From: Gammaproteobacteria bacterium
GTDB lineage: Bacteria; Pseudomonadota; Gammaproteobacteria; Xanthomonadales; SZUA-36
DNA length: 64,000 bases
Direction: 5' to 3'
Assembly (NCBI GenBank): GCA_024279945.1
Contig: JAJRRA010000048.1
Span: forward strand, 62,001 to 126,000
The notes beneath the pieces were generated by a model. That model was given only the letters and a program-made list of their open reading frames with translations. It made no database searches and was not told the DNA's origin. Both the position numbers and the translations under genes were made by a program. Position 1 is the first letter of the stretch, and the number at the start of each line of letters is the position of its first letter. Of the stretch, positions 1 to 64,000 are shown piece after piece.

Positions 1-2980
1 TATCGCCCTTTCGAAGGGCAATCAGGATGTCAAATAGCCTGCGTCCTGCGACTTTATAGTCTTCTGCATTTGGGTTGTCAGCCGGGCCACGTGCCTCCCA
101 GTGTTCCTCAAAGTCGGGAATATCATTCGATGGATCGGTCAAAAGAGCGTCGATTGCGCGTTGAACTGCAGCATGCATTTGCATGAAAGCGCTTTCCGTA
201 CGACGCCCCCCTAACTTGAGGACGTGAGTAAACAAGAAGCGGCGCGGACATTTGTCGTAGAGCGCAAGTTGTGCCGGTGTCAGGGTAACCGTTTCCTGAA
301 ATCGGACGTCTACACAGCTTGGTGAAGACGGCGGCGCTTCGGTTGCCGCCAACGGCGCTTCAATACTCACCGTATCACCGAGGCGGTCAATAAACGGCGA
401 CGACCTCTGGGAACGACCGCCTCGTTGTTTCGAAGGCGCGTAGAGAAAGAGGCTGTCTTCTGCACGGGACAAAGCGACAAAGAAGAGGCACTCCTGTTCC
501 TCATCATGACCGGGCTTAAGTGCATCGAGGCCCCGAGTACCTTCCTCATCAATTAACCCATTTGGTGGAGGCAAGGCACGAATTTGATTGGCAGACTGAG
601 GCAATGAAGCGGCGGAAAGTGAGGGCATATGCACCGCCTTGAACTCAAGTCCCTTGCTCTTGTGGATCGTCAAAAGGCGGACAGCATCGAGGGACTGGGC
701 GGCGACGGGGAGGTCCCTCAAGTCTCTTTCGTCCGACAAAATGACGAGTCGACGAATATGATCCAGCAGGTCTCCAATTGGGTAACCATGCCGCTCAATA
801 TACGTCGATCTTAGAAAGTTTTGCAGTTGCCACAGAGCAATCGCAGGCAAGGGCTCATTTCCACTCAGGCCAAGCGCATATCGTGCAGCAAGACGAGTAC
901 GATCAAGGTAGAGCGAAGCGAAAGCCCTCCAGGGTGTTGCCTCGGGCGTAAGCCCATGAAACGCCTTCGCAAGAGCGGCAAACTTGCTTGCACCTCCGGG
1001 CGAAATAACGCCTCCCGTGGGAAGTATGTCACGCCAAGCAAGCGGCTCCAGGGAAGAGGCATCAGCCAGCGCCTTTACAGCGGCCACAACGTCCGCCAAC
1101 GGCACTGAAAATTCAGGAGTTGTCGCAACCTTTACGAGTGCCATCGCACGCGGGTCGATGAGAAGAGAAAGTAGTGAAAGCGCCTCTTTGGTTGCCGACC
1201 GATCGAACAGAGGCCCCAGAAACAGGACGGGTACGTCTTGCGCTTCGAGACTGGCGGCCACCTCTGCCAGCCGATCATTCGACTTACAGAGCACAGCTTG
1301 ATTCATGTAGGTGATGCCGCTCTCCTTGCAGGCATTGATCCGAGCAGCAAGTTCATTCAGTTCGTCGTCTTTCGTGCCGACGCGCACGAAAACGGGCTTT
1401 TGGCCCGATGAGCCTCGGTGTGCTGCCGATTGAAACCCGGTTTCGGCAGCTTTCATATCTGCACACGCGAATCCTGCGTAGGCGTCACAAACCTCTTGGA
1501 CAGAACGGTAATTAACCGTCAACCCCATCGTTTGACCACCGGGAAAATCGTCGGTTTCGAATCGCACCATATTGACTGATGAGGCACCACGAAAGCGATA
1601 AATCGACTGTTTGGCATCCCCCACAACCCACAGGCCTTGTCCGTCAGGCTTTAGCGCCTTCAACAATTGGACACTTGCACGATTGACATCCTGGTACTCA
1701 TCTACAAGGACATGAGAGTAACGTGAGCATAGTTGCCCACGCACATCTGCGTCAGTCTCGATAAGCCTCACGGTACGAAATACTAGGTCGCCGAAATCGA
1801 CCGCACCACGTTCGGCTTTAAGCGCCTCGTACGCCTCATACACTTGGGCAATTTCCAAACACCTCTTGCCATGAGTGCGTTCTTCATCGGTTTGAGCCGA
1901 GTCGTATGTCGATCGCGCAAGTATTTTATAGTCTTGGTGGTCAACCACCTCGTCTTTGGCTCGGGAAATTGCAGCTAGTAGGTCCCTCAGCACATCTGTC
2001 GGATCACGTAGCTCTTTAAAATGTTGGAGATTCAACCGAACAAATTCATTCTCGACCAAGGCCACAGCTTCGGCTGTATCGAGTAGCCTCGGCTCAGCCG
2101 GTAGTGAGGCTCGCTCATGAAAACGCCGAAGAATGTCCAGCCCGAATGAATGAAAAGTGCCGATGGTCAGCTCTCCGGCCGCCTCTGGCCAAGCGGACAT
2201 CGCCCGGTCGGTCATCTCACCAGCAGCTTTGTTGGAAAATGTCAGGACAAGGATGGAAGATGGATCGACCGCAGAATCCCTAAGCGCCGCCAACCGACCA
2301 ATGAGCGTCTGGGTTTTTCCCGTGCCGGGCCCTGCTCGCAAAAGCAAAGGTCCACCACGGTGGTGTGCAGCACGGTTTTGTGCGTCGTTTAATGGCTTCG
2401 ATGGGCCGGCCTCTGAAACTTTCGGTTCTGCAATTGTGGGAAGCCAGATTGCATCAAATATCTGAACCGCGACCATGTCATAAGGCGCCCGAAGTTTTTC
2501 AGCTATTACCTGCGCGGAGAGCCCTTCTTCAAGATACCAGCGCCGAGCAAGCGTTCGTGGAAACAGGAACTCGCGCGCGAAAAGATCCATTTGCACTTCC
2601 TGCCGAGCTTTTCGACTATAGTCGACAGCTCGTTCGGCACCGGATGCACCGCCGTCCGATGGGCGGGCAGGATCAATCTCTGTGCTCGCTGTGATTTCCG
2701 TGTGTCCACCGAGTTCGGCGTGTCCAATCTCATGGGCAACAAAAAAAGCGTCTAGAAATTCATCACCCGTACGCTCGTGACGAATGGTTCCTGCAGGGTC
2801 ATAAAGCGCTCGGCCACCATTGAGCATGGCGTGTCCTGTCGGGTACCCTCGAACCTCAATATCCCGCCTCGCAGCTTCCTCCACGACAAATGCATAGGAC
2901 TGCGCTGGATCGTATCCAGCGCAGACGAGTTCATCATGCAGCGCGGCAGCACGCTGTCGGGCGAATTCAACTACGTCCAT
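1..2980 (-). CDS. ImmA/IrrE metallopeptidase - UvrD helicase - PD-(D/E)XK nuclease fusion (3' end beyond the window)
   Basis: An open frame runs from ATG at 2980 through the left edge (about 993 codons visible). I translated it by hand and checked that the motifs below share one frame. Residues 1-180 are an ImmA/IrrE-type zinc peptidase: HEIGH at 83-87 and a downstream Glu (about 128) in [15 protein letters not shown]. Residues about 197-840 are a UvrD/Rep superfamily 1 helicase: Walker A AGPGTGKT at 216-223, VDEYQD at 426-431, [13 protein letters not shown] at 454-466, then [10 protein letters not shown] and VALSRAED. From about 895 a Cas4/AddB-like nuclease region begins (CPRRF near 912); its catalytic D/E-x-K would lie outside the window. 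The start overlaps the end of the upstream gene by 14 bases. Inference: a damage- or phage-sensing protein in which helicase or nuclease activity is tied to proteolysis of a regulator. Confidence 0.88.
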
Positions 2981-3533
2981 CTAATTGGCAAAGCCGATCC
3001 AGTGCGGTCTCTTCCTGATCCGTCAAAGCCAGACCATCAAGGAACTCATCGTACTCAAGAACAGCTCCTTCATCTGGTTTTCCATCGGCCTTGAAAGCAA
3101 AACCTGTGTTCGTCCGGGGCTGGCTCCGCAAGAAGTCAACCAAAGCATGAATCGCAACGCCCAATTCACGGGCCAAGCCCGTTACAACTGGCTCCGGAAT
3201 AGAGCCAAGCCGAACCTTGCAGTCGCGCAAACCAGCAAAAAAGTCTCGAGGAAGCCCAACTTTCCGAGCCAAAGATCGGAGCTCTTCGCCAGCAAGTGCC
3301 GCTTCAACAAACGCACGACCAGGTGCTGTCGCGGAAGCTAAGATCTTTGTTTCAAGCTGTACGCTTTCCGAACCAGTACGCGCATCCGTCAATGCCAGCT
3401 CATGGTAAAGGTCTGTCAATTCCAGTGCCAAGCTGGGGTACCTGTCGATATAGCTCTTTAGAACCGCATGATTCAGCAGTTCTTCCATCGTGAACTCGTC
3501 GAGTATGTCTTCAATGTTGATGTCATTAGTCAT
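2967..3533 (-). CDS. HTH (XRE-like) protein between a sigma-like gene and an ImmA-UvrD fusion
   Basis: A protein of 188 residues. ATG at 3533 is chosen because it overlaps the upstream stop by 8 bases (ATGACTAA); a start at 3617 would run far into the upstream gene. Residues roughly 80-135 resemble an XRE/lambda-repressor helix-turn-helix: [12 protein letters not shown], then [17 protein letters not shown]. The N-terminal part is acidic and helical, and the C-terminal tail is acidic with no recognised domain. The stop falls 14 bases inside the ImmA-UvrD gene, so the two are probably translationally coupled. ImmA and IrrE peptidases cleave XRE repressors (ImmR, DdrO), so by analogy this is the likely substrate, repressor or anti-sigma of the system. 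The family assignment is tentative. Confidence 0.65.
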
Positions 3534-4353
3534 CTTGAACCTCAATGCAGAGGCGTTCGCGGATTCTTTGATAAGCACGCTTACGCATTGCTCGAATTGT
3601 CTTGGGTGTTCGACCAATTAGCTTTGCAATCGTTTGTACTTCTGGATCTTCACTTTGATCAGGATAGCCTGCTTCTTCCATATCGATCAGTCTCCTTTCA
3701 TCCTTTGGGAGAGAGTCAATCGCAACACGAAGCTGAAACCGGTAAGTTAACTCCTCTTCTGGGGTCATACTTGCTGACTGATACCGGTTCAGGCTCTCTT
3801 CCACCTCACTTTTTACATCACCACTTTCATCATATTCGAGTGGCGTCAGTGGGTTTTCTTTGGCAAAAATACTTCGAAAAGCACTAAAGCGAAGCTTTGC
3901 AACGGCGCGATCAAAGACGACTTCGTAAATGTCTAGCTTTTCCTCGTAGCTTGATCGGTCGCGAAGGAGGAGCTTAACTACGCGCTCAAGTACATGTTCC
4001 TGAAGATCGGCATACGTGCCAACTTCTACGTCAACGCCACCTGCTCCAATTTCCTTCGTCGGGCACGCATGACGAATCCGCTGTTCTAGCAGTGAGTAGA
4101 GAACGTTGAATTGGGCGTCAGACTTGTGGTGTCTCGTTTGCCTAATCCAATGGACCAAAACCTCAGAGGGTAGGTAATCAGGCGAACGTCGGTCGAGAAT
4201 GCGCGCACGCTCTCCGAACACTTCGAATGACACGCCCACAAGTTCTGCCAGCATCGTTTCGATCGGCTGCCGACGGCGGTATAGCTGACCATCTTGCTTA
4301 ACCTTGCGCAAGGGTGGGATTTCCATTGCACTATTCATTGAACCGATGTCCAT
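3526..4353 (-). CDS. Sigma-70/ECF-like sigma factor of the ImmA-UvrD operon
   Basis: The C-terminal 65 residues match sigma region 4: the lead-in VAIDSLPKDERRLIDM, then IAKLIGRTPKTIRAMRKRAY as the helix-turn-helix. The middle third (LYSLLEQRIRHACP and the following helices) could be a divergent region 2, but I do not see a clear core-binding signature. Length is 275 residues from ATG at 4353; an in-frame TTG at 4359 is possible. It is the first gene of a three-gene minus-strand operon joined by 8- and 14-base overlaps. About 70 bases of AT-rich DNA upstream could hold the promoter. Role by inference: it directs RNA polymerase to this operon or to a small regulon when released by the downstream HTH protein. 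It could instead be a sigma-like DNA-binding protein without polymerase activity. Confidence 0.65.
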   Translation of the reverse strand: MDIGSMNSAMEIPPLRKVKQDGQLYRRRQPIETMLAELVGVSFEVFGERARILDRRSPDYLPSEVLVHWIRQTRHHKSDAQFNVLYSLLEQRIRHACPTKEIGAGGVDVEVGTYADLQEHVLERVVKLLLRDRSSYEEKLDIYEVVFDRAVAKLRFSAFRSIFAKENPLTPLEYDESGDVKSEVEESLNRYQSASMTPEEELTYRFQLRVAIDSLPKDERRLIDMEEAGYPDQSEDPEVQTIAKLIGRTPKTIRAMRKRAYQRIRERLCIEVQDD

Positions 4354-4427
4354 ACTCAAAGTTTGAATCCAACCGAAAGGCCTAAGTGCTTAATTCAATT
4401 TCATATTTATATGCCACTGTGAAATAA

Positions 4428-5036
4428 CTATCTTGTGACATAAACTAAACCCATATTCCCACGGTGTCTCACCACCTCTATTACCCGAGCAGCTTGCCTG
4501 CTATCAATTTCCGATCCATGTAATCCACCCTCTTTGGCTCTGAGGTTTTCAACGGCAAGCGCTTCCGTCAAAGCATCTAAAGACGGACCTCTGTGACTGC
4601 ATGGCAAATTCAGTGCCTGCGCCCAGGGGATAGCGGCTTTCTGACTACAAAACACCCCTTGAATTGGAGGCATTGCCAATCCGTATCGCGCAACATGATC
4701 CAGCAGGATTGGCCAGTCATAACTCGCATTATGAATGACGATAAGTTGATGCTTCAGATATTCGGCAATCTGCTGCCACTGGGAATCAAAGGAGTCAAAT
4801 GCGGCAGCCTGTTCGTTGGTAATGCCGTGTATCGACTGCGCTTCTTCTGAAATGCGTTTTTGTGGTCTTGTCTTGAACTCGACGGATTCCGCAATCTCTC
4901 GATTTCTCACCACTGTGATGCCAAGCGTCACGATATCCGGCGGACCGTTTTCGCCAGGCAGTCCGGTGGTTTCGGTATCGAGGACGATGTAATCGTCCGG
5001 GAGTTGGGTGAAGATCCACAGTAGATCTTTATACAT
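4428..5036 (-). CDS. DnaQ-like DEDDh 3'-5' exonuclease
   Basis: A protein of 202 residues with the three exonuclease motifs of the epsilon/DnaQ family: Exo I IVLDTETTG, Exo II VIHNASYDWPIL, and Exo III in the C-terminal LHGSEIDSRQAARV. These place the catalytic D, E, D, H and D. ATG 5036 is chosen because AGGAG at 5046-5050 lies 9 bases upstream; in-frame TTG 5045 and ATG 5042 are too close to that site. It directly follows the RES toxin gene, overlapping it if the upstream starts are used, so it is probably the third gene of the toxin-antitoxin transcript. It is shorter than and unlike the replicative epsilon subunit, so it is more likely an accessory nuclease acting on DNA or RNA. Confidence 0.8.
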   Translation of the reverse strand: MYKDLLWIFTQLPDDYIVLDTETTGLPGENGPPDIVTLGITVVRNREIAESVEFKTRPQKRISEEAQSIHGITNEQAAAFDSFDSQWQQIAEYLKHQLIVIHNASYDWPILLDHVARYGLAMPPIQGVFCSQKAAIPWAQALNLPCSHRGPSLDALTEALAVENLRAKEGGLHGSEIDSRQAARVIEVVRHRGNMGLVYVTR

Positions 5037-5041
5037 TGCCA

Positions 5042-5734
5042 TCAACTCCTGGCACTGCCGTCCAGGGATTCAACATTCACAACTGACCCCTGTTCATAGT
5101 GGTATCGCAAATATCGCCAGTGGATGGCATCCGAGAGCGCCTTGGGACGCATCAACCCATGGCACTCCCCTTTCGCTCTCACGCTCTGGTAGTGAATGCC
5201 GAAGCCATTAGCACCCCGCAACGTATAGCCGAGTTTCTGTGCTTCACTGTAATCATCGGGATCGTAGATAGCGTTTCCGACCAGGTGCCGCACATCGTGA
5301 AGGGTTGTCGGCCCCAGCTGCGCGCGGATAACGCGCATCTCCTGGGTGGTCTTGTAGATCTTGGATTCACGTAGGAATCGTGCCCGATGAAAGGATGATT
5401 CGGCGATGGCCACCGATTCATCTGCGGCGCAATAATAGATACCGAAATCCCGATTGAAGCGGCCACCTCGTCCATCCACCGGGGGGTGAGTGAAGGCCGC
5501 CATGATCCAGGACGCTCCATCGCCATACACCCGATCTTCCGGTGGCACCAGGCGAATATCACCCACCTCATCCCGTAACCTGGGGTTGGTCAGGGACTCC
5601 ACGGCATAGAGCACGTCCCAATCCTGCGCATTGGAGACGCGTTCGAACAGGTGGATCTGCGGATAGCGCGACAGAATGACCCGATAAACCGGTTCATTTA
5701 CCTCGCTACCCGGTAGCGTATCGATGTCGATCAC
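5042..5734 (-). CDS. RES-domain toxin (NAD+-degrading) of a RES-Xre toxin-antitoxin pair
   Basis: A protein of 230 residues with a RES domain over about residues 80-215. Conserved stretches include GGRFNRDFGIYYCAADESVA followed by IAES, which supply the family's Arg, Tyr and Glu. Characterised RES toxins (ParT, MbcT, Res) are NAD+ glycohydrolases, phosphorylases or ADP-ribosyltransferases that stop growth by draining NAD+. The GTG start overlaps the antitoxin stop (GTGA), which implies translational coupling in the order antitoxin then toxin. The length is normal and no key segment appears to be missing. The next gene downstream encodes a DnaQ-like exonuclease in the same operon, which I do not recognise as standard for this family. 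Confidence 0.9.
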   Translation of the reverse strand: MIDIDTLPGSEVNEPVYRVILSRYPQIHLFERVSNAQDWDVLYAVESLTNPRLRDEVGDIRLVPPEDRVYGDGASWIMAAFTHPPVDGRGGRFNRDFGIYYCAADESVAIAESSFHRARFLRESKIYKTTQEMRVIRAQLGPTTLHDVRHLVGNAIYDPDDYSEAQKLGYTLRGANGFGIHYQSVRAKGECHGLMRPKALSDAIHWRYLRYHYEQGSVVNVESLDGSARS

Positions 5735-6132
5735 CAGCCACCCCGCTCCGCATCGAGGAAATTCCTAACCACGACGAGATCCACCACTTGTCCGGCCAGC
5801 AACCGATCCAGCGGGGCCGTGCCATTGAACAACGGGTTGTCGTTGGGGGTAGCCAGCCACTGATCGGCCAACGCCTGATCAGGCAACAGGATTTGCAGGG
5901 ATTGGTAGATCCCCAGGATATAGCTGGCCCGTTCCAGTAGGTCCCTGGTTAACTTGGCTTTTTCAGGCTGGCTCTTCCAGTTATAGAGAGTCTTCTCGTT
6001 GCTGAGCCCCAACAGGGTCATCTGCTGGGCGCCGGTCAGGCGCCACTGGCTGAAAATAGCGAAAATCGCCGGTAGCAGTGAACTGGTTACACTGGAACCA
6101 CGTTGCAGCAGTTGTTCGACTTGAGCAATCAT
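5731..6132 (-). CDS. Xre/MbcA/ParS-type antitoxin (DUF2384 C-terminal domain)
   Basis: A protein of 133 residues. The N-terminal half has an Xre-like helix-turn-helix (QQMTLLGLSNEKTLYNWKSQ). The C-terminal half (about 70-133) has the DUF2384 toxin-binding fold: ASYILGIYQSLQILL, then WLATPNDNPLFNGTAPLDRL. Antitoxins of this family plug the RES active site and repress their own operon. ATG 6132 has a good ribosome site (AAGGAG about 8 bases upstream). Two perfect ACTGTA-N4-TACAGT palindromes lie just upstream and are probably its operators. Confidence 0.9.
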   Translation of the reverse strand: MIAQVEQLLQRGSSVTSSLLPAIFAIFSQWRLTGAQQMTLLGLSNEKTLYNWKSQPEKAKLTRDLLERASYILGIYQSLQILLPDQALADQWLATPNDNPLFNGTAPLDRLLAGQVVDLVVVRNFLDAERGGW

Positions 6133-6156
6133 GATTATCTCCTTAACAGCACTTAT

Positions 6157-6216
6157 ACTGTATCTTTACAGTGCTTAAATGCAGCCTAGCAAACTGTAAT
6201 GGTACAGTCAACTGTA
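6157..6216 (-). promoter_or_regulatory. RES-Xre promoter with two perfect operator palindromes
   Basis: ACTGTA-N4-TACAGT occurs at 6157-6172 and again at 6193-6208, exactly 36 bases apart. An extra half-site ACTGTA lies at 6211-6216. On the minus strand a -35-like TTGACT (6206-6211) and a weak -10 TAGGCT (6183-6188) are 17 bases apart, so the palindromes cover the -35 element and the transcription start region. This layout fits autorepression by the dimeric antitoxin. The palindromes are read directly; the promoter boxes are inferred. Confidence 0.75.
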
Positions 6217-6393
6217 TCAGAGATACTTTTTGAAGGTACTGGCCGTGATGGTCATAGCAAAGGCAAAGGCCAGAGCGAACGGCAAAATGATCCACGACGG
6301 GTGCAAACTGAACGGCAGCGCCAGGTACAGCACCCAGGCTGCCTTGTTATGTACGAAACCACGCAGCGGGTTGGCGTCAGCCGCAGCGCCTCG
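6217..6393 (-). pseudogene. Possible remnant of a membrane-protein C-terminus
   Basis: Between guaA and the antitoxin operators, a 58-codon stretch closed upstream by an in-frame TAA reads as a plausible protein end: ANPLRGFVHNKAAWVLYLAL, then FALAFAFAMTITASTFKKYL and stop. It has two hydrophobic segments but no start codon of its own. It may be the tail of a gene cut when accessory DNA entered or was rearranged beside guaA. I do not recognise the family, and it could be chance. The rest of 6394-6474 shows nothing. Confidence 0.25.
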
Positions 6394-6474
6394 TTAGGAC
6401 AAAGATTTCGATTTCGCATGCACTCGTCTGGCAAGATTTTTCATGGTATGTGCCGGCGAGTGCCGGATATTGAA

Positions 6475-8052
6475 TCACTCCCACTCGATTGTGGCGGGTG
6501 GTTTTCCAGAAATATCATAAACAACCCGTGATATTCCATTGATCTCATTAGCTATTCTCATGGAAACACACTCAAGAAATTCATAGGGCAAACGAGCCCA
6601 CCGTGCCGTCATGAAGTCAATGGTTTCCACTGCCCGCAAGGCCACCACGTATTCATAGCGACGCTGGTCGCCGGTAACACCAACGGATTTTACCGGCAGG
6701 AATACTGCAAATGCCTGGCTGACCTGGTCGTACAGGTCTGCCTTGTACAATTCCTCGATGAAGATGTGGTCTGCACGGGCCAGGAGGTCGACAAAGTCTT
6801 CACGAACTTCCCCCAGCACCCGTACCGCCAGACCCGGTCCGGGGAATGGATGGCGAAAGACCATTTCCCGGGGCAGACCCAACTGAACGCCGATTTTTCG
6901 AACCTCATCTTTGAACAGTTCACGCAAGGGCTCAACCAGTTCCATCTTCATGAAGTCCGGCAGGCCGCCGACATTGTGATGCGACTTGATTACCTGCGCC
7001 TTGCCCGTTTTGCCGCCGGCGGATTCGATTACATCCGGATAGATGGTGCCCTGGGCCAGCCACTTTGCATTGCCTTTCAAGCCGGCCTGTTCCTCGAATA
7101 CATCGATAAACAGGCCACCGATGACCTTGCGCTTTTCTTCCGGATCACTGATACCTTTCAGGCCGGACAGAAACCGCTCACGGGCGTCCACCTTGATTAC
7201 GTGCACGCCCATATGCCGATCAAATGTCGCCATCACCTGCTCGGGTTCACGGTAGCGGAGCAGCCCGGTGTCGACAAAAATGCAGGTCAACTGCTCACCT
7301 ATGGCCCGGTGCAGCAAAGCGGCCACGACACTTGAATCCACGCCGCCGGACAGACCCAGTATGACTTCGTCCTCACCCACCTGGTCTTTGATTCGTGCGA
7401 TGGAGTCACGGATGATGTTTTCCGGTGTCCAGTACTCCTCACAGCCACAGATATTGTGTACAAAGCGTTCGAGTATGCGCTGCCCTTGCGCGGTATGTGT
7501 TACCTCCGGGTGAAACTGAATGCCGTAGAAAGCACGACCATCATCGGCGATCGCCGCGATTGGCGCGGAGTCGGTACTGGCCAGCACTTCAAAACCGCCG
7601 GGCAACTCCGTAACTTTGTCACCGTGACTCATCCATACATCAAGCTGTGAACGACCATCATCGTCAACGTGATCTTCAATGTTCTGCAACAGCCGCGAGG
7701 GTTGACCGACGGTAACGCGGGCATAACCAAATTCCTTGAATGGAGAAGCTTCAACTTTCCCGCCCAACTGGACCGCCATGGTATGCAGGCCGTAACAGAT
7801 GCCCAGCACCGGGACGTCCAGCTCAAATACAATATCCGGCGCCTGCGGGCCATCCTCAGCATGCACGGATGCCGGACCACCGCTCAGGATGATGCCGCGC
7901 GGTGTAAAGGTGCGGATGTCGCCGGGATGTGCATCCCAGGGCCAGATTTCACAATACACCCCGATTTCCCTGACGCGGCGGGCAATCAGTTGCGTGTACT
8001 GGGAGCCAAAATCCAGGATCAGGATACGGTGTTGATGAATGTCTTGATTCAT
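6475..8052 (-). CDS. guaA: GMP synthase (glutamine-hydrolysing)
   Basis: Converts XMP, glutamine and ATP to GMP, the last step of guanine nucleotide synthesis, in the cytoplasm. It has 525 residues, the normal family length. The N-terminal class I glutamine amidotransferase has nucleophile C86 in GICYGLH and the H181/E183 pair in FHPEVTHT. The ATP pyrophosphatase P-loop is SGGVDS at 235-240. The C-terminal dimerisation domain ends in PPATIEWE. It lies 61 bases downstream of guaB on the same strand, forming the usual guaBA operon. Its 3' end borders the accessory region at 1-6470. Confidence 0.98.
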
Positions 8053-8113
8053 GGTCTGTATTTGGATATCTCGTCTTTTCAGGATCGCTTAACCGGGCCC
8101 CGGCAAAATGGGG

Positions 8114-9639
<1,526 letters not shown>

Positions 9640-9750
9640 TCCCGCCACGCTGCTGATTAGAACACAAGGACTTTAACAAGCCGCCTTTCGCTGATAAACA
9701 TTAGGAACAGCGACAGAGCGAAATCTTCCATTACAGTTTATCATCCGTGT

Positions 9751-11145
9751 ATGGTCACCCAGGAAATGGCAAACGAATACATATATACACCCCGCGAATT
9801 GAACCGCGAAGTCCGCCTGCACATCGAGATGGGTTTCCCGCGCATTCTGTTGGAAGCTGAAATTTCCAATTTATCAAAACCCGCGTCCGGGCACCTTTAT
9901 TTCACCCTCAAGGATGATAAAGCGCAAATTCGATGCGCCCTTTTTCGTGCTTCAGCCAGCCGTCTGTCCATCCGCCCGGAGAATGGCATGAAAGTCCTTG
10001 CCCGTGGCCGGATTAGCCTGTACGAGCCACGCGGTGACTTTCAGTTAATCGTTGACAGCCTGCGTGAGGCCGGTGAAGGCCTGTTGCGCCGTCAGTTCGA
10101 GGAACTGAAAAAGAAGCTCCAGGATGAGGGCCTGTTTGACCCGTCACACAAACAGCCACTCCCCCCCTACCCGCTGCAAATTGGTGTGGTGACTTCCCCG
10201 GGTGGCGCTGCGGTGCGCGATATCTTGCAGGTGCTGGCGCGGCGCTGGCCGGTAGCAAAAGTCCGCCTGTACCCGGTATCCGTGCAGGGTACTGAAGCAC
10301 CACACGAAATCCTGACTGCCCTGCAAGCGGCCAATGATCAGAACTGGGCTGAAATCCTGATCGTCGGGCGCGGTGGCGGATCACTCGAAGACCTGCTTGC
10401 ATTCAATGATGAAGCGGTTGCCCGTGCTGTATTTGCATCTGCGATCCCGGTCATTTCCGCCGTGGGTCACGAAACGGATTTCAGCATTTGTGATTTCGTG
10501 GCTGACCTGCGTGCACCCACTCCCTCCGCCGCCGCAGAACTCGCCACACCGGACCAGGCCGCACTGAAAGAATCATTCTCACGTGCTCAAAGACAATTAC
10601 TGCGACGCATCCGGGATCGCCTCCAGCGCGATACCCAGGGGCTGGATCATCTGTCACACCGGCTCCGCCAGCGCCACCCCGCCACCCGCCTGGCAGAACA
10701 ACACAGGCACCTTGATACGCTGCAAAAAGCACTGAACAAAAGCTTGCAACAGCAGTTGAAGGGACGCGAGTCACTGCTGGCAAATCTGGCCAAACGCCTG
10801 CAGCAACAGCACCCTGGCAAGCGACTGAACGACATGATAATTAAAATTAATAATATACGCCATTCCATTGATAAATATATTTTATTTATACTTAATCAAT
10901 GCAAACAGGCACTACGTGACCTGGCGAGAACACTGAATGCAGTCAGTCCCCTGGAAACCATCGGGCGCGGTTATGCCGTGATCACTTCACCACAATCCAG
11001 AGAAGTGATCAGCAGCATCGAACAAGTCCAGGCCGGAGAATCAATTACCAGCCAACTCAAAGACGGCCGCCTCACCAGCACCATAGAAAAAGTCAGCACA
11101 AAGCCCCTAAAACCCGCAAAGCCGGGGTCAGGTTCCCGAACCTGA
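9751..11145 (+). CDS. xseA: Exodeoxyribonuclease VII large subunit
   Basis: Catalytic subunit of the ATP-independent exonuclease VII, which degrades single-stranded DNA in both directions with XseB (xseB is not in this window). The N-terminal OB-fold covers about residues 10-105 and the catalytic core about 128-320, with IGVVTSPGGAAVRDIL, LIVGRGGGSLEDLLAFND and ISAVGHETDF. A long coiled-coil follows, then a C-terminal segment with LETIGRGYAVI. The last residues, GSGSRT and stop, are encoded by a GGGGTCAGGTTC palindrome rather than conserved gene sequence. The start is uncertain: ATG 9751 lacks a clear ribosome site, and ATG 9766 is an alternative. Confidence 0.95.
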   Translation: MVTQEMANEYIYTPRELNREVRLHIEMGFPRILLEAEISNLSKPASGHLYFTLKDDKAQIRCALFRASASRLSIRPENGMKVLARGRISLYEPRGDFQLIVDSLREAGEGLLRRQFEELKKKLQDEGLFDPSHKQPLPPYPLQIGVVTSPGGAAVRDILQVLARRWPVAKVRLYPVSVQGTEAPHEILTALQAANDQNWAEILIVGRGGGSLEDLLAFNDEAVARAVFASAIPVISAVGHETDFSICDFVADLRAPTPSAAAELATPDQAALKESFSRAQRQLLRRIRDRLQRDTQGLDHLSHRLRQRHPATRLAEQHRHLDTLQKALNKSLQQQLKGRESLLANLAKRLQQQHPGKRLNDMIIKINNIRHSIDKYILFILNQCKQALRDLARTLNAVSPLETIGRGYAVITSPQSREVISSIEQVQAGESITSQLKDGRLTSTIEKVSTKPLKPAKPGSGSRT

Positions 11146-11149
11146 CCCC
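11124..11149. repeat. REP-like palindrome at the xseA stop codon
   Basis: Arms GGGGTCAGGTTC and GAACCTGACCCC flank a two-base CC centre. The stop TGA of xseA is inside the right arm. The same palindrome occurs at 11238, 42994 and, with one mismatch, 63752. It probably also acts as a transcription terminator or mRNA 3'-end stabiliser. Confidence 0.85.
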
Positions 11150-11237
11150 CGCCCGAAGCGCGAAGCGCTATCAGTCTGGTTTACCGCCCATTCTTACCGG
11201 GCGCTGTCAATAGCAGAACCCGCTCCGCCAGTTCGAT

Positions 11238-11265
11238 GGGGTCAGGTTCCGCGGAACCTGACCCC
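11238..11265. repeat. REP-like palindrome upstream of the vWA lipoprotein gene
   Basis: A perfect 28-base palindrome with arms GGGGTCAGGTTCCG / CGGAACCTGACCCC, 114 bases after the copy at the end of xseA. The pair forms a BIME-like doublet in the xseA-vWA intergenic region. The 88 bases between them show no gene. Confidence 0.85.
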
Positions 11266-11335
11266 GGCTGCCACAATGTTTAACCCCTTTTGCCCTCCCG
11301 GTGCGTTACATCAATACAAACCCACAGGAGGCAAT

Positions 11336-13105
11336 ATGAAAACCTGGACACAAAAACTCAACACACTCACCCTTTCAATCCTGATTGCACTGGCTGCAGG
11401 CTGTGCTGCCGATAAATCCGACCCGGGGGATAGCGGCATGCTCAAACCGGTTTCTGATGTGCTCATTCCGGCAAAGCTGGAAAACAAACGTTCGCGCCTG
11501 ACGAAAGCAGACCACCCCAAAGTCAATGAAGCGCTTTTCTCCCGCGAAATGAAGCAGACAGTAGTCGGCGCCTCACTGTCCATGCCGGCGCCTCAGTATC
11601 AGATGCAGATGGACGCCGTCCACATGCCTGCAAACCGCTTGTACCGCGAGCAATATGTTCACCCGGGTGATCAGCAAACCCTGCGTGTGGCCGATGTTCC
11701 CGTATCTACCTTTTCCATCGATGTAGACACCGGCGCCTATTCGAATATGCGCCGCTGGGTCAGCCAGGGACAGCTACCACCTGAAAACGCGGTACGTGTT
11801 GAGGAGTTTATCAATTACTTCGATTACGACTACAAAGTCCCGGAGCAATCAGAACAACCATTTAGCGTGAATACAGAAATCGCCCGCACCCCATGGAACG
11901 CTGACACCCACCTGATTCGTATTGGCATTCAGGGCTATGAAGTGTCGCCTGAGGCTTTGCCCTCATCCAACCTGGTGTTCCTGGTGGACGTTTCGGGATC
12001 CATGCAGTCATCAGACAAATTGCCCTTGCTGAAACAGGCACTGTCCATGTTGACACGAAAACTGGATGCCAACGACACCATCAGCATGGTGGTCTACGCC
12101 GGGGCCTCCGGTGTGGTGCTTGACTCCGTGGCCGGCGATCAGAACGCCACCATTGTGGCGGCTCTGCAGCAACTCGAAGCAGGCGGATCCACCAACGGTG
12201 CTGCCGGCATTCAACTGGCTTATCAACTGGCGCGGCAGAACTTTAAACCCCATGGTGTCAATCGGGTGATCCTGGCCACCGATGGTGATTTTAACGTGGG
12301 TGTGGCCAGCACGGAAGAACTCAGGGACATGATCGAACGCCAGCGCAAGTCCGGTATCGCTCTGACCACGCTGGGCTTTGGCAGTGGCAACTACAACGAT
12401 CACCTGATGGAGCAACTCGCCGATGCGGGCAACGGCAATCATGCCTATATCGATCGCCTGAGCGAGGCCCAGAAAGTGCTCTCCGAGGAAATGACTTCCA
12501 CCCTGATGACCATCGCCAAAGATGTGAAAATCCAGGTCGAGTTTAATCCGCAAACGGTTGCAGAGTATCGCCTGATCGGCTATGCAAATCGTGTTCTGAA
12601 CGAAGAGGATTTTAACAATGACCAGGTGGATGCCGGTGAAATCGGTGCCGGTCATACCGTCACCGCACTGTATGAAATCAGCCTTGTGGGTGATGAATTC
12701 AAGCGCCTGCCTGCACATCGCTACGGACCTTCAGCCGGCAGAAAGCCGGAAGCGCTACCCTACTCGAATGAACTGGCTCACCTGAGAATCCGCTACAAAC
12801 TCCCCGGCGAAGACCACTCCCGATTAATCGAAACTCCCGTCCGGATAAGTGAAGTTCAGGGCACCAGCGCTCCCAGCAGCAATGATTTCCGATTTGCGGC
12901 AGCCGTTGCTGCCTTCGGTCAAAAGTTGCGCGGAGGCAAACACCTGGAAAACTTCGGGTACACGGATATACGCCAGCTTGCCAGCCGCTCCCGCGGAGAT
13001 GATCCCTTCGGCTACCGGGGCGAGTTCCTGCAACTGGTCTCCCTGGCCGACAGCCTGACCGTACCGGAAGCCCCAAAGCCTGAAAAGCTGGCAATGGAAC
13101 AATAA
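11336..13105 (+). CDS. von Willebrand factor A domain lipoprotein (YfbK family)
   Basis: ATG 11336 gives 589 residues and has AGGAGG four bases upstream; the longer frame from 11276 lacks a signal at its start. Residues 1-23 are a lipoprotein signal ending LIALAAGC, with lipidated C23. A YfbK-type N-terminal region (STFSIDVDTGAYSNMRRWV, about 124-143) precedes the vWA domain, whose metal site is DVSGS with D218, S220 and S222. A C-terminal DUF3520-like region follows. It is probably anchored in the envelope facing the periplasm. An ECF sigma factor gene and a membrane protein gene follow on the same strand, which suggests an envelope-sensing cluster. Biochemical function is unknown. Confidence 0.9.
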   Translation: MKTWTQKLNTLTLSILIALAAGCAADKSDPGDSGMLKPVSDVLIPAKLENKRSRLTKADHPKVNEALFSREMKQTVVGASLSMPAPQYQMQMDAVHMPANRLYREQYVHPGDQQTLRVADVPVSTFSIDVDTGAYSNMRRWVSQGQLPPENAVRVEEFINYFDYDYKVPEQSEQPFSVNTEIARTPWNADTHLIRIGIQGYEVSPEALPSSNLVFLVDVSGSMQSSDKLPLLKQALSMLTRKLDANDTISMVVYAGASGVVLDSVAGDQNATIVAALQQLEAGGSTNGAAGIQLAYQLARQNFKPHGVNRVILATDGDFNVGVASTEELRDMIERQRKSGIALTTLGFGSGNYNDHLMEQLADAGNGNHAYIDRLSEAQKVLSEEMTSTLMTIAKDVKIQVEFNPQTVAEYRLIGYANRVLNEEDFNNDQVDAGEIGAGHTVTALYEISLVGDEFKRLPAHRYGPSAGRKPEALPYSNELAHLRIRYKLPGEDHSRLIETPVRISEVQGTSAPSSNDFRFAAAVAAFGQKLRGGKHLENFGYTDIRQLASRSRGDDPFGYRGEFLQLVSLADSLTVPEAPKPEKLAMEQ

Positions 13106-13120
13106 ATCTCATGTACCACT

Positions 13121-13243
13121 GTAAGAGGCCGCTTGTGGCCGAAACGGCAGTCGTGCCCAAGGGACGCTCTTACGGTAAGAGACCGCTTGTGGCCGAAAAG
13201 CCAGTCGCGCCCAAGGGCGCTCTTACGGTAAGAGGTCGCTTGC
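13121..13243. repeat. Tandem 53-54 bp repeats with inverted ends
   Basis: Two near-identical units (13121-13174 and 13175-13227) and a truncated third (13228-13243). Each full unit starts GTAAGAG and ends CTCTTAC, so each can form a hairpin. The core (CCGCTTGTGGCCGAAA) resembles the GTAGGAGCGGCTT type of REP seen in pseudomonads and relatives. The repeats fill the space between the vWA gene and the sigma factor gene and could attenuate transcription between them. Confidence 0.8.
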
Positions 13244-13260
13244 CGTGGTAGTCTCACGGC

Positions 13261-13815
13261 ATGCGGGATCGCAGTGATGAACAACTGATGAAAACTTACG
13301 CAGACGGTAGCATGGATGCGTTTGAAGTGCTGTACCAACGCCACCGTGGGCCACTGTACCGCTACATCCTGCGACTGGTTGAAAATCCCGCTACGGCCAA
13401 TGACCTCTACCAGGGAAGTTGGGAGAAAATCATCAAGGCACGTAGCCGCTACAGGAGTTCTGTTCCCTTCAGGGCCTGGATGTTCCGGATCGCACATAAT
13501 CACGTTATGGATCACTTCCGCCGTGAAAAGGCCGTTGCAGACACACCACTGGAAGAGATCGCCGATCCACAGGCAGGCCCCCCCGAGCAGGTTTCACGGG
13601 AAAAACAACAGCAGCGACTCGTTGCCGCCATCCAGAGTTTACCGACCGAGCAAAAAGACACACTGATGCTGAAACTGGAAGCGGGACTTGGCCTGCAAAC
13701 AATTGCTGACATCACAGGCGTGAGTCAGGAGACTGCCAAAAGCAGGCTGCGATATGCGGTGAGGAAACTGAAACAGACGATGGGCAAACCTGAATCAAAC
13801 CAGGAATTACAGTGA
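13261..13815 (+). CDS. ECF-family RNA polymerase sigma factor
   Basis: A protein of 184 residues with region 2 at about 8-85 (DAFEVLYQRHRGPLYRYILR, then FRAWMFRIAHNHVMDHFRR) and region 4 at about 118-175 (LPTEQKDTLMLKLEAGLGLQ, then TAKSRLRYAVRKLKQ). It redirects RNA polymerase to a small regulon, usually envelope stress. It is followed by a single-pass membrane protein with a one-base stop/start overlap, the usual sigma/anti-sigma arrangement, and preceded by a vWA lipoprotein. The target promoters cannot be deduced from this window. Confidence 0.93.
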   Translation: MRDRSDEQLMKTYADGSMDAFEVLYQRHRGPLYRYILRLVENPATANDLYQGSWEKIIKARSRYRSSVPFRAWMFRIAHNHVMDHFRREKAVADTPLEEIADPQAGPPEQVSREKQQQRLVAAIQSLPTEQKDTLMLKLEAGLGLQTIADITGVSQETAKSRLRYAVRKLKQTMGKPESNQELQ

Positions 13816-14510
13816 TGAACCCTAACGATCAAAAACCGGAAACAGGTCCCGGCAATGACTGGGAGCAGGATCTGGAATTGCTCCGGTCCGCCCTGTCCGG
13901 CCCGGAACCAGTTGAACCGCCGGACTTGCTCGACCAGACGGTTCTCAACACAGCGCGCAGGGAACTATCCACCGGCAAGCGCAAGCCCATGCGCTGGATT
14001 GGTGCTTTTGCCACGGCCGCCGTAGTCGTACTGGCCCTGACTATCGTGCTTCAACAGGACAAACAAGCACCCAAATACCACCAGGAAGATCGCATCAAAC
14101 AGGATTCGGACAGGCTGGCTGTGCCTGAAAAAGAAGCCCCCACGGTCACTCCGCCTAAACTCGAATCCCCGTCTGTCACAGTGCAGGCTTCCACTGCCTT
14201 GAGAAAGCGGGCAACTCCTGCGCCACAAGCACAGGCCCAGGAACATAAACCCCGGAAAAACACGGCCAGAATAGCCGCCGGTAGCGCCGCTCTGCTGGAA
14301 TCACACTCCACAGATACAGAAGTACTGGATGAGAACAATGATAATGAGGAAATTGACACAGCCGCAGAATATACACTCACAGCAGATTCCTGGGTTGAAC
14401 ATATGCTTGAATTACTTCGAACTGAACGCTACGAAGAGCTGAATCTTGAAAAGGCCATGTTCAGAAAAACCTTCCCCGATTACGCACTGCCCCCGGAATT
14501 GCAGGACTGA
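13815..14510 (+). CDS. Single-pass membrane protein, probable anti-sigma partner of the ECF sigma factor
   Basis: A protein of 231 residues starting at ATG 13815, which overlaps the sigma stop (TGATG); GTG 13812 is in frame too. The N-terminal 65 residues are acidic and presumably cytoplasmic. One transmembrane helix lies at about 66-83 (WIGAFATAAVVVLALTIVL). The rest is a Pro/Ala/Lys/Glu-rich, low-complexity periplasmic region ending in a short helical segment (SWVEHMLELLRTERYEEL). I see no zinc anti-sigma motif. The assignment rests on topology and coupling to the sigma gene, not on a recognised domain. Confidence 0.6.
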   Translation: MNPNDQKPETGPGNDWEQDLELLRSALSGPEPVEPPDLLDQTVLNTARRELSTGKRKPMRWIGAFATAAVVVLALTIVLQQDKQAPKYHQEDRIKQDSDRLAVPEKEAPTVTPPKLESPSVTVQASTALRKRATPAPQAQAQEHKPRKNTARIAAGSAALLESHSTDTEVLDENNDNEEIDTAAEYTLTADSWVEHMLELLRTERYEELNLEKAMFRKTFPDYALPPELQD

Positions 14511-14517
14511 ACCACTA

Positions 14518-15090
14518 ATGCGTACCCTGGCCGCCCCTCAATCCTTCGAAGTCGTGATCAAGCGTAGCCGTTTCATTGCCCACGCCTCACACGTGGACAG
14601 CCAGGCGAATACGCTGAATTTTTACGAATCCGTCGCCGATCCCGCCGCTACCCATAATTGCTGGGCCTGGCGCCTGGACTACCAGTACCGCTTCAATGAC
14701 GACGGTGAACCCGCCAGCACGGCCGGCAGGCCGATTCTTTCGGCCATTGAAGGCAAGGGACTCGACAAGGTCATGGTCGTGGTCACTCGTTATTTCGGCG
14801 GAATCAAGCTGGGAGTCGGCGGCCTGATCCGCGCATATTCCGGCTGTGCAGCGAAGTGCCTGGATCAAGCCAGCGTGATCGAAATTCAGCCGAAAACTGA
14901 GTGCACCATCGATGCCGGATTTCAGTGGACCGGCCAGGTTTACGCTGCACTTGAAAGCTGTGGAGCCAGAAAACTAAACGAGGATTTCCTCGCTGACGGA
15001 ATCCGCATCCGGGTGGAAGTCAACAAAAGTGATTTGCAAAGCCTGAAGCTGATTCTGCGCAACAGCACCCGTGGCGAGGTTGACCTGTAG
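14518..15090 (+). CDS. YigZ/IMPACT family protein (UPF0029)
   Basis: A protein of 190 residues starting at ATG 14518, just after the upstream stop; the frame from 14446 is only a shadow inside the previous gene. The N-terminal IMPACT domain shows DDGEPASTAGRPIL and VTRYFGGIKLGVGGLIRAYS, which are diagnostic of the family. The C-terminal part is a ferredoxin-like domain of the type found in EF-G. Members bind nucleic acid or regulate translation or stress; the bacterial role is not settled. Confidence 0.92.
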   Translation: MRTLAAPQSFEVVIKRSRFIAHASHVDSQANTLNFYESVADPAATHNCWAWRLDYQYRFNDDGEPASTAGRPILSAIEGKGLDKVMVVVTRYFGGIKLGVGGLIRAYSGCAAKCLDQASVIEIQPKTECTIDAGFQWTGQVYAALESCGARKLNEDFLADGIRIRVEVNKSDLQSLKLILRNSTRGEVDL

Positions 15091-15103
15091 GACTGAGCCT
15101 GGG

Positions 15104-15211
15104 GAAGCGGAGGCGGTTAGCTGCATTCAGAACAATCGGCTGTCGGGAACAGCCGCTTAGCGCACAGGATGTCTCGAGCGTGTTCTGAATGCAGCTAACC
15201 GCCTCCGCTTC
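15104..15211. repeat. 108-bp palindromic element with perfect 31-bp arms
   Basis: 15104-15134 and 15181-15211 are perfect inverted copies (start GAAGCGGAGGCGG). The 46-base centre contains a second hairpin, CGGCTGT (15137-15143) / ACAGCCG (15149-15155). It separates two convergent genes, so it may terminate transcription from both sides. The long perfect arms suggest a recent non-autonomous mobile element or cruciform. It has no coding content. Confidence 0.9.
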
Positions 15212-15229
15212 GTGGCACAACCATTGACA

Positions 15230-18199
15230 TCACTTGGGTTCCTGCGGCTTGAATACCACCGCCTTGCCGCAACGTCCATCGATCAGAATATCCAGTGCTT
15301 GTTCCAGGCGCACGTGCCGTACGTACTCGGTCTCCGATATCGGCTCTATAGAATTGAGCCAGTCCCAGTCGAAAGAGTTGTAGTCATTACTGGTGTTGAT
15401 GGTCAGGTAAGCAATCTGGAAGGTAATCAGGTTCTGGAAGAAATGCGTACCGAAGGACGGTTCGACCACAAAATCTCCGTAAGATGCCTCAACAATGACC
15501 CTAGCTGATGAAATCTGATCCCATTTAGTGGGAATACCCAGCCACCGATCCGCCGTTCCCCACCGGCCCGGACCAACCAGCATGTAGGGCTTTTTCTCCT
15601 CTTTGAACATCTGGTTGTAGCGACTGATGTGGTCGGCCATGTGGATCATGTTGGCACGTTGGAAATTATCGCTACGCACAAACACGATATCCCGGACATC
15701 ATTAATCCGGCCGTTACTGAGCGACTGGTCCGACTTGCAGAGTATCTGGCGGTTTTCGCCGTCGTAAACGGAAATATCTTCAATCAACGGTTCGACCATC
15801 ATGGGCCGAATCTGCAAAAACCAGAATTCGTTGGCTTGATCCGGGTCTGGGTTTATTTCAACCGCAAACTCCATCTCCACCGGCACGTTCATCGCACTGC
15901 TGCCAAGCTGCAGCAAATACTGGAGGATTTTGTCCAGTGGAAATATCCTGGATTTCAGGATCGGGTCGAAAGTGATCAAGCGAGTGCCTTTTCTCCCGAT
16001 CCCGGGATAAATCCGGTCGTTATCGGCGGAATAAGTGGAGCCGATGTATTTGAGCACGCCGTGTGCCTCGGATTCCGTCACTTTCAGCTTAATCAGCCCA
16101 CTTTCCCCGCCCGGTTCCGGGAAAATAGCCGGATCATGTAAATCAACGGCAAAAAATTCGCGCTGCGTATTCCTGAGGTAATCCTGGGGTGTGGAGAACT
16201 GCGGCAGCACCTGGGGGTTTGCGGGTGAGAAGAACAGGCAGTTTTCACCCTCCATGATGGTTTTACCCAATCCGAGCGCGGTGTAGGCAATGCCTTCTTC
16301 GGGCTTCAGACGCCCAACAGAATAAAAATTATATGACCGGGAGGTGCCTGAAATCATGGGGTAAAAGTAACCGTCTCTTTCCCGCCCAACGATCTTCTGC
16401 AACACAACGGCCATTTTTTCCTCTTCAGCGCGGTTACCGCTCGCTTCGATATAGTGCCTGGAATTCTTGCAATAGACCGATGCATAGACCAATTTGATAG
16501 CCACAATCAGTCGTTCCAGACGACCTTGCAGGCTTGCCTGGTTATTGGGCAGGAAATGTGTTTCGAAAATTCCTGCAAATGGCTGATAATGTGAGTCTTC
16601 GAGCAGCGATGATGACCTCACCGCAAGTGGGTATGTAGCCACTGCCAGGTAGGCTTTGAGATCCTCAAGCAGATCAGCCGGCATGGTGGCGCGGGCAAAG
16701 GCTGCGACAATTTCTTCATCGCTGTGATCACCCAGGGCAAATTCCGTCAACTGGTTGTTCTCTATGAACTGGTCAAAGGCGCCCGTGCCGATCACCGCCG
16801 AGGGCGGCACCAAAATATTGGTCCCTGGAAAGGCACTGTAGACCGGGTAGCGATTGATCAAATTGCTGGCGAAGGCCAGGCCCCGCCCCTTTCCACCCAG
16901 GGAACCTTCGCCAATGCGCATGAATTCCGCCTGGCCGTCATATTTGCTCCTGGAAAAATCCGTAACCTTGCCCCGTTGTCTTTCATGGCGAAAGTCCTTC
17001 AGGGTGGTGACCAGGTAGGCGCGCACTTCTTCAGGATCATCAAATTCGCTGGCTTTCCTGGCGCGCAGGCGTGCAGCCAGATCAAACTCGGTGCGCGCCA
17101 TCAACCAGACAGAAAAATGGTTATTTTGCGCGTGAAAAAGCAAGGACCTGATATCAACCTCTGCCACGCATTTCTCCAGTTCCCTGAAACTGCCGGCACG
17201 AACCAGTTCCGTACCATCGGGGAGCCTGAAAATAAAATCACCAAAACCAAAATTCTGGTTAATAAAACGACCCAGATTATTCAAAAGCCTGGGTGATTTT
17301 TTATTCAGAAAGCTGGCATTGTACTGTGCGGCCTGCGCAGCCTTGGCGTCATCAGATGACTGGAGTAGCACCGGCAAATCGCTGACTTCCTTTCTGATCT
17401 CGGCCACCAGGCGAATTCCGGCCGACTCATCGCTTTGCCCCTCTCGCGAAAACTGGATATCCGATATGACGCCCAAAAGGTACTTTTTGTATTTTCTGAA
17501 CAGGGCCAGTGCTTCTTCAAAGTTTTCAGCCAACAGGATTTTGGGCCGGGCGCGCATTCTGAGCAGGCGGTTGGCTGAATTGATTCCCTCGGACATCACA
17601 TCCGATGTTTGCCGCAGGATTTCAGCGTAGATCAGGGGCAGATAGGCTGAATAGAAACGGACTGAGTTTTCAACCAGAATAATGACCCGCACTCCGATCA
17701 GAGCCGTATCTGCTTCAACGTTTATCCCGTCTTCAATATACTTGATGATGGCGAGGAATATATTTGACTCGCCACTCCAGAAAAAGGTTTTGTCGAAGGC
17801 CTTGTCACCCCCCTGGTCCCTGATCAACTCCAATTCCCGGTAATGGAAGGCCAGGAGAACAATCGGAATGTCAGGGCAGAGAATTTTGGCTTGTTCGCAG
17901 AATGCCAGCGGATCGATATTACTGAGTGAACGAAAAACAATAATGAGCCCGAAGCTGCTTTCCCTGAGGGCCTCAAGAGCATCCTGCCCGGTATCGACTC
18001 GCTTGATTTTCGGTGCTCCGGAGAGTCTTAATTCGGCATATTCAGACAGTACCGTACTGGCCAACTGTCCGTCTTCTCGCAGGTTATGTATATCGTACAG
18101 ACTGGATACGAGCAGGATTTCCTTGACTTTGCAAGGCATCAGCGCATCAAACTGCGCCGATTCCTTTTCAAAGTCCTTTAAATCAACGGCCGGATTCAT
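15230..18199 (-). CDS. Two receiver-like domains fused to a PEP-synthase-type ATP-grasp domain
   Basis: A protein of 989 residues. Residues about 25-160 fold like a response-regulator receiver but lack the phospho-acceptor Asp (GLIIVFRSL at that position). Residues about 168-325 are a second receiver-like domain with D247 in GVISDIQF. From about 425 onward is the pyruvate phosphate dikinase/PEP synthase N-terminal ATP-grasp domain: GEGSLGGKGRGLAFASNLI, LAVRSSSLLEDS, then FWFLQIRPM. The swivelling phospho-His domain and the PEP/pyruvate barrel are absent, so it is not a working PEP synthase; it may phosphorylate or bind another partner. The gene begins 5 bases after gdhA on the same strand, which implies co-expression with glutamate dehydrogenase. 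Confidence 0.85.
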   Translation of the reverse strand: MNPAVDLKDFEKESAQFDALMPCKVKEILLVSSLYDIHNLREDGQLASTVLSEYAELRLSGAPKIKRVDTGQDALEALRESSFGLIIVFRSLSNIDPLAFCEQAKILCPDIPIVLLAFHYRELELIRDQGGDKAFDKTFFWSGESNIFLAIIKYIEDGINVEADTALIGVRVIILVENSVRFYSAYLPLIYAEILRQTSDVMSEGINSANRLLRMRARPKILLAENFEEALALFRKYKKYLLGVISDIQFSREGQSDESAGIRLVAEIRKEVSDLPVLLQSSDDAKAAQAAQYNASFLNKKSPRLLNNLGRFINQNFGFGDFIFRLPDGTELVRAGSFRELEKCVAEVDIRSLLFHAQNNHFSVWLMARTEFDLAARLRARKASEFDDPEEVRAYLVTTLKDFRHERQRGKVTDFSRSKYDGQAEFMRIGEGSLGGKGRGLAFASNLINRYPVYSAFPGTNILVPPSAVIGTGAFDQFIENNQLTEFALGDHSDEEIVAAFARATMPADLLEDLKAYLAVATYPLAVRSSSLLEDSHYQPFAGIFETHFLPNNQASLQGRLERLIVAIKLVYASVYCKNSRHYIEASGNRAEEEKMAVVLQKIVGRERDGYFYPMISGTSRSYNFYSVGRLKPEEGIAYTALGLGKTIMEGENCLFFSPANPQVLPQFSTPQDYLRNTQREFFAVDLHDPAIFPEPGGESGLIKLKVTESEAHGVLKYIGSTYSADNDRIYPGIGRKGTRLITFDPILKSRIFPLDKILQYLLQLGSSAMNVPVEMEFAVEINPDPDQANEFWFLQIRPMMVEPLIEDISVYDGENRQILCKSDQSLSNGRINDVRDIVFVRSDNFQRANMIHMADHISRYNQMFKEEKKPYMLVGPGRWGTADRWLGIPTKWDQISSARVIVEASYGDFVVEPSFGTHFFQNLITFQIAYLTINTSNDYNSFDWDWLNSIEPISETEYVRHVRLEQALDILIDGRCGKAVVFKPQEPK

Positions 18200-18204
18200 T
18201 CAAC

Positions 18205-19569
<1,365 letters not shown>

Positions 19570-19649
19570 TTAAACATACCTGATTTCATAAAGAATATTT
19601 CCGGATTTTGCAAAAGCCTGGTACGGGTGAGTGTATCTCACCGGGTTCA

Positions 19650-20141
19650 TCAGAAAAGACTGCCCTGCTTCTGGCCAGCAAGCAGTTTATTCTTTTTTTT
19701 CGCTGTTTTTTGTACCTTCAAATCTTGCGGGGGCAATGCCTGTGTCAGCTCCGGCACAGAGCCGGCTTGCCGGATATTTGCTGCTGTCGGCGGTTCCGTG
19801 CGAACTGCCGGCTGCAGTGGGGGGCTGTCAATATTATCTGTTTTATTGGCCGCAGCCTTAAACGAATCCGGCCGTGTTACCAGAGCCAGCAATTTTCCTA
19901 CATTGCAATGTGATTCCAGGTGATGGCGCAGCGACTTACGCTTATTCAGCCGGTAACGGTTACATCTGCCGTGCTTGCTGATGGTAATAAAACCGGCGTC
20001 CTGCATGTCCTTAACTATTTTCTGGACCGCGCGCTCCGTGATACCTACTTCGGCGGCTACATCTCTCAACCTGACTTCATTGTTGCGCGACAGGCAAACC
20101 AGCACATGTCCGTAGTTGCTAAAAAAAGTCCAATCACTCAT
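19650..20141 (-). CDS. Winged-helix (MarR/ArsR-like) DNA-binding protein
   Basis: A protein of 163 residues. Residues about 15-75 form a winged helix: LRDVAAEVGITERAVQKIVK, then DMQDAGFITISKHGRCNRYR as recognition helix and wing. The second half is a disordered, Pro/Lys/Gln-rich tail. It is divergent from nhaA across a 128-base intergenic region, where it might act, and upstream of gdhA on the same strand. I see no ligand-binding domain and no convincing operator. Its target is unknown. Confidence 0.75.
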   Translation of the reverse strand: MSDWTFFSNYGHVLVCLSRNNEVRLRDVAAEVGITERAVQKIVKDMQDAGFITISKHGRCNRYRLNKRKSLRHHLESHCNVGKLLALVTRPDSFKAAANKTDNIDSPPLQPAVRTEPPTAANIRQAGSVPELTQALPPQDLKVQKTAKKKNKLLAGQKQGSLF

Positions 20142-20269
20142 CGTATTCTCACTTGTGTGGATTGCATCGAATCCATACTATGAACGTTATGCCATGCCTT
20201 CTAACCATGAATTATATTTCGTGTTTAATAATTCTTCAATTCTAACAAGCTAATGGACCTTTCCCCCGA

Positions 20270-21460
20270 ATGTTAAAAACAGCCTCCAAAAACGCCGTCA
20301 GAAACCTGCAGGAATTCCTCAAACTCGAGGCAGCCGGGGGAATCCTGCTGGTCGCCGCGACGATCTTCGCACTTCTGATGGCCAATATTCCGGCCACGCA
20401 GCGAGCCTACGAGTGGTTTCTCGGACTGCAACTGACCATCACACTGGGCGGGCTGGGTGTAGACAAACCGCTGTTGCTGTGGATCAACGATGCGCTGATG
20501 GTCCTGTTTTTTATGCTGGTTGGCCTGGAACTCAAACGCGAAGTGGTTGAGGGACAACTGTCACGGCTGGACCAGGTCTTACTGCCTGCACTGGCAGCCC
20601 TGGGTGGACTGATCCTGCCGGCTGCAATCTTCTGGTGGATCAACCAGGACTTTGCAGCAGAACAAAACGGCTGGGCGATACCTACAGCTACCGATATTGC
20701 GTTTGCACTGGCCGTACTGGGGCTGATGGGTTCGCGCGTGCCCGTCGCACTGAAAATTTTTCTGACCACGATTGCCATCGTTGATGACATCGCTGCAATC
20801 GTGATCATCGCCATTTTCTACACCAGCGATCTGAGCATCCTGTCGCTGGTCCTGGCCGGGCTGGGCGTAATCGGATTGGCCATACTCAACCGGATGAAGG
20901 TGATGTCACTGGTCCCGTATATGTTAATCGGGCTCTTCATCTGGTTTTGTGTATTGAAATCCGGTGTGCATGCGACCCTGGCCGGCGTAATCGTTGCCGC
21001 TTTCATTCCCCTAAGGGCTGATGACGATCATTCTCCTGCCTGTCATCTGGAGCATACTTTACACCCCTGGGTTGCCTTCGCGGTGCTCCCCATCTTTGCT
21101 TTTGCCAATGCCGGTGTACCCGTTCTGGGTGTGACCACAGAGCAGATACGCGGCGGCGTCCCCATGGGCATTATCCTCGGACTGTTTGTCGGCAAACAAC
21201 TCGGCGTGTTCGGCATGGTCACTCTGGCGCGTCTGCTGGGCTTTGCACAATTGCCGGCCGGCACGAACTGGGGGCAGATATACGGCGTTGCCGCCTTGTG
21301 CGGCATCGGCTTCACCATGAGTCTGTTTATCGGAACACTGGCTTTTGAACACGGGGATTTCAATCTGCTGGCGGGGGTCAAGATAGGTGTTCTGCTGGGT
21401 TCCGTCCTGTCTGCGGCCTGGGGCTTGCTGATTCTTCACTTTGCGCTGCCAAAACGTTAG
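20270..21460 (+). CDS. nhaA: Na+/H+ antiporter NhaA
   Basis: An inner-membrane antiporter that exports Na+ or Li+ in exchange for protons at alkaline pH. It has 396 residues and about 12 hydrophobic helices. Family hallmarks are LEAAGGILLVAATIFALLMA near the N-terminus, WAIPTATDIAFALAVLGLMG, and the ion-binding aspartate pair in AIVDDIAAIVIIA. No obvious ribosome site precedes ATG 20270. The stop TAG is formed by the first bases of a 248-bp inverted-repeat element that continues to the end of the convergent fadH. Confidence 0.97.
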   Translation: MLKTASKNAVRNLQEFLKLEAAGGILLVAATIFALLMANIPATQRAYEWFLGLQLTITLGGLGVDKPLLLWINDALMVLFFMLVGLELKREVVEGQLSRLDQVLLPALAALGGLILPAAIFWWINQDFAAEQNGWAIPTATDIAFALAVLGLMGSRVPVALKIFLTTIAIVDDIAAIVIIAIFYTSDLSILSLVLAGLGVIGLAILNRMKVMSLVPYMLIGLFIWFCVLKSGVHATLAGVIVAAFIPLRADDDHSPACHLEHTLHPWVAFAVLPIFAFANAGVPVLGVTTEQIRGGVPMGIILGLFVGKQLGVFGMVTLARLLGFAQLPAGTNWGQIYGVAALCGIGFTMSLFIGTLAFEHGDFNLLAGVKIGVLLGSVLSAAWGLLILHFALPKR

Positions 21461-21702
21461 CCCGCATATTGCACGAAGGATCTGGAATTTGCAGTGTAGC
21501 TGGCGAAACAGTTTGGGTGATCGTTCGAAGAAGCATAGCGGTAGCTGTGGTTTGAGAAGGATCGGCCGAAATGTGAAGCCAGATGCTGTGCAAAACCGGA
21601 TAGGACAAACTGTATTTTTCGCATAGCAATCATTTTTATCGTAAACCACTAAATTAAGTCATAATAAGTTATATGATCGTCTGCCTTCATGCAATATGCG
21701 GG

Positions 21703-21705
<3 letters not shown>
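21458..21705. mobile_element. MITE-like element with 22-bp inverted ends between nhaA and fadH
   Basis: Left end 21458-21479 (TAGCCCGCATATTGCA...) and right end 21684-21705 are inverted copies with one mismatch in 22. The 248-bp element has no credible gene. Both ends start with TA, as would a TA target duplication of the IS630/mariner kind; that link is inference. The TAG at each end serves as the stop codon of nhaA (plus strand) and fadH (minus strand). A related end occurs alone at 34579-34597, upstream of lepA. Confidence 0.7.
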
Positions 21706-24510
<2,805 letters not shown>

Positions 24511-24514
<4 letters not shown>

Positions 24515-25056
24515 ACATCCAGTGCACGGATTTCATCCAGTTGACGCCAGTATTCGTAGGCGTCCATACCGCAACCAAATACGTACCTGTCTTCCACTTC
24601 CATGCCGATAAATGCGGGCAATTCGCCGGTTGTTTCCCGGTTGTGAATTTTTCTGACCAGTACCGCACTGTTTACCGAGCGCGCCCCCCGGGAAACGCAG
24701 TATTTTGTAATCATCTGCAGCGTAAGGCCAATGTCGTAGATGTCATCGACGATCAGCACATCGTGGTTTTGCAGGTTCAAGCGCGGGGGAACCCGGAAAT
24801 CCAGCTCGCCACCTTCAGTCTGGCCTGTATAACGCGTGGCGTGAATAAAATCCATTTGCAAAGGCATTTTCAAACCGGAAGCCAGCCAGGCTGCCGGCAT
24901 GATCGCACCGGTCATCACCGCCACCAGAATGATCGGCCGATCTTCATAGTAAGCATTCACGGCAACGGCCATGCGGTCGATTGCCGCTTTGACTTCATGT
25001 CGGTCTGCAATGAGGATGGAATCCTCCAGCAGTTTGATGGGGTCAGGTTGGTTCAT
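24511..25056 (-). CDS. hpt: Hypoxanthine-guanine phosphoribosyltransferase
   Basis: Converts hypoxanthine or guanine with PRPP to IMP or GMP. It has 181 residues. The PRPP-binding signature is VLIVDDIYDIGLTL, and the purine-site region AVLVRKIHN follows. It lies 16 bases after nagZ and overlaps the thioinosine phosphorylase gene, forming a salvage pair. The first codons (MNQPDPIKLL) include CCTGACCCC, a half-match to the repeat seen at several gene ends here. Confidence 0.93.
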
Positions 25057-25072
25057 GTTATTTCTCTCATTG

Positions 25073-26101
25073 CTATTGTTGATTCAGTTCTTCCAGGCTT
25101 TTCTGCCACTGAGCTAATTCCCTGATGCCCTCCGTCTTGACTGCCGCCAGTTCATCACGGTCAAGGGTCGGCCTGCCGTACAATCTGCTGATCGGTCCAC
25201 TGGCATCACGCAGCGGACCCTTCAGAGCAGCCAGTAACTCATCCACATCTTCCGGCTGACAAACGAGCACCAGGTCGCATCCTGCCTCCAGACACTGCCG
25301 GGTCCGCTGTTCCACACCACCAACAGTTTTTGCCGCATGCATTCCCAGGTCATCTGAAAAAACCACCCCCTGGTAATCCAGGGTTCCCCGCAGATAATCC
25401 TGCAGCCAAATTCGGGAATAACCGGCGGCCAGTTCGTCAACCCGGGGGTACACCACGTGTGCAATCATCAGGGCATCAAGGTCACCGGCCAGTTCACGAA
25501 ACGGCAGCAAGTCACTTTGCTCGATGGCCGCCAGGCTGCGCGGATCCGTCACATCGTCCACATGGGAATCGGCCACCACAGAACCGTGTCCCGGGAAGTG
25601 CTTTCCAGTGGTTTTCATACCCGAATCATGCATGCCGGCGAGATAAGCACGCCCAAGTGTTGTCACTGTTTGCGGATCTGCGGACAAGGCGCGATCACCA
25701 ATTACACAACTGCCATTATCGATGTCCAGAACGGGCGCGAAGCTGAGATCAATCCCCCAAGCCAGCAGCTCGGTCGACATCACTCGCCCATGACGGTAAG
25801 CCATGTCCAGCGCCTTTACCGGATCCGAATCGTGCAGCCTGCCGAGGACAGCTGGCGGGGGTAACACGGTGAACCCTTCGGTCAGACGCTGCACCCGGCC
25901 GCCTTCCTGGTCGACGCAAACCAGAAGCCTCGGGCTACGTGCGCAATGAATCTCCTGCAGCAAGAGTTCCAGTTCCCGGCGAGTCGAAAAATTCCGAGCG
26001 AAAAGCACGACACCGCCAACGGCGGGGTGAGCCAGAAGTTTTCTTCCCTGATCATCCAGTCGGGTGCCGGGCAGTCCAATCAAAATCGGTCCAGGGTTCA
26101 T
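25073..26101 (-). CDS. nagZ: beta-N-acetylhexosaminidase NagZ
   Basis: A cytoplasmic glycoside hydrolase family 3 enzyme that removes GlcNAc from recycled anhydromuropeptides, and so can influence AmpC induction. It has 342 residues. The family signature KHFPGHGSVVADSHVDD contains the mobile-loop catalytic His, and the nucleophile Asp lies in VVFSDDLGM. It begins 9 bases after rlmD in the same operon. Confidence 0.96.
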   Translation of the reverse strand: MNPGPILIGLPGTRLDDQGRKLLAHPAVGGVVLFARNFSTRRELELLLQEIHCARSPRLLVCVDQEGGRVQRLTEGFTVLPPPAVLGRLHDSDPVKALDMAYRHGRVMSTELLAWGIDLSFAPVLDIDNGSCVIGDRALSADPQTVTTLGRAYLAGMHDSGMKTTGKHFPGHGSVVADSHVDDVTDPRSLAAIEQSDLLPFRELAGDLDALMIAHVVYPRVDELAAGYSRIWLQDYLRGTLDYQGVVFSDDLGMHAAKTVGGVEQRTRQCLEAGCDLVLVCQPEDVDELLAALKGPLRDASGPISRLYGRPTLDRDELAAVKTEGIRELAQWQKSLEELNQQ

Positions 26102-26110
26102 CCTGGCGCC

Positions 26111-27442
26111 CTATCCATCGCGTTCAAAAAGGGCGATGGATTCAACATGACCGGTATGCGGGAACATATCCATCACACCTGCACCCAGCAAGCGGAAGCC
26201 AAACTGGTGGACCAGTATGCCTGCGTCCCGCGCCAGGCTGGCAGGATGGCAGGAGACATACACCAGGCGGTTCGCACCACTGGCCGCAACGTGCGGAAGA
26301 ATGAATTCCGCACCGGAACGGGGCGGGTCAAGCAGCATTTTGTTGTATGGATTACGCAACCAGGGCGCTGCAGCGGGATCCTGAGTAAGGTCTGCGGCAT
26401 GAAATCGAGCATTGTCGAGTTGGTTAAGGGCAGCATTTGCTTCGGCCCGTCTGACCAGGTCACGCTCACCTTCGATCCCCACGACTTCCAGGGCCCGACT
26501 TGCGATGGGCAGGGTAAAATTGCCCAGGCCACAGAACAGGTCCAGCACGCGATCATCAGCCTGAGGGTCCAGTAATTCCATGACACGGGCGATCATACGG
26601 AGATTGATTTCAGCATTAACCTGCACAAAATCAGAGGGTTTAAACACCATTTTGATATTGTAATCAGGAATCCTGAAGCTGAGTTCAAGTGATTCCGGCT
26701 CCAGGCAGTGAATGGTTGCCGGACCTTTGGGCTGTAACAGAACAGCAATCCCTGTTTGCCGCGCAAAGCCGCGTAATTTGTCCAGGTCAGCGTTACTCAG
26801 AGCCTCCATATGACGAAAAATCAGGGCGCAGCTTTCATCCCCACAGGCTACTTCCAGTTGCGGAATAGTGCGCCTGGCGTCCATGGTGAGAATCAACTGT
26901 GACAGTGCGGATAACTGCTCTGCAATGCGTAAATCCAACACATGACATTCCTGCATATCCGCTACAAAACGCCCGTAGCGTTCCCGAAATCCGACCAGCA
27001 CCCGTTCTTTCTTGTGTACGTAGCGAACGGATAGCCGCGCCTTTCTGCGGTAGTGCCAGGAGGGTCCGGTCAACGGTTCCCAGATTTCTTTCGGCACCAC
27101 TTTGCCGATCCGCTCCAGGTTCTGTAGCAGGGTATTTTGCTTGGACTCGATCTGCCGGTGGCCGGCCAGGTGCTGCAGAGAACAACCGCCGCACTGACCA
27201 AAATGCGGGCATTGCGGTTCAACCCGATCCGGCGAAGCTTCCAGCACTTCCAGGGTCTCACCTTCATCGTAGCTGCGTTTACGGTCGGTCAAGCGGGCCA
27301 GGATACGCTCCCCCGGCAGTGCACCGTGAATGAATACCTTCTTTTCTTCCCAGGTGGCCACACCCCGGCCATCGTGGCTGAGATCATCAATCATGACTTC
27401 GATGGGATCCTGGGGCGGTTTGCGCCTTCTTCTACGACTCAT
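26111..27442 (-). CDS. rlmD: 23S rRNA (uracil-1939-C5)-methyltransferase RlmD
   Basis: SAM-dependent methylation of U1939 in 23S rRNA. It has 443 residues. An N-terminal TRAM domain covers about 10-70. The 4Fe-4S cysteines lie in CPHFGQCGGCSLQH and ECHVL. The methyltransferase motifs are VLDLFCGLGNFTLP and LLDPPRSGAE, and the catalytic Cys is in YVSCHPASLARD. It is the first gene of the five-gene run rlmD-nagZ-hpt-MTIP-fadH. Confidence 0.96.
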   Translation of the reverse strand: MSRRRRRKPPQDPIEVMIDDLSHDGRGVATWEEKKVFIHGALPGERILARLTDRKRSYDEGETLEVLEASPDRVEPQCPHFGQCGGCSLQHLAGHRQIESKQNTLLQNLERIGKVVPKEIWEPLTGPSWHYRRKARLSVRYVHKKERVLVGFRERYGRFVADMQECHVLDLRIAEQLSALSQLILTMDARRTIPQLEVACGDESCALIFRHMEALSNADLDKLRGFARQTGIAVLLQPKGPATIHCLEPESLELSFRIPDYNIKMVFKPSDFVQVNAEINLRMIARVMELLDPQADDRVLDLFCGLGNFTLPIASRALEVVGIEGERDLVRRAEANAALNQLDNARFHAADLTQDPAAAPWLRNPYNKMLLDPPRSGAEFILPHVAASGANRLVYVSCHPASLARDAGILVHQFGFRLLGAGVMDMFPHTGHVESIALFERDG

Positions 27443-27514
27443 TTATCACACTCAATGGAAACGATTGACGGCTTCAATTCAAGTACAGCAAATTCCGGCC
27501 ACAAGCTGTCTATT

Positions 27515-27543
27515 TTATCAGACATTGAAGAATCCCCTATACT
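27515..27543 (+). promoter_or_regulatory. Probable sigma-70 promoter of the receiver-HPt gene
   Basis: TTATCA (27515-27520) and TATACT (27538-27543) are 17 bases apart, with the start codon about 27 bases further on. The ribosome site GGGGG lies just before the ATG. The assignment is inferred from sequence only. Confidence 0.45.
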
Positions 27544-27569
27544 AGCAGTCTGTGGGTTAGGGGGACTGC

Positions 27570-28277
27570 ATGAGAATGGGATCATTTAGCCGGAATAGTG
27601 GAATTCTAATCGTTGACGACCATACGATCAGTCGTTACTTCATACTTGAATCTTTACGCATTTTTAGCTGTGATATCAATCATGTAAAGACAGCTTGCGA
27701 AGCTATTTCTATTACAATAAACTGGTTCCCCACACTGATTTATACCGATATTCACCTGCCGGACAAAAATGGCTTCAGCATGTTGCAGGAAATCATCCAA
27801 GCCTGGCCGCAAAAACAAAACCTGCCCCATATCGTCATCGTTACAGGTGACCGATCTTCCCGGCTGAAGCAACGGGCAAAACAGATCAATGTTGCCGAAC
27901 TGCTCCTGAAACCGGTAACAATGGATGAGATCCGGGCCAGCGCCCAACGACTCATGCCTTGCAATAGCACGGTACAGGAAAATTCAGTTAAAGCACCAAC
28001 AGCCGCCATGGATCATGCGCTACGCGAACTATTTTCCAGAGAACTGAACTCGCGTTTACCGGTACTGGACAGGTACATCTCACAATTAGACTGGAAACCA
28101 GCCTGCGACATTCTCCACCAACTGATCGCCTCCAGCGCCTTGTGTCGGGAAAAAGAGCTCGAAAACTGCAGCCGCCTGCTGTACCGGGTCATCAGCAAAA
28201 ACCCGGCGCCAAGCCGTATCGCCCAGGCTTATCACCCGTTCCTGCAGGCTGCGTCACGCACAAAAATGCGGCTTTAA
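27570..28277 (+). CDS. Response-regulator receiver domain fused to an HPt-like domain
   Basis: A protein of 235 residues. Residues 11-125 are a CheY-like receiver with acidic pair D16/D17, phospho-acceptor D60 in [13 protein letters not shown], and K114. Residues about 145-225 look like a histidine phosphotransfer domain, with H183 in [13 protein letters not shown] as the likely phospho-His. No DNA-binding or enzyme output domain is present, so it is probably a relay protein of a multistep phosphorelay. No sensor kinase lies beside it. It converges on pdxJ with a 4-base overlap. Confidence 0.8.
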
Positions 28278-28993
28278 ACCTGCCGGATCAAATCAGCCAT
28301 CTCGCGGACCGCTTCCTCCAGGCCGACAAAAATTGAACGGGCGATTATGGAGTGTCCAATATTGAGTTCGACCATATGCGGAAGGCTGGCAACATCCTGA
28401 ACATTGTGGCGATGCAGTCCATGACCGGCATTGATCTGCAGGCCCAGGGCATGCCCTTCCACACAGGCCACACGCAAACGCTCAAGTTCACCCTGCTGCT
28501 CATCACCGACAGCATCGGCATAAGTTCCGGTATGCAATTCCGCCACCGGTGCACCACAATTACGCGCAGCTTCCAGTTGCCGGGGTTCCGGATCGATAAA
28601 CAGCGAGACCCGGATTCCGGCATCTTTCAGTTGAGCGACGGCCCCGGCCACCGCAAGGTGATGACTGACCACATCCAGACCTCCCTCAGTCGTCAACTCC
28701 TGCCGTTTCTCCGGGACCAGGCAAACATCCGCCGGCCTGCGTTCCAGCGCAATGGTGATCATTTCAGGAGTCACCGCCATTTCCAGGTTAATCCGCAACC
28801 GGCAGTCCTCGCACAGGGCTTTCACGTCTGCATCCTGTATGTGGCGACGGTCTTCGCGCAGGTGAATGGTAATTGAATCGCCACCTGCCCGTTCAACGTA
28901 AGTGGCAGCCTTTAAGACCGATGGATAATCCGTGCCGCGCGCCTGCCTGAGCGTGGCTACATGATCGATATTTACACCTAGTAGTACGGTCAT
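28274..28993 (-). CDS. pdxJ: Pyridoxine 5'-phosphate synthase
   Basis: Condenses 1-deoxyxylulose-5-phosphate with 3-amino-2-oxopropyl phosphate to make pyridoxine phosphate (vitamin B6). It has 239 residues in a TIM barrel. Hallmarks are [34 protein letters not shown] and ELHTGTYAD. It ends the rnc-era-recO-pdxJ block typical of gammaproteobacteria. Confidence 0.97.
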
Positions 28994-29089
28994 TTCAGTT
29001 TCCTGTCTGCTTAGCCATCATAGTAATCCGTACGAGCGTGCTTGCGTGTGACTTTTACCAGTCGCTTCGACCCCAAGGGGCCACTTACT

Positions 29090-29785
29090 TTAGGAAAAAA
29101 GTGCCTGCGAGGCAATTGGCTTGTCGCCCAGGTGGGTGCGAATCAGTTGCCTCATGAGCTGTTTCAGTTCCCTCAGGTGGCGATCTTCGATTTCCCCTGA
29201 TTTTAGCGCCAGCAGGGCTGACCCGGACACCCGTTGCGCATCCTGACCCTGCCCGCGACCACAGCGTACCGGGCCGGATTCAGGTTTATACAGATACCAG
29301 GCATCTGCCGAAATAGCCCGGTCTGAACCGTATTCGTGATCCAGTTGCAGGCCAAAACCGGCTGATTGAAGCAACTGCATTTCGAATACCCGCAGGCGTC
29401 GCTGAGTTGTAGTTCCTGCAGCCAGTTGTGTCAGTAAATGCCGGTAGAAATCAAACAGACCGGGATGGGGATCCGAGCGCTGCAGGAAGCGGACCATCAA
29501 CTCGTTGGCGTACAAACCGCAAAACAACGACTCTCCTGCCAGGGCCGGTGGCGATGCCACCTGGTCGGCCCCGGTCAGGGTTCCCAGTTCCCCGCGCTGA
29601 CTCCAACTCAGCAACAGTGGCCGAAAAGGCTGCAACATATTTCGCCAACGGGATTTTACACCTCTCGCTCCTCGCGCTACCAGACCGACCCGGCCATGTT
29701 CCCGGCTGAGCGCTTCGAGCAACAGGCTGCTTTCACGGTACGGCCTGCTGTGCAATATGTAGGCGGGTTCCAGGGAATAACGCAT
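29090..29785 (-). CDS. recO: DNA repair protein RecO
   Basis: Acts with RecR to load RecA onto SSB-coated single-stranded DNA in gap repair. It has 231 residues: an N-terminal OB-fold (about 1-80, with LHSRPYRESSLLLEALSREH and GRVGLVARGARG) and a helical C-terminal domain ending LMRQLIRTHLGDKPIASQAL. No zinc cysteines are visible, as is usual in gammaproteobacterial RecO. The gene follows era by 20 bases. Confidence 0.94.
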   Translation of the reverse strand: MRYSLEPAYILHSRPYRESSLLLEALSREHGRVGLVARGARGVKSRWRNMLQPFRPLLLSWSQRGELGTLTGADQVASPPALAGESLFCGLYANELMVRFLQRSDPHPGLFDFYRHLLTQLAAGTTTQRRLRVFEMQLLQSAGFGLQLDHEYGSDRAISADAWYLYKPESGPVRCGRGQGQDAQRVSGSALLALKSGEIEDRHLRELKQLMRQLIRTHLGDKPIASQALFS

Positions 29786-29805
29786 GATCGCTTATGCCAC
29801 AAGCG

Positions 29806-30738
29806 TCAGATATCCTGGTCATCATAACCGAACTGTTTCAACGCCCGTTCGTTATCCGACCAGTCCCGGCTAACCTTGACCCATAATTTCAGGAACACTT
29901 TTTCCCCAAACAATTCCTGCAGCGCGCGGCGAGACTGTGTCCCCACCTGTTTGAGGACATTCCCCCCTTTCCCGATCACAATGTGTTTCTGGCCCTTGCG
30001 CTCAATCCAGATGATTGCAGCAATCCTGACCAGCCCTTTTTCCCTTTTAAATTCTTCAATTTCAACCGTCAGTGCGTAGGGCAATTCCTGATGCAGGCGC
30101 AGCATCAATTGTTCCCGGATCAGTTCCCCAGCCAGGAATCGTTCACTGCGGTCGGTGAACATATCCTCATCGTAGAAGGGTCGTGAAAACGGCAGGGACT
30201 CAAGCACCGTGCGCTCGAGATCCCCCACACCATCGCCTTTCAGTGCCGACAGCAGGAACACCCGCTTGAAGCGGTCTGTCTTTACCTCATTCTGTAAAAA
30301 ATTCAGTAACTGGGATTTGTCGGGAACCCGGTCTATCTTATTGACCACCAGGTCTACCGGGACATCCACAGTGCTGAGCGTGCGCGCGACATGTTCATCC
30401 TGCCTGGTCCACCGGTCCGCTTCGACCAGAAACAGGACCAGGTCCACATCGTGTAATGATGCGCGGGCAACCCGGTTCATATAACGGTTCAGGGCGCGAC
30501 TGGCGGCCATGTGAATTCCGGGCGTGTCAATATAGACCACCTAGCCCTGCCGGGTTGTTTTAATGCCTGCGATCCGCTGACGGGTTGTTTGTGGCTTGGC
30601 TGTTACAATGCTGAGCTTTTGTCCGAGGATGCGATGCATCAGGGGGGATTTACCGACATTGGGACGCCCCACCAGCGCAACGTAGCCACAATGAAAGTTA
30701 CCGCTCTCCATCTCAACCGGTTCCAACAAATCGCTCAT
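29806..30738 (-). pseudogene. era: GTPase Era, reading frame interrupted by an in-frame TAG
   Basis: Era is a ribosome-assembly GTPase that binds 16S rRNA and is essential in most bacteria. From ATG 30738, 65 codons run to a TAG at 30541-30543; the same frame continues for 244 codons without a shift (switch II/G3 DTPG, G4 NKID, and a complete KH domain with GKGGNVLKQVG). The TAG sits where Escherichia coli Era has Gln (YQAIYVDTPG), so one C-to-T change would explain it. The G1 loop is also odd: [12 protein letters not shown] instead of GKSTLLN. A restart at GTG 30540 would lack the P-loop. It could be true decay, a sequencing error, or a suppressed stop. It overlaps rnc by 4 bases. Confidence 0.85.
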
Positions 30739-31412
30739 CTGTCTGCAGGTACATCCTGCAGTAATTCCAGCAGTTTTGCTGCTGCCGCCTGTTCCGCCCG
30801 ACGCCGGCTGCTGCCTGAAGCTTCCACCATGTTGCCGGCATCAGCGACCCGACACTGCACGTAGAACTTTTTGACGTGATCGGCGCCCTCTTCTCTCAAC
30901 AGCAAATACTCAGGCAATGGCCTGCCCCTGCCTTGCAGCCATTCCTGCAAGCGGGTCTTGGCGTCTTTCAGTTCCTCGATACCGGGAAGTCTCTCAATCA
31001 GGGGATCATATAAGTCGAGTATCACATCGCGGCAAGCTGCATAGTCACTGTCGAGAAAAATCGCGCCCAGCAGTGCTTCGAAAGCATCGGCGAGAATGGA
31101 TGCACGACGGTACCCGCCGGCCTTCATTTCACCTTCACCAAGCTTGAGTTGTTTCCCCAGACCAAGGCCGGAAGCGATGTCCGTAAGACTTTCGCCGCGA
31201 ACAAGCCGGGCCCTCATCCGAGTCAGATCCCCTTCATCTGCATTAGGTTTCAACTCGAACAGACGAGCTGATATAACGAGGTTCAGAACACTATCCCCAA
31301 GAAATTCAAGGCGCTCATAATTGATGGCACCGCAGCTACGGTGGGTCAGTGCTTCTTTCAGCAGTTGCTGGTCAGAAAACCGGTAATCAATCCCTATTAC
31401 AGAATTCTTCAC
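30735..31412 (-). CDS. rnc: Ribonuclease III
   Basis: Cleaves double-stranded RNA, maturing rRNA and trimming structured mRNA. It has 225 residues. The catalytic signature [14 protein letters not shown] lies at 31-44, with the second acidic site in [15 protein letters not shown]. The C-terminal dsRNA-binding domain (about 155-222) ends in the basic run [20 protein letters not shown]. It overlaps both era and the upstream DUF4845 gene by 4 bases. Confidence 0.97.
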
Positions 31413-31774
31413 TTCAACTGGACAGTTCGGTCAAATGAGAGGATCAGGTCAATATTGCCGATAAAATCTCGTCGAACCTCATATGCAACACGGACCTGGA
31501 GTCCATTCTTCCGGGTCACTTTCATGTGTTTTCGTTGAATATTATCGGTAGCATAACTGACCCAAAGGCTGTTTATCAGCTTGTTCTTGATCCTGGCCGG
31601 CGTCATTTTTACTGCCCCGGGATCATCTTTCAGCGTTTGCATGGCATTAACCAGGGCATGATACTCAAGATACAGCGGCACAATCCGCATCGCTATATAC
31701 GAAAAAAATATGACCAGCGCCAGTACCATAATAAAGCCAATGAGTGTTAAACCGTGTTGTTTCCGAATGTTCAC
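31409..31774 (-). CDS. DUF4845 small membrane protein
   Basis: A protein of 121 residues with a prepilin-like N-terminus (KQHGLTLIGFIMVLALVIFF), one transmembrane helix, and a short outer domain. The family is conserved between lepB and rnc in many gammaproteobacteria, as here. It lacks the Glu+5 of true type IV pilins. The function is unknown; translational coupling to rnc (4-base overlap) suggests dosage linkage rather than a known interaction. Confidence 0.85.
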   Translation of the reverse strand: MNIRKQHGLTLIGFIMVLALVIFFSYIAMRIVPLYLEYHALVNAMQTLKDDPGAVKMTPARIKNKLINSLWVSYATDNIQRKHMKVTRKNGLQVRVAYEVRRDFIGNIDLILSFDRTVQLK

Positions 31775-31954
31775 CTGTCTTCACCTGCTTCCTTGTTGAG
31801 TGGAACCCGGATCCATGGGTAGACGACGGCATGACCGCATCCTGTGACAAAGGTCGAGCAACCCGTGCCTGGGGCGATATCCGGATTTAAGACCCGCATA
31901 CTATAGCCTTTTGGCTGGAGTTTTTCCGCAGGAGTCTAAAAAAAACGTCGAATA

Positions 31955-32755
31955 CTAGTGAATTCCCTTCCCGATGCGGGAGAGATCACCGCAACCTTTG
32001 GTATAGTCAAAGTTCATCCAGATGCCCACTGCCCGGCCCATCATGTTTTCCTCAGGTACAAAACCCCACTCGCGACTGTCATTGCTGCGGTCACGGTTGT
32101 CGCCCATCACAAAATAATGACCGGCGGGAACGATCCACTGCCCGTTGCGACTACCTGATCTCTCATGCAACAGGATATCGTGCTCAACATCTTCAACCGT
32201 TTCACGGAAAAGAACGGCATCTGCACGCGGGGTGGTGCACTTTACTTCGTCACTGGTATAACGGCCGCTTTCCTGTTTTGGAACCAACTCACCATTGATA
32301 AACAACTCCTTATCGCGGTAGGTGATGGTATCCCCCGGCAGACCAATGAGGCGCTTAATGAAATTAACACTCGGGTCGACGGGGTAGCGAAAAACAACCA
32401 CATCACCGCGTTCGGGCTCTCCAATCGACAGTATTTTCTTGTTCAACACCGGCAATTTGACTCCATAGGCAAATTTGTTAACCACGATAAAATCTCCAAC
32501 CAACAGGGTGGGAATCATTGATCCTGAAGGAATCTTGAACGGCTCAAACAGAAATGAGCGAAACAGCAACACGATCAGCAGCACCGGAAACAGGGAGCGG
32601 GAATACTCGATAATCACCGGATCCCGGGGAAGCTGGACATTTTTCTGAACAGCCCGATCCATGCGACGCCTGCGGAAGAGTAAACTGTCAACCAGCCAGA
32701 CCAGACCGGTAAAAGTGGTTAAAACAACCAGCAACAGAGAAAAATCTAAATTCAT
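31955..32755 (-). CDS. lepB: Signal peptidase I
   Basis: Inner-membrane protease that removes Sec and Tat signal peptides. It has 266 residues. Two N-terminal membrane segments (about 4-25 and 55-70) precede the catalytic domain. The nucleophile S79 is in PSGSMIPTL, the general base K134 in NFIKRLIGLPGD, and box E is GDNRDRSNDSREWGFV. It lies 8 bases after lepA in the usual lepAB pair. The 180 bases between lepB and the DUF4845 gene show no gene and may hold an internal promoter for the rnc operon. Confidence 0.97.
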   Translation of the reverse strand: MNLDFSLLLVVLTTFTGLVWLVDSLLFRRRRMDRAVQKNVQLPRDPVIIEYSRSLFPVLLIVLLFRSFLFEPFKIPSGSMIPTLLVGDFIVVNKFAYGVKLPVLNKKILSIGEPERGDVVVFRYPVDPSVNFIKRLIGLPGDTITYRDKELFINGELVPKQESGRYTSDEVKCTTPRADAVLFRETVEDVEHDILLHERSGSRNGQWIVPAGHYFVMGDNRDRSNDSREWGFVPEENMMGRAVGIWMNFDYTKGCGDLSRIGKGIH

Positions 32756-32763
32756 TTTATCGA

Positions 32764-34566
32764 CTACCTCTTATTGTCCTGTTGCAGCACGGCCAGGAAT
32801 GCTTCCTGCGGGATTTCCACGCGACCCACCTGCTTCATACGCTTTTTGCCTGCCTTCTGTTTTTCCAGCAGCTTTTTCTTACGCGTTACATCACCGCCAT
32901 AACATTTTGCCGTGACATTTTTTCGTAGCGCCTTGACCGTAGTACGGGCAACGACCTGTCCGCCAATCGCAGACTGAATAGCGACATCAAACATCTGCCG
33001 CGGAATCAATTCCTTCATCTTGACCGCTAATTCCCGCCCCCGCCTCTGTGCCTGCTCCCGGTGTACGATTAGCGACAGGGCATCAACCCGGTCGCCGTTG
33101 ATCAGCACGTCAAGGCGCACGAAACTGCCGGCCTCGAAGCGCAGGAAATGATAATCAAAGGAAGCATAACCACGACTGACCGATTTGAGGCGGTCAAAAA
33201 AATCCAGAACAACTTCTGACAGCGGTAATTCGTAACGGATGGAAACCTGTCCACCCAGGTACTGTAAGGCCTTCTGGACGCCTCTTTTTTCCTCACACAA
33301 ACCAATCACCGATCCCACATAGTCCTGGGGCACCAGGATACTGGCTTCAATAATGGGTTCACGAATTTCCGAAAACTTGTTGGCATCAGGTAACCTGGCA
33401 GGGTTTTCCAGCCTGATCACCTCGCCATCAATCAGTTCAACTTCATAAATTACCGATGGGGATGTGGTGACCAGTTCCACATTGTATTCGCGTTCCAGTC
33501 GCTCCTGCACAATTTCCATATGCAGCAGGCCTAAAAAACCACAGCGAAAGCCAAAACCCAGTGCTTCTGATGTTTCGGGTTCAAACTGCAAGGCGGCGTC
33601 ATTCAATTGCAAGCGTTCAAGTGCTTCACGCAGGTCTGGATAATTTTCTGCTTCAGTGGGAAACAGCCCCGCAAATACGCGTGGCTGCATGGTTTTAAAC
33701 CCGGGCAAGGGTTCGGATGCACCGTCCTTTGCCAGGGTGATCGTGTCACCAACCGGAGCCCCGTGCACTTCCTTGATTCCGGCCACAAAAAATCCAACTT
33801 CACCGGCAGCTATCCGCTCCCGCACTTCGCGCTTGGGCGTGAACACGCCCACCTGTTCCACCTTGTGTTGATTCCCGGATGACATCAGTTTAATTTTCTC
33901 ACCCTTGGCAATGGAACCATCAACCACTCGCACCAGCGATACGATGCCCAGATAATTATCAAACCAGGAATCAATAATCAGGGCTTTGAACGGCGCATCA
34001 CTCTGACCCGTCGGGCATGGAACTTTCTGCACCAGTATTTCCAGAACCTCAAGCACACCTTCGCCGGTTTTAGCGCTCACGGCCAGGGCAGTCGATGCCT
34101 CAATCCCGATAATATCTTCGATTTCCTGTTTAACGCGCTCCGGCTCAGATGACGGCAGGTCGATTTTGTTCAGAACCGGGATGACTTCCAGTCCGAGTTC
34201 CACCGCCGTATAGCAATTGGCTACGCTTTGTGCTTCGACACCCTGAGCGGCATCCACCACCAGCAAAGCACCTTCACAGGCAGCCAGTGAGCGGGAAACC
34301 TCATAAGAAAAATCCACATGGCCCGGCGTATCAATAAAATTGAGTTTGTAAGTATCACCATCCCGGGCGGTGTAATTCAGGGTGACACTCTGTGCCTTGA
34401 TCGTGATACCGCGTTCCCGTTCGATATCCATCGTATCGAGCACCTGGCTTTCCATTTCCCGATCGGTCAAGCCGCCACACATCTGGATAAAGCGGTCAGC
34501 CAGCGTGGACTTGCCATGGTCCACATGAGCGATGATGGAAAAATTTCGAATGTATTTTTGATCCAT
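32764..34566 (-). CDS. lepA: Elongation factor 4 (LepA), ribosome-associated GTPase
   Basis: A translational GTPase that assists initiation and ribosome function under stress. It has 600 residues, full length. The G motifs are [22 protein letters not shown] and NKID. EF-G-like domains II, III and V follow, then the LepA-specific C-terminal domain ([18 protein letters not shown]). It begins about 140 bases downstream of mucD. Confidence 0.98.
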
Positions 34567-34578
34567 GCCTCAGACCTG

Positions 34579-34639
34579 TAGCCTGCATATTGCATGACAG
34601 GTGCGGAAAGGCCATCCGCTTCCGGTGAAACGGATGGCC
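34579..34639 (-). terminator. Solo repeat end and hairpin between mucD and lepA
   Basis: 34579-34597 (TAGCCTGCATATTGCATGA) matches the inverted ends of the 248-bp element at 21458-21705 with one change. Beside it, GGCCATCCG (34610-34618) and CGGATGGCC (34631-34639) form a 9-bp hairpin followed on the minus strand by a short TTT run, a weak terminator candidate after mucD. The hairpin and repeat are seen directly; the termination role is inferred. Confidence 0.55.
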
Positions 34640-34707
34640 CGGTTTCTTGAAAAGGGGATTATACCCCAGGGAGTCCCTGCCAAGGAGTTTCTAATAATCG
34701 GTTTCCA

Positions 34708-36135
34708 CTATTCTTTTACCGGTGGTGTATAAGCAATAAAGTTAGTGACTCCCTGCCTCATAATACGCAGTGCAACAGCCTTGCCTTGCGGGAGCGACTC
34801 AACGATGTCGTTGAAAGAACTCACATCATCCACCTTACTGCTGTTGATCATCAGTACAACATCCCCACGACGTAAGCCGGCCCGGTAAGCCGCATCACTT
34901 TCAATTTTGGAAATCAATACCCCGCCTTCGGGATCACCCAGCTCCTGGCGCTGATTACTGCTAATGGACTCCACGGCGATGCCCAGTGCGTTACTCTGAC
35001 TCGATTCTGATGATGAAGCCAACTGGCCTTCATCATTATCGGCATCAAGGGCATCCAGAGTGACTTCGAAGGTTTGTTCATCACCGTTGCGGCTGATCAA
35101 CAATTCAACTTCCGTGCCGGGAGGATTTGAACCCACCAGTGGCGGCAGGTCACTCGATTTTTCAATGGGCTCCCCATCAAGTTCAAGGATCACGTCACCG
35201 GGCTGTATCCCGGCACGCTCAGCGGCGCTGTCCTTGTTGACGTCATTGACCAGCGCGCCCACGGGGCGCTTCAGGTTCATGGCCTCAGCCATCTCACGTG
35301 TTACCGGCCCGACGATGACACCAAGCAATCCGCGGGATACCTTGCCGAACTCCCGCAATTGCTTAACCGCGCTGCTTGCCGTTTCAATCGGAATGGAAAA
35401 AGAAAGCCCGATGGACCCCCCACTGGAGCTCAATATCCAGGAATTGATGCCAACAACTTCGCCATCAAGGTTAAGCAACGGCCCACCGGAATTACCCGGA
35501 TTGATGGCTACATCCGTCTGGATGAATGGCACGTACTGTTGGGCGTTGGTGCTGCGTCCGGTGGCGCTGATAATACCGGCGGCCACGGATTGTTCGAAAT
35601 TGAAGGGCGAACCAATCGCAACCACCCATTCTCCTGCCCGCAAAATCTTGGAGTTGCCGAATTTAAGTGTCGGCAACTTCCTGGCATCAATTTTCAGCAG
35701 TGCAATATCGCTCTGCTCATCTGACCCGATCAACTCAGCCTCAAATTCGCGGCGATCGGCCAGGCGCACAATAATCTGATCTGCATTTTCGATCACATGG
35801 TGATTGGTAATGATATAGCCGTCAGATTCAAAAATAAAACCTGACCCAGTGCCACGACGGTCTGGTTGCCCCCCATTGGGGTGACCCGGAATATCGAAAA
35901 ACCGGCGGAAAAACTCCGGCACCTGGTCGCGGCCGTTGGGGTTCTGATTTCTGCTGTTCTGTTCGGTATCCAGCGCCCGTTCACCGAACTTGGTCACCTG
36001 AATATTAACCACTGCCGGTCCGGCATCCTCTACCAGCCCCGTAAAATCAGGCAGACCCGTTACTCGAGCAAATCCAGTGTTGGCTGTGGCGGTTAAAAGC
36101 AGCACGCATAAACCAATCATGATACGTCTTGTCAC
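34708..36135 (-). CDS. mucD: Periplasmic serine protease of the Do/DegQ (MucD) family
   Basis: Chaperone-protease that degrades misfolded envelope proteins. It has 475 residues with an N-terminal signal peptide (IMIGLCVLLLTATANTGFAR). The trypsin-like domain carries H113 in TNHHVIENAD, D143 in SDIALLK and S216 in GNSGGPL. Two PDZ domains follow (about 265-360 and 380-470). It is downstream of rpoE-rseABC, the position of mucD in pseudomonads, so it is probably co-transcribed under sigma E. Confidence 0.95.
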   Translation of the reverse strand: MTRRIMIGLCVLLLTATANTGFARVTGLPDFTGLVEDAGPAVVNIQVTKFGERALDTEQNSRNQNPNGRDQVPEFFRRFFDIPGHPNGGQPDRRGTGSGFIFESDGYIITNHHVIENADQIIVRLADRREFEAELIGSDEQSDIALLKIDARKLPTLKFGNSKILRAGEWVVAIGSPFNFEQSVAAGIISATGRSTNAQQYVPFIQTDVAINPGNSGGPLLNLDGEVVGINSWILSSSGGSIGLSFSIPIETASSAVKQLREFGKVSRGLLGVIVGPVTREMAEAMNLKRPVGALVNDVNKDSAAERAGIQPGDVILELDGEPIEKSSDLPPLVGSNPPGTEVELLISRNGDEQTFEVTLDALDADNDEGQLASSSESSQSNALGIAVESISSNQRQELGDPEGGVLISKIESDAAYRAGLRRGDVVLMINSSKVDDVSSFNDIVESLPQGKAVALRIMRQGVTNFIAYTPPVKE

Positions 36136-36194
36136 AAAATCACCTCTGATGTAATTACTTTAAAGTTGCAGGAACCCTGAATGCAGGGATTGTC

Positions 36195-36707
36195 TCACCC
36201 AGTCCTGTTTGCCGGTTTATCAGTATCACACTGCGCCGCCCTGTCCTGCTCAACAATCCGTAACAGGTGGACAGTAATTTTCTGCGGAAATTCCCCAAGT
36301 GTTTTACCGGGCCCGCCTAGGTTCCACCTAAGAGCAAGAGCAGCAGCCAACACCGCTGCGATCAGCACCAAACCGTCTGCAGCAACCGAACTCACCTGGA
36401 ACATCACTGATACATAGTGTCCGATGGCGGCACCTGCAAGCCCCGCCAGTAATGGAAACAGGTAAAAAACAAAAACCATCTGTAAAAAGTGTGCTTCCGA
36501 CAAACCGACCATGACGGACTCACCCACTCGGGCACCCGGTTCATTTTGCAGTTCAAGAGCCACCGGCTTACGTCTTAGAAGCCGCCCGAATATCCCGGCG
36601 CCACATCCCTTTCCGGCTTCGCAAGCAGCGCAGGCGGGTCTTCCACCAAGGCGCACACTGGCGATATCACCGGAAACTGCAACGACCAGACCCTGTTGTT
36701 CAATCAT
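36195..36707 (-). CDS. rseC: Sigma-E regulator RseC/MucC
   Basis: A protein of 170 residues from ATG 36707; the longer frame from 36788 overlaps rseB. The N-terminal part has a cysteine cluster (ACAACEAGKGCGAG) followed by a basic loop and two transmembrane helices (VFVFYLFPLLAGLAGAAIGH and VLIAAVLAAALAL). The family acts in sigma-E control or reduction of SoxR; the exact role is unsettled. It lies 17 bases after rseB. Confidence 0.92.
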   Translation of the reverse strand: MIEQQGLVVAVSGDIASVRLGGRPACAACEAGKGCGAGIFGRLLRRKPVALELQNEPGARVGESVMVGLSEAHFLQMVFVFYLFPLLAGLAGAAIGHYVSVMFQVSSVAADGLVLIAAVLAAALALRWNLGGPGKTLGEFPQKITVHLLRIVEQDRAAQCDTDKPANRTG

Positions 36708-36723
36708 GCTTTCCCGTTCAAAT

Positions 36724-37704
36724 TCAGGGGGAGGCCCGGCTGACGGCATCGCCGATGGACTGTACTGTGATGGCGGGCACATCACCAACCACCGTGATAA
36801 GTATCCCGTCGCTTACGCGGGAATAAGCGTGTGTCGTTCCCAGCCGGCTGGTACCCGTTGTCTGGTCTTTCGAGTTCCCATCAGCGCTTTCAACGTAAAC
36901 CGACACAGCCGCCAATCCATCGCTGTACACCAGGTGCTCGAAAACCTGCTTGTCATGCTGGGCCAGGTCACGGTGCGCCGTCAGTTTGAATCCCGCGGGC
37001 AAGGTGCTTGGTTTCCAGCGAGGATTATTGTGAGAAATACCCCTGCCAGGGGGCAAGCTGGACTCCGTAACTTTATATTCTTTCAACTGGCTGGAAGACT
37101 CCAACTCTTTCACATCCACCTCAGATCCCAATCGCAAATCAGTGAACATCAACTGGGCCAGGCGCTTTTTGTTGCTGTCCATCAACTCCCATTTCAACAG
37201 CAGGGCGGAAGGCTCTTCCAGCCACAAGGTGTAACCGTAGCGATACTTGTCTTTGGGGATCACTTTGAGTTTACGGCCACTGTGGCTGGCAATTCGCTCA
37301 CTCGGACCAAGTTCAAGGCGGTATGAAACTGAGGCCTGGTCAGTCTGGCCCAGCGGGATTTCCGGGAAAAAGGAACGACCGAAGGCCGGATCTTCCATCA
37401 CCTGGAGATCCTCACCCTGCACCCAACGCACTCCACTGGAATCCCTCAGGATTTCGCGCCGAATCCCGGACAGGGAGACCAGGTGTTCCCGCACGCCTTC
37501 TTCATCCGAAACATGGGTGATCCTCATGGTTTCAACTTCATCGCCCTGAACGTAGATGAAGGTGCCCTGGTAGGTCATTTGGCTCATTGCGGCAGACATC
37601 CGCTCCAGCCACTGGGTGGCATCGGTGTCAGACCCTACTGCGGTAAGTGGGGCCGCAGCGAACAAGAGTGTCGCCAGACATATTGTCACGGCGCGGGAAT
37701 TCAT
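36724..37704 (-). CDS. rseB: Sigma-E periplasmic regulator RseB/MucB
   Basis: Binds the periplasmic part of RseA and shields it from DegS cleavage until lipopolysaccharide or lipoprotein signals displace it. It has 326 residues with a signal peptide (LATLLFAAAPLTAVGS). The LolA-like N-terminal domain includes MSQMTYQGTFIYVQGDEVET, and the C-terminal domain includes WKPSTLPAGFKLTAH. It overlaps rseA by 4 bases. Confidence 0.95.
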   Translation of the reverse strand: MNSRAVTICLATLLFAAAPLTAVGSDTDATQWLERMSAAMSQMTYQGTFIYVQGDEVETMRITHVSDEEGVREHLVSLSGIRREILRDSSGVRWVQGEDLQVMEDPAFGRSFFPEIPLGQTDQASVSYRLELGPSERIASHSGRKLKVIPKDKYRYGYTLWLEEPSALLLKWELMDSNKKRLAQLMFTDLRLGSEVDVKELESSSQLKEYKVTESSLPPGRGISHNNPRWKPSTLPAGFKLTAHRDLAQHDKQVFEHLVYSDGLAAVSVYVESADGNSKDQTTGTSRLGTTHAYSRVSDGILITVVGDVPAITVQSIGDAVSRASP

Positions 37705-38399
37705 TGTTGTGCGGAATCGTTAGCCCTGTCCAGAGAATCACTGCCTTGCGTAAACGACCCATCCCGCCGCTCACCTTGTAGATTGATTTCAGAATCAGCA
37801 TATGCGTCCGCATAATCGCTGGATTGCGTCACCACGATAGGTACAAAAGTGACAAAACCCTTGCCTCCCGTGGAACCGGTTACCTGATAATGGCGCAGCA
37901 GATAGGAGTTCATTCTTTGGCTCGAATTACCGGTCCCGCCCAATACGCTAACTTGTTGGGGGCGCGGAGTAGAACTCAAGCGATTATTGGGGCTAACGAA
38001 TGATTCTGTCGGTGGACTTGCGGCGAGCTCACTCGCAGGAGTGACCACCCCGTTCTGCCCAGGTCCTACAGTCATGACGGCCATGAGAGCCACCGAAGCA
38101 GCAATGGCCATACCGGCGACCGGTTTCAGCCATACCGCATTTGACCAGCCTGCAGAAATCCGCGATGACGCCGCCTGCGGGGGGTCATTTGCCAGTGCCT
38201 GCTGGACCCTGCCGCACAGGCCAATGCCCGCCAGATTACCTTCCTGATGTCTGAGGCAATCCCTGACCAGATGGTAACGCGCCCAGGTCTCACGCAATTC
38301 GTTATCCGCGCCAAGGCGCCTGACCAGGAAACGACTGGTTTCCTTACTGATTTCACCATCCATGAAAGATGAAAGGTGTTCCCGTGATTCTTTGTTCAT
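37701..38399 (-). CDS. rseA: Anti-sigma-E factor RseA/MucA
   Basis: A single-pass inner-membrane anti-sigma factor. It has 232 residues. The N-terminal sigma-binding domain (about 1-70) has ESREHLSSFMDGEISKET and WARYHLVRDCLRH; the transmembrane helix is WLKPVAGMAIAASVALMAVM (about 92-112). The periplasmic tail is Ser/Thr/Gln-rich. It lies 24 bases after rpoE and overlaps rseB. Confidence 0.94.
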   Translation of the reverse strand: MNKESREHLSSFMDGEISKETSRFLVRRLGADNELRETWARYHLVRDCLRHQEGNLAGIGLCGRVQQALANDPPQAASSRISAGWSNAVWLKPVAGMAIAASVALMAVMTVGPGQNGVVTPASELAASPPTESFVSPNNRLSSTPRPQQVSVLGGTGNSSQRMNSYLLRHYQVTGSTGGKGFVTFVPIVVTQSSDYADAYADSEINLQGERRDGSFTQGSDSLDRANDSAQQ

Positions 38400-38423
38400 T
38401 TCAGTACCGTGCCTGTTAATTTC

Positions 38424-39005
38424 TCAGTTCCCCTCTACCAGGGGTCTCAATTTCTCGTCAATGGCCTCCCTGGCCCGAAAAATCCTTGAACGGACTGTTC
38501 CGATGGGACAATCCATGGTGGTTGCAATATCCTCATAACTCATGCCTTCCATTTCCCGAAGCATAATCGCAGTTCTCAGGTCCTCCGGAAGTTGTGCGAT
38601 CGTGTCATAAACCACACGCTTGATCTCATCTCGCATCAATTCATGTTCTGGAGTACTTCTATCCTTGAGACGGCTATCCATGTCATATTGTTCCGCATCC
38701 GCCGCATCAATATCCGAAGCGGGTGGGCGACGTTTTTGCGCAACCAGCCAATTTTTGGCCGTGTTAATAGCAATACGGTACAACCAGGTATAAAAAGCGC
38801 TGTCACCGCGGAATTTACCAATCGCCCGATAGGCCTTGATAAACGCCTCTTGTGAAACGTCCAGCGCCTCCGCATGGTCGGATACGTAGCGTGATACCAG
38901 GCCCACAATCCTGTGCTGGTACTTATTGATGAGGAGATCAAAGGCATGGTTATCGCCTTTCTGTACTCTCTCAACCAGCAACTGATCAACCTGTGCTTCG
39001 CTCAT
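38424..39005 (-). CDS. rpoE: RNA polymerase sigma factor RpoE (AlgU)
   Basis: ECF sigma factor controlling envelope stress genes. ATG 39005 gives the usual 193 residues (MSEAQVDQLLVERVQ), with a GGAG ribosome site about 9 bases upstream. Region 2 contains DVSQEAFIKAYRAI and FYTWLYRIAINTAKN; region 4 contains EGMSYEDIATTMDCPIGTVR. It starts the operon rpoE-rseA-rseB-rseC-mucD. The frame stays open a further 94 codons upstream, but that part is not conserved RpoE. Confidence 0.97.
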   Translation of the reverse strand: MSEAQVDQLLVERVQKGDNHAFDLLINKYQHRIVGLVSRYVSDHAEALDVSQEAFIKAYRAIGKFRGDSAFYTWLYRIAINTAKNWLVAQKRRPPASDIDAADAEQYDMDSRLKDRSTPEHELMRDEIKRVVYDTIAQLPEDLRTAIMLREMEGMSYEDIATTMDCPIGTVRSRIFRAREAIDEKLRPLVEGN

Positions 39006-39401
39006 GCGCGCACGCTCCACCTCTCCCCATTGCGCTTGCCGTACCGGCTTGCGGGAGCGCAACTCACTACAGGAGACTTTCTCCCTGTGTGCGTCATTCC
39101 CATCATCCAGCCTGGCCAGGCTTGCCTGTTTATTGTAAAGCGCCGTCATATGTACCGGCTCCCACTGCGGAGCATAACATGCTACCCATCGTGCCAAGAC
39201 TTCCTTTTGATGGATCGATGCACTGGTATCCAGCATCAGGTAGTCACTGTGCGATATGACAGGCGCTGCGGGTTGTAGTTCCATCACTCGCCGTATTTAT
39301 TAGCCGGGCAGAAGCGTGCAACAAGTGAATGCGGATGCGATAATGACCTGCTCTGAATTTGATATTTCTTCCACTGCATTTACAACAAGGTCAAAGACAT
39401 C
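39006..39401. other. Divergent intergenic region between rpoE and the ALDH gene
   Basis: This 396-base region separates two divergently transcribed genes. The rpoE frame remains open on the minus strand to 39287 (94 codons), with no recognised domain and no conserved sigma residues. I searched for the GGAACTT/TCTGA autoregulatory promoter of rpoE and did not find a convincing copy. The ALDH gene has AAGGTC about 9 bases before its ATG. Confidence 0.5.
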
Positions 39402-40919
39402 ATGGAATTTCTGCGAGAACTCGGAGTCGAGGATTACAACCCCGGCGCTTATTTTGGACACAAGGAGTGGTCAGTAACACAGGACAAAGGCGTTATTGAA
39501 TCCACCAACCCGGCGAACGGCGAGGTCATTGCACGGGTTTACGGCGCCTCTGCAGATGACTACGAACGTGTGATCACAACAGCACGCCAGGTGTTCAGCG
39601 ACTGGCGCAATATCCCAGCACCCAGACGCGGCGAAGCCGTTCGACTGTGCACCGAAGCCCTGCGCCACCACAAGGATGCTCTGGGCAGCCTGGTGAGCCT
39701 GGAGATGGGCAAAATCAAGGCAGAAGGTGATGGTGAAGTGCAGGAAATGATTGATATTGGTGATTTTGCGCTGGGCCAGTCCCGCATGTTGTATGGCCTG
39801 ACCATGCACTCTGAGCGTCCGCAGCACCGTATGTATGAGCAATGGCATCCCTATGGCGTTGTCGGTGTGATTTCCGCATTTAACTTCCCGGTTGCCGTTT
39901 GGTCATGGAATGCTTTCCTTGCTGCAATCTGCGGCAATGTCACGGTTTGGAAGCCGTCCCCCAAGGGGGCGCTGTGCTGCATCGCAGTCCAGAATATCTG
40001 TAACGCAGCCCTGGAAGCCGGAGGGTTTCCACCGATATTCCTCAGCTTTGTCGAGCCGGGTAATTCCCTGGCAGAGCGTTTCGTCGATGACAAACGGGTA
40101 AACTTGATCTCTTTCACCGGTTCAACGGCCGTGGGCCGGAAAGTCGGCGTGCGGGTCGCTGAACGTATGGGGCGAAGCCTGCTGGAACTGGGCGGCAACA
40201 ATGCCATCATCCTGGATCAGAGTGCCGACCTGAAAATGGCCATTCCGGGTATTGTCTTCGGTGCAGTCGGCACCGCCGGCCAGAGGTGTACTACCACCAG
40301 GCGTATCTTCGTTCACGAATCCATCCTGGAGCAGGTCACCGAAACCCTGGTCAAAGCGTATCAACAGGTACGGATTGGTGACCCGCTTGACCCGGAAACA
40401 CTGATGGGTCCGCTGAGCGACGAAGCCAGCGTTCAGCGTTTCCTGGCTGCCGTTGAAAACGCACGCGATGCGGGTGGTAGGGTATTGACCGGTGGAAACC
40501 GCCTGGACGGCCCCGGATACTTCGTTGAGCCGACCATTATCAAAGCCGAGAATCACTGGGAGGTCGTGCAGACGGAAACTTTCGCCCCCATCCTGTACCT
40601 GATTCCTTTCAGCGACCTGAATGAGGCCATTGCGATGCAAAATGGTGTGGTCCAGGGGCTGTCTTCCGCCCTTTTCACCAATGACCTGCGTCACGCTGAA
40701 CTGTATCTATCCGCTGCCGGTTCGGACTGTGGTATCGCCAACATAAATATTGGTACATCCGGTGCTGAAATCGGTGGAGCCTTCGGCGGCGAAAAAGAAA
40801 CCGGTGGCGGAAGGGAGTCCGGTTCCGATGCCTGGAAAGCCTATATGCGCCGCCAGACCAATACACTCAACTGGGGCAAGGAACTGCCGCTGGCGCAAGG
40901 CATCACGTTTGATCTTTAA
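39402..40919 (+). CDS. ALDH7-type aldehyde dehydrogenase (aminoadipate-semialdehyde / piperideine-6-carboxylate dehydrogenase)
   Basis: NAD(P)-dependent oxidation of an aldehyde, probably aminoadipate semialdehyde of lysine breakdown. It has 505 residues. The cofactor region includes [13 protein letters not shown], the catalytic Glu is in [11 protein letters not shown] and the catalytic Cys in [12 protein letters not shown], which is characteristic of the ALDH7/antiquitin group. The C-terminus has [20 protein letters not shown]. It precedes pyrD by 9 bases on the same strand. Substrate specificity is inferred from subfamily resemblance only. Confidence 0.9.
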
Positions 40920-40928
40920 GCCGGGGCC

Positions 40929-41966
40929 ATGCTCTATAAACTCGCACAAAAAGTCCTGTTTGCTACCGATCCGGAGTTCGCTCATGACCTGAGCATGGAA
41001 GGACTGCGCCTCGGGCACAGGCTGCGCGCAACACAGTTCCTGTTTAAAGTGATACGCCAACCGGTTCAATGCATGGGCCTTGAATTTCCCAACCCGGTCG
41101 GCGTAGCTCCCGGCCTGGATAAAAACGGCGACTACTTCGAAGCTTTGGGCGAACTGGGTTTCGGTTTTGTCGAGGTCGGCACCGTCACACCCCGGCCACA
41201 ACCCGGCAATCCGAAACCCAGAATATTCCGCTTGCCCGAAGCCAGTGCGATGATCAATCGGCTGGGTTTCAACAACAAGGGTGTGGATCACCTGGTCAAC
41301 CAGGTCAAAAAACACCACTTCAAGGGCGTTCTGGGGATCAATATCGGCAAGAATGCCGATACGCCTATCGAGAATGCGGCAGACGATTACCTGTGCTGCC
41401 TTGAAAAAGTCTATCCATACGCCGACTACATTACCGCCAATATCTCCTCACCCAACACCAAAAACCTGCGTGACCTGCAGGCAGAAGAGCAACTGGATCA
41501 TCTGCTTGGCAAGCTGGACCAGCGACGGCAAGAACTGTCAGATCAGTATGATCGCTACGTGCCACTGGCGGTAAAGGTCGCGCCGGATCTGGATGACGAC
41601 ACCATCCCGATCATTGCTGAGGTGATATGCCGCCACCACATGGACGCCATGATCGCAGGCAACACGACAATCGGCCGCGAAGGCGTGCAAGGCATGAAAC
41701 ACGCCGAAGAAGCCGGTGGTTTGTCCGGCGCTCCGCTCAAGCCAAAAGCCGACAAGGTCCTGGCCGCACTCCGGAAAGTACTGCCGGACAAGGTTGCATT
41801 AATCGGTGTGGGTGGAATCACTACCGGGCAGGATGCGGTCGACAAGCTAGACCTGGGCGCCGACCTGGTGCAGTTTTATACCGGCATGATCTATCGTGGC
41901 CCCGAACTGGTCAGTGAATGCCTCAAAGCCATCAAGAACCGCAAACCGGACAGCCGCCCGGAATGA
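40929..41966 (+). CDS. pyrD: Dihydroorotate dehydrogenase (quinone), class 2
   Basis: Membrane-associated flavoenzyme of pyrimidine synthesis that passes electrons to ubiquinone. It has 345 residues. The N-terminal helix for membrane/quinone binding (LYKLAQKVLFATDPEFAHDL) marks class 2. FMN and substrate motifs include VGVAPGLDKNGD, MINRLGFNNKG, ITANISSPNTKNLRDL (with the class 2 catalytic Ser) and LIGVGGITTGQDA. Its stop overlaps the murB start (ATGA). Confidence 0.97.
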   Translation: MLYKLAQKVLFATDPEFAHDLSMEGLRLGHRLRATQFLFKVIRQPVQCMGLEFPNPVGVAPGLDKNGDYFEALGELGFGFVEVGTVTPRPQPGNPKPRIFRLPEASAMINRLGFNNKGVDHLVNQVKKHHFKGVLGINIGKNADTPIENAADDYLCCLEKVYPYADYITANISSPNTKNLRDLQAEEQLDHLLGKLDQRRQELSDQYDRYVPLAVKVAPDLDDDTIPIIAEVICRHHMDAMIAGNTTIGREGVQGMKHAEEAGGLSGAPLKPKADKVLAALRKVLPDKVALIGVGGITTGQDAVDKLDLGADLVQFYTGMIYRGPELVSECLKAIKNRKPDSRPE

Positions 41967-43015
41967 AAACACTGGAACACCCTTCACTGAAATCACTCAA
42001 CACCTTCGGTATCGATGCCACGGCCGCCCTGCTGCTGACCATTGAAACCGAGGAAGATATCCTGTCTTTGCCTGCTTTTGATCCCCGCAAAGATTTCATG
42101 CTCGGTGCCGGCAGCAACGTGTTGTTCGTCAGCGATGTGCCCGGTACGGTATTTCTTAACCGAATATCCGGCAAAATAATCATCGCTGAGCACGATGACC
42201 AGACCCAAATTGAAGTGGGTGCCGGGGAAAACTGGCACCAACTGGTGCGCTGGTCACTGGACCAGGGTCTTTCCGGCCTGGAAAATCTGTCCCTGATTCC
42301 GGGGTCCACAGGAGCGGCGCCGATTCAAAACATCGGCGCCTATGGTGTAGAACTGTCTTCCGTACTGGAACAGGTAACGGCGTGGGACTGGCAACAATCC
42401 GCAAGGGTCACTTTCAACCGGGATGAATGTCGTTTTGGCTACCGCGACAGCGTTTTTAAATCCAGGCAAACGGATCGTTACCTTATCAGTTCCATCCGCC
42501 TGCGCCTGGACCGGCGATTCAGGCCGCAACTTGAATACAAAGGACTGCGGAAGGCGCTCTCGTCCGAGGGAATTGACCGGCCGGATCCGATGCAGGTCAG
42601 TGATGCTGTGATCCGCATACGGCAACAGAAACTGCCGGACCCGGCCGTTACCGGCAACGCCGGCAGTTTCTTCAAAAACCCGGTGGTTTCGATGGATGAA
42701 GCTGAATGGCTGTGCAGCCGCTTTGCCGGCCTTCCCACCTGGCCGGCAAGCGCAGACCGGGCCAAGCTCTCAGCCGCCTGGATGATCGAGCACTGCGGCT
42801 GGAAAGGCGTCTGCGAAAATGACGCTGCTGTCTCTTCACAACATGCCCTGGTCCTGCTTAACCAGGGCCAGGCCAGCGGCCGTCAAATCCTGGCGCTGTC
42901 CGCAAAAATTGCCAAAAGTATCGAACAGACTTTCGGCATATTGCTGGAAGCTGAGCCGAAGATATATCAGGTGCCGGAGGGTAGCCAGGGGCCGGGGTCA
43001 GGTTCGCGAACCTGA
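41963..43015 (+). CDS. murB: UDP-N-acetylenolpyruvoylglucosamine reductase MurB
   Basis: NADPH- and FAD-dependent reduction yielding UDP-MurNAc for peptidoglycan. ATG 41963, overlapping the pyrD stop, gives 350 residues, close to the usual type I length. Motifs are LGAGSNVLF, LIPGSTGAAPIQNIGAYGVE, FGYRDSVFK and GNAGSFFKNP (catalytic Ser). The last residues GSGSRT and the stop come from a GGGGTCAGGTTC palindrome, which also ends the convergent 5'-nucleotidase gene. Confidence 0.96.
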   Translation: MKTLEHPSLKSLNTFGIDATAALLLTIETEEDILSLPAFDPRKDFMLGAGSNVLFVSDVPGTVFLNRISGKIIIAEHDDQTQIEVGAGENWHQLVRWSLDQGLSGLENLSLIPGSTGAAPIQNIGAYGVELSSVLEQVTAWDWQQSARVTFNRDECRFGYRDSVFKSRQTDRYLISSIRLRLDRRFRPQLEYKGLRKALSSEGIDRPDPMQVSDAVIRIRQQKLPDPAVTGNAGSFFKNPVVSMDEAEWLCSRFAGLPTWPASADRAKLSAAWMIEHCGWKGVCENDAAVSSQHALVLLNQGQASGRQILALSAKIAKSIEQTFGILLEAEPKIYQVPEGSQGPGSGSRT

Positions 43016-43025
43016 CCCCTTTTTT
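42994..43025. terminator. Perfect 26-bp palindrome shared by two convergent gene ends
   Basis: 42994-43019 is a perfect palindrome (arms GGGGTCAGGTTCG), followed on the plus strand by TTTTTT, so it looks like a rho-independent terminator for murB. The stop codons of murB (plus) and the 5'-nucleotidase (minus) both lie in it. It belongs to the same repeat family as 11124, 11238 and 63752. Confidence 0.88.
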
Positions 43026-43963
43026 GCCTTTTTTTGCTCATTTGCGATACCAGTGGGGACATGTGCGGTAGCTACATGTGCACTGGCGGACTCGGTATGA
43101 AGCCGCTGGTCATCGAAAAATATATCCGCACCGAAAGCTTTGAGAAATTCCCCCTTGGAACGCCCACCGAGAAAGAGCGCCTCATCAATCCGGATACCCC
43201 ATTCACGCAAGGTCAATACGACGCGTTTATGCGCCGGTGCGCTACGGGCCGTAACCAGGGCGGTTCGGATGGGATTATCGGTGATGGGATAGGCCGACTG
43301 AATCTTGTGCAGGGCTTCGAGCACCGGCTTGAAGGGTCCACCGCTCAAGGGCTGTTTTGCCGCCTGGCGTTCACTGCTTGCGAAAGCGTCAAGCCCGTGT
43401 TGCTGAAATACACGCTCCGCTTCGTCACTGAAAATAACTGCATCACCGTCAAACGCGATGCGTAGCTGTCCGCTTTCGCGACTGGCGGCGCTGCCGGGCA
43501 ATATGGTTGCCGCCGCGTAACCCTTTTCCAGTGCTTTGCGAACATCTTCCGCATTGGTTGACAGCAGCAGGTCGGTGCCAAAAGCGGACATATACTTGTA
43601 TGGGCTTTCGCCATTGGTGAAAGCCGCCCGCTCAATTTTGAGTCCGTAGTGCTCGATGGTATTGAAGATCCTCAGGCCGGTATCGGCACTGTTTCTGGAC
43701 ATCAGGATAACTTCTACGCCCGGGTGTTCCACCTCATCATCATTCAGGGCCAAGAGCTTCCTGACCAGCGGAAAGGCAACGCCAGGTTCCAGATAGACGT
43801 TCTCGTTTGCAACCTGGTATTTTGAATAAGCTGCAAGACCTGTCTCGTCAAACAACTTATGGCTTTCGCGAAGATCGAAAAGAGCTCGCGAAGATATTCC
43901 GATGACCAGCACCTTATCACCGTCCTGCTGCCGGGGTTGTTCACTGCTCAGGGAATTTTTCAT
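42998..43963 (-). CDS. 5'-nucleotidase (cytosolic 5'-nucleotidase I family)
   Basis: Removes phosphate from nucleoside monophosphates, by family. ATG 43963 has AAGGTGA upstream and gives 321 residues; a TTG at 43990 is possible. Motifs include VLVIGISSRALFDLRESHKL, VILMSRNSADTGLRIFN, and a C-terminal RTALVTARSAPAHKRVV with FLGGRSKGEFLKAFGADIFF. The C-terminal tail GSGSRT is repeat-derived. Expression is opposite to murB, overlapping it by 18 bases. Confidence 0.85.
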   Translation of the reverse strand: MKNSLSSEQPRQQDGDKVLVIGISSRALFDLRESHKLFDETGLAAYSKYQVANENVYLEPGVAFPLVRKLLALNDDEVEHPGVEVILMSRNSADTGLRIFNTIEHYGLKIERAAFTNGESPYKYMSAFGTDLLLSTNAEDVRKALEKGYAAATILPGSAASRESGQLRIAFDGDAVIFSDEAERVFQQHGLDAFASSERQAAKQPLSGGPFKPVLEALHKIQSAYPITDNPIRTALVTARSAPAHKRVVLTLREWGIRIDEALFLGGRSKGEFLKAFGADIFFDDQRLHTESASAHVATAHVPTGIANEQKKAKKGSGSRT

Positions 43964-44241
43964 AGCAATATCACCTTGAAAGAATACCAATGTAAGCTTC
44001 TACGTTCTCAAAAACTGGGAAACCCGATAAGCGTTCTCCAGAAACGCTGTCGGATTCAGCATGACCATCAAACAGCAACTCCATATCCGGACAGTAATCA
44101 ATTTTCGCTGATTCATGCAAACTTTACCTGATTGAAGTGCGAGCGATATAGCTGCACTATAGCCGAGTCAGATTTTTAGTGTAGTGGCCTTTCCCGAAGC
44201 AGGGCCGGTATGGTACGTCAACAAGCTGGGAGCATTGAACA

Positions 44242-44988
44242 ATGCAAAGCTTGATTTTGATCCTTCTTTCACTCGTCACGGCATCTTCCTGTGCCGGGGA
44301 AATCAATGCCAGGCAACTGGTGAAAGATGCAATGAATCACTGGCGCGGACGGACTTCCTCAACCGTTATTACCATGACCATCCACCGCCCCGACTGGGAA
44401 CGTTCAATGACTCTGCAGGCATGGAGCAAGGGTGCCAAACTCTCCCTGGTCCGCGTCATCGAGCCGAAAAAGGATGCCGGTAACGGCACCCTGCTGAACG
44501 ATAACAATATGTGGACCTACTCACCGAAGATTAACCGCATCATCAAGGTTCCTTCTTCAATGATGCAGCAAAACTGGATGGGCAGTGATTTTTCGAACAA
44601 GGATATTGCCAAGTCCACTGACCTGATCGATCAGTACGAACATAAACTGACCGGACAGAGAGAATCACAGGGCCATATTTTCTATACCGTTACCTCCATT
44701 CCTCATGAAGAAGCGCCGGTTGTCTGGGGCAAAGAGGTCATCACCATTCGTGATGATTTCGTGTTGATGGAGCAACAGTTCTGGGACCAGGACAATGTGT
44801 TGGTAAAATCCATGAAAACACTAAAGGTCGAAGAAATGGGCGGACGGGCGGTGGCCAGTGTCATGCGCATGGGCAAGCTTGAAACACCGGATGAATGGAC
44901 GGAAATTGCTACCCGGTCGATTGAATTCGATCTCGAACTTCCCGCCAACATTTTCACCCTGTCTAACCTGAGGAATCCACGGCGGTGA
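44242..44988 (+). CDS. LolA-like outer-membrane lipoprotein-sorting family protein
   Basis: A protein of 248 residues with an N-terminal signal peptide (LILILLSLVTASSCAGE). The remainder has the LolA/COG2834-like half-barrel pattern (WSKGAKLSLVRVIEPKKDAG, MWTYSPKINRIIKVP, MGSDFSNKDIAKSTDL). Periplasmic carriers of this group bind acyl chains. It is the first gene of a five-gene plus-strand run with two ABC permeases, an ATPase and an outer-membrane protein; its stop overlaps the first permease start (GTGA). It probably carries a hydrophobic cargo from inner to outer membrane; the cargo is unknown. Confidence 0.82.
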   Translation: MQSLILILLSLVTASSCAGEINARQLVKDAMNHWRGRTSSTVITMTIHRPDWERSMTLQAWSKGAKLSLVRVIEPKKDAGNGTLLNDNNMWTYSPKINRIIKVPSSMMQQNWMGSDFSNKDIAKSTDLIDQYEHKLTGQRESQGHIFYTVTSIPHEEAPVVWGKEVITIRDDFVLMEQQFWDQDNVLVKSMKTLKVEEMGGRAVASVMRMGKLETPDEWTEIATRSIEFDLELPANIFTLSNLRNPRR

Positions 44989-46214
44989 TCCTCAGTCTGC
45001 GTCTGGCCTGGCGTAACCTGTGGCGGCACAAACGGCGTACCTGGTTGACCGCCCTGGCGATGATCTTTTCCAACGTCCTGCTGATTTTTATGATTTCCCT
45101 CCAGTTTGGTTCCTATGACATGATGATCAACAACACCCTGCGGGCATTCAGCGGCGAGATACAGGTACAGCATGAGGGATATCAGCAGAACCCGAAACTG
45201 CGCAGCAGTATTCCAGCAATAATTCCGCTGGCGCTTGAACTGCGCAGCATTCTGCCCGATGCACACATCGCGGCCCGCGCTGCCGCATTCGCACTTGTAT
45301 CCAGTGAGCAGCGTTCCCTCGGCATCCAGATCGTAGGGGTCCAGCCTGAGTATGAACCGATGGTCTCTACCCTTCCCGGGATGGTACGGGAGGGCCGCTT
45401 TCTGCAGGACTCCAATGCGGCTGAAATTGTGATTGGCCGCGTTCTGGCGCGTAACCTCAAAGTATCTGTTGGTGATGAGCTGACTTTGCTGGGCAGCGGA
45501 CGGGACGGTTCATTTGCCGCCGGCGTGGTGAGCATTACCGGAGTTTTTGATTCCGGTTCCAGCGACCTGGACCGGACCCTGGCCGAGGTGCCGCTGGGCT
45601 ATTTCCAGGATACGTTCGCCATGCGCGATCACGGCAATGCAATCGTGGTGGCGGTAGATGATCTGAGTGCTGTTCCCTCCGCGCTGGTTGCGGTACAAAA
45701 AGAAATAAGGGGTAAAAAAGGCTTGACCGTACTGGACTGGACTCAGTTACAACCGGGGCTGAAGCAGGCCATCCAGGCCGACATGTCCAGCGCCTGGTTC
45801 ATGTATGGACTGCTGATCATCCTGGTCGCTTTCAGTGTGCTCAATACGCAATTGATGTCCGTTCTGGAACGGACGCGGGAATTCGGTGTCATCACCGCAC
45901 TGGGTATCAAGCCACGAAAACTCGCCTCGCTGGTGATGCTCGAAACGGCCCTGATGGCCCTGATCGGGCTTGTGATCGGGGTCGCGATCGGCTGGATGAT
46001 CGCTTCCTACCTCAACATCGCCGGTTTCCACTATCCCGGTATGGAAGAAATGGCTGAAAAATTCAATCTGCCGGACCGGGTTTACCCCAGTGTCACATTT
46101 TTCTCCATGATCCTCGGCCCTGGTATTGTTTTCCTGTTCAGTTTGCTGGCAGGGGTTTACCCGTCTCTCAGGCTGTTTCGCCTGCAGCCGGTTGAGGCGA
46201 TGAGAGCGGTGTAG
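44985..46214 (+). CDS. ABC transporter permease, FtsX/LolCE/MacB type (first of two)
   Basis: A protein of 409 residues, GTG start. There is a transmembrane helix near residues 20-42, a large periplasmic domain (about 50-260) and three C-terminal helices including WFMYGLLIILVAFSVLNTQL, the FtsX-domain topology. The conserved MSVLERTREFGVITALGIKP loop is the coupling segment to the ATPase. It pairs with the next permease to make a heterodimer like LolCE. Confidence 0.9.
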   Translation: MILSLRLAWRNLWRHKRRTWLTALAMIFSNVLLIFMISLQFGSYDMMINNTLRAFSGEIQVQHEGYQQNPKLRSSIPAIIPLALELRSILPDAHIAARAAAFALVSSEQRSLGIQIVGVQPEYEPMVSTLPGMVREGRFLQDSNAAEIVIGRVLARNLKVSVGDELTLLGSGRDGSFAAGVVSITGVFDSGSSDLDRTLAEVPLGYFQDTFAMRDHGNAIVVAVDDLSAVPSALVAVQKEIRGKKGLTVLDWTQLQPGLKQAIQADMSSAWFMYGLLIILVAFSVLNTQLMSVLERTREFGVITALGIKPRKLASLVMLETALMALIGLVIGVAIGWMIASYLNIAGFHYPGMEEMAEKFNLPDRVYPSVTFFSMILGPGIVFLFSLLAGVYPSLRLFRLQPVEAMRAV

Positions 46215-47449
46215 TGAAGAGCCTGCCCGTGTCAGCCATGTTGCGCCTGGCATGGCGTAACCTGTGGCGCAATTATCGCCGCACGGTGGTTATGTTGCTG
46301 GCCATTGCTGTGGGTGTCTGGGCGATGATTTTTATGTCGGCACTGATGCGGGGCATGGTGGATGAAATGGTCACAAACGGCATCGACTCGTTGCCGGGTT
46401 ACGTCCAGATTCACCAGCTTGGCTTCCGCGATGACCCGAGCATTAACAACAGTCTTCAGCCACCCGGGCCTGAACTGCTTGGCGCACTGGAAAATCCGCT
46501 AGTAGCCGGCTGGACCAGCCGGGTGCGGGTTCCCGCGATGATTTCCAGTGAGCGCGACAATCGGGGGGTTACGCTGTTGGGTGTTGATCCGGCGGGCGAA
46601 ATCGCAGTTGGCTTTGATTTGGATAATATAGTTGCAGGCCGCTTTATCGGCAGTCCTCAAGATAAGGGACTGGTGGTCGGCCGGAAATTGCTCGAACGCC
46701 TGGAGACACACCTCGGCAAACGTGTCGTCGTCATGAGCCAGGATCCGGACAATAACATTGCGGACCGCGGATTCCGCATCGTCGGTGTATACAAGGCCAG
46801 CCTGGAGGGTCAGGAAGAGAATTTTGTTTACAGCGGACGATCCCATGTTCAGTCCCTGTTGAAAATGGGCAGGCAGGTCTCTGAAATCGCGATTACAGGA
46901 CATGATTACCGCGCGGTTGATGAACTGTTGGAAATCATCCGTGCGGCATCCCCGCCGGGCAGTGAAGTGCTGCCCTGGATGGAACTGGAAAGCTACCTGT
47001 ACGGCATGATGGGCATGATGGATGGTTTTATCCTGGTGTGGACCATCGTGGTCTTCCTCGCCCTGAGTTTCGGCCTGATCAATACCCTGATGATGGCTGT
47101 ATTTGAACGTGTTCGGGAAATTGGCCTGATGCAGGCCCTGGGAATGAAGCCATCTTCGATCCTCTACCTGATCCTGATGGAATCGCTCCTTCTTCTGCTG
47201 CTGGGCCTGCTGGCCGGAAATATTCTCGCCATCGCAAGCATCCTGCCATTAAGAGAAGGAATTGACCTGTCTGGTGTTGCCCGGGGAATGGAAATGTTCG
47301 GCGCCGGAAGCACACTCTACCCCGTCCTCGATTTGCACGATCTGGCTACGGCTAACACGGTGGTCATCGTACTCGGCCTGGTGACCAGCCTGTTGCCGGC
47401 CTGGCATGCATCCCGCTACAGCCCGGTCGAGGCCATTACCAAAATCTGA
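46214..47449 (+). CDS. ABC transporter permease, FtsX/LolCE/MacB type (second of two)
   Basis: A protein of 411 residues, GTG start overlapping the previous stop by one base. It has the same topology as its neighbour, with the matching coupling loop AVFERVREIGLMQALGMKPS. Its N-terminus (MLRLAWRNLWRNYRRTVVML) resembles that of the first permease, which suggests that the pair arose by duplication. The ATPase start lies 22 bases downstream. Confidence 0.9.
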   Translation: MKSLPVSAMLRLAWRNLWRNYRRTVVMLLAIAVGVWAMIFMSALMRGMVDEMVTNGIDSLPGYVQIHQLGFRDDPSINNSLQPPGPELLGALENPLVAGWTSRVRVPAMISSERDNRGVTLLGVDPAGEIAVGFDLDNIVAGRFIGSPQDKGLVVGRKLLERLETHLGKRVVVMSQDPDNNIADRGFRIVGVYKASLEGQEENFVYSGRSHVQSLLKMGRQVSEIAITGHDYRAVDELLEIIRAASPPGSEVLPWMELESYLYGMMGMMDGFILVWTIVVFLALSFGLINTLMMAVFERVREIGLMQALGMKPSSILYLILMESLLLLLLGLLAGNILAIASILPLREGIDLSGVARGMEMFGAGSTLYPVLDLHDLATANTVVIVLGLVTSLLPAWHASRYSPVEAITKI

Positions 47450-47471
47450 CAAAATCCCAGCAGGAAGCAAA

Positions 47472-48164
47472 ATGACTGCCATTAAATGTATCGATTTATG
47501 CAAGAATTTTCAGCAGGGTGACGTCGTCATCAAAGCGCTGAACCACGTCTCTCTCGATATTGAAGAGGGCTCGTTCATCTGTCTTTCCGGCCCATCCGGT
47601 TCTGGAAAAACAACTCTACTGAATGCGATTGGCGGACTCGACAAACTGGACAGTGGCGAAGTCTATTTCAATGGCAGGCGTGTAGATCAACTGGGCAAAG
47701 GGCCAATGGCCGACTTGCGTTTGCATTACATCGGTTTTGTTTTTCAGGCATACAACCTGATCCCGGTACTAACGGCGCAGGAAAATGTGGAATTCGTCAT
47801 GCAGGTTCAGGGTGTGTCGGTAAAGGAGCGGCGCAGAAAGTCATCCGCCATCCTCGAGGAAGTAGGCCTGAAAGGTATGGAAAACCGACGCCCGTCCCAA
47901 TTATCCGGAGGTCAACAGCAACGGGTAGCCGTTGCACGCGCCATCGTCAGCCAACCCAAGCTGGTTCTTGCGGATGAGCCCACCGCCAACCTCGACTCGG
48001 AAACCGCCGCCCAACTGATGGACCTGCTGCGCGAACTCAATCAACACCACAATGTGACCTTCCTGATCGCCACCCACGATGAACGGGTGATGAGATATGC
48101 GCAACGATTGATCCGGATGCAGGATGGAAAAATCATTGCCGATGAACTTCAGGAAGCAGACTGA
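47472..48164 (+). CDS. ABC transporter ATP-binding protein (LolD/MacB-like)
   Basis: A protein of 230 residues from ATG 47472 (MTAIKCIDLCKNF). Walker A is GPSGSGKTTLLN, the signature LSGGQQQRVAVARAIV, Walker B LVLADEPTANLDSE and the H-loop IATHDERV. This is the MacB/LolD subclass that drives FtsX-type permeases by mechanotransmission, extracting substrates from the membrane or periplasm rather than importing them. It directly abuts the outer-membrane protein gene. Confidence 0.95.
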   Translation: MTAIKCIDLCKNFQQGDVVIKALNHVSLDIEEGSFICLSGPSGSGKTTLLNAIGGLDKLDSGEVYFNGRRVDQLGKGPMADLRLHYIGFVFQAYNLIPVLTAQENVEFVMQVQGVSVKERRRKSSAILEEVGLKGMENRRPSQLSGGQQQRVAVARAIVSQPKLVLADEPTANLDSETAAQLMDLLRELNQHHNVTFLIATHDERVMRYAQRLIRMQDGKIIADELQEAD

Positions 48165-49457
48165 ATGAAATCCTGCCTGCTGACCCGGCTGTTGTTGTCG
48201 TGTCTGGCAGGCCTGCCTTGCGGAATTCTTGCCGCGCAAACTACAAACGCGGTGACTACAGAATCCGGCTGGGATTTCGGTGGCCATGCAAAATACCAGT
48301 TCATTAATGCGACTTACCCGGACAACAGCGCATTTTATAAGCTCCTGGGTGGCGACTCCGTAGACAATAACCTCGAATTGCGCCTGAAATTTTCCGCTTA
48401 CCGGGACCGCTGGGATTTCAAAACCGACTACCAATTCATCACCCTGTATGGTGACAGCCTCGAACTGGGCCGGTTCTTTTCAGGCGCTGTGCTGCCGATT
48501 GGCAGTGGCATCAATGACGACCGCCGCTGGTGGAACCTGACCCACACGATAAAAAACCAGGGCAAACAACTTGTGGTCCAGCGGCTTGACCGCCTGAGTC
48601 TGGCCTACACCGGTGAGCACTTTGTGTGGCGTTTCGGGCGCCAGGCGATTAGCTGGGGTAACGGTATGGTTTTCACCCCGATGGATATTTTCAATCCATT
48701 CGATCCAGCCGCAGTAGACAAGGAGTACAAGACCGGTGACGACATGCTTTATAGCCAGTATCTGTTCGACAACGGCAATGACCTGCAGGGCGTAGCGGTC
48801 GTACGACGTAATCCCCACACCGGCGATGTGGAAAATGACCAGTCATCAATGGCCTTCAAGTACCACGGTTTCCTCGGCATGAACGAATACGACCTGCTGG
48901 CAGCAGAACATTACGGTGAGCAGATTCTCGGCCTGGGCGGGATCATCAATCTCGGTGGTGCAATCGGGCGCGGGGATCTTACCTGGACCGACACCGGCAG
49001 CGAGTCGGTGTTTTCACTCACCACCAGCCTTTCTTACTCCTGGACCTGGGGCGGAAAAAATATCAGCGGTCTGCTGGAGTACTACTACAATGGCTTCGGC
49101 CAGCGAAACGGCGCCTATTCCGCAAGTGATCTGGCCCAAAATCCGGAATTGCTCAAACGGATTGCTCGCGGGGAATTGTTCACCCTGGCCCGCCACTACC
49201 TGGCGCTGTCAGCACGTATTGAAGTCAGCCCTCTGTTCCTATTGATTCCCAATTTTTTTGTCAATCTTGAAGACCCGTCCACCCTGGCACAATTGGTCGT
49301 TCAGTACGATTGGAAACAGAATCTGCAGATCCTGGCTGCGGTGAATATTCCCATCGGCCCGGATGGGTCTGAATACGGTGGGATCGAAACGCCTGTTGAA
49401 AGCCTATACTTCTCCACCGGCCCAGGCTTTTTTGCACAACTGGCCTGGTATTACTAA
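48165..49457 (+). CDS. Predicted outer-membrane beta-barrel protein of the ABC cassette
   Basis: A protein of 430 residues with a signal peptide ending about LAAQ (residue 24). The body is rich in alternating aromatic and polar residues and ends in a C-terminal aromatic (FFAQLAWYY), the signature of an outer-membrane barrel. Segments such as WRFGRQAISWGNGMVFTPMD recall DUF1302- or alginate-porin-like proteins. The start codon directly follows the ATPase stop. Inference: the outer-membrane partner or acceptor of the LolA-like/ABC system. Confidence 0.8.
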   Translation: MKSCLLTRLLLSCLAGLPCGILAAQTTNAVTTESGWDFGGHAKYQFINATYPDNSAFYKLLGGDSVDNNLELRLKFSAYRDRWDFKTDYQFITLYGDSLELGRFFSGAVLPIGSGINDDRRWWNLTHTIKNQGKQLVVQRLDRLSLAYTGEHFVWRFGRQAISWGNGMVFTPMDIFNPFDPAAVDKEYKTGDDMLYSQYLFDNGNDLQGVAVVRRNPHTGDVENDQSSMAFKYHGFLGMNEYDLLAAEHYGEQILGLGGIINLGGAIGRGDLTWTDTGSESVFSLTTSLSYSWTWGGKNISGLLEYYYNGFGQRNGAYSASDLAQNPELLKRIARGELFTLARHYLALSARIEVSPLFLLIPNFFVNLEDPSTLAQLVVQYDWKQNLQILAAVNIPIGPDGSEYGGIETPVESLYFSTGPGFFAQLAWYY

Positions 49458-49514
49458 GGAACCGCTGATTTATTCATGTACTATTTGGCTACAAAAAGAG
49501 ACAGACAATGACTT

Positions 49515-50102
49515 ATGACTTATGACTTAAGCGTAAAACCCCTGGCCGTCGAGCACTGGGATGACAGCCTGTCTCATATTGCAGCGGAGATGAAAGGCAA
49601 GCCCCTCAACGTCCACAAACTGATGGCCCATCACCCCGAACTGCTGCAGGCCTGGTGGAATTTTCGCAACTATTCGATCACAGGCGGTGCCCTGGGCAAG
49701 CGCAACGGTGAACTGGTGATCCTGCGTATTGCTCTGCACATGAAGGCCTGGTATGAATGGGGTTCGCATGTCGAACGTAGTTTGGCCTGCGGTTTAAGCC
49801 CGGAAGAAATCGAGCGCGTAAAGTGCGGTGGCGAAGCGCCTGGGTGGGACGCTTCGGAACGCCTGATCCTGGTTGCCGTGGATGAACTGGTTGCCAATCA
49901 CCGCATCAGTCCTGATACCCATGCGGCTTTACGTGAATATTTTTCCCTCCAGCAAGTGATGGATATCATCGCCATTCACGGCATGTACGTCATTTTGGCT
50001 TGTATGATCAATACCTGGGGCCTGGAACTGGATGAACACATTCAGGCCGGGTTGCCGCAGACGGTAACCCAAGACACTTTCGAACAGGAATATCCCAGGT
50101 GA
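49515..50102 (+). CDS. Carboxymuconolactone decarboxylase (AhpD-like) family protein
   Basis: A protein of 195 residues with a CMD core at about 35-130: AWWNFRNYSITGGALGKRNG, then MKAWYEWGSHVERSLACGLS. The family contains AhpD peroxidase partners and decarboxylases. AhpD's CxxC pair is absent here, so a peroxidase role is not supported. The start region contains the repeated ATGACTT motif, so the exact start is uncertain. It is separate from the ABC cassette by 57 bases and convergent with the TonB receptor. Confidence 0.8.
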   Translation: MTYDLSVKPLAVEHWDDSLSHIAAEMKGKPLNVHKLMAHHPELLQAWWNFRNYSITGGALGKRNGELVILRIALHMKAWYEWGSHVERSLACGLSPEEIERVKCGGEAPGWDASERLILVAVDELVANHRISPDTHAALREYFSLQQVMDIIAIHGMYVILACMINTWGLELDEHIQAGLPQTVTQDTFEQEYPR

Positions 50103-50142
50103 TAAATACCGTATCGGACAATATCCCCATCATATTGAGCTG

Positions 50143-52020
50143 TTACCAACCGTAGCTAAGGCTCACGCTGACCTGTCGTCCAACCGCAGGCGTGCCGGGA
50201 AAAAACTGGTAACTGCTGTCTGTGACGTTATCCGCTGTGAGCGCCAGGCCGAGCCCCTTGATGCTTTCAGGTTCCCAGGCCAGTGCCAGCGAGGCCAGAA
50301 ACGCTTTGTCCTTGCTGCTGCGCAGCGGGTTGTCTTGCTGAACCCGATACTCATTGTCGAGTCGCAATTCCAACTGTGAAGTCAACTGGTAGCGAAGCGC
50401 AAGCGTTGCCCTGTGGCGTGCGAAGTTGAGCGCATAAAAACTCGCGTCAACTTCAGCCGACCCATAATTCGCATCTTTGTCAAGGTAGGTATAGGCAGCC
50501 ACAAGCTCCAGCGAATACCAGCGCCTGCTCGCAATAAGCTCAAACCCCAGCACATCCAGGTCAACCGCGTTAGCCTGCCGTGAAAACGGTTTGCCGGTGA
50601 AGTAGGTCCAGTCAACAAGATCGATATCACTCCGGTAAAACAAGCTTGCAGAGCCCGTCCAGTTCAAAGACTCCCGGGTAATCGAAAACGACAATTGCCT
50701 GCTCTTTTCACGGCCCAGGCCCGCATTACCTCCAAAAAGCCCTGCCGGACGGGAATTGAGTGCCGTATATCCGGGAAGCTGTGAGGCAGAAGCGTATTCG
50801 AGTGCGTAGGTGTTGCTGCCTGCAGGCGATATCGTTTGCACACTCAGTCCGGCAAGCGGCGAAACTGCACTGCTGTCGCGATTCGATGAATCCAGGCTTG
50901 CGCCTATTCTGGCAGTGACAATGCCGGCGCCGGAATGTGCGATATCAAAAGACGGCACCAGGCTGAATTTCAGGTAATTGCGACGGGTAAAATTCCCTTC
51001 CGTCAGGTCGGTCGAGCGCACCAGCTTATCGCCCATGAGTTGCCCGCCGTAGCGCCAGTCAATCATCCCTTGACGGTGTGAGCCCTGGAAACCGATGGCA
51101 TAGGCCCGGGTTAAATGCTCAAAAGACCCCGGCACACCGGATTCCTGAGTTGTCCGGTCAAAATCATAGTCATCTTCAAGTTCCCGGTAGTAGGCGCTCA
51201 CCTCAAACCAGCCCTTATCGATTTCACGACGGTGGTTTGCAAGCAACAACTGCGTTTTTGTGTGATCGGTTTCAGCCAGCGAGGCAAAACCGGTATAGGC
51301 CCCGGGCCAGGCATAAAATTTATCCTGGTAGTTCAGCAGTACATCAGTTTGTGTATTTCCCCGCTTGTGCTGAATGTGCAGGTTGTAGCGTTCGAACTTG
51401 TGATCGCCATTGGGCAAAGTCCCATCACCTTCTGACCATGCTGCAGACAGACCAACGCCAAGATCGGATCCGCTGTTCAGCGTCGTCACTTCAGCTAATC
51501 GTAATGAAGTGTATTTGAGGTCATTTTCACCGATGCCCAGCGACACATCGCCGCCACTGCGCACCAGCGGCAGGGAATAGGCAATGGTTGCGATATTTGA
51601 GTTAAAACCGGTCACTGCATTGTCAATACCGGTCAGCAACATCGGAGGGGATAAAAACCCGGGTTCTATGGGTAAGCCCGCTGTGTAATGACCTGTCTGT
51701 GGATCCATGACGGTCACGGCCCCAACAGAAAACCCGGTGTTCTCAAATATACCGCCGCGTACAGCCACATCTGCCTGCCCTTCTGCAAGCCCCCGGGATT
51801 GCAATTCAGTCTGCGGATCAAAGCGCAGACTTGTCGCCAGTGAAGCATAACTGCCGGCCGGTTGTGTATTGGCAACGCGACTGGCGCGGACCATGACTTC
51901 GGCCAACTCGCCGTCACTTTCAGTGGGCTCTTCCCCGGCAGCAAGCACTGCTGAAACAGGGAGCAATAAAAAAAGATAAAAAATACCTCTTTTTACTGAA
52001 TTCAGTATCAATTGAGTCAA
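50143..52020 (-). CDS. TonB-dependent outer-membrane receptor
   Basis: A protein of 625 residues with TTG start and a good GGAG site 8 bases upstream. Signal peptide about 1-27 (FYLFLLLPVSAVLAAG). The plug domain (about 40-145, with ELAEVMVRASRVAN) is followed by a 22-strand-type barrel of alternating aromatic residues and a C-terminal SVSLSYGW ending in an aromatic. It imports a bulky ligand using TonB energy. No substrate-specific neighbour is present. Confidence 0.88.
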   Translation of the reverse strand: MTQLILNSVKRGIFYLFLLLPVSAVLAAGEEPTESDGELAEVMVRASRVANTQPAGSYASLATSLRFDPQTELQSRGLAEGQADVAVRGGIFENTGFSVGAVTVMDPQTGHYTAGLPIEPGFLSPPMLLTGIDNAVTGFNSNIATIAYSLPLVRSGGDVSLGIGENDLKYTSLRLAEVTTLNSGSDLGVGLSAAWSEGDGTLPNGDHKFERYNLHIQHKRGNTQTDVLLNYQDKFYAWPGAYTGFASLAETDHTKTQLLLANHRREIDKGWFEVSAYYRELEDDYDFDRTTQESGVPGSFEHLTRAYAIGFQGSHRQGMIDWRYGGQLMGDKLVRSTDLTEGNFTRRNYLKFSLVPSFDIAHSGAGIVTARIGASLDSSNRDSSAVSPLAGLSVQTISPAGSNTYALEYASASQLPGYTALNSRPAGLFGGNAGLGREKSRQLSFSITRESLNWTGSASLFYRSDIDLVDWTYFTGKPFSRQANAVDLDVLGFELIASRRWYSLELVAAYTYLDKDANYGSAEVDASFYALNFARHRATLALRYQLTSQLELRLDNEYRVQQDNPLRSSKDKAFLASLALAWEPESIKGLGLALTADNVTDSSYQFFPGTPAVGRQVSVSLSYGW

Positions 52021-52228
52021 TTGGAATTCTCCGGAATTATTATCATCCTGACCGAGTCGTGATCCGCTGCCATTCTAATTGATAAAGGCATCAATAAATT
52101 TTTTCATAGCTGTAATATTGGTTTTATTATTTTGATTGCGACGGTACGCTGGCCGGGACTCTGCGGACGGTGGAAGCAAGATGTAAATTATGACAACATC
52201 AAAGCTTACTTGCCTTAGGAAGATTCTT

Positions 52229-53059
52229 ATGTCCAGCAAGGGACTGCAAACCGAATCGGCACAGCGATCCAATCGCTACCGATTCACCCGGAACTGGTTT
52301 ACCCCCAAGATCCCGATTTGGGAGAAATTCATCGGTGAACTCAGGGGCCGCCCGGATATTCACTACCTGGAAATCGGCGTCCATGAAGGAAGTTCCTTTT
52401 TCTGGGTGCTGGATAATATTCTCACTCACCCCACTTCGCGGGCAGTAGCCATCGACCCATTCTTACGTCGTTATGCAGATCAGTTCAGGGAGAACCTGGC
52501 GGCCAGCGGATCAGCTAGTCGTGTGACTCTCTTGCAGGGAGCAGGCGAACTGCAAGCCAGGAAACTGCCGGATAGTTCATTTGATCTTATTTACATTGAT
52601 GGGGGGCATGCTGCGAAAACCGTATTCGCACAAGCGGCAATTTGCTGGCAGTTACTCAAAACAGGCGGCGTCCTGATCTTCGATGACTACCACTGGCGCA
52701 AAGACAAATGGCCTCTTGATCTACGTCCCGAAATGGTCATCGACACCTTCCTCACGGCTTATTCTCAAGAGCTGGAACTGCTCAACCGGGAGCGCAATGT
52801 TTTCGTCCGCAAAGCGAAGGGAAGCGGCAAGCCGACCCGCTCAAAATTTTTCAAGCAGTATATTTATGATTGGTCCAGGCAGAGCTTGTCCGATGCCACT
52901 AAACATGAAGAAATAGAGCTTGAGGCAGACGAACGAATGTTTATTGAGGACTATTTGCGATCCCTGAAGCCCTCCCAGGTCAAACCGGAGCTAAGCGATG
53001 CCATGGCCACGAACCCGGTATTTATCCGATTGCAGGATCGGCTGAAACTCGATATTTGA
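52229..53059 (+). CDS. Class I SAM-dependent methyltransferase (Methyltransf_24-like)
   Basis: ATG 52229 gives 276 residues and has AGGAAG six bases upstream; an earlier ATG at 52190 has no such site. The Rossmann segment is HYLEIGVHEGSSFFWVLDNI, with the acidic loop VAIDPF and FDLIYIDGGHAAKTVF. The pattern matches methyltransferases acting on sugars or small molecules (FkbM/Methyltransf_24 type). It stands alone between a TonB receptor and nadK; the substrate is unknown. Confidence 0.82.
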   Translation: MSSKGLQTESAQRSNRYRFTRNWFTPKIPIWEKFIGELRGRPDIHYLEIGVHEGSSFFWVLDNILTHPTSRAVAIDPFLRRYADQFRENLAASGSASRVTLLQGAGELQARKLPDSSFDLIYIDGGHAAKTVFAQAAICWQLLKTGGVLIFDDYHWRKDKWPLDLRPEMVIDTFLTAYSQELELLNRERNVFVRKAKGSGKPTRSKFFKQYIYDWSRQSLSDATKHEEIELEADERMFIEDYLRSLKPSQVKPELSDAMATNPVFIRLQDRLKLDI

Positions 53060-53074
53060 CTCTCAGGCCTGCGT

Positions 53075-53863
53075 TCACAGAAACTGTTCGTCGAGGATTC
53101 TGTCTGCGAGTGAATGCTCGGGGTCGAACATCAGTTTCAAGGTGACTTCCCGGTCCTCAAATACATCCACGGCAACAACGTTTCGCACTTCATGGGCATC
53201 GGCTGTCGCGCTGACGGGGCGTTTATAATTTTCCAGAATTTCAAAACGAATCCGCGCACTGGATGGCAACACAGCACCTTTCCAGCGACGAGGCCGAAAC
53301 GGTGAAATGGGTGTCAGTGACACGGCCTCGGTACCCAGTGGCAAGATGGACCCCTGCACCGACAAATTGTAGGCCGTACTACCGGCAGCAGTCGCAACCA
53401 GGACGCCATCACAAATCAGTTCTTCCACCTTAACCGAGCCATTGACGAGAATACGAATGTGTGCGGCCTGGTTCATTTGCCTCAGCAAGGCAACTTCGTT
53501 GATCGCCAGGGCCGTCGACTCGTTACCGCCTTCGGTCAGGGCATTCATACGCAGGGGATTCAACTCGACACAGTTGGCCGCAGAGAGACGTTCCAGCAGG
53601 TCATCTTCGCGATACAGGTTCATCAGGAAACCGACATTACCTATTTTCATACCATAAATCGGCAGGTTGACCGGCAACAGGCGATGCAGTGTGCGCAGCA
53701 TGAAACCATCCCCACCCAGAGCCACGATCACATCAGCATCTTCTGCCTCACACTGACCATAACGTGCCTGCATTTTTGCCAACGGCGCTTGCGCAGCATC
53801 GGAATTGCTCGCAACGAAATGAATGCTGCAATCGGTACTGACTCTGTCGCGTCCGGCAGTCAT
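53075..53863 (-). CDS. nadK: NAD kinase
   Basis: Phosphorylates NAD+ to NADP+. It has 262 residues, shorter than the roughly 290 of common gammaproteobacterial NadK. The diacylglycerol/NAD-kinase signature GGDGFMLRTLHRL and the substrate loop INEVALLRQ are present, as is the ATAAGSTAYNLSVQG motif. The segment LTPISPFRPRRWKGAVLP resembles alphaproteobacterial NAD kinases; this resemblance is from memory and needs a tree. Its start overlaps the end of the NAD-glutamate dehydrogenase gene by 4 bases, an unusual and possibly functional pairing. Confidence 0.93.
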   Translation of the reverse strand: MTAGRDRVSTDCSIHFVASNSDAAQAPLAKMQARYGQCEAEDADVIVALGGDGFMLRTLHRLLPVNLPIYGMKIGNVGFLMNLYREDDLLERLSAANCVELNPLRMNALTEGGNESTALAINEVALLRQMNQAAHIRILVNGSVKVEELICDGVLVATAAGSTAYNLSVQGSILPLGTEAVSLTPISPFRPRRWKGAVLPSSARIRFEILENYKRPVSATADAHEVRNVVAVDVFEDREVTLKLMFDPEHSLADRILDEQFL

Positions 53864-56800
53864 GTGGTTTTGTTAACCAATCGGGCCAGCGACCGGATCG
53901 CAACGGCAATGGTCGCATAATCCATTTCCGAACTGTTTCTCATGTCATGCATCATGTCCATAGGCCGCTGGACATGAGCCCTGTTCGCTTCAATCCAGGC
54001 AGCCACTGGATCAGTTTCATCCCCGGTCGCCTGGAGTATCCGCTCAACCAGGTGATTGTGTTGTGTGAACAGTTCATCCCGAAGGTTGGCCCGCGCCTGC
54101 GCATGCCATTGTCCCAGCACTTCAAGGGATTCCACCTGGCGCATCAACCACCTGAGATTCAGCGCAACACTCAGACCGGAAAACACCTTCGCCACCCGTT
54201 CCACATCGGTTTCCCGCCTGACGGCGATCTCGACAACATCCAAGGCTGGGAATACATAATCCAGCATCGCCGTTCGTGTAGCCAGCATCCTGGGAAAATT
54301 ACCATCCATATATTGCTTGATCTGACCGTTCAGGGTAAGCAGATCATCGGCAGAGAGCGTTTTCTGCGCCGAGCGCTTCAATGCTTTCATGCCGGGAGCC
54401 AGGCGATCCACCATCTCCTGAATATCGAGGTCAGTCCCCGGCAGATTCAATAACCAGCGAGTGGCCTGCCGCAGCAGACTCCACATTTTCAATAGAGCAG
54501 ACATTTGCAGGTCGGTATCGACCCTGTTATCCAGCGCCTCAATTTTCAGCCAGAATTTACGGGCTTCAAAAACACTGCGGGCGATCGTATAGGCCTTGGC
54601 CACCTGGGCGGGTTCAGCACCCGTGTCTTCATGCATGCGCAGCGTAAAAGAAGCACCCATCCGGTTAACCAGGCTGTTGGTGACCTGGGTGGCAATAATC
54701 TCCCGTTTCAGGCGATGTCCGGCCATATGCTCCACGAAACGGTCCTGCAGCGGTTGCGGAAAATATCTGATCAACTCACCCGACAGGTAGGGATCTTCGG
54801 GGACATCGGATGCCAGCAACTGCTGGTAAAGTCTGATTTTGCTGTAGGAGAGCAGGACCGACAGTTCAGGCCGGGTCATTCCCTCTCCTTTGTTTCTCCT
54901 GTCGGTCAACTCTTCATCATCGGGCAGGAACTCCAGAGATCGATTAAGCAGACCCTCTTCTTCCAACACGCTGATAAAATGCTGCTGCGACCCCAGCCTG
55001 GACCCTGAAAATTTCTCCATCATTGAGATGGCCTGGGTCTGGAGGTAGTTGCTGCGCAGCACCAGAGCGGCCACTTCATCCGTCATCTCAGGAAGCAATT
55101 CGTTTCGGGACAGGGTGTCCAGTTCGCCCGCCCGCATCACCTGGTTCAGGAGAATCTTGATGTTGACTTCGTGATCAGAGGTATCCACTCCGGCTGAGTT
55201 GTCGATAAAGTCTGTATTAACTTTGCCGCCGGCCTGGGCAAACTCGATACGGCCCAACTGGGTAAAGCCCAGGTTACCGCCCTCGCTGATCACCTTGCAC
55301 CTCAGATCACGGCCATTAATCCGGACGGAGTTATTCGCCAGATCACCCACTTCGGTATGGCTCTCACTCGAGGCTTTGACATAGGTACCGATGCCGCCGT
55401 TCCATAACAGGTCAACCGGGGCTTTGAGCAGTTCACGGATCAACTTGTTTGGTGTCAAATGTTCATCGTCAATACCCAGCCATTGCCTGACTTCAGTACT
55501 GAGCGGTATGGTCTTGTCAAGTCTTGAATAGATACCCCCGCCCCTGGATATCAAATCGCGGTTGTAATCCGACCAACCGGAACGGTTTTTACGGAACAGA
55601 CGGCGCCGCTCTTTCAAACCGGCTTTTTCATTGGGCTCAGGATCGAGAAATATATGCAGGTGATTGAATGCAGCTTGTAATCTGATGTGCCGCGACAGGA
55701 GCATACCGTTGCCGAACACATCACCACTCATATCACCGATACCCACCACGGTAAACGGTTCACGCTGTATGTCACGGCCCATTTCACGGAAATGCCGCTT
55801 GACACCTTCCCACGCCCCCCTGGCGGTAATGCCCATGGCCTTGTGGTCATAGCCCACCGAGCCTCCGGAAGCAAAAGCATCACCCAGCCAGAAGCCATGC
55901 TCGGTGGCTATACCATTGGCAATATCGGAAAAAGTTGCCGTTCCTTTGTCCGCTGCAACAACCAGGTAGGGATCATCCTCATCACGCCTTATGACTCGCC
56001 CGGGCGGCAGAACTTTCATCTCATCTACATTATCTGTTATATCTAGCAACCCATTGATAAATTTAGAATAACAACTAATTCCTTCCTTCAAAAGAGCATC
56101 ACGATCACCCTGCTCCGGCGGACGCTTGAGGACGAAACCACCCTTGGCGCCAACCGGCACGATCATCGTGTTCTTCACACTCTGCGCTTTCATCAGGCCC
56201 AGCACTTCAGTACGAAAGTCTTCACGACGGTCTGACCAGCGCAAACCGCCTCGCGCGATCTTTCCGCCACGCAGATGAATCCCTTCAAACTGTGGAGAAA
56301 ATACCCATATTTCCCGGTACGGGCGTGGCAGGGGAAGATCAGGAACCGCCTGTGAATCCAGCTTGAAGCTGATGTATTCCTTCGCCTCACCATTCGCATC
56401 GGGCTGGAAATAATTGGTTCGAAGGGTTACCCGTATGAGTTGAAAGTACGCCCGCAGTATGCGGTCTTCATCCAGGCTTGAAACAGACTCAAGAGAGCGC
56501 TTGAAAGCGCGGCTGATAGCTGCAACCTGTGCTTCCCGACTCTTTTCCCGAGCCACCACTACATCATGGATGTACTCCAGCAAACCCTTGTCCTCAAGGT
56601 CATCGCCACCAAGCAGGACATCAAGCCGCCTGGCCAGTTTCCGGGCGCGTACTTCTTTGCGATAAGCAGACTCCTGGTTACGAGCCGGATCAAAAGAAGC
56701 TTCAAAAAGCTCAACCAGCAGGCGGGCGATTGCCGGGTATTTGGCCAGGGTATCTGCCATGTAATTCAGTGAAAAGGGAATCCCTGTCTGTAACAGGTAC

Positions 56801-58827
56801 TTACAATAGGCGCGCAATACTTTTACCTGACGCCAGTGCAGTTGAGAGGCGATAACCAGACGGTTAAAACCATCGCTCTCCGTATCGCCACTCAGTACGC
56901 GCTTGAAAGCTTCCTGGAAAAGTTTCCCGATAAGTTCCAGATCCAGTTCACGCTGCAATCCGGTGATCATATCGAAATCCTGGATCCACAGGCTTTCATC
57001 ACCCGATAAACACAGCTCATACGGCCGTTCACTGACGATACGCAGTCCCAGGTTTTCCAGAATAGGCAAAACTTCCGACAGTGGTATCGGGTCATGTTTC
57101 CGGAACAGCTTGAAGCGGATAATGCCGCTGCGTCGCTTGCGGGGCCGATACAAGCTCATGCGCAGGTCTTCACCATCATCGACTGCCGCTGCATTGACGA
57201 CATCGAAAGCCGCTACCCAGGGAGATACATCTTCCCGGTACGCTGCGGGAAAAGCCTTTCTGAATCGTGCAGCAAAAGCCAACCCTTGTTCTTCACCATG
57301 CTTCTGTACCAGCGTTTCAGTCAATTCATCCGTCCAGGAACGCACAGCCTCAACAATTTTTTGTTCCAGAGCCGGCACATCCGGTTTGATTTCTTCGCCT
57401 TGCCTGGGACGGATAATCACCTGTAGCAATGCGAGCCTTGATGCGGATACCCTGACTTCATAGTCGAGCCGTTCACCCTTGAGGGCCCGGTAAAGAATGG
57501 ACTGTATCGCTTCCCGGTTTTCGGTATTGAATTGCTCCCTGGGAATGTAAACCAGGCAGGACCAGAACCGGCCATATCGTTCCCGCCGAATGAACAGCCT
57601 GACCCGTAAACGTTCCTGCAGGTTCATGACACCCAGTGCAATTTCCATTAATTCCCTGGAATCGGCCTGGAACAACATATCCCGCGGCAGGGATTCAAGA
57701 ACATGCACCATGGTCTTCCAGGCATGGCTGCCCTGATGCAAAATAACGGAATCCATTACCCGTTGCGCCTTAACCCGCACCAGCGGCGTATCCATTGCGT
57801 TTTGACGGTATGCCTGGGAAGTGAACAGACCGAGAAAACGGCGTTCGCCGAAGGTGCGACCATTTTCATTGATTTTGAGCACGCCGATGTAATCCAGGTA
57901 ACCTGCCCGGTGAACCGTGGAGCGTGCATTGGTCTTGGTAATAATCAAGGGGACGGTGTTTTGACGTTTCCTCACCTCCACAGCAAGGCTGCTCAATGGC
58001 CTGGAAGTGACCGTTTTCTCCGTCTCTCTGAGGATACCCAGTCCAGAGCCGGAAACGAGTTTCAGCTGATAGCGGTTATTCTTCCTGGCTACCTTGTAAT
58101 CACGTACGCCGAGAAAAATAAAATGGTCGTCAATCAGCCATTTCATGAATTCCCGGCTTTCCCACATCAGTTTCTCATCAACCCACGGCGCCCAATCCGG
58201 CATCTTGCTGACGGCATCCTGGGCCTTATTTTCCATTGCACGCCAATCTGAAGCTGCCATTCGCACGTCATAAAAGGCAGCCTTCAGCCGCCTTTCAATC
58301 TTCTCCAGGTCTTCTGGCCGGGTTTTCCGGTCCACCTGAAACTGCATAACAGACTCTGCTTGTCCCTGCATCTTGCCGTCGGCTTCCCTTTTCTTTTGGT
58401 AGATGGCAGTCAGATGCCCTTGCTCATCCCGCTCGAAGCGAATCACCGGGTGAATTATCAGGTGCACGCCCAGTTTCAACTCAGACAGGGTCAATGTTGC
58501 CGTGTCGACCAGGAACGGCATATCGTCGTTCACCATCTCAATAATAGTGTGCTGGGATTCCCAGCCATCGTTCTCCATGTCCGGATTGAAAATACGGATC
58601 AGCGTCTGACCAGGTAAGCGAACTTTCAGGAACTCAAGTTGATTACTGACCATGGTCGCCAACGTGACCGGAGCTACATCTGCTATGTCATCCAGCGGCA
58701 CACGACGGAAATAGAACTTAAGATACAGAGTAGCCAGTTTGGCGCGTTCTGCACTGAGACGGCTGTCAAGAATGCTGCTTACCTGATCCAGCAGCAATTG
58801 CTTTTTTTGATCAATTCCGGGAGTCAT
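53860..58827 (-). CDS. gdhB: NAD-specific glutamate dehydrogenase, large (180-kDa) class
   Basis: Deaminates glutamate to 2-oxoglutarate, a catabolic NAD+ enzyme. It has 1655 residues, normal for the GDH-180 class. The long N-terminal part holds ACT-like regulatory modules (residues 1 to about 700). The catalytic core has IVPVGAKGGFVLKRPPEQGD with the catalytic lysines, DEMKVLPPGRVIRRDEDDPY and GIGDMSGDVFGNGMLLSRHI. The C-terminal helical domain ends LARLVNKTT. Translationally coupled to nadK downstream. Confidence 0.96.
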   Translation of the reverse strand: MTPGIDQKKQLLLDQVSSILDSRLSAERAKLATLYLKFYFRRVPLDDIADVAPVTLATMVSNQLEFLKVRLPGQTLIRIFNPDMENDGWESQHTIIEMVNDDMPFLVDTATLTLSELKLGVHLIIHPVIRFERDEQGHLTAIYQKKREADGKMQGQAESVMQFQVDRKTRPEDLEKIERRLKAAFYDVRMAASDWRAMENKAQDAVSKMPDWAPWVDEKLMWESREFMKWLIDDHFIFLGVRDYKVARKNNRYQLKLVSGSGLGILRETEKTVTSRPLSSLAVEVRKRQNTVPLIITKTNARSTVHRAGYLDYIGVLKINENGRTFGERRFLGLFTSQAYRQNAMDTPLVRVKAQRVMDSVILHQGSHAWKTMVHVLESLPRDMLFQADSRELMEIALGVMNLQERLRVRLFIRRERYGRFWSCLVYIPREQFNTENREAIQSILYRALKGERLDYEVRVSASRLALLQVIIRPRQGEEIKPDVPALEQKIVEAVRSWTDELTETLVQKHGEEQGLAFAARFRKAFPAAYREDVSPWVAAFDVVNAAAVDDGEDLRMSLYRPRKRRSGIIRFKLFRKHDPIPLSEVLPILENLGLRIVSERPYELCLSGDESLWIQDFDMITGLQRELDLELIGKLFQEAFKRVLSGDTESDGFNRLVIASQLHWRQVKVLRAYCKYLLQTGIPFSLNYMADTLAKYPAIARLLVELFEASFDPARNQESAYRKEVRARKLARRLDVLLGGDDLEDKGLLEYIHDVVVAREKSREAQVAAISRAFKRSLESVSSLDEDRILRAYFQLIRVTLRTNYFQPDANGEAKEYISFKLDSQAVPDLPLPRPYREIWVFSPQFEGIHLRGGKIARGGLRWSDRREDFRTEVLGLMKAQSVKNTMIVPVGAKGGFVLKRPPEQGDRDALLKEGISCYSKFINGLLDITDNVDEMKVLPPGRVIRRDEDDPYLVVAADKGTATFSDIANGIATEHGFWLGDAFASGGSVGYDHKAMGITARGAWEGVKRHFREMGRDIQREPFTVVGIGDMSGDVFGNGMLLSRHIRLQAAFNHLHIFLDPEPNEKAGLKERRRLFRKNRSGWSDYNRDLISRGGGIYSRLDKTIPLSTEVRQWLGIDDEHLTPNKLIRELLKAPVDLLWNGGIGTYVKASSESHTEVGDLANNSVRINGRDLRCKVISEGGNLGFTQLGRIEFAQAGGKVNTDFIDNSAGVDTSDHEVNIKILLNQVMRAGELDTLSRNELLPEMTDEVAALVLRSNYLQTQAISMMEKFSGSRLGSQQHFISVLEEEGLLNRSLEFLPDDEELTDRRNKGEGMTRPELSVLLSYSKIRLYQQLLASDVPEDPYLSGELIRYFPQPLQDRFVEHMAGHRLKREIIATQVTNSLVNRMGASFTLRMHEDTGAEPAQVAKAYTIARSVFEARKFWLKIEALDNRVDTDLQMSALLKMWSLLRQATRWLLNLPGTDLDIQEMVDRLAPGMKALKRSAQKTLSADDLLTLNGQIKQYMDGNFPRMLATRTAMLDYVFPALDVVEIAVRRETDVERVAKVFSGLSVALNLRWLMRQVESLEVLGQWHAQARANLRDELFTQHNHLVERILQATGDETDPVAAWIEANRAHVQRPMDMMHDMRNSSEMDYATIAVAIRSLARLVNKTT

Positions 58828-59014
58828 AGTCTGGTCTGTACAAGCCTGTTATGGTAGGGATGGTTTGGTGCGAACACGTTATTCTCGTTCCTGCAGCATG
58901 CACTGAAGGCAATCGCTGAATTATAACTTCCGCCGACAATTAAATCTGTAGTGAATCGTTGTAACCGCCCCATGTTGACATTTCATTAGCTGGCTAATTT
59001 GCTTCTGTTTGCTA

Positions 59015-59068
59015 TTGACCTGTACGCTTGCAGTCGCTAACCTTTAATATATCTTTTAATCAAGATAT
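59015..59068 (+). promoter_or_regulatory. Promoter and palindromic operator upstream of the ArsR-methyltransferase gene and metH
   Basis: TTGACC (59015-59020) and a weak TAACCT (59038-59043) are 17 bases apart. Immediately downstream, ATATCTT-TTAATC-AAGATAT is a perfect 7-6-7 palindrome at 59049-59068, placed to block transcription from that promoter. The layout fits autoregulation by the adjacent ArsR-family protein and control of metH. The link to SahR-type binding sites is inference. Confidence 0.65.
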
Positions 59069-59079
59069 AGAGATATATA

Positions 59080-60030
59080 GTGAACCCGGAAAACAAAGCA
59101 ATGGATCTCCAACTGGCTTCACATCACTGTCGCCTGCTGGCGGATACAACACGCCTGAGGCTGCTGCTCCTGCTGGAACAGGAAGAAATGAGTGTGGCTG
59201 AACTGGCCGGTATCACCCAACTCGCCCAACCCCGCGTGTCCACCCACCTGGCCAAGCTCAAAGAATCCGGGTTGGTTATTGACCGCCGGGAAGGGGTATT
59301 TGTTTATTACCGCATCTGCACACCGATTGCCGATTCATCGCTGGACTCCTTGTGGCAACTGTTGCGATCCAACACCAATGACCCACTAGTCCAGCAGGAC
59401 AAGGACAGGATTCCTGAGATTTTGCAAAAGCGGACCGGCGGCACGACCTGGGCCGATAGCGTGGCGGGTGACATGGAGCGCCATTATTCGCCGGGACGGA
59501 CCTGGGAGGCTACGGCCCGTGGGCTGGTTCATCTGCTTGAACCCGGCAACGTGCTGGACGTTGCCTCCGGCGATGGCGTGCTGGCGGAACTGCTCGCACC
59601 CCGCGCCCGGAGTATTACCTGCCTGGACATCAGCGAACGGGTGGTCGAAGCCGGGCGGCAGCGTCTGCAAGCCTTCGATCACGTTAAATTTGAGCGGGGT
59701 GACATGCATTCCCTGCCGGCAGATGGGGCCGTTTTTGATACGGTATTGCTAATGCACGCACTGACCTACACCACGAATCCGGGTAGGGTTATCAATGAAG
59801 CAAGTCGTGTACTCAAGAGCGGCGGAAAATTATTAGCGGTAACCCTGCTGAAACATCAACATAAAAAAGCAGTAGAACCCTACAACCATGTCAACCTGGG
59901 GTTCACTACCGGTGAACTGGAAATACTTTGCAAAGATGCCGGTCTGCAGGTTCAGTCCTGCAGCATATCCGCCATCGAAAAGCGCACCCCCAATTTCTCC
60001 GTACTGTCCCTGTCGGCCAGCAAGCCCTGA
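59080..60030 (+). CDS. ArsR-family regulator fused to a SAM-methyltransferase-like domain (SahR-like)
   Basis: A protein of 316 residues (GTG 59080; ATG 59101 is possible). Residues about 8-100 form an ArsR winged helix ([40 protein letters not shown]). Residues about 130-310 are a class I methyltransferase fold ([29 protein letters not shown]). Proteins of this architecture include SahR, which senses S-adenosylhomocysteine with the methyltransferase-like domain and represses methionine-cycle genes. Its gene precedes metH by 17 bases on the same strand, which supports that role. Confidence 0.88.
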
Positions 60031-60047
60031 TTTTACCGGAAGAAAAT

Positions 60048-63000
60048 ATGACACAGCTTCCTTACAAAAACCCCACCGTCACTGACTGCCTTGAAGAAAT
60101 CCTCGCTCGGCGCATCATGGTGATGGATGGGGCCATGGGTACGATGATCCAGGCCGCGCTTCCACAGGAAAAAGATTTCCGCGGTGAACGTTTTGCAGAT
60201 CATCCCCTTCCATTAAAAGGCAACAACGATCTGCTTAGCCTGACCCGGCCTGAGTTCATCGCACAAATCCACCGGGATTTTCTGCACGCCGGGGCCGATT
60301 TCATTGGAACCAACACCTTCAATGCCACATCGATCTCCCAGGCAGACTACGGCACCGAGTCGCTGGCACGTGAAATCAACCGGGAAAGCGCCATCATCGC
60401 GCGCAAAGTAGCCGACGAATTCGAGCAGGATAATCTGGGTAAAAAATACTTCGTGATCGGATCGCTGGGTCCTACCAACCAGACTGCTTCACTTTCGCCC
60501 GATGTCAACCGGCCAGAGTTCCGTAACATCACCTTCGGGCAATTGAGGGACGCCTACGCCAGCGCATCACTTGGCCTGATCGAAGGCGGCTCAGACCTGC
60601 TGGTGGTTGAAACTGTTTTTGACACGCTTAATTGCAAAGCGGCCCTGTTTGGTATCACTTCAACTTTTGAAAAGCTGGGCTACCGCCTGCCGCTTATCGT
60701 TTCCGGCACCATTGTGGATGCCAGCGGCAGGACACTTTCAGGCCAGACGGTTGAAGCATTCTGGCATTCCATTGCCCACGCCAGACCCTTTGCCGTCGGC
60801 TTGAATTGTGCCCTGGGCGCCCAGGAAATCCGCCCCTGGATCATGGAACTGGCCCGTGTTGCAGATTGCCCGATCAGCCTTTATCCCAATGCGGGACTGC
60901 CCAACGAACTGGGTGAGTACGTCGATACGCCGGAAAACATGGCTTCTGTAATAGCAGAATTCGCCGCTGAAGGCCTGCTCAATATCGTGGGCGGTTGCTG
61001 TGGCACGAGGCCGGAGCATATTTCAGCGATCGCCATGGCGGTTAAACATGCAAAACCAAGAGAAATCCCCCACCTGGAAGCACATTGCCGATTGTCCGGA
61101 CTCGAGCCTCTGATCATTACACCCGATCTGAACTTCGTCAATATAGGTGACCGCACCAACGTGACCGGATCAGCGAAGTTCAAGCGTCTGATTACTGAAG
61201 ACAATTATGCCGAAGCCCTGCAGGTAGCTCTCCAGCAGGTGGAAAACGGTGCACAGATCATCGATGTCAATATGGACGAAGGCCTGCTGGACGGCCCGCG
61301 GGCAATGACGCGATTCCTCAACCTGATTGCATCTGAACCCGATATCTCGCGGGTGCCGGTCATGATCGATTCCTCGCGCTGGGAAGTGCTTGAGGCCGGA
61401 CTGCAGTGCCTGCAGGGCAAGGGAGTCGTTAATTCGATCAGTCTGAAAGAAGGCAAAGAACCTTTTGTTGAAAAAGCAAAGACCATACTCCGTTACGGTG
61501 CGGCCGTCATCGTGATGGCATTCGATGAAAAGGGCCAGGCAGACAGCCTTGAAAAACGGGTGTCCATCTGCAAACGCGCCTGGCGTATCCTCACAGAAGA
61601 AGTTGGCTTCCCTCCCCAGGACATCATTTTCGACCCCAATATTTTTGCCGTCGCAACCGGGATTCCGGAACACAACAGTTATGGCGTCGATTTCATCGAA
61701 GCTACTCGCCAAATCAAGGAACAGTGCCCGGGCGCGTTGATCTCCGGCGGGCTGAGCAATATTTCTTTTTCCTTCCGCGGACAGGATCAAATTCGCGAAG
61801 CCATTCATTCGGTGTTCCTTTATCATGCCATCGCCGCCGGCCTGGACATGGCCATCGTCAACGCGGGTCAACTCGAAATCTACGATGAAATTGACCCCCG
61901 TTTACGCCAGGCAGTGGAAAATGTCGTACTGAACAAAACGGAGGACGCGACTGAGCAATTGCTGGCTCTGGCACAGGAGTTTCAGGGGGGGCGCGAAAAG
62001 GAAACGCCCAGCGAAGAGTGGCGGGATCTTCCGGTTCGTGACCGCCTCGTCCACGCTCTGGTCAAGGGGATCACTACCTATATCGAGGAGGACACCGAGG
62101 AAGAACGGATTCATTCCAGCCGCGCACTGGATGTAATCGAAGGGCCATTGATGGACGGTATGAACGTGGTTGGCGATTTGTTCGGCGACGGCAAAATGTT
62201 CCTGCCACAAGTGGTAAAAAGTGCCCGCGTCATGAAACAGGCCGTTGCGGTACTCCTGCCCCATATCGAGGAAGAAAAACGTCTCAGCGGAGAAACCGGC
62301 AACAAACAGGGTCATATCCTGATGGCTACCGTGAAGGGTGACGTGCATGATATCGGTAAAAATATCGTTGCCGTCATACTGCGCTGCAACAATTTTGAAG
62401 TCACCGACCTGGGCGTGATGGTACCGGGGGAAACGATCATTTCCGCAGCACTGAAGGAGAAAGCGGACATTATCGGTCTGTCCGGCCTGATTACGCCTTC
62501 ACTGGAAGAAATGCGCCTGGTCGCGGCCGGCATGAAGCGTCAGGGCCTGGAACTGCCCTTGATGGTTGGTGGGGCAACCACTTCACCGGTTCATACCGCA
62601 TTGAAAATTGAGCCGGAGTATGACCGGGGTGTGTTCTGGGTCAAAGATGCTTCGCGTGCTGTTGGCGTGGCAAGGAAGTTGATCGGGAAGGAAAGCAGAG
62701 AATTATTGCAGGAAGAAACAGCCCGGAGCTACCAGGCCCTGCGCGATCGCCGTAGCCGGGGCAGCAGAAAAACCCTGGTATCCCTGTCCGCCGCCCGCGA
62801 CAAGCGCCTGAAAATTGACTGGAAAGAGCGTGAACTGAGCCCTCCGAAGATCGCCGGAGTACACACTCTGGATGACTATCCGCTGGATCGTCTGGTGGAC
62901 TTCATCGACTGGACGCCTTTTTTCCAGACCTGGGAACTGGCCGGCCGCTTTCCCGCCATCCTTGAGAACCCGGTTGTGGGAGAAGCCGCATCGAGCCTTT

Positions 63001-63749
63001 ACCGGGACGCGCGTATCATGCTGGACCGCATCGTCAAGGAAAAATGGCTGCAGGCCAGCGCGGTCTACGGTATTTTCCCGGCTGCTGCAAGCGGTGATGA
63101 CGTATTGCTGTTCGAAGACGACGATCGTGGAGAAACCAGGGCCACACTGAATTTTCTCCGCCAGCAAAGAGCCAAAGCCAGCGGCCGTGCCAACCTCAGC
63201 CTTGCCGACTATATCGCTCCCGCCGAAAGCAGACTCAAAGATCATATGGGTCTGTTCGCCGTCACCACGGGACGGGGCATCGAGGCGAAACTGGCAGAAT
63301 TCGATGCCACCCACGATGACTATCAGTCTATCCTGCTCAAGGCGCTTGCTGACCGCCTGGCGGAAGCCTTTGCCGAACACCTCCACCAACGCGTACGCAA
63401 GGAATTTTGGGGGTACTCAAGCAATGAAACTCTTACTAATGAAGAACTTATCAAAGCTTCTTACCGCGGAATCAGACCGGCCCCCGGCTATCCGGCCTGC
63501 CCTGATCACAGTGAGAAAACGAAAATTTTCGACTTGCTTAATGCAGAGAATAATGCCGGTATGGTATTGACCAGTGGTTATTCCATGCTGCCTGCCGCTT
63601 CCGTCAGCGGCTACTATTTCGCCCACCCCAGGGCAAAATATTTTGTTCTGGGCCCCATACTGCCGGACCAGGTCGAGGACTATGCCCGCCGCAAGGCATG
63701 CAGCGTCGAGGAAGTCCGCCGCTTATTGACGGCCAATTTACATGCGTAA
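60048..63749 (+). CDS. metH: Cobalamin-dependent methionine synthase
   Basis: Transfers a methyl group from methyl-THF to homocysteine through methylcobalamin. ATG 60048 with GGAAG upstream gives 1233 residues, the full four-module length. The homocysteine domain has zinc cysteines in GLNCALGAQ and [10 protein letters not shown]; the pterin domain has [14 protein letters not shown]; the B12 domain has [14 protein letters not shown] with the axial His; the C-terminal activation domain includes [12 protein letters not shown]. The operator and regulator lie upstream. The first 40 codons of the wider open frame are inside the previous gene. Confidence 0.98.
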
Positions 63750-63751
63750 CA

Positions 63752-63784
63752 GCCGGGGTCGGGTTCAACGAACCTGACCCCGGC
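63752..63784. terminator. REP-like palindrome after metH
   Basis: Arms GCCGGGGTCGGGTTC and GAACCTGACCCCGGC (one G/T mismatch) surround a three-base loop. It lies between the stop codons of metH (plus) and the convergent DUF2058 gene (minus) and matches the repeat at 11124, 11238 and 42994. Here it does not extend either protein. It may terminate transcription from both sides. Confidence 0.8.
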
Positions 63785-63786
63785 TT

Positions 63787-64000
63787 CTACCAGATCAGGT
63801 CATCGGGCACCGGGAATTCTTCAGTCTCCTCAGAAGCACCTGATGTGAGGTCAGGTATATGGTCCTGAGACAGCTTCCGCACCGCTTCCAAATGTTCCGG
63901 GGCCAGCAGATGGTAACCGCCTGAGAGGTAGGCGATGCCGAGTTCGCCGGCATTGAGGGCTTTCAGTTGATCGGGAGTAACGCTGATTTTCCGAATACGA
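63787..64000 (-). CDS. C-terminal end of a DUF2058 (YaiL-like) protein, 5' part beyond the window
   Basis: The minus strand from the right edge reads 70 codons to a TAG at 63787-63789: RIRKISVTPDQLKALNAGEL and on to a PVPDDLIW C-terminus. The QLKALNAGELGIAYLSGGYH pattern and the acidic aromatic end are typical of the DUF2058 nucleoprotein/polynucleotide-associated family. N-terminal residues are not visible. Function is not established. Confidence 0.7.
   Translation of the reverse strand, partial: RIRKISVTPDQLKALNAGELGIAYLSGGYHLLAPEHLEAVRKLSQDHIPDLTSGASEETEEFPVPDDLIW

Follow-up and report, generated by a model that had tools for sequence, protein, structure and literature searches.

Controllers that respond to DNA damage precede bacterial ubiquitin-like (Bub) operons, for which both the function of Bub and the way trouble with DNA is sensed are open questions (PMC13373217). 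The controllers associated with other Bub operons are CapH+CapP, CapW or CapK+CapS (PMC13373217). Repressor cleavage by PprI and by CapP is activated by single-stranded DNA (PMC10904395). The locus studied here resembles CapH+CapP in that a peptidase and an HTH protein (HTH) are encoded directly upstream of an immune-type operon, and the N-terminal domain of CapH is among the structural neighbours of HTH. In contrast to CapP, a small separate protein (291 residues in 7t5t), the peptidase here shares one chain with a UvrD helicase and a degenerate nuclease (ImmA-UvrD); furthermore, the HTH domain lies in the middle of its protein, and the set includes a sigma-like gene (SIG) and two promoter-like elements. 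A HEXXH zinc peptidase with an XRE-like partner is also found in PprI/IrrE-DdrO of Deinococcus and in ImmA-ImmR, although these come without a helicase fusion, a dedicated sigma factor or a ubiquitin-like operon. CapK+CapS likewise lies upstream of Bub operons as a two-protein, DNA damage responsive controller (PMC13373217), but consists of a kinase and a STAS repressor, with no protease, helicase or sigma factor. The sigmaE-like model, small neighbouring partner and protease recall sigmaE/RseA-type ECF circuits, whereas here a cytoplasmic, helicase-linked zinc peptidase would stand in for membrane proteolysis, with HTH as the presumed anti-sigma factor. The literature searched, which excluded the primary Bub (PMC12885553, PMC12145246) and CapH+CapP (PMC9670203) papers, contained no description of a SIG-HTH-ImmA-UvrD controller. 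On the best reading of our analysis, the working principle would be like that of CapH+CapP, but with a helicase-fused peptidase and a probable sigma factor of its own.

The window, i.e. the whole stretch of 64,000 nucleotides that was analysed, corresponds to C49:62001-126000 of the genome, and SIG, HTH and ImmA-UvrD all lie on the minus strand. The coordinates agree with an earlier note, made from the letters of the window, that described three coupled genes overlapping by 8 bases (SIG/HTH) and 14 bases (HTH/ImmA-UvrD). Genes, order and overlaps stand, but the window edge cuts the operon short: the three genes make up the first half of a cassette of six. The final 407 bases of the ImmA-UvrD gene fall to the left of the window (the complete gene, C49:61594-64980, encodes 1128 aa), and three further genes of the operon, for ubiquitin-like conjugation, follow beyond window base 1.

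Features at the left end of the window (window positions, given as recorded)
Feature	Position	Strand	Details
SIG, most likely an ECF-like sigma factor, 275 aa, first operon gene	3526..4353	-	ATG 4353, stop 3526
HTH, 188 aa, XRE-like HTH domain	2967..3533	-	ATG 3533, stop 2967
ImmA-UvrD, ImmA/IrrE peptidase-UvrD helicase-degenerate PD-(D/E)XK with 4 Cys	1..2980 in window	-	ATG 2980
Promoter-like element within the SIG gene, pointing towards HTH and ImmA-UvrD; TACCGGT-N14-GCGATT	3718..3744	-	genome pattern search
DEDDh 3'-5' exonuclease	4428..5045	-	RNase_T 2e-16
RES toxin	5734-5042	-	Pfam RES 1.6e-27
Xre/MbcA/ParS antitoxin	6132-5731	-	Xre_MbcA_ParS_C 1.5e-9

The downstream proteins are a polyUbl-E2, a JAB-E1 and a DUF6527 protein, with Pfam matches to Multi_ubiq (1e-25), Prok-E2_E (2e-41), ThiF (7e-29), Prok-JAB (2e-7) and DUF6527 (2e-24). 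Tandem ubiquitin-like domains, an E2-like domain, a JAB-E1 and a small metal-binding protein are all present, and the set of Multi_ubiq with Prok-E2_E, Prok-JAB with ThiF, and DUF6527 is that of row 6e of Iyer 2006 (PMC1779556). By sequence, this is a bacterial ubiquitin-like operon of the 6e/Bub type, a predicted conjugation system. Two families (8 and 11) that seemed to be divergent downstream genes were dismissed, with the use of profiles, as long antisense ORFs opposite polyUbl and E1.

A neighbourhood search with SIG as query found SIG, HTH and ImmA-UvrD in the same order in ~80 genome loci, which places the arrangement far beyond chance; SIG and HTH are therefore conserved beside ImmA-UvrD homologues, a point on which the earlier proposal had staked itself. 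Full-length ImmA-UvrD follows SIG and HTH in nearly all complete loci, and the polyUbl, E1 and DUF6527 genes all come next in 69/72 loci that have enough DNA. Scans anchored on the helicase gave 10 loci besides our own. Eight have SIG, HTH and the Ubl genes; the remaining two, the most distant, have diverged genes in the same order upstream of another Ubl-type operon. The gene set and its two promoter-like elements are kept across several bacterial phyla. The ImmA-UvrD gene is absent from one locus (L085) and mostly deleted in another (L066). SIG, HTH and both elements persist in each, which may mean that the sensor is dispensable or that the two loci are in decay. HTH was not found in 60 relatives of the host, which hence offer no comparison. 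Among viral contigs, the one SIG relative was truncated, so that the module is not common phage cargo in the viral collection searched. Padloc and NCBIfam scans returned generic helicase and sigma matches, with no named system.

The strict genetic coupling to the Ubl genes, in an operon that makes and breaks protein-protein bonds, is what one would expect if the ImmA domain processed or removed the Ubl modifier, or if the three proteins belonged to the conjugation machinery and had no regulatory role. We consider this very unlikely: the operon already has DUF6527 and a JAB domain whose HTHP...S..D motif looks intact, and both SIG and HTH resemble transcription proteins.

SIG had been put forward as a sigma-like protein, and our models agree with this. 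The Sigma70_r4_2 match in SIG itself is weak (0.0019, Pfam), but the domain is present in 43/58 family members (best 7.7e-11), and the SIG profile matches FliA at 2e-4. The top Foldseek matches of the AlphaFold model (pLDDT 84) are E. coli sigmaE. An ECF-type region 4 DNA-binding domain is recognisable, superposing on region 4 of sigmaE with Z 8.5 and rmsd 2.0 over 68 residues; region 2 gives Z 7.2 and rmsd 2.9 over 89 residues, which is below the safe level for helical bundles, and no Pfam region 2 match was found in the 58 family members scanned. SIG is most likely an ECF-like sigma factor, as judged from these models. The model of HTH (pLDDT 84) contains an XRE-like HTH domain at residues 73-140, as had been suspected for the protein upstream of the peptidase, followed by a conserved K-[SA]-x-x-K-P loop at 148-153. 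Its structural neighbours are NGO0477 and, at Z ~4, the ImmA/IrrE-type substrates CapH, DdrO and ImmR. The structural scores of both SIG and HTH are modest, and the HTH profile found no solved structure at a useful E-value.

The predicted fusion of a zinc peptidase, a UvrD helicase and a PD-(D/E)XK domain in one chain is borne out by Pfam matches to Peptidase_M78 (ImmA/IrrE; 5e-8, over the cut-off), UvrD-helicase (2e-62) and PDDEXK_1 (9e-16 for the complete domain). The HEIGH motif occupies residues 83-87 and the Walker A motif GPGTGKT residues 217-223. Every one of the 82 full-length homologues has the fusion of ImmA domain and UvrD. Invariant in the same 82/82 are H83, E84, H87 and E128, i.e. 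the HEXXH motif and downstream Glu of an ImmA/IrrE zinc peptidase, as well as K222, D427, E428 and four cysteines. Among solved structures, the ImmA-domain profile picked up CapP alone, with an E-value of 0.15 that is not significant, and no structure matched the nuclease-like domain in a profile search. The nuclease-like domain does not have the complete acid-lysine pair of an active D/E-x-K site: the acid is present in 0/82 homologues, while the active-looking relative in L124, used as an active-site control, shows DFK in the same column. Given that the nuclease acid is lost but peptidase, helicase and the four cysteines are kept without exception, ImmA-UvrD looks, from its sequence, like a sensor rather than a cutter. 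The four-cysteine PD-(D/E)XK domain is probably an iron-sulfur domain.

ImmA-UvrD shares a UvrD-family helicase with Gabija GajB and the RecB/AddB-type helicase-nucleases, and its PD-(D/E)XK fold carries four cysteines as in AddB/Cas4-type nucleases; it differs from them in the lost catalytic acid and the fused ImmA domain. GajB and other defence helicases are among the matches of the UvrD domain, and defence-type genes (AbiE, RES/Xre) are nearby, as would suit a stand-alone anti-phage effector of the Gabija- or RecB-like helicase-nuclease kind that has its own regulators, with the Ubl genes as mere neighbours. This is highly improbable in view of the degenerate nuclease and of Ubl genes that not only come next but also share the conserved element described below. 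GajB is encoded next to GajA, whereas no GajA partner was found among the six proteins scanned (1 to 6132) and the downstream genes are ubiquitin-like. The earlier note had taken the three genes for a response in themselves; because they lie upstream of the Ubl operon in 69/72 testable loci and the nuclease is degenerate, they look instead like a controller of an operon of known kind.

A two-box element with the consensus TWCCGG-N15/16-CGATT (spacer 15 or 16) occurs before polyUbl in 76/82 loci, and a second copy lies inside SIG in most loci. In the genome studied here, the copy between ImmA-UvrD and polyUbl is at C49:61565-61591. A strict form of the element was counted 133 times in 1.9 Mb of locus sequence, with overlapping loci among it, compared to ~0.3 expected from base composition. 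In ~90 loci the element codons of SIG are nearly frozen (R207 CGG 89/91, A213 GCG 89/89, I214 ATT 81/92), and four of the element codons are the most constrained among 43 conserved codons. It is striking to see a regulatory-type site retained in this way in coding sequence across phyla. The CGATT form is absent from 12 Multi_ubiq operons without the module, two of which have scattered CGATC matches. A third copy upstream of SIG is confined to few loci, mostly sphingomonad, and simple autoregulation of SIG is therefore not general. Two extra copies in the genome itself are taken to be chance matches, one lying antisense in a gene for a peptide chain release factor and the other in an oxidoreductase gene, both unrelated to the system.

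That the element serves not as a promoter but in recombination, at the RNA level or as some other cis site is unlikely. HTH and ImmA-UvrD do lie between two directly oriented copies, and two loci have lost most or all of the sensor gene; however, both copies remain in L085 and L066, meaning that these deletions were not crossovers between them. Spacer length is almost constant although the spacer sequence is unconstrained; a third shared T falls at the expected start-site position. The element could bind HTH rather than SIG. This bears on a plain CapH+CapP logic, in which HTH would be the DNA-bound repressor of both elements, cut by the peptidase, with SIG as an accessory activator or a DNA-binding protein other than a sigma factor. 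The resemblance of the XRE-like HTH domain to CapH, DdrO and ImmR is consistent with such a scheme, CapH/CapP-like gene pairs adjoin other Multi_ubiq operons (L124 and L123), and a link of CapH+CapP with Bub operons is published (PMC13373217). We nevertheless find it rather doubtful, since the element has two boxes without symmetry and a -35/-10-like gap of 15-16 bases, unlike the dyad that dimeric XRE repressors usually require, the SIG gene itself bears a copy, and SIG models with both sigma domains.

The best reading is a protease-HTH-sigma switch, as the earlier note had suggested: SIG, HTH and ImmA-UvrD would probably form a DNA-sensing, protease-triggered controller of the downstream ubiquitin-like conjugation operon, with SIG firing both promoters. 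The helicase of ImmA-UvrD would engage abnormal DNA (ends, gaps, stalled forks or phage DNA), which the degenerate four-cysteine domain may help to hold without cutting. Engagement would activate the zinc peptidase and lead to cleavage of HTH, probably in the K-[SA]-x-x-K-P loop. HTH would normally keep SIG inactive, or else repress its promoters; once freed, SIG could act on two cognate promoters that share their boxes: the copy within the SIG gene would supply HTH and the sensor, and the other lies directly before polyUbl. The response would presumably serve defence or repair. The more specific version, in which a helicase-coupled protease frees the sigma factor from an XRE-like anti-sigma factor, ATP-driven DNA surveillance thereby directly switches on Ubl conjugation and one promoter lies within SIG, is put forward tentatively, at close to even chances. 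Such a switch would add to the Bub-operon controllers one that has its own DNA motor, a pseudo-nuclease, a dedicated sigma factor and a promoter code that can be read. A single bacterial operon would then connect the surveillance of DNA with regulated proteolysis and with ubiquitin-like tagging. As the element predicts transcription starts, the hypothesis is testable with a single reporter.

The operon is located within an inserted island. The DEDDh exonuclease gene, 74 bases upstream of SIG, is part of the same island and is not a recurrent neighbour of the module. The RES/Xre pair also belongs to the island and is an occasional neighbour, a homologous pair adjoining the operon in L042, L043 and L045. 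An AbiE defence-type gene is found nearby as well.

The minus-strand coordinates of the first three genes agree with the earlier note: successive genes overlap by 8 and then by 14 bases. These genes, hereafter the module, are SIG, encoding a probable ECF-like sigma factor (275 aa), HTH, encoding a 188-aa protein with an XRE-like domain, and ImmA-UvrD, in which an ImmA/IrrE peptidase, a UvrD helicase and a degenerate PD-(D/E)XK domain are fused. Downstream lie ubiquitin-like conjugation genes for polyUbl-E2, JAB-E1 and DUF6527 proteins, the components of row 6e in Iyer et al. 2006 (PMC1779556). The JAB-E1 frame opens with a GTG codon, and the true E1 start may be internal to it. The JAB portion contains HTHPGGMAEFSDQD, matching the JAMM pattern HxH-x7-S-x2-D by sequence reading.

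Features at the own locus and at homologous loci in other genomes or plasmids (L-numbers). Positions without prefix are window coordinates; C49 is the contig in the own 3.9 Mb assembly, the window being C49:62001-126000.
Feature	Position	Strand	Length	Remark
SIG	4353-3526	-		gene reading in window
HTH	3533-2967	-		gene reading in window
ImmA-UvrD	start 2980; whole gene C49:61594-64980	-	1128 aa	completed from genome
polyUbl-E2	C49:60595-61509		304 aa	beyond window
JAB-E1 frame	C49:59198-60691		497 aa	beyond window
DUF6527 protein	C49:58827-59195		122 aa	beyond window
RES toxin, Xre antitoxin, DEDDh exonuclease	4428-6132	-		4-base overlap each
Natural ImmA-UvrD deletions	L085:10562-11621; L066:10562-12179
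Alternative conjugation-type operon	L010:12081-15015; L143:9586-12401; L144:9017-11880			behind module
HTH, ImmA/IrrE, UvrD-nuclease genes	L124:5149-9429			divergent from Multi_ubiq operon

Scanning genomes with SIG gave 80 loci, the majority in alpha-, beta- and gammaproteobacteria and others in Acidobacteria, Verrucomicrobia and Myxococcus. HTH directly follows SIG in all except three truncated loci, and ImmA-UvrD comes next in nearly all those sufficiently long. The polyUbl, E1 and DUF6527 genes are present in 69 of the 72 loci with >7 kb downstream of SIG, a count that includes the own locus and plasmids. Among the three without this trio, L006 has annotated insertion-sequence genes next. 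The trio was not matched in L046. L010 has other genes instead: one for a 170-aa protein resembling, by eye, a pair of ubiquitin-like domains, one for a DUF7665 product that may be the E2-like part of this alternative operon, and JAB-like and E1-like genes.

To avoid circularity, a second search of ~1,150 genomes in three draws used the ImmA-UvrD protein as query. In eight of the ten matches read besides the own locus, ubiquitin-like genes accompany SIG and HTH. L143 and L144, the most distant pair, carry two small upstream genes in the same order, diverged beyond the profiles used, with a DUF7665-type operon downstream of the helicase gene. In a 369-genome draw the module was found in 2 of 14 Multi_ubiq genomes, and is hence one of several possible controllers. 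Two of the other Multi_ubiq genomes, L123 and L124, have a separate ImmA/IrrE gene adjoining a small gene (HTH_3 in L124), an arrangement shared with CapH+CapP. A separate UvrD gene with an intact-looking nuclease also lies beside the L124 pair, so that L124 has the fusion's parts as separate genes and may be related to the module.

Between the end of the helicase gene and polyUbl stands TTWCCGGT, with CGATT 14-15 bases further; CCGG-N15/16-CGAT[TC] precedes polyUbl in 76 of 82 loci. A second copy of this element lies within the SIG coding sequence, where codons are almost fixed (R207 CGG 89/91, A213 GCG 89/89, I214 ATT 81/92). Of 43 conserved codons, those for R207, A213, I214 and L217 show the strongest bias, at 0.8 to 2.0 bits vs a median of 0.08, related sequences being non-independent and all other conserved codons of the same genes serving as control. 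Two boxes 15-16 bases apart, with a common T 12 bases after the second-box start, give the element the layout of a sigma promoter. Besides these two sites, the own genome has the pattern at two unrelated places, which look like chance. The CGATT form was not seen in 12 scanned Multi_ubiq operons lacking the module. A third copy ahead of SIG (L042, L043, L044, L045, L049, L056, L060, mostly sphingomonad) suggests SIG autoregulation there. ImmA-UvrD is wholly gone without trace in L085, and only its final part is left in L066; both loci retain both elements and ubiquitin-like gene(s).

The AlphaFold model of SIG (pLDDT 84) gave sigmaE complexes and other sigma factors as best Foldseek matches. 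For region 4 the superposition is 2.0 Å over 68 residues. Region 2 is likely present rather than proved: its match is structural (2.9 Å over 89 residues), and helical bundles score easily. In the HTH model (pLDDT 84) the XRE-like domain spans residues 73-140, with CapH, DdrO and ImmR among weak structural matches (Z about 4). The K-[SA]-x-x-K-P motif is conserved, with P153 present in 58/58 sequences, and falls in a low-confidence linker; going by DdrO, such a loop would be a reasonable site for cleavage (PMC10904395).

Across 82 full-length ImmA-UvrD sequences the peptidase residues (HEXXH, E128), the helicase residues (Walker A lysine, motif II DE) and cysteines 911, 1105, 1108 and 1114 never vary. 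A clear PD-(D/E)XK domain lies at the C-terminus of 36/36 members. The acid position of D-x-K is arginine in most of the 82 and acidic in none; in the unfused L124 protein the same column reads DFK, which speaks against an alignment slip. We infer that the fusion is a DNA-gripping sensor, not a cutter.

Most likely, damaged or foreign DNA would load the helicase and thereby activate the ImmA domain, which would cut HTH, itself either an anti-sigma or a repressor; SIG would then be freed to fire both elements. The SIG-internal element would yield more HTH and sensor as feedback, and the pre-polyUbl element more ubiquitin-like genes as output. As precedents, PprI and CapP are activated by ssDNA (PMC10904395), and Bub operons are under damage-responsive control (PMC13373217); according to that paper's authors, phage protection by Bub operons has yet to be demonstrated. 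Controllers of adjacent immune-type operons are a known kind; what appears new is the joining of helicase, peptidase and dead nuclease in one chain, together with a sigma factor of the module's own and two putative promoters, one of them intragenic. No description of a SIG-HTH-ImmA-UvrD controller was found in the literature searched, whose scope excluded key Bub and CapH+CapP papers.

guaA and tadA are adjacent in two same-genus genomes, and adjoin in 16 of 19 relatives with loci read. In the own genome they lie ~11.3 kb apart, and the stretch between them holds the operon, the RES, Xre and exonuclease genes and, assigned by eye, a TetR-like gene; the cassette is therefore an insertion between two housekeeping genes. 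The RES, Xre and exonuclease genes form a separate operon just upstream of SIG, and L042, L043 and L045 likewise have RES/Xre homologues next to their ubiquitin-like genes. AbiEi/AbiEii toxin-antitoxin genes lie beside the module in 15 loci (L009, L012-L014, L025, L026, L031, L062, L068 and others). Genes for an AAA ATPase and for a subtilisin-like protease, the latter often ~50 bases from SIG, precede SIG on the same strand in 15 beta/gamma-proteobacterial loci (L064, L066, L070-L072, L075, L080-L087 and others), and may be an additional input or a linked defence pair.
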